Shown here piece after piece: positions 1 to 9,241 of a stretch of 9,241 bases of DNA. This DNA is from Oscillospiraceae bacterium (GTDB taxonomy: Bacteria; Bacillota_A; Clostridia; Oscillospirales; WRJC01). Each line of letters begins with the position of its first letter. The stretch's first letter is position 1. The stretch lies in NCBI GenBank assembly GCA_009785015.1, contig WQXD01000135.1, positions 1 to 9,241 of the forward strand, read 5' to 3'. The notes under the pieces were generated by a model. It was not told the DNA's origin, searched no databases, and saw only the letters and a program-made list of their open reading frames with translations. The position numbers were made by a program, and so were the translations under genes.

Positions 1-323
1 GCGCCGACAGGCATCCCGAACGCTATCAGCATACCCGTGACCACCGCGGAGAGATCTCTTACGGTCACGCGTTTTTTGGCGATCAGGCAAAACAGAAACT
101 CCGCCGCCACGCAGCTTGCCACAGACACCAGCGTCAGCGTGAGCGCCCGGAAACCGAATATGTATATGCTCCAGCCCAAAGCCGGGAGCAGCGCGATTAT
201 CACTCCGGCCATTATCGAGGAGGTGGTCTCGCCGCCCTTTATATGCGGCGAAGTGGACACCGTCATGATGCTGTCCTGGGGGATTGTCACGCGTTTTTTG
301 TCGCCGGTTTGATTTTGATTCAT
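1..323 (-). CDS. rnfD: Rnf complex membrane subunit D, N-terminal part (cut by window edge)
   Basis: This is the first 107 codons of RnfD, a membrane subunit of the Rnf ferredoxin:NAD+ oxidoreductase, which couples electron flow to Na+ or H+ export. The translation contains the family's N-terminal signature, TVSTSPHIKGGETTSSIM, at about residues 21-38. Hydrophobic helices follow (about 38-57 and 60-82), and then a VRDLSAVVTGMLIAFGMP stretch typical of the second conserved block. The FMN-attachment threonine lies beyond the window. The ATG overlaps the rnfC stop as ATGA, so the two are translationally coupled; only a weak AAAGAG-like ribosome site precedes it. The usual clostridial order is rnfCDGEAB, so G, E, A and B are expected beyond the left edge. 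Identification is from recognised sequence similarity and is strengthened by rnfC upstream. Confidence 0.93.
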   Translation of the reverse strand, partial: MNQNQTGDKKRVTIPQDSIMTVSTSPHIKGGETTSSIMAGVIIALLPALGWSIYIFGFRALTLTLVSVASCVAAEFLFCLIAKKRVTVRDLSAVVTGMLIAFGMPVG

Positions 324-1738
324 TGCTCTTTGTCCCCCCCCGCGATTTCGCGCCCCGCGGCGGCCGCCCTGCCCGGATATTTGTCGGGGGCCTTGGGCGC
401 GTCGGCCGCTTTAGCGCTGGCTGTGGTCTCCGTCTTGCGCCGCTTCTCGGTTATCCTGCCTTTCGCGGTTTTTATATGCTGCACAATCGGCGCGCCCGCG
501 GGGCATATATACGTGCAGCACCCGCATTCCACGCATGAGAACACATTGTATTTTTCGCACATGGCCAAATCCCCTTTTTTGGCGAATGAGGCCAAGTACG
601 AGGGGAAGAGCCTCATCGGGCAGCCCGAAACGCATCTGCCGCAGCGGATGCACTCCGAATGCTGCTCGTATATGTGCTTTTCCGAAAAGGCCAGAATCCC
701 GGTGGTTCCCTTGGTCACGGGGTTTTGCATGTCAAAAACCGCGAGCCCCATCATCGGGCCGCCCTTGACTATTTTTTTGGGTTCTTTTTTCAAACCGCAG
801 TATTCTATCACCGCGGAGACCGGGGTTCCGATGGGGACCTTCAGGTTTTTCGGGTTTATAACGCAGTCGCCGTCGACGGTGAGCACCCGCTCGATGAGCG
901 GCATGCCCGCGATGAACGCTTCGCAGACCGCGGCGCAGGTCTCAGCGTTGAACACGACGCAGCCGTAGTCGGCGGGCAGTTTGCCGGCGGGCAGTTCCTT
1001 GCCGGTGAGCGCGTATATGAGCTGGCGCTCGTCGCCCTGGGGATATTTGGTCTTCAGGATCTTTATCTCCAGCATCTTGCTTTTGGCGGCTGTCTCCGTG
1101 ATGCGGTCGGCCGCCCGCAGCTTGTCGTCCTCAATTGCGACATAGCCGGTTTTCAGCCCCAGCGTCTTGAGCAGTATCTTCATGCCGTTTATTATCATCT
1201 CGGGGCGCTCTATCATCAGCCTGTAATTGCCCGTGAGATAGGGCTCGCATTCGGCGCAGTTCACAATCAGCGCGGTCACCTTGTGCAGGGCGGACTTCAC
1301 TTTCGCGTAAGTGGGGAACATCGCGCCGCCCATGCCCGCGATTCCCGCCTGTCTTATCACCTCTATTATCTCGGCGGGGGTCGTTTCGTTTATTTTTTTC
1401 CCGAAAGGCCTCACGCTCACGTGGAACCTGTCCTCAAAATCGTTTTCCACAGTGACAAAATCCGTCTTTGCCCCCGTGGTGAGCATGTGTTTTTCCACGG
1501 AGACCACCTTGCCCGATACGCTCGAGTGGACGGGACAGGAAAATCCGGAATCGTTTTGGGCTATCATCTGTCCCTTATCCACGATATCGCCGGGGGCGAC
1601 CGAAGGCTTGGCGTGGCCCCCTATATGCTGCGAGAGGGGGATATGGACAAACCGGGGCGCGGGAAATATTTCTATGGGGGATTTTCGCGCGTTTTTTTTG
1701 TCCCCGATAAAAACGCCCCCCCGAAAACTCAGCGCCAT
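320..1738 (-). CDS. rnfC: Rnf complex peripheral subunit C (iron-sulfur, NADH-binding side)
   Basis: RnfC is the cytoplasmic-face subunit of the Rnf complex, carrying FMN/NADH-binding elements and two [4Fe-4S] clusters. The 472-residue product starts with the family-typical MALSFRGG and then IPLSQHIGGHAKPSV. A glycine-rich loop GIAGMGGAMFPT lies at about 132-143. The two CxxCxxCxxxCP motifs are C363/366/369/373 and C402/405/408/412. The C-terminal tail of about 55 residues is Lys/Ala-rich and variable. The ATG at 1738 is preferred over an in-frame TTG at 1771 because AAAGGAG (1755-1749 on the minus strand) lies 10 bases before it and because RnfC proteins usually begin at this block. It is the first gene of the rnf operon and its stop overlaps the rnfD start. 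The coding strand has a G7 tract near the start and a G8 tract just before the stop. Confidence 0.96.
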   Translation of the reverse strand: MALSFRGGVFIGDKKNARKSPIEIFPAPRFVHIPLSQHIGGHAKPSVAPGDIVDKGQMIAQNDSGFSCPVHSSVSGKVVSVEKHMLTTGAKTDFVTVENDFEDRFHVSVRPFGKKINETTPAEIIEVIRQAGIAGMGGAMFPTYAKVKSALHKVTALIVNCAECEPYLTGNYRLMIERPEMIINGMKILLKTLGLKTGYVAIEDDKLRAADRITETAAKSKMLEIKILKTKYPQGDERQLIYALTGKELPAGKLPADYGCVVFNAETCAAVCEAFIAGMPLIERVLTVDGDCVINPKNLKVPIGTPVSAVIEYCGLKKEPKKIVKGGPMMGLAVFDMQNPVTKGTTGILAFSEKHIYEQHSECIRCGRCVSGCPMRLFPSYLASFAKKGDLAMCEKYNVFSCVECGCCTYICPAGAPIVQHIKTAKGRITEKRRKTETTASAKAADAPKAPDKYPGRAAAAGREIAGGDKEQ

Positions 1739-1748
1739 AAACCGCAAA

Positions 1749-1755
1749 CTCCTTT
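1749..1755 (-). promoter_or_regulatory. Ribosome binding site that decides the rnfC start
   Basis: AAAGGAG on the minus strand sits 10 bases before the ATG at 1738. It lies inside the longer reading frame that opens at TTG 1771, so it argues for the shorter rnfC protein. Confidence 0.75.
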
Positions 1756-1789
1756 TTTTCGTAAATTGCAAGAATTTAATAAATTTTAC

Positions 1790-1818
1790 TTGACAAACAA
1801 GCGTCTTTGTAATAAAAT
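1790..1818 (+). promoter_or_regulatory. Sigma-70/SigA-type promoter for rpiB and the genes after it
   Basis: A perfect -35 TTGACA (1790-1795) is followed by a 17-base spacer and a -10 TAAAAT (1813-1818), which differs from consensus at one position. Transcription would start near 1825 and give an AT-rich leader of about 150 bases before rpiB. No other plus-strand pair in the gap is as good: TATAAT at 1841 and at 1906 both lack a convincing -35. No riboswitch fold was recognised in the leader. Confidence 0.7.
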
Positions 1819-1850
1819 TAGTATATTATATCCGGCTGTATATAATTTTA
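1813..1850. repeat. Inverted repeat across the rpiB promoter start region
   Basis: Perfect 8-base arms TAAAATTA (1813-1820) and TAATTTTA (1843-1850) are separated by 22 bases. The left arm is the -10 element itself and the predicted start site lies between the arms. The inner TATA segments can extend the pairing if one G is bulged. It could be an operator or merely a product of AT richness. Confidence 0.35.
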
Positions 1851-1897
1851 AGTCGGATTTATGTAATACAAACAAACAAATATAAAAAAAATTATAA

Positions 1898-1935
1898 ATT
1901 ATTTGTATAATATTTGAGATTTTCAATGTTTTCAA
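1898..1935 (-). promoter_or_regulatory. Two overlapping candidate minus-strand promoters for rnfC
   Basis: Read on the minus strand, TTGAAA (1926-1921) is 17 bases from AATAAT (1903-1898), and TTGAAA (1935-1930) is 17 bases from TATTAT (1912-1907). Each has a 5/6 match in both boxes. Both -35 boxes fall inside copies of the TTTCAATATT repeat, so a protein bound there could affect rnfC and rpiB transcription together. In DNA this AT-rich, such matches also arise by chance. Confidence 0.4.
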
Positions 1936-1959
1936 TATTTTTTAATATTTTTCAATATT
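1921..1959 (+). repeat. Four near-identical 10-base units (TTTCAATATT) before rpiB
   Basis: The units are TTTCAATGTT at 1921, TTTCAATATT at 1930, TTTTAATATT at 1940 and TTTCAATATT at 1950. The offsets of 9, 10 and 10 bases are close to one helical turn. The last copy ends two bases before the AAGGAGG of rpiB. Such phased A/T tracts may bend DNA or offer repeated binding sites on one face of the helix. Confidence 0.7.
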
Positions 1960-1962
1960 AAA
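1941..1962 (+). promoter_or_regulatory. Leader hairpin running into the rpiB Shine-Dalgarno
   Basis: TTTAATATT (1941-1949) pairs perfectly over 9 bases with AATATTAAA (1954-1962) around a TTTC loop. Two further G-U pairs could extend it into the GG at 1963-1964. The right arm ends on the first two bases of the AAGGAGG site (1961-1967). A competing hairpin, AATATT-TTTT-AATATT (1934-1949), would free the site. The stem has only A-T pairs, so it is weak; control of translation is inference. Confidence 0.4.
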
Positions 1963-1978
1963 GGAGGAATATCGGATC

Positions 1979-2410
1979 ATGGTTGTATCTATCGCTTCCG
2001 ACCACGCGGGCTATGAATTGAAAGAAGCCCTGAAAAATTATTTCGACGTCGACGGCATAAGCTACAGGGATTACGGGCCCGGGGGCACGGAGGCCGTCGA
2101 CTACCCCGTATACGCGAAAAAAGTGTGCGCGAGCATACAGACCGGCGAGAGCGATTTCGGCGTTCTGGTGTGCGGGACGGGCATAGGCATGGCCATCGCG
2201 GCCAACAAGCACAGGGGTATACGGGCAGCCTGCTGCCATGAGGCGTACAGCGCGAAAATGGCGCGCCTGCACAACGACGCCAACGTGCTGACTCTGGGCA
2301 GCCGGATCGTCGGGGTCGGGCTCGCGGTCGAAACGGTGAAGCAGTTTTTGGCGGCCGATTTTGAGGGTGGCAGGCATTTGGGGCGCGTGGATATGATCAA
2401 TTCGCTTTGA
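1979..2410 (+). CDS. rpiB: Ribose-5-phosphate isomerase B
   Basis: This cytoplasmic enzyme interconverts ribulose 5-phosphate and ribose 5-phosphate in the pentose phosphate pathway; relatives in the LacAB/RpiB family act on galactose 6-phosphate or allose 6-phosphate. The 143-residue length is normal. Visible motifs are SDHAG near the start (phosphate and substrate binding), VCGTGIGMAIAANK at mid-protein (the Cys is the general base in RpiB enzymes), RAACCHEAYSAKMARLHNDANVLTLGSR with the conserved His of HND, and a C-terminal FEGGRH. The ATG is preceded by AAGGAGG (1961-1967) 11 bases upstream. The gene heads a tightly spaced plus-strand run, and 15 bases separate it from the methyltransferase gene. 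Its link to the downstream genes is positional only. Family assignment is secure; the exact sugar phosphate is assumed from the RpiB-like motifs. Confidence 0.95.
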   Translation: MVVSIASDHAGYELKEALKNYFDVDGISYRDYGPGGTEAVDYPVYAKKVCASIQTGESDFGVLVCGTGIGMAIAANKHRGIRAACCHEAYSAKMARLHNDANVLTLGSRIVGVGLAVETVKQFLAADFEGGRHLGRVDMINSL

Positions 2411-2425
2411 GAGGGGAACGCTTCG

Positions 2426-3463
2426 ATGAAGTACGCCTTACTGCAGAATCCCGGGCACAACAGGGTCTATTTCGCCTCGTCGGGCAAGCTCGCGAAAAAC
2501 GAGCTGGCCGCTTTGTTTTCGGGCGGGGGCGGGGAGCCCGAGATACCCGAAATAAAAGAAGAAATGTTCGGCGGGGTCGAATATATCACGTTTTCCTCAA
2601 AAAAAGAGCTCACGGAAAACGAGGCGGTTTTGCTGTCGCGGCTCTCGTTTGTGTACGCGGTTTTCGAGGTATGCGAGGGGGGGCTGTTTTTGCCGGCGGA
2701 AAAGACCCGTCCGTACTTTTTCGGCGGCGATCTGAACACGATGCTCAAATACACCGGGAAAACCAACGAAATATTCACCCGCATGATGATAAACCTCGCA
2801 GTTTTGGCGAGCGGGTACAAGGACGCCTTTTTGGACAACCTGTTTGTTTTGGACCCCGTGTGCGGAAAAGGCACCGCCGTATTCGAATCGCTGATTTGCG
2901 GCTACAACGCCTTCGGATTGGATATAAACAAAAAACAAATCGAGGAAGCGGCGCAGTTTTTGAAAAAATACTTGGAGACGGGAAAATACAAGCACGCGAA
3001 AAAAGAGGAAAAGTTTTCGGGTGCGGGCTTCGGGGGCGCCGCTTTCCGGTCCACGCGCCACAGTTTCGATATAGCCAAAAACAAAGCCGACCAAAAAAAC
3101 GAAAAAAACCTGCTGTGCGAGTTTACCGACGGGGATACCCGCGATGCGGGCAGGTACTACAAAAAAGAGACGTTTCATATCATCGCGGGCGATCTGCCCT
3201 ACGGCATACAGCACGAAAACACCACGGGCAAAGACAAAATGCGAAACCCGTTGGAATTGATAACAACATCCCTGCCCGCCTGGACAAGCGTATTAAAGCC
3301 GCAAGGGGCTTTGGCTTTGTCCTGGAACACCTTTTTGTTAAAACGGGAGGAACTCGCGCGCATATTCGCCGAAAATGGTCTCGCCCTCGCGGATTTCGGC
3401 GATTTTTCCCACAGGGTGGACCAGGCGATAAACAGGGATCTGATAATCGGAGTCAAGAGATAG
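2426..3463 (+). CDS. TRM11-like SAM-dependent methyltransferase
   Basis: This 345-residue protein is a putative Rossmann-fold methyltransferase that adds methyl groups to an exocyclic amine, probably in RNA. Motif I is LDPVCGKGT at about residues 142-150, with the acidic end of strand 2 at GLDINKKQ. Motif IV is the variant DLPYG at 256-260, where this superfamily usually has (D/N)PPY. A YTGKTNEIFTRMMINLA stretch comes just before the catalytic domain. The first roughly 100 residues do not show a recognisable THUMP domain, which archaeal and eukaryotic Trm11 use to bind tRNA. A Lys-rich insert separates the SAM and catalytic motifs (about 175-230). The start has a GAGGGG ribosome site about 10 bases upstream. 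The stop overlaps the next gene's ribosome site. The substrate is unknown: tRNA guanosine N2-methylation is the family precedent, but DNA or another RNA cannot be excluded. Confidence 0.8.
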   Translation: MKYALLQNPGHNRVYFASSGKLAKNELAALFSGGGGEPEIPEIKEEMFGGVEYITFSSKKELTENEAVLLSRLSFVYAVFEVCEGGLFLPAEKTRPYFFGGDLNTMLKYTGKTNEIFTRMMINLAVLASGYKDAFLDNLFVLDPVCGKGTAVFESLICGYNAFGLDINKKQIEEAAQFLKKYLETGKYKHAKKEEKFSGAGFGGAAFRSTRHSFDIAKNKADQKNEKNLLCEFTDGDTRDAGRYYKKETFHIIAGDLPYGIQHENTTGKDKMRNPLELITTSLPAWTSVLKPQGALALSWNTFLLKREELARIFAENGLALADFGDFSHRVDQAINRDLIIGVKR

Positions 3464-3469
3464 GAGGGG
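3463..3469 (+). promoter_or_regulatory. Ribosome binding site supporting the TTG start of the kinase
   Basis: GGAGGGG begins inside the TAG stop of the methyltransferase and lies 7 bases before the TTG at 3477. It fixes that uncommon start codon and implies coupled translation of the two genes. Confidence 0.7.
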
Positions 3470-3476
3470 CTGCTTC

Positions 3477-4808
3477 TTGAAATCGCGGTTTGGCAAAGGG
3501 ATAAAACAAGATGTAAGGCAGATGTTTGACAGATATTTAAACCAGGAGCTGGATCTGCAGATTCAGTTTTTTAACCTGCTGGCCTTTATAGGCATGATTT
3601 CGGGCGTTATGGTCTCGGCGATGAGCGCGCTTTCGGGGGCGGGCCCCGGCGTGTTTTTGCTCAATCTGGCGATTTCGCCCCTGTCATATATAATGCTCCG
3701 CGTGGCGGAAAAGAAAAAATGTTACCGGTTGTGCAGCTGGCTGTGGTTTGTTCTGATATTCATGCTTTCGTTTCCGGCTTTGTTTTTTCTGTGCGGGGGG
3801 CACAAAAGCGGGACCTCGTGCCTTTTTATCCTCGCCATCGCATATACGGCGTCGCTGCTCGAAAAACGCGAAAAAGTCATAGCCGTCGCGCTTGAATTCG
3901 CAATTTACAACGCCTGCACCCTGATTGGCTATTACTACCCCGAAATGTTAGCCGTTTTGCCCTCCGATTTCACGTATACGCTGCATGCGGTGATGAATTT
4001 TTGCTCGTGCGGCACATTGGTGCTTGTCATGCTCGTTTTAAAAAACCGCATGATAAACGCCCGCAAGGCCCAGGTGGATGAACTGATGCGAGAACTCGAG
4101 GCCAGAAATGAAACGCTGAGGCAGTACGACCAGATGAAAAGCGACTTTTTGGCCACCGTGGCGCACGAAATAAACACACCCTTGGCAATAATCGCCGCGA
4201 GCGGCGGCGATACCTTGGATTTGCTCGGCGAGACGCCGCTGAAAACGGACGAAATAACGGAAAACCTGATGGAATCGAACCGGATGGTCAAGGTGATCGA
4301 CAACATAGTCCAGGCCTTAATGGACACGGCCGCCATCGAAAAGGGCAGGATCCCGCTGAACCGCCAGCCCGTCGATATGTCCGAGCTGCTCAAGATCGTC
4401 TGCGGCACCCAGCATAAAAAATTGGATGTAAACAACAATACACTCACATTTGACTTCCTTCCGGATCTGCCCGAAATATGGTTGGATCCGGTGAAAATCG
4501 AGCAGGTGATGATAAATCTGCTTTCCAACGCCTTCCAGCACACGCGCAACGGGAATATAACGGTCGGATTATCCTCAAAGGACAACAGCCAGATTGTCAG
4601 CGTGACCGATAACGGCGACGGAATGGAGCCGGAAGTGGCCCAGGTCGCCTTAAAGCAGTATGTTTCGACAAAAGCCGATCACTGGTACCACGGGATCGGA
4701 CTGTATATATGCCGCCGCATCGTCATCGCGCACGGAGGGGAAATCTGGATAGAAAGCGAGAAAGGGCGCGGGACCGCGATTCATTTTTCGCTGAAGGAGG
4801 GGGCGTAA
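3477..4808 (+). CDS. Membrane sensor histidine kinase (HisKA/HATPase)
   Basis: This 443-residue kinase autophosphorylates on His and passes the phosphate to a response regulator, most likely the one encoded next door. The N-terminal sensor half is nearly all membrane, with six hydrophobic segments at about 31-52, 56-76, 84-106, 113-128, 133-152 and 168-189. No sizeable extracellular loop is visible, so it may sense the membrane itself or a small ligand. A helical linker (about 193-218) leads to the H-box AHEINTPL with phospho-acceptor H230. The ATP domain shows the N-box INLLSNAFQHT (N351), the G1 box DNGDG (D378) and the G2 box HGIGLYICRRI (405-415), followed by GRGTAIHF. No HAMP or PAS domain was seen. 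Translation starts at TTG with a good ribosome site 7 bases before it. The response-regulator gene begins 3 bases after the stop. Confidence 0.93.
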   Translation: MKSRFGKGIKQDVRQMFDRYLNQELDLQIQFFNLLAFIGMISGVMVSAMSALSGAGPGVFLLNLAISPLSYIMLRVAEKKKCYRLCSWLWFVLIFMLSFPALFFLCGGHKSGTSCLFILAIAYTASLLEKREKVIAVALEFAIYNACTLIGYYYPEMLAVLPSDFTYTLHAVMNFCSCGTLVLVMLVLKNRMINARKAQVDELMRELEARNETLRQYDQMKSDFLATVAHEINTPLAIIAASGGDTLDLLGETPLKTDEITENLMESNRMVKVIDNIVQALMDTAAIEKGRIPLNRQPVDMSELLKIVCGTQHKKLDVNNNTLTFDFLPDLPEIWLDPVKIEQVMINLLSNAFQHTRNGNITVGLSSKDNSQIVSVTDNGDGMEPEVAQVALKQYVSTKADHWYHGIGLYICRRIVIAHGGEIWIESEKGRGTAIHFSLKEGA

Positions 4809-4811
4809 AAA

Positions 4812-5522
4812 ATGCCTGCGAGAGCATCGATCCTGATAGTTGAGGACTATGAAGTGATGGCGCAGTTAAACGCCCGTTTGCTGGAGCGGCGGGGATATGA
4901 GACGTCTGTCGCCTTTACCGCGGCAGGGGCGCGGGAGTTGTTTGGCGGAAAAGAATTCGATTTGTATGTGCTCGATATAACGCTCCCCGACGGCGACGGC
5001 CGCACCCTGTGCAAGGAAATCAGGCAGAGAACCGACGCGCCCGTATTGTTTTTGACGGGAAAAACGGAAACAAGGGACAAATTGGAGAGTTTTCTGCTCG
5101 GGGGGGACTATTACCTGACAAAGCCGTATGACAAGGACGAGTTTCTCGCCGTCGTCCAGGCGCTGCTCCGCAGGGCCGGACAGGTCCAAAAAAAAATCGA
5201 CGAGGCTTCCGTCATCACGCGGGGTCCCATAAAGCTGATGGTGGCCGAAAGAAAGGCGTATGTAAACGAGCTCGAAGCGGAACTGACCGCCAAGGAATTC
5301 TCGCTGCTTCTGATTTTGGTGCAAAACGAGGATACGGAAGTGTCCTACGAGACGATTTACGAGCAGGTTTGGGGGGGGCCGATGAACGACGACGTGGGCG
5401 CGCTCCGCCAATTGGTCTCGCGCCTGCGAAAGAAATTGGACGAGGAAAACGCAAGGGGATTTTCCATTTTCAACAAACACGGAAAAGGCTATACTTTCGC
5501 CGTTTTGCCGACGGGCGAGTAG
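4812..5522 (+). CDS. OmpR/PhoB-family response regulator
   Basis: This 236-residue transcription factor is the likely partner of the kinase immediately upstream (3-base gap; AAGGAGGGGG about 8 bases before the ATG). The receiver domain (about 6-120) has the full set of active-site residues: E11-D12 acidic pair, phospho-acceptor D55 in VLDITLPDG, T82 in FLTGKT and K104 in TKP. A short linker (121-133) joins a winged-helix DNA-binding domain (about 134-232) with the typical LTAKEFSLLLILVQN, YEQVWGG, VSRLRKKLDE and GKGYTF elements. The linker is encoded by an A9 run (5188-5196). Loss of one A would reach a stop at 5230, leaving a receiver-only protein. A G8 run (5371-5378) lies in the DNA-binding domain. 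Its target genes are unknown; the following two transcription units are natural candidates. Confidence 0.94.
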   Translation: MPARASILIVEDYEVMAQLNARLLERRGYETSVAFTAAGARELFGGKEFDLYVLDITLPDGDGRTLCKEIRQRTDAPVLFLTGKTETRDKLESFLLGGDYYLTKPYDKDEFLAVVQALLRRAGQVQKKIDEASVITRGPIKLMVAERKAYVNELEAELTAKEFSLLLILVQNEDTEVSYETIYEQVWGGPMNDDVGALRQLVSRLRKKLDEENARGFSIFNKHGKGYTFAVLPTGE

Positions 5523-5677
5523 GGGAATGCGAAAACGCGCGGTTAATTACCATACATGCGGACAAAAATAACATTTTTGTGATTTATCGGGAAGAGCCTT
5601 TTTTTATGATACGATAATATTAATTCGGACGAGCGGGTTCACTATATACCATATAAGGAAAGAGAGAAAATAATATT

Positions 5678-6682
5678 GTGCATGGCAAAACGCTTTTGTT
5701 GATCGGCAGCAGCCGACCCCTCATGGATTTTACAAAAAAACGGCTTGAACGCGCGGGGTATTTTGTATGCTGCGCGGGGGGGCTGGTTGAGGCGAGAAAA
5801 GAATGCGGCGACAGGAAACCCGACGGGATTTTGGTGGAAAGCGAGCTTCCGGACGGAAAGGGGTTTGATTTCTGCCGGGAAGTGCGCAATGAATGCGCCG
5901 TGCCGATAATGTTTTTGTCCCACGACAAAAACGACGAATTACAGGCATTGCGGGCGGGAGCAAACGATTTTTTGAAAAAACCGTGCGATTATGAAATTTT
6001 ATTGGCCCGGATCGATGTGATGCTGAAAGAACGCCCGAAAGGCGGCGTTCTTTTTCCGGATGATTTCGGCGATAAGCCGCAAACAGGGGACGATACGATG
6101 ACGCCCGCCGCCGAAACCGCGGCCGGCGAAGAGGAAACGGCCGAACCGGAGCCCGATGAGCCTGACGAAAGCGCAAAAAGAAATGCGCGGCACTTCATCA
6201 GACGCTTGTACGCGTTCGCCGCGGCTTGTTTTGTGATGATGATCGGCGCGGCCGGGGTGTTTTTGATGACAAGCAAACCGCCGGAAGAATTTTTGATAGA
6301 AGACGAAGGAGTGCCGCTGGCGGAAGCGCCTGTCCGGGGGACAAAGCATCTCCACGAACTGACGATAACGATGATGGGAATAAAGATACCGAAATTCGGC
6401 GATATAACGATTCCGTCCGATTCGGCAAATGTATATATATTTTTGCCCAACCCGGAGGACAACTCGTGTCTTTTGGGCTATGAAATATTTTTGGAGGATA
6501 CGGACGAGACGATATATTTGTCGGAAATGATAGCGCCGGGCGAATGCGAGGAAAACCTGACGCTCGCGCGGGGGTTGGCAAAAGGCGAATACGGCGCCGT
6601 CATAAAAGCGGTCGCCTACGCCTCCAAGGACCTCGCGGTGGTGGAAGAGCTGGAAATACCCCTGCGCATAACGGCAAACTGA
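5678..6682 (+). CDS. Membrane-anchored pseudo-receiver with extracytoplasmic domain
   Basis: This 334-residue protein has an unusual domain order. Residues 4-117 align with a response-regulator receiver (LPDG at 57-60, KP at 101-102, similar to the regulator encoded upstream). However, the acidic pair is replaced by G10-S11, the phospho-acceptor Asp by E54 and the Thr by S81; the Lys is kept (K101). It is therefore probably not phosphorylated, and Glu may mimic the active state. A Pro/acidic linker (about 122-166) is followed by basic residues (168-176) and one transmembrane helix (about 177-197). The remaining part, outside the membrane, has a beta-rich domain with IKIPKFGDITIP and FLPNPEDNS. 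It resembles, from memory, a domain seen in many Firmicutes surface proteins. The GTG start is preceded by a weak, purine-rich AAGGAAAGAGAG (5655-5666). The ATG at 5682 is out of frame. The 155-bp gap upstream has -10-like TATGAT (5605) and GATAAT (5613) but no clear -35 and no clear terminator. Function is unknown. Confidence 0.8.
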   Translation: MHGKTLLLIGSSRPLMDFTKKRLERAGYFVCCAGGLVEARKECGDRKPDGILVESELPDGKGFDFCREVRNECAVPIMFLSHDKNDELQALRAGANDFLKKPCDYEILLARIDVMLKERPKGGVLFPDDFGDKPQTGDDTMTPAAETAAGEEETAEPEPDEPDESAKRNARHFIRRLYAFAAACFVMMIGAAGVFLMTSKPPEEFLIEDEGVPLAEAPVRGTKHLHELTITMMGIKIPKFGDITIPSDSANVYIFLPNPEDNSCLLGYEIFLEDTDETIYLSEMIAPGECEENLTLARGLAKGEYGAVIKAVAYASKDLAVVEELEIPLRITAN

Positions 6683-6721
6683 CTTTGTTTTCTTAAAAAA
6701 TTATTGCGCTTTTGGAGTGTC

Positions 6722-6733
6722 GTAAAATTTTAC
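6722..6733. repeat. 12-base perfect palindrome upstream of the solute-binding protein promoter
   Basis: GTAAAATTTTAC is fully self-complementary and lies 10 bases before the -35 box, centred about 51 bases before the predicted start, where activators often bind. It is not followed by a T-run, so it does not look like a terminator. It does not match the CcpA cre consensus. Confidence 0.35.
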
Positions 6734-6743
6734 AAATTTACCA

Positions 6744-6772
6744 TTGAAGTTATTTCCGTAATATGCTATCAT
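6744..6772 (+). promoter_or_regulatory. Promoter with extended -10 for the solute-binding protein operon
   Basis: TTGAAG (6744-6749) is separated by 17 bases from TATCAT (6767-6772). A TGC directly before the -10 gives the extended TGn motif (6764-6766). Transcription would start near 6779, leaving a leader of about 50 bases. This marks 6830 onward as a transcription unit separate from the regulatory genes. Confidence 0.6.
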
Positions 6773-6829
6773 ATATTTCATGTATGTCATGATTATTTTG
6801 AGCGCGTATAAAGAAAGGAAACACGTAAA

Positions 6830-8296
6830 ATGGGCAGCATTAAAAAAGCAAGTATTATTTTTATGTTTGTTGGACTGCTTGCCGCCGCTTTGATATCATG
6901 CGGCGATAAAAGCGATGTAAAAGACAATGCGGATAAAGACGCTTCGATAACCGCCGCCGCCGATGAGGAAGAAATACCGGAACGCTACAGGATCAAGGAA
7001 AATCTGCCTGAAATAAAATTTGACGGGTATGAGTTTAAAGTTTTTGTGGAAGAGTACGGAACCCCTGATATAGAAGCGGACGAAGAAATCGGCGAAATTT
7101 TCCACGACACCATATATCGCCGCAACCGCATAATCGAAGACAGGTACGGCGTCGAATTCAAAACGATTTCCGAAATACAGACTTCTTATGCGGCCAAAAT
7201 CAAAAACGAAATTTTGTCGGGCAACGCTTTCTATGACCTCGCCTTGTGCCACGGGCGCGACGCCGCCAACCTGTCGCTGGGCAACCTGTGGGCCGACTGG
7301 AAACTGTTCACATATATAGACATGGAAAAACCCTGGTGGGACCAGGAACTGATCAGGTCGCTGTCCATCGGGGAAAAAGTATTTCTGATGTCCGGCGACT
7401 TCAACAATTATTCTTTTAAGATGACCAGCGCGCTGGTATTCAACAAAAACATGATGACGAGCTTCGGTATGTCATATCCGTATGAGCTCGTGAGAGAGGG
7501 CAAATGGACCTCCGCGGCGTTTCAGGGTTATCTTAAAGACGTCACGAGAGACCTAAACGGCGACGGCGTGATAGAATGGGCGACGGATCAATATGGTTTT
7601 GTCAGTTGGGAAGCCGATTCGCCGTATTCATTCTCGTTTGGATTCGGCAGCAAAATCGTGGTCAAAGATGAACAAAACATGCCTGTTTTGAGTATGGATA
7701 TTCCCCTTCATATAAAAATCGTCGAAGAGCTGTATGAGATATTCACCGTCAATCAATCGTTCGTATGCACGGGCGCGATGGGTTGGGGAAAAGATTATGA
7801 AGTCTTCACCGACGGCCGCGCGTTGTTTTTGGATATAAAGCTCGACCAGATCGTGACGATGCTGAAAGCGATGACCGACGATTTCGGGATTGTCCCGATT
7901 CCCAAGTTGGACGAAAGTCAAAAAGATTATCTTTCGTTTGTCAACTGCCATTCCACCTTGATGTGCCTGCCCGTGACAAACGGCGAATACGACCGGACGG
8001 GTATTATTTTGGAAGCGCTGGCGGCGGAGTCCTACCGCAAGGTGACGCCGGCGTATTACGACGTGGTGCTGCAAATCAAAACCACGCGCGACGAAGAATC
8101 CGCCGATATGCTCGATTATGTGACCCGCAACCGCATATGGGACATGGGGTATGTATATGACATCGGCGGCCTCACCGGGTATTCAAATCAGCTCATTTTG
8201 TCCAAAAGCACGAATTTCGCGTCATATTATGAAAAAAACGAATCCGCCGCGGTGAAAAGACTCGAGAAAATGATCAGTGAATTTACAAAAGATTAG
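6830..8296 (+). CDS. ABC-type extracellular solute-binding lipoprotein (sugar-type)
   Basis: This 488-residue protein is probably the substrate-capturing component of a carbohydrate ABC importer, tethered outside the cell. It begins with a basic stretch, a hydrophobic core and the lipobox LISC, giving lipidated C24, then an acidic flexible linker (about 25-55). The mature part matches the large clostridial family-1/8 solute-binding proteins: FDGYEFKVFV, a YRRNRIIEDRYGVEF block, YPYELVREGKWT, DFGIVPIPKLDESQ and many surface aromatic residues. A DLNGDGVIE loop (241-249) resembles a calcium-binding EF-hand loop, which is frequent in these proteins. AAAGGAA lies 9 bases before the ATG. No permease gene follows; instead a glycoside hydrolase gene starts 24 bases downstream, so the importer partners are either further on or elsewhere. 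The ligand is unknown; an oligosaccharide is inferred from context. Confidence 0.88.
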   Translation: MGSIKKASIIFMFVGLLAAALISCGDKSDVKDNADKDASITAAADEEEIPERYRIKENLPEIKFDGYEFKVFVEEYGTPDIEADEEIGEIFHDTIYRRNRIIEDRYGVEFKTISEIQTSYAAKIKNEILSGNAFYDLALCHGRDAANLSLGNLWADWKLFTYIDMEKPWWDQELIRSLSIGEKVFLMSGDFNNYSFKMTSALVFNKNMMTSFGMSYPYELVREGKWTSAAFQGYLKDVTRDLNGDGVIEWATDQYGFVSWEADSPYSFSFGFGSKIVVKDEQNMPVLSMDIPLHIKIVEELYEIFTVNQSFVCTGAMGWGKDYEVFTDGRALFLDIKLDQIVTMLKAMTDDFGIVPIPKLDESQKDYLSFVNCHSTLMCLPVTNGEYDRTGIILEALAAESYRKVTPAYYDVVLQIKTTRDEESADMLDYVTRNRIWDMGYVYDIGGLTGYSNQLILSKSTNFASYYEKNESAAVKRLEKMISEFTKD

Positions 8297-8320
8297 ATAG
8301 ATTAGAAAGTGGAGGTTTGT

Positions 8321-9241
8321 ATGCGTATAATCGACGAAAACAAATTCAAGTGTCCCGAGATGAAATACCGCGTAAACCCGATGGTTCATTACAGCTGGCC
8401 CGCAGACCGGCAGTTGTTCATGCAGGCGCTTAAAGATTATGGTTTCGGCGGGGTCGTGACAAATGTGAACACGCAGAACGGGTTTTGCGAAAATTCCGAA
8501 AATCTCGAGGATTTCAGAAAACTGACCGACCAGCTCGACTTCAACGGATTGTCATATTGGATATACGACGAAAACGGATACCCGAGCGGATACGCGGGAG
8601 GCGAAACGCTGAAAGGGCACCCGGAGCTCGAAGCGAAAGGCTTTTACATGGTGCGGCGCGTCGCCTATGAGCCCCGTTCGGTTTCATTTGCGATAGACGA
8701 CGAAACCGACAAGATCGTCTGGGCGGCGAAATATCCGATTCTGACTCCGCATATGCACGAGAGCTTTATCGACGAGGCCAATATGCAAAAAGTCCCCTTC
8801 ACCGAAACCGGGGTGAAATGCGAGCTCGGAGAAAAAGAGGCGTTGTTTATCTTCTGCGTCAAGCCGGCGTACGAGGGCAGTCACTGCGTCCACAATGTCT
8901 GCTCGTTTGCCCGTTATATCAATATCATGGAACCGAAAGCGGTCCGGCGTTTTATCGACTTGTGCTACGAGCCCGTCGCCGCGGCCATACCGGATGTATT
9001 CAGGCGGGCAAAAGGGGTATTCACCGACGAGCCCAGCCTGCAGGTCGAATATGTGCGCAATTACGAAACATGGAATTACGCCCTTGCGCCGTGGGCCGAG
9101 GGGTTGTTTGAAGAATTTGAAGCCGAATACGGATTTCCGATCTTTCCGTATCTGCCCTATCTGTTTGAGGGAAGGCCCGAAAACGCCTACCCAATCCGCG
9201 TGAAATTTTATAAGCTGGTCGGAAAGCTGATCGCCCGCGCC
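8321..9241 (+). CDS. Putative GH106-like glycoside hydrolase, N-terminal 307 residues (cut by window edge)
   Basis: An uninterrupted reading frame runs from this ATG to the last base, so the 3' end is missing. GGAGG (8311-8315) is 5 bases before the start. The protein looks like the TIM-barrel part of a large glycoside hydrolase related to the GH106 alpha-L-rhamnosidase group. It has a YGFGGVVTNV strand at about 43-52, the characteristic WIYDENGYPSGYAGG at 80-94, and FTDEPSL with D236-E237, the likely catalytic acidic position. No signal peptide or lipobox is seen, so it should act in the cytoplasm on imported material. It follows the solute-binding protein gene by 24 bases and is probably co-transcribed from the promoter at 6744. 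The exact family and substrate are uncertain because the C-terminal half is absent and the assignment rests on recognised motifs. Confidence 0.72.
   Translation, partial: MRIIDENKFKCPEMKYRVNPMVHYSWPADRQLFMQALKDYGFGGVVTNVNTQNGFCENSENLEDFRKLTDQLDFNGLSYWIYDENGYPSGYAGGETLKGHPELEAKGFYMVRRVAYEPRSVSFAIDDETDKIVWAAKYPILTPHMHESFIDEANMQKVPFTETGVKCELGEKEALFIFCVKPAYEGSHCVHNVCSFARYINIMEPKAVRRFIDLCYEPVAAAIPDVFRRAKGVFTDEPSLQVEYVRNYETWNYALAPWAEGLFEEFEAEYGFPIFPYLPYLFEGRPENAYPIRVKFYKLVGKLIARA

Follow-up and report, generated by a model that had tools for sequence, protein, structure and literature searches.

A predicted membrane-anchored pseudo-receiver encoded beside a complete two-component pair in an Oscillospiraceae genome

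The window, by which we mean the whole 9,241-nucleotide stretch of Oscillospiraceae DNA analyzed here, carries on its forward strand a two-component pair followed by a third gene of unusual layout. The pair begins with a histidine kinase of 443 aa (3477..4808) matching Pfam HisKA (residues 220-289) and HATPase_c (337-441). Judged by hydrophobicity, its N-terminus is multi-pass, with 5 hydrophobic segments in residues 34-188 and without a sizeable outside domain. Next comes an OmpR-type response regulator of 236 aa (4812..5522) with a Pfam REC-Trans_reg_C (winged helix) architecture and an intact receiver (E10, D11, D54, T81 and K101), so that the complete pair named in the original prediction is indeed present. 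A gap of 155 bases (5523..5677), containing an inverted repeat with 8-base arms at 5562-5580, separates the regulator from the third gene (5678..6682). Downstream lies a gene for a predicted lipoprotein of 488 aa (6830..8296; LISCG lipobox read by eye), for which no match was found in Pfam or NCBIfam. It is possibly a transcription unit of its own; the promoter-like site in front of it (6744-6772) is weak, as 6 such sites were found against 3.2 expected by chance. The last open reading frame (8309-9241), which runs off the window, has a very weak, below cut-off match to glycoside hydrolase 106 (0.041), and together with the lipoprotein gene it is possibly part of a glycan-use locus.

The third gene encodes 334 aa from GTG at 5678 to the stop at 6682. 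The public gene prediction for the same protein (P0002) starts at Met16 and not at this GTG (window 5678-5723), and consequently lacks receiver strand 1. Residues 1-118 (5678..6031) form the pseudo-receiver domain. Pfam Response_reg (PF00072) matches residues 13-112 (2.8e-14; 53.7 bits, cut-off 30.2), AlphaFold gives residues 1-118 the (beta-alpha)5 receiver fold with 10-residue blocks mostly at pLDDT >=90, and all 50 listed of 1797 Foldseek matches were receiver-domain proteins, 8fk2_A and 1zh2_A among those listed (TMt 0.90). The five-residue active site reads G10, S11, E54, S81 and K101 and is broken at the first three; F98 occupies the switch aromatic position. There follow a Pro/acidic linker (residues 119-169, 6032..6184), predicted to be disordered over 121-165 (pLDDT <50), and a transmembrane (TM) helix (residues 170-198, 6185..6271), which was modeled by AlphaFold and coincides with a hydrophobic peak at 179-197 (KD 2.28) with net charge +4 before and -4 after it. 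Beyond a juxtamembrane motif, DEGVPL (residues 209-214, 6302..6319), recognized with a home-made pattern, lies the outside domain (residues 226-334, 6353..6679), a predicted Ig-like beta sandwich with strands at 228-333, mostly at pLDDT 94-97. Pfam returned no DNA-binding match in this protein, which has the TM helix and beta domain in that place, and no curated-family match to residues 200-334, the predicted fold being the common Ig-like one. A relative at another locus (L150) has a CARDB match of 9e-4, below cut-off. Sequence and predicted structure thus establish the parts, with an N-in/C-out orientation as judged by sequence. These results confirm what the original prediction had observed, namely a pseudo-receiver with these residues, joined through a Pro/acidic linker and a single TM helix to an outside domain.

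A single-sequence database search returned three full-length relatives beyond the window's own entry, and a profile built from these found at least 38 relatives (P0003-P0005 and P0016-P0050) among 7998 candidates scored; the remaining matches were regulators, cyclases and similar proteins. A genome scan, of which the best 80 of 242 loci were kept, added one member at locus L001 of an Oscillospiraceae MAG. The family set thus comprises 40 proteins: the window protein, 38 database relatives and L001. We found no receiver-plus-outside match beyond genome G001 in overlapping sets of 99, 394 and 147 genomes with a limited number of candidates scored per genome, and G091 and G068, the window's closest relatives by RnfC among the 99 genomes, gave no receiver-TM-outside match.

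The membrane topology recurs across the family. A 19-residue segment with a Kyte-Doolittle mean of at least 1.7 follows residue 110 in 38 of 39 members (the exception being P0022), and the 15 residues before the TM segment are net positive in 36/39 members and the 15 after it in none (0/39), which argues for an N-in/C-out topology by charge distribution. The home-made juxtamembrane pattern [DEN]x(1-2)[VIAGMTSP]P[LMIV] follows the TM segment in 35 of 42 proteins. An outside domain is present in 29/40 members, including P0022, which lacks the TM segment. P0022 is a near-copy of P0018 with the linker and TM missing in frame, so that its receiver is joined to the outside domain; listed with 19 member sequences and 1 contig, it may be a real variant or an assembly artefact. 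The other 11 members (P0040-P0050, 206-243 aa) consist of the receiver, the TM segment and a further 22-55 residues, usually ending soon after an xP[LI] motif, and the outside domain is therefore not required in every member. Contig ends are an unlikely cause for five of these short forms because their tails are all 32-33 residues long; others, such as P0043 and P0047 on contigs of ~1 kb, are possibly cut short in this way.

We assessed the active site in one alignment of the 40 family members with 44 ordinary regulators. At least one of the five residues is missing in 36 of the 40 members and at least two in 31, compared with 3 broken sites among the regulators (40/44 complete, 1 not judged). 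Four members (P0016, P0017, P0031 and P0039) were not judged, since their predicted start falls after strand 1; they have D54, S81 and K101 and could in principle have a complete site. Every member whose site is visible is broken. For six members starting after strand 1 (these four, P0024 and P0047), positions 10-11 were scored as missing, and these sequences were left out of the tree described below. At position 54, 16 of the 40 members have E, 13 have D, 9 have G and 2 have S. The suggestion that the protein is constitutively active-like is therefore not supported, and a residue that varies in this way lends poor support to a phospho-mimic. Asp54 in homologues had been named in advance as evidence against the pseudo-receiver idea, and it does occur in 13 of 40; however, all 9 of these whose strand 1 is present have S or G in place of the second acidic residue (DD2), and the acidic pair of the other 4 is not judgeable. 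P0048 and P0050, the two members with both acidic residues, carry G54 and R101. On the other hand, S81 and the switch aromatic at K-3 (F98) are kept in 40/40 members and K101 in 34/40, while the T+1 position is Asn in 20/40 and Ala or Gly in 7/40. Ser at the Thr position also occurs in 9/44 ordinary regulators, so of the losses first listed for the window protein, G10, S11 and E54 stand and Ser81 is not itself a loss. Taken together, these counts indicate that the Mg/phosphate site was broken by different routes and the switch pair kept. The available part of PMC12632262 defines pseudo-receivers (PsRs) as PF00072 domains without one or more of DD, D, T and K, and names DD2 loss as the commonest loss among them; by this definition the family are pseudo-receivers. 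The window protein, with E54, also qualifies as an aspartate-less receiver (ALR), but the family as a whole does not because 13/40 members keep Asp54.

The Asp54 members might instead be weak phosphoacceptors that take phosphate slowly, with the Glu and Gly members derived. D54 in 13/40 and K101 in 34/40 members would agree with this, as would the four D54 members that are not judgeable at the acidic pair and the statement, in the accessible part of PMC12632262, that phosphorylation sometimes survives a substitution of DD, T or K. We nevertheless regard it as hardly probable at all, given that every D54 member with a visible strand 1 (9 proteins) carries S or G at DD2, that T+1 is Asn in half of the family and Ala or Gly in only 7/40, and that the window protein itself has no Asp54.

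Constraint on the receiver domain was compared by column entropies in 35 non-redundant family members and 43 regulators. The family spans less diversity than the regulator set and was drawn by a word-sharing search, a method that favors conserved stretches, so the overall level is biased while the ranking among structural elements is informative. The pseudo-receiver/regulator entropy ratio is lowest in alpha1 (0.31), followed by alpha4 (0.37), and the former metal loop (1.25) is the one element in which it rises above 1; in absolute terms, the family entropy of beta5 (0.64) and alpha4 (0.76) is lower than that of alpha1 (0.86). Receivers usually contact their kinase through alpha1. The docking or relay role first suggested for the protein would fit the relative conservation of this helix in the alignment, although alpha1 could also serve a partner other than the kinase. 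If the head were only a functionless leftover of a regulator that anchors the outside domain, decay of the active site in several ways, with at least two losses in 31/40 members, would be expected; yet S81 and F98 are kept in 40/40, alpha1 is conserved and 11 members retain head and TM without the outside domain, opposite to the pattern expected if the head were useless. We consider this reading very unlikely.

The receiver tree (79 receivers, short alignment, midpoint root) left many forks unresolved. In it, the 34 family members form one clade (SH-aLRT 100) on a stem of 1.49 changes per site. A supported branch (97) groups this clade with 20 regulators, including those of the window and L001, which are sisters to each other (SH-aLRT 99). 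Positions 87, 97, 107 and 111, which we take to be the usual OmpR-family dimer salt-bridge sites, have diverged on both sides: the family has E87 in 38/40 and I/V107 in 40/40 members and mostly keeps the D97/R111 pair (38/40 and 39/40), whereas in the regulators of the window and L001 the residues are K87 and E107, and Y97 and V111 stand in place of the D97/R111 pair. Such non-matching changes in both partners argue against a standard pseudo-receiver/regulator dimer. They bear directly on the idea that the pseudo-receiver pairs through its alpha4-beta5-alpha5 face with the true regulator, tethering it at the membrane near the kinase or off DNA. The second rank of alpha4 in relative constraint (ratio 0.37) and the invariance of S81 and F98 would be in keeping with such a tether, and heterodimers of this kind are one possibility proposed for CmrT/CmrR in the part of PMC12632262 consulted; faced with the mismatch at the salt-bridge positions, we find it distinctly unlikely.

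The gene order was read at further loci. Only two, the window and L001, were available for the full architecture, and the complete order of kinase, regulator and third gene is established at both. In L001 the kinase (5733-7094) and the regulator (7143-7868) are followed by the pseudo-receiver gene, which lies inside the frame 7905-8996; identity to the window counterparts is 52% for the kinase, 59% for the regulator and 38% for the third protein. By hydrophobicity, the L001 kinase also has a multi-pass N-terminus and no outside domain. A search for homologues with a receiver-TM-outside order beside a kinase-regulator pair thus yielded a second genome. Another locus in the same genome, L093, encodes a kinase, a regulator and then a 339-aa protein with a winged helix, a TM segment and the same outside domain. 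Pfam matches in its kinase are 7TMR-DISM_7TM and HATPase above cut-off and HisKA below, and the N-terminal winged helix of its third protein is Trans_reg_C-like (22.7 bits, below the cut-off of 26.2). One database relative, P0089, has the same winged helix-TM-outside layout, also with Trans_reg_C below the Pfam cut-off. As both share the TM-outside part with the family, one outside module has acquired two distinct heads of regulator origin. Between its first two hydrophobic segments, outside the 7TM region, the kinase of L093 has a long N-terminal part (57-236), so lack of a sensor in the kinase itself is not general. The third gene is separated from the regulator by 129 bases in L001 (7869-7997) and by 210 bases in L093 (10158-10367). 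Inverted repeats were seen by eye in these gaps, with 9-base arms in L001 (AATTGTGTC/GACACAATT) and as a long hairpin with a T-run in L093.

Kinases belonging to this multi-pass class (25-30% identity along almost all of their length) are found beside a regulator at L195, L196, L197 and L200, and no third gene was found there in the regions opened, that of L200 ending ~1 kb after the regulator. The third gene is thus an optional part of such loci. At L197, the regulator is followed by a gene for a 1558-aa protein with an export-like N-terminus.

The TM-outside module matches 31 of 247 related genomes and also occurs without any head domain. A gene encoding it precedes a signal-peptide gene at 16 of 24 loci (14 of the 21 stand-alone ones), compared with 25 of 166 control genes; the 24 loci (the window, L001, L093 and the 21 stand-alone loci) include near relatives and so are not 24 independent events, and the signal-peptide rule was home-made. 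This rule scored L001, L148, L149, L153 and L161 as negative, although their neighbors look exported by eye. The association gives some credit to a reading in which the role of the kinase-regulator pair is confined to controlling how much third protein is made, with the head directed at a different target and the outside domain docking a surface protein. It would also suit the gaps of 129-210 bases between regulator and third gene in the three cassettes, and expression-level control is one model for CmrRST in the available portion of PMC12632262. We hold it to be somewhat unlikely, since it does not explain why alpha1 is relatively conserved or why the kinase-regulator neighborhood recurs, and since the gene downstream in the window encodes a lipoprotein of another type.

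Several neighbors of the stand-alone genes were recorded. At L148 (G017:C27, 3628-4705) an ECF sigma factor gene is directly followed by a stand-alone TM-outside gene and then by one for a 1384-aa protein with LRR and Fn3-associated domains; the gene directly after an ECF sigma factor is the typical place for an anti-sigma factor. At L153 (G056:C30, 7521-9992) the TM-outside gene lies beside one for an 823-aa protein with an export-like N-terminus, a ubiquitin domain (PF00240, 5.2e-32) and MBG repeats. Small export-like proteins (150-200 aa) are encoded near TM-outside genes at L145, L146, L150, L152, L184 and L185, several of them with a Y-T-V-T-I-P-like motif, and the small export-like protein at L149 has a weak match to Spore Coat Protein U (0.023). 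A second receiver-TM-outside protein, P0090, which does not belong to the present family, is encoded at L179 (G008:C69, 2600-3700). Its acidic pair reads E-S and its phosphorylation position is Glu, but Thr and Lys are retained; its outside part is different, and its TM segment recurs, without the receiver, in the two genes that follow. No kinase or regulator was found within the 9 kb opened around it.

The likeliest reading, to which we give a probability of roughly 45%, is that the third protein is an accessory input subunit of a kinase-regulator-accessory cassette, whose dead receiver docks on the kinase. We infer the ligand of the outside domain, the binding to the kinase and the direction of the effect. 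In outline, the outside domain, or the TM segment with the juxtamembrane motif, would respond to the state of the envelope or of a surface protein, and this response would pass through the TM segment and change where the tethered pseudo-receiver sits or how available it is. The long linker would let the head reach the kinase beside it in the membrane, where it could dock on the HisKA helices through the conserved alpha1 face. As a decoy competing with the true regulator, it might then alter the balance among the kinase, transfer and phosphatase activities of its partner; the output would be carried by the phosphorylated true regulator, with no phosphate passing through the third protein. In favor of the accessory subunit we count the gene order shared by the window and L001, their sister regulators, the single pseudo-receiver clade, the broken site, the constraint on alpha1, the retention of S81 and F98, the two kinases without an outside domain (window and L001), the interchangeable cytosolic head (L093 and P0089), the TM-outside gene after an ECF sigma factor (L148) and the precedent of ShkA and CikA described below. 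Against it count the 11 members without an outside domain, the optional nature of the third gene, P0022 without a TM segment, the long N-terminal part of the L093 kinase and the lower absolute entropy of beta5 and alpha4. Overall, the interpretation offered in the original prediction is partly supported.

If this reading is true, a pseudo-receiver is controlled from the far side of the membrane while the genes for its presumed kinase and regulator lie next to its own, which makes it directly testable, and a natural sister form joins the outside module to another head. The receiver would be working in reverse, serving as an input module instead of an output module, and a surface event could steer a kinase without phosphate on the third protein. 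More tentatively, Oscillospiraceae and their kin may possess a class of three-component systems in which sensing has moved from the kinase to a single-pass protein with an Ig-like outside domain, whose head, either a dead receiver or the winged helix of the sister type, serves as a protein-protein input to the kinase or acts on the promoter.

Our literature search found no description of a bacterial receiver-TM-outside protein. The window protein resembles bacterial PsRs in its PF00072 match, its receiver fold and the loss of DD1, DD2 and D, but differs from them in the fusion of the receiver to a linker, a TM helix and an outside domain; in the main text of PMC12632262, as far as it was available, the word 'transmembrane' occurs 0 times and 'membrane' once. 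The claim that receivers are normally soluble and that the present order is rare holds in so far as the order is unusual, but it has an archaeal precedent. MetOD3-REC-MetOD2 comprises 4 receiver proteins in Methanoregula with a domain described as membrane-anchored (available part of PMC5847659). Compared by description, that anchored domain is N-terminal to the receiver, whereas the TM helix of the window protein comes after it. The winged helix-TM-outside protein of L093, which like P0089 we take to be ToxR-like in layout, shares the TM-outside module and the place after kinase and regulator with the window protein, and differs in having a winged helix, not a receiver, as its head. Similarly, the CmrRST operon of Clostridioides difficile encodes a kinase, a regulator and the pseudo-receiver regulator CmrT (consulted part of PMC12548384), and so resembles the window and L001 in that a pseudo-receiver is encoded with a normal kinase-regulator pair. 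However, CmrT is an OmpR-family gene regulator, while the window protein has no DNA-binding part and instead has a membrane anchor and a predicted outside domain. Finally, the pseudo-receivers of ShkA and CikA inhibit the autophosphorylation of their own kinases, that of ShkA by binding HisKA (PMC12632262, in the part available). The action of a dead receiver on a kinase, here only proposed, would be the same in kind, but theirs lie within a hybrid kinase and sense c-di-GMP or quinones, whereas that of the window belongs to a separate membrane protein.
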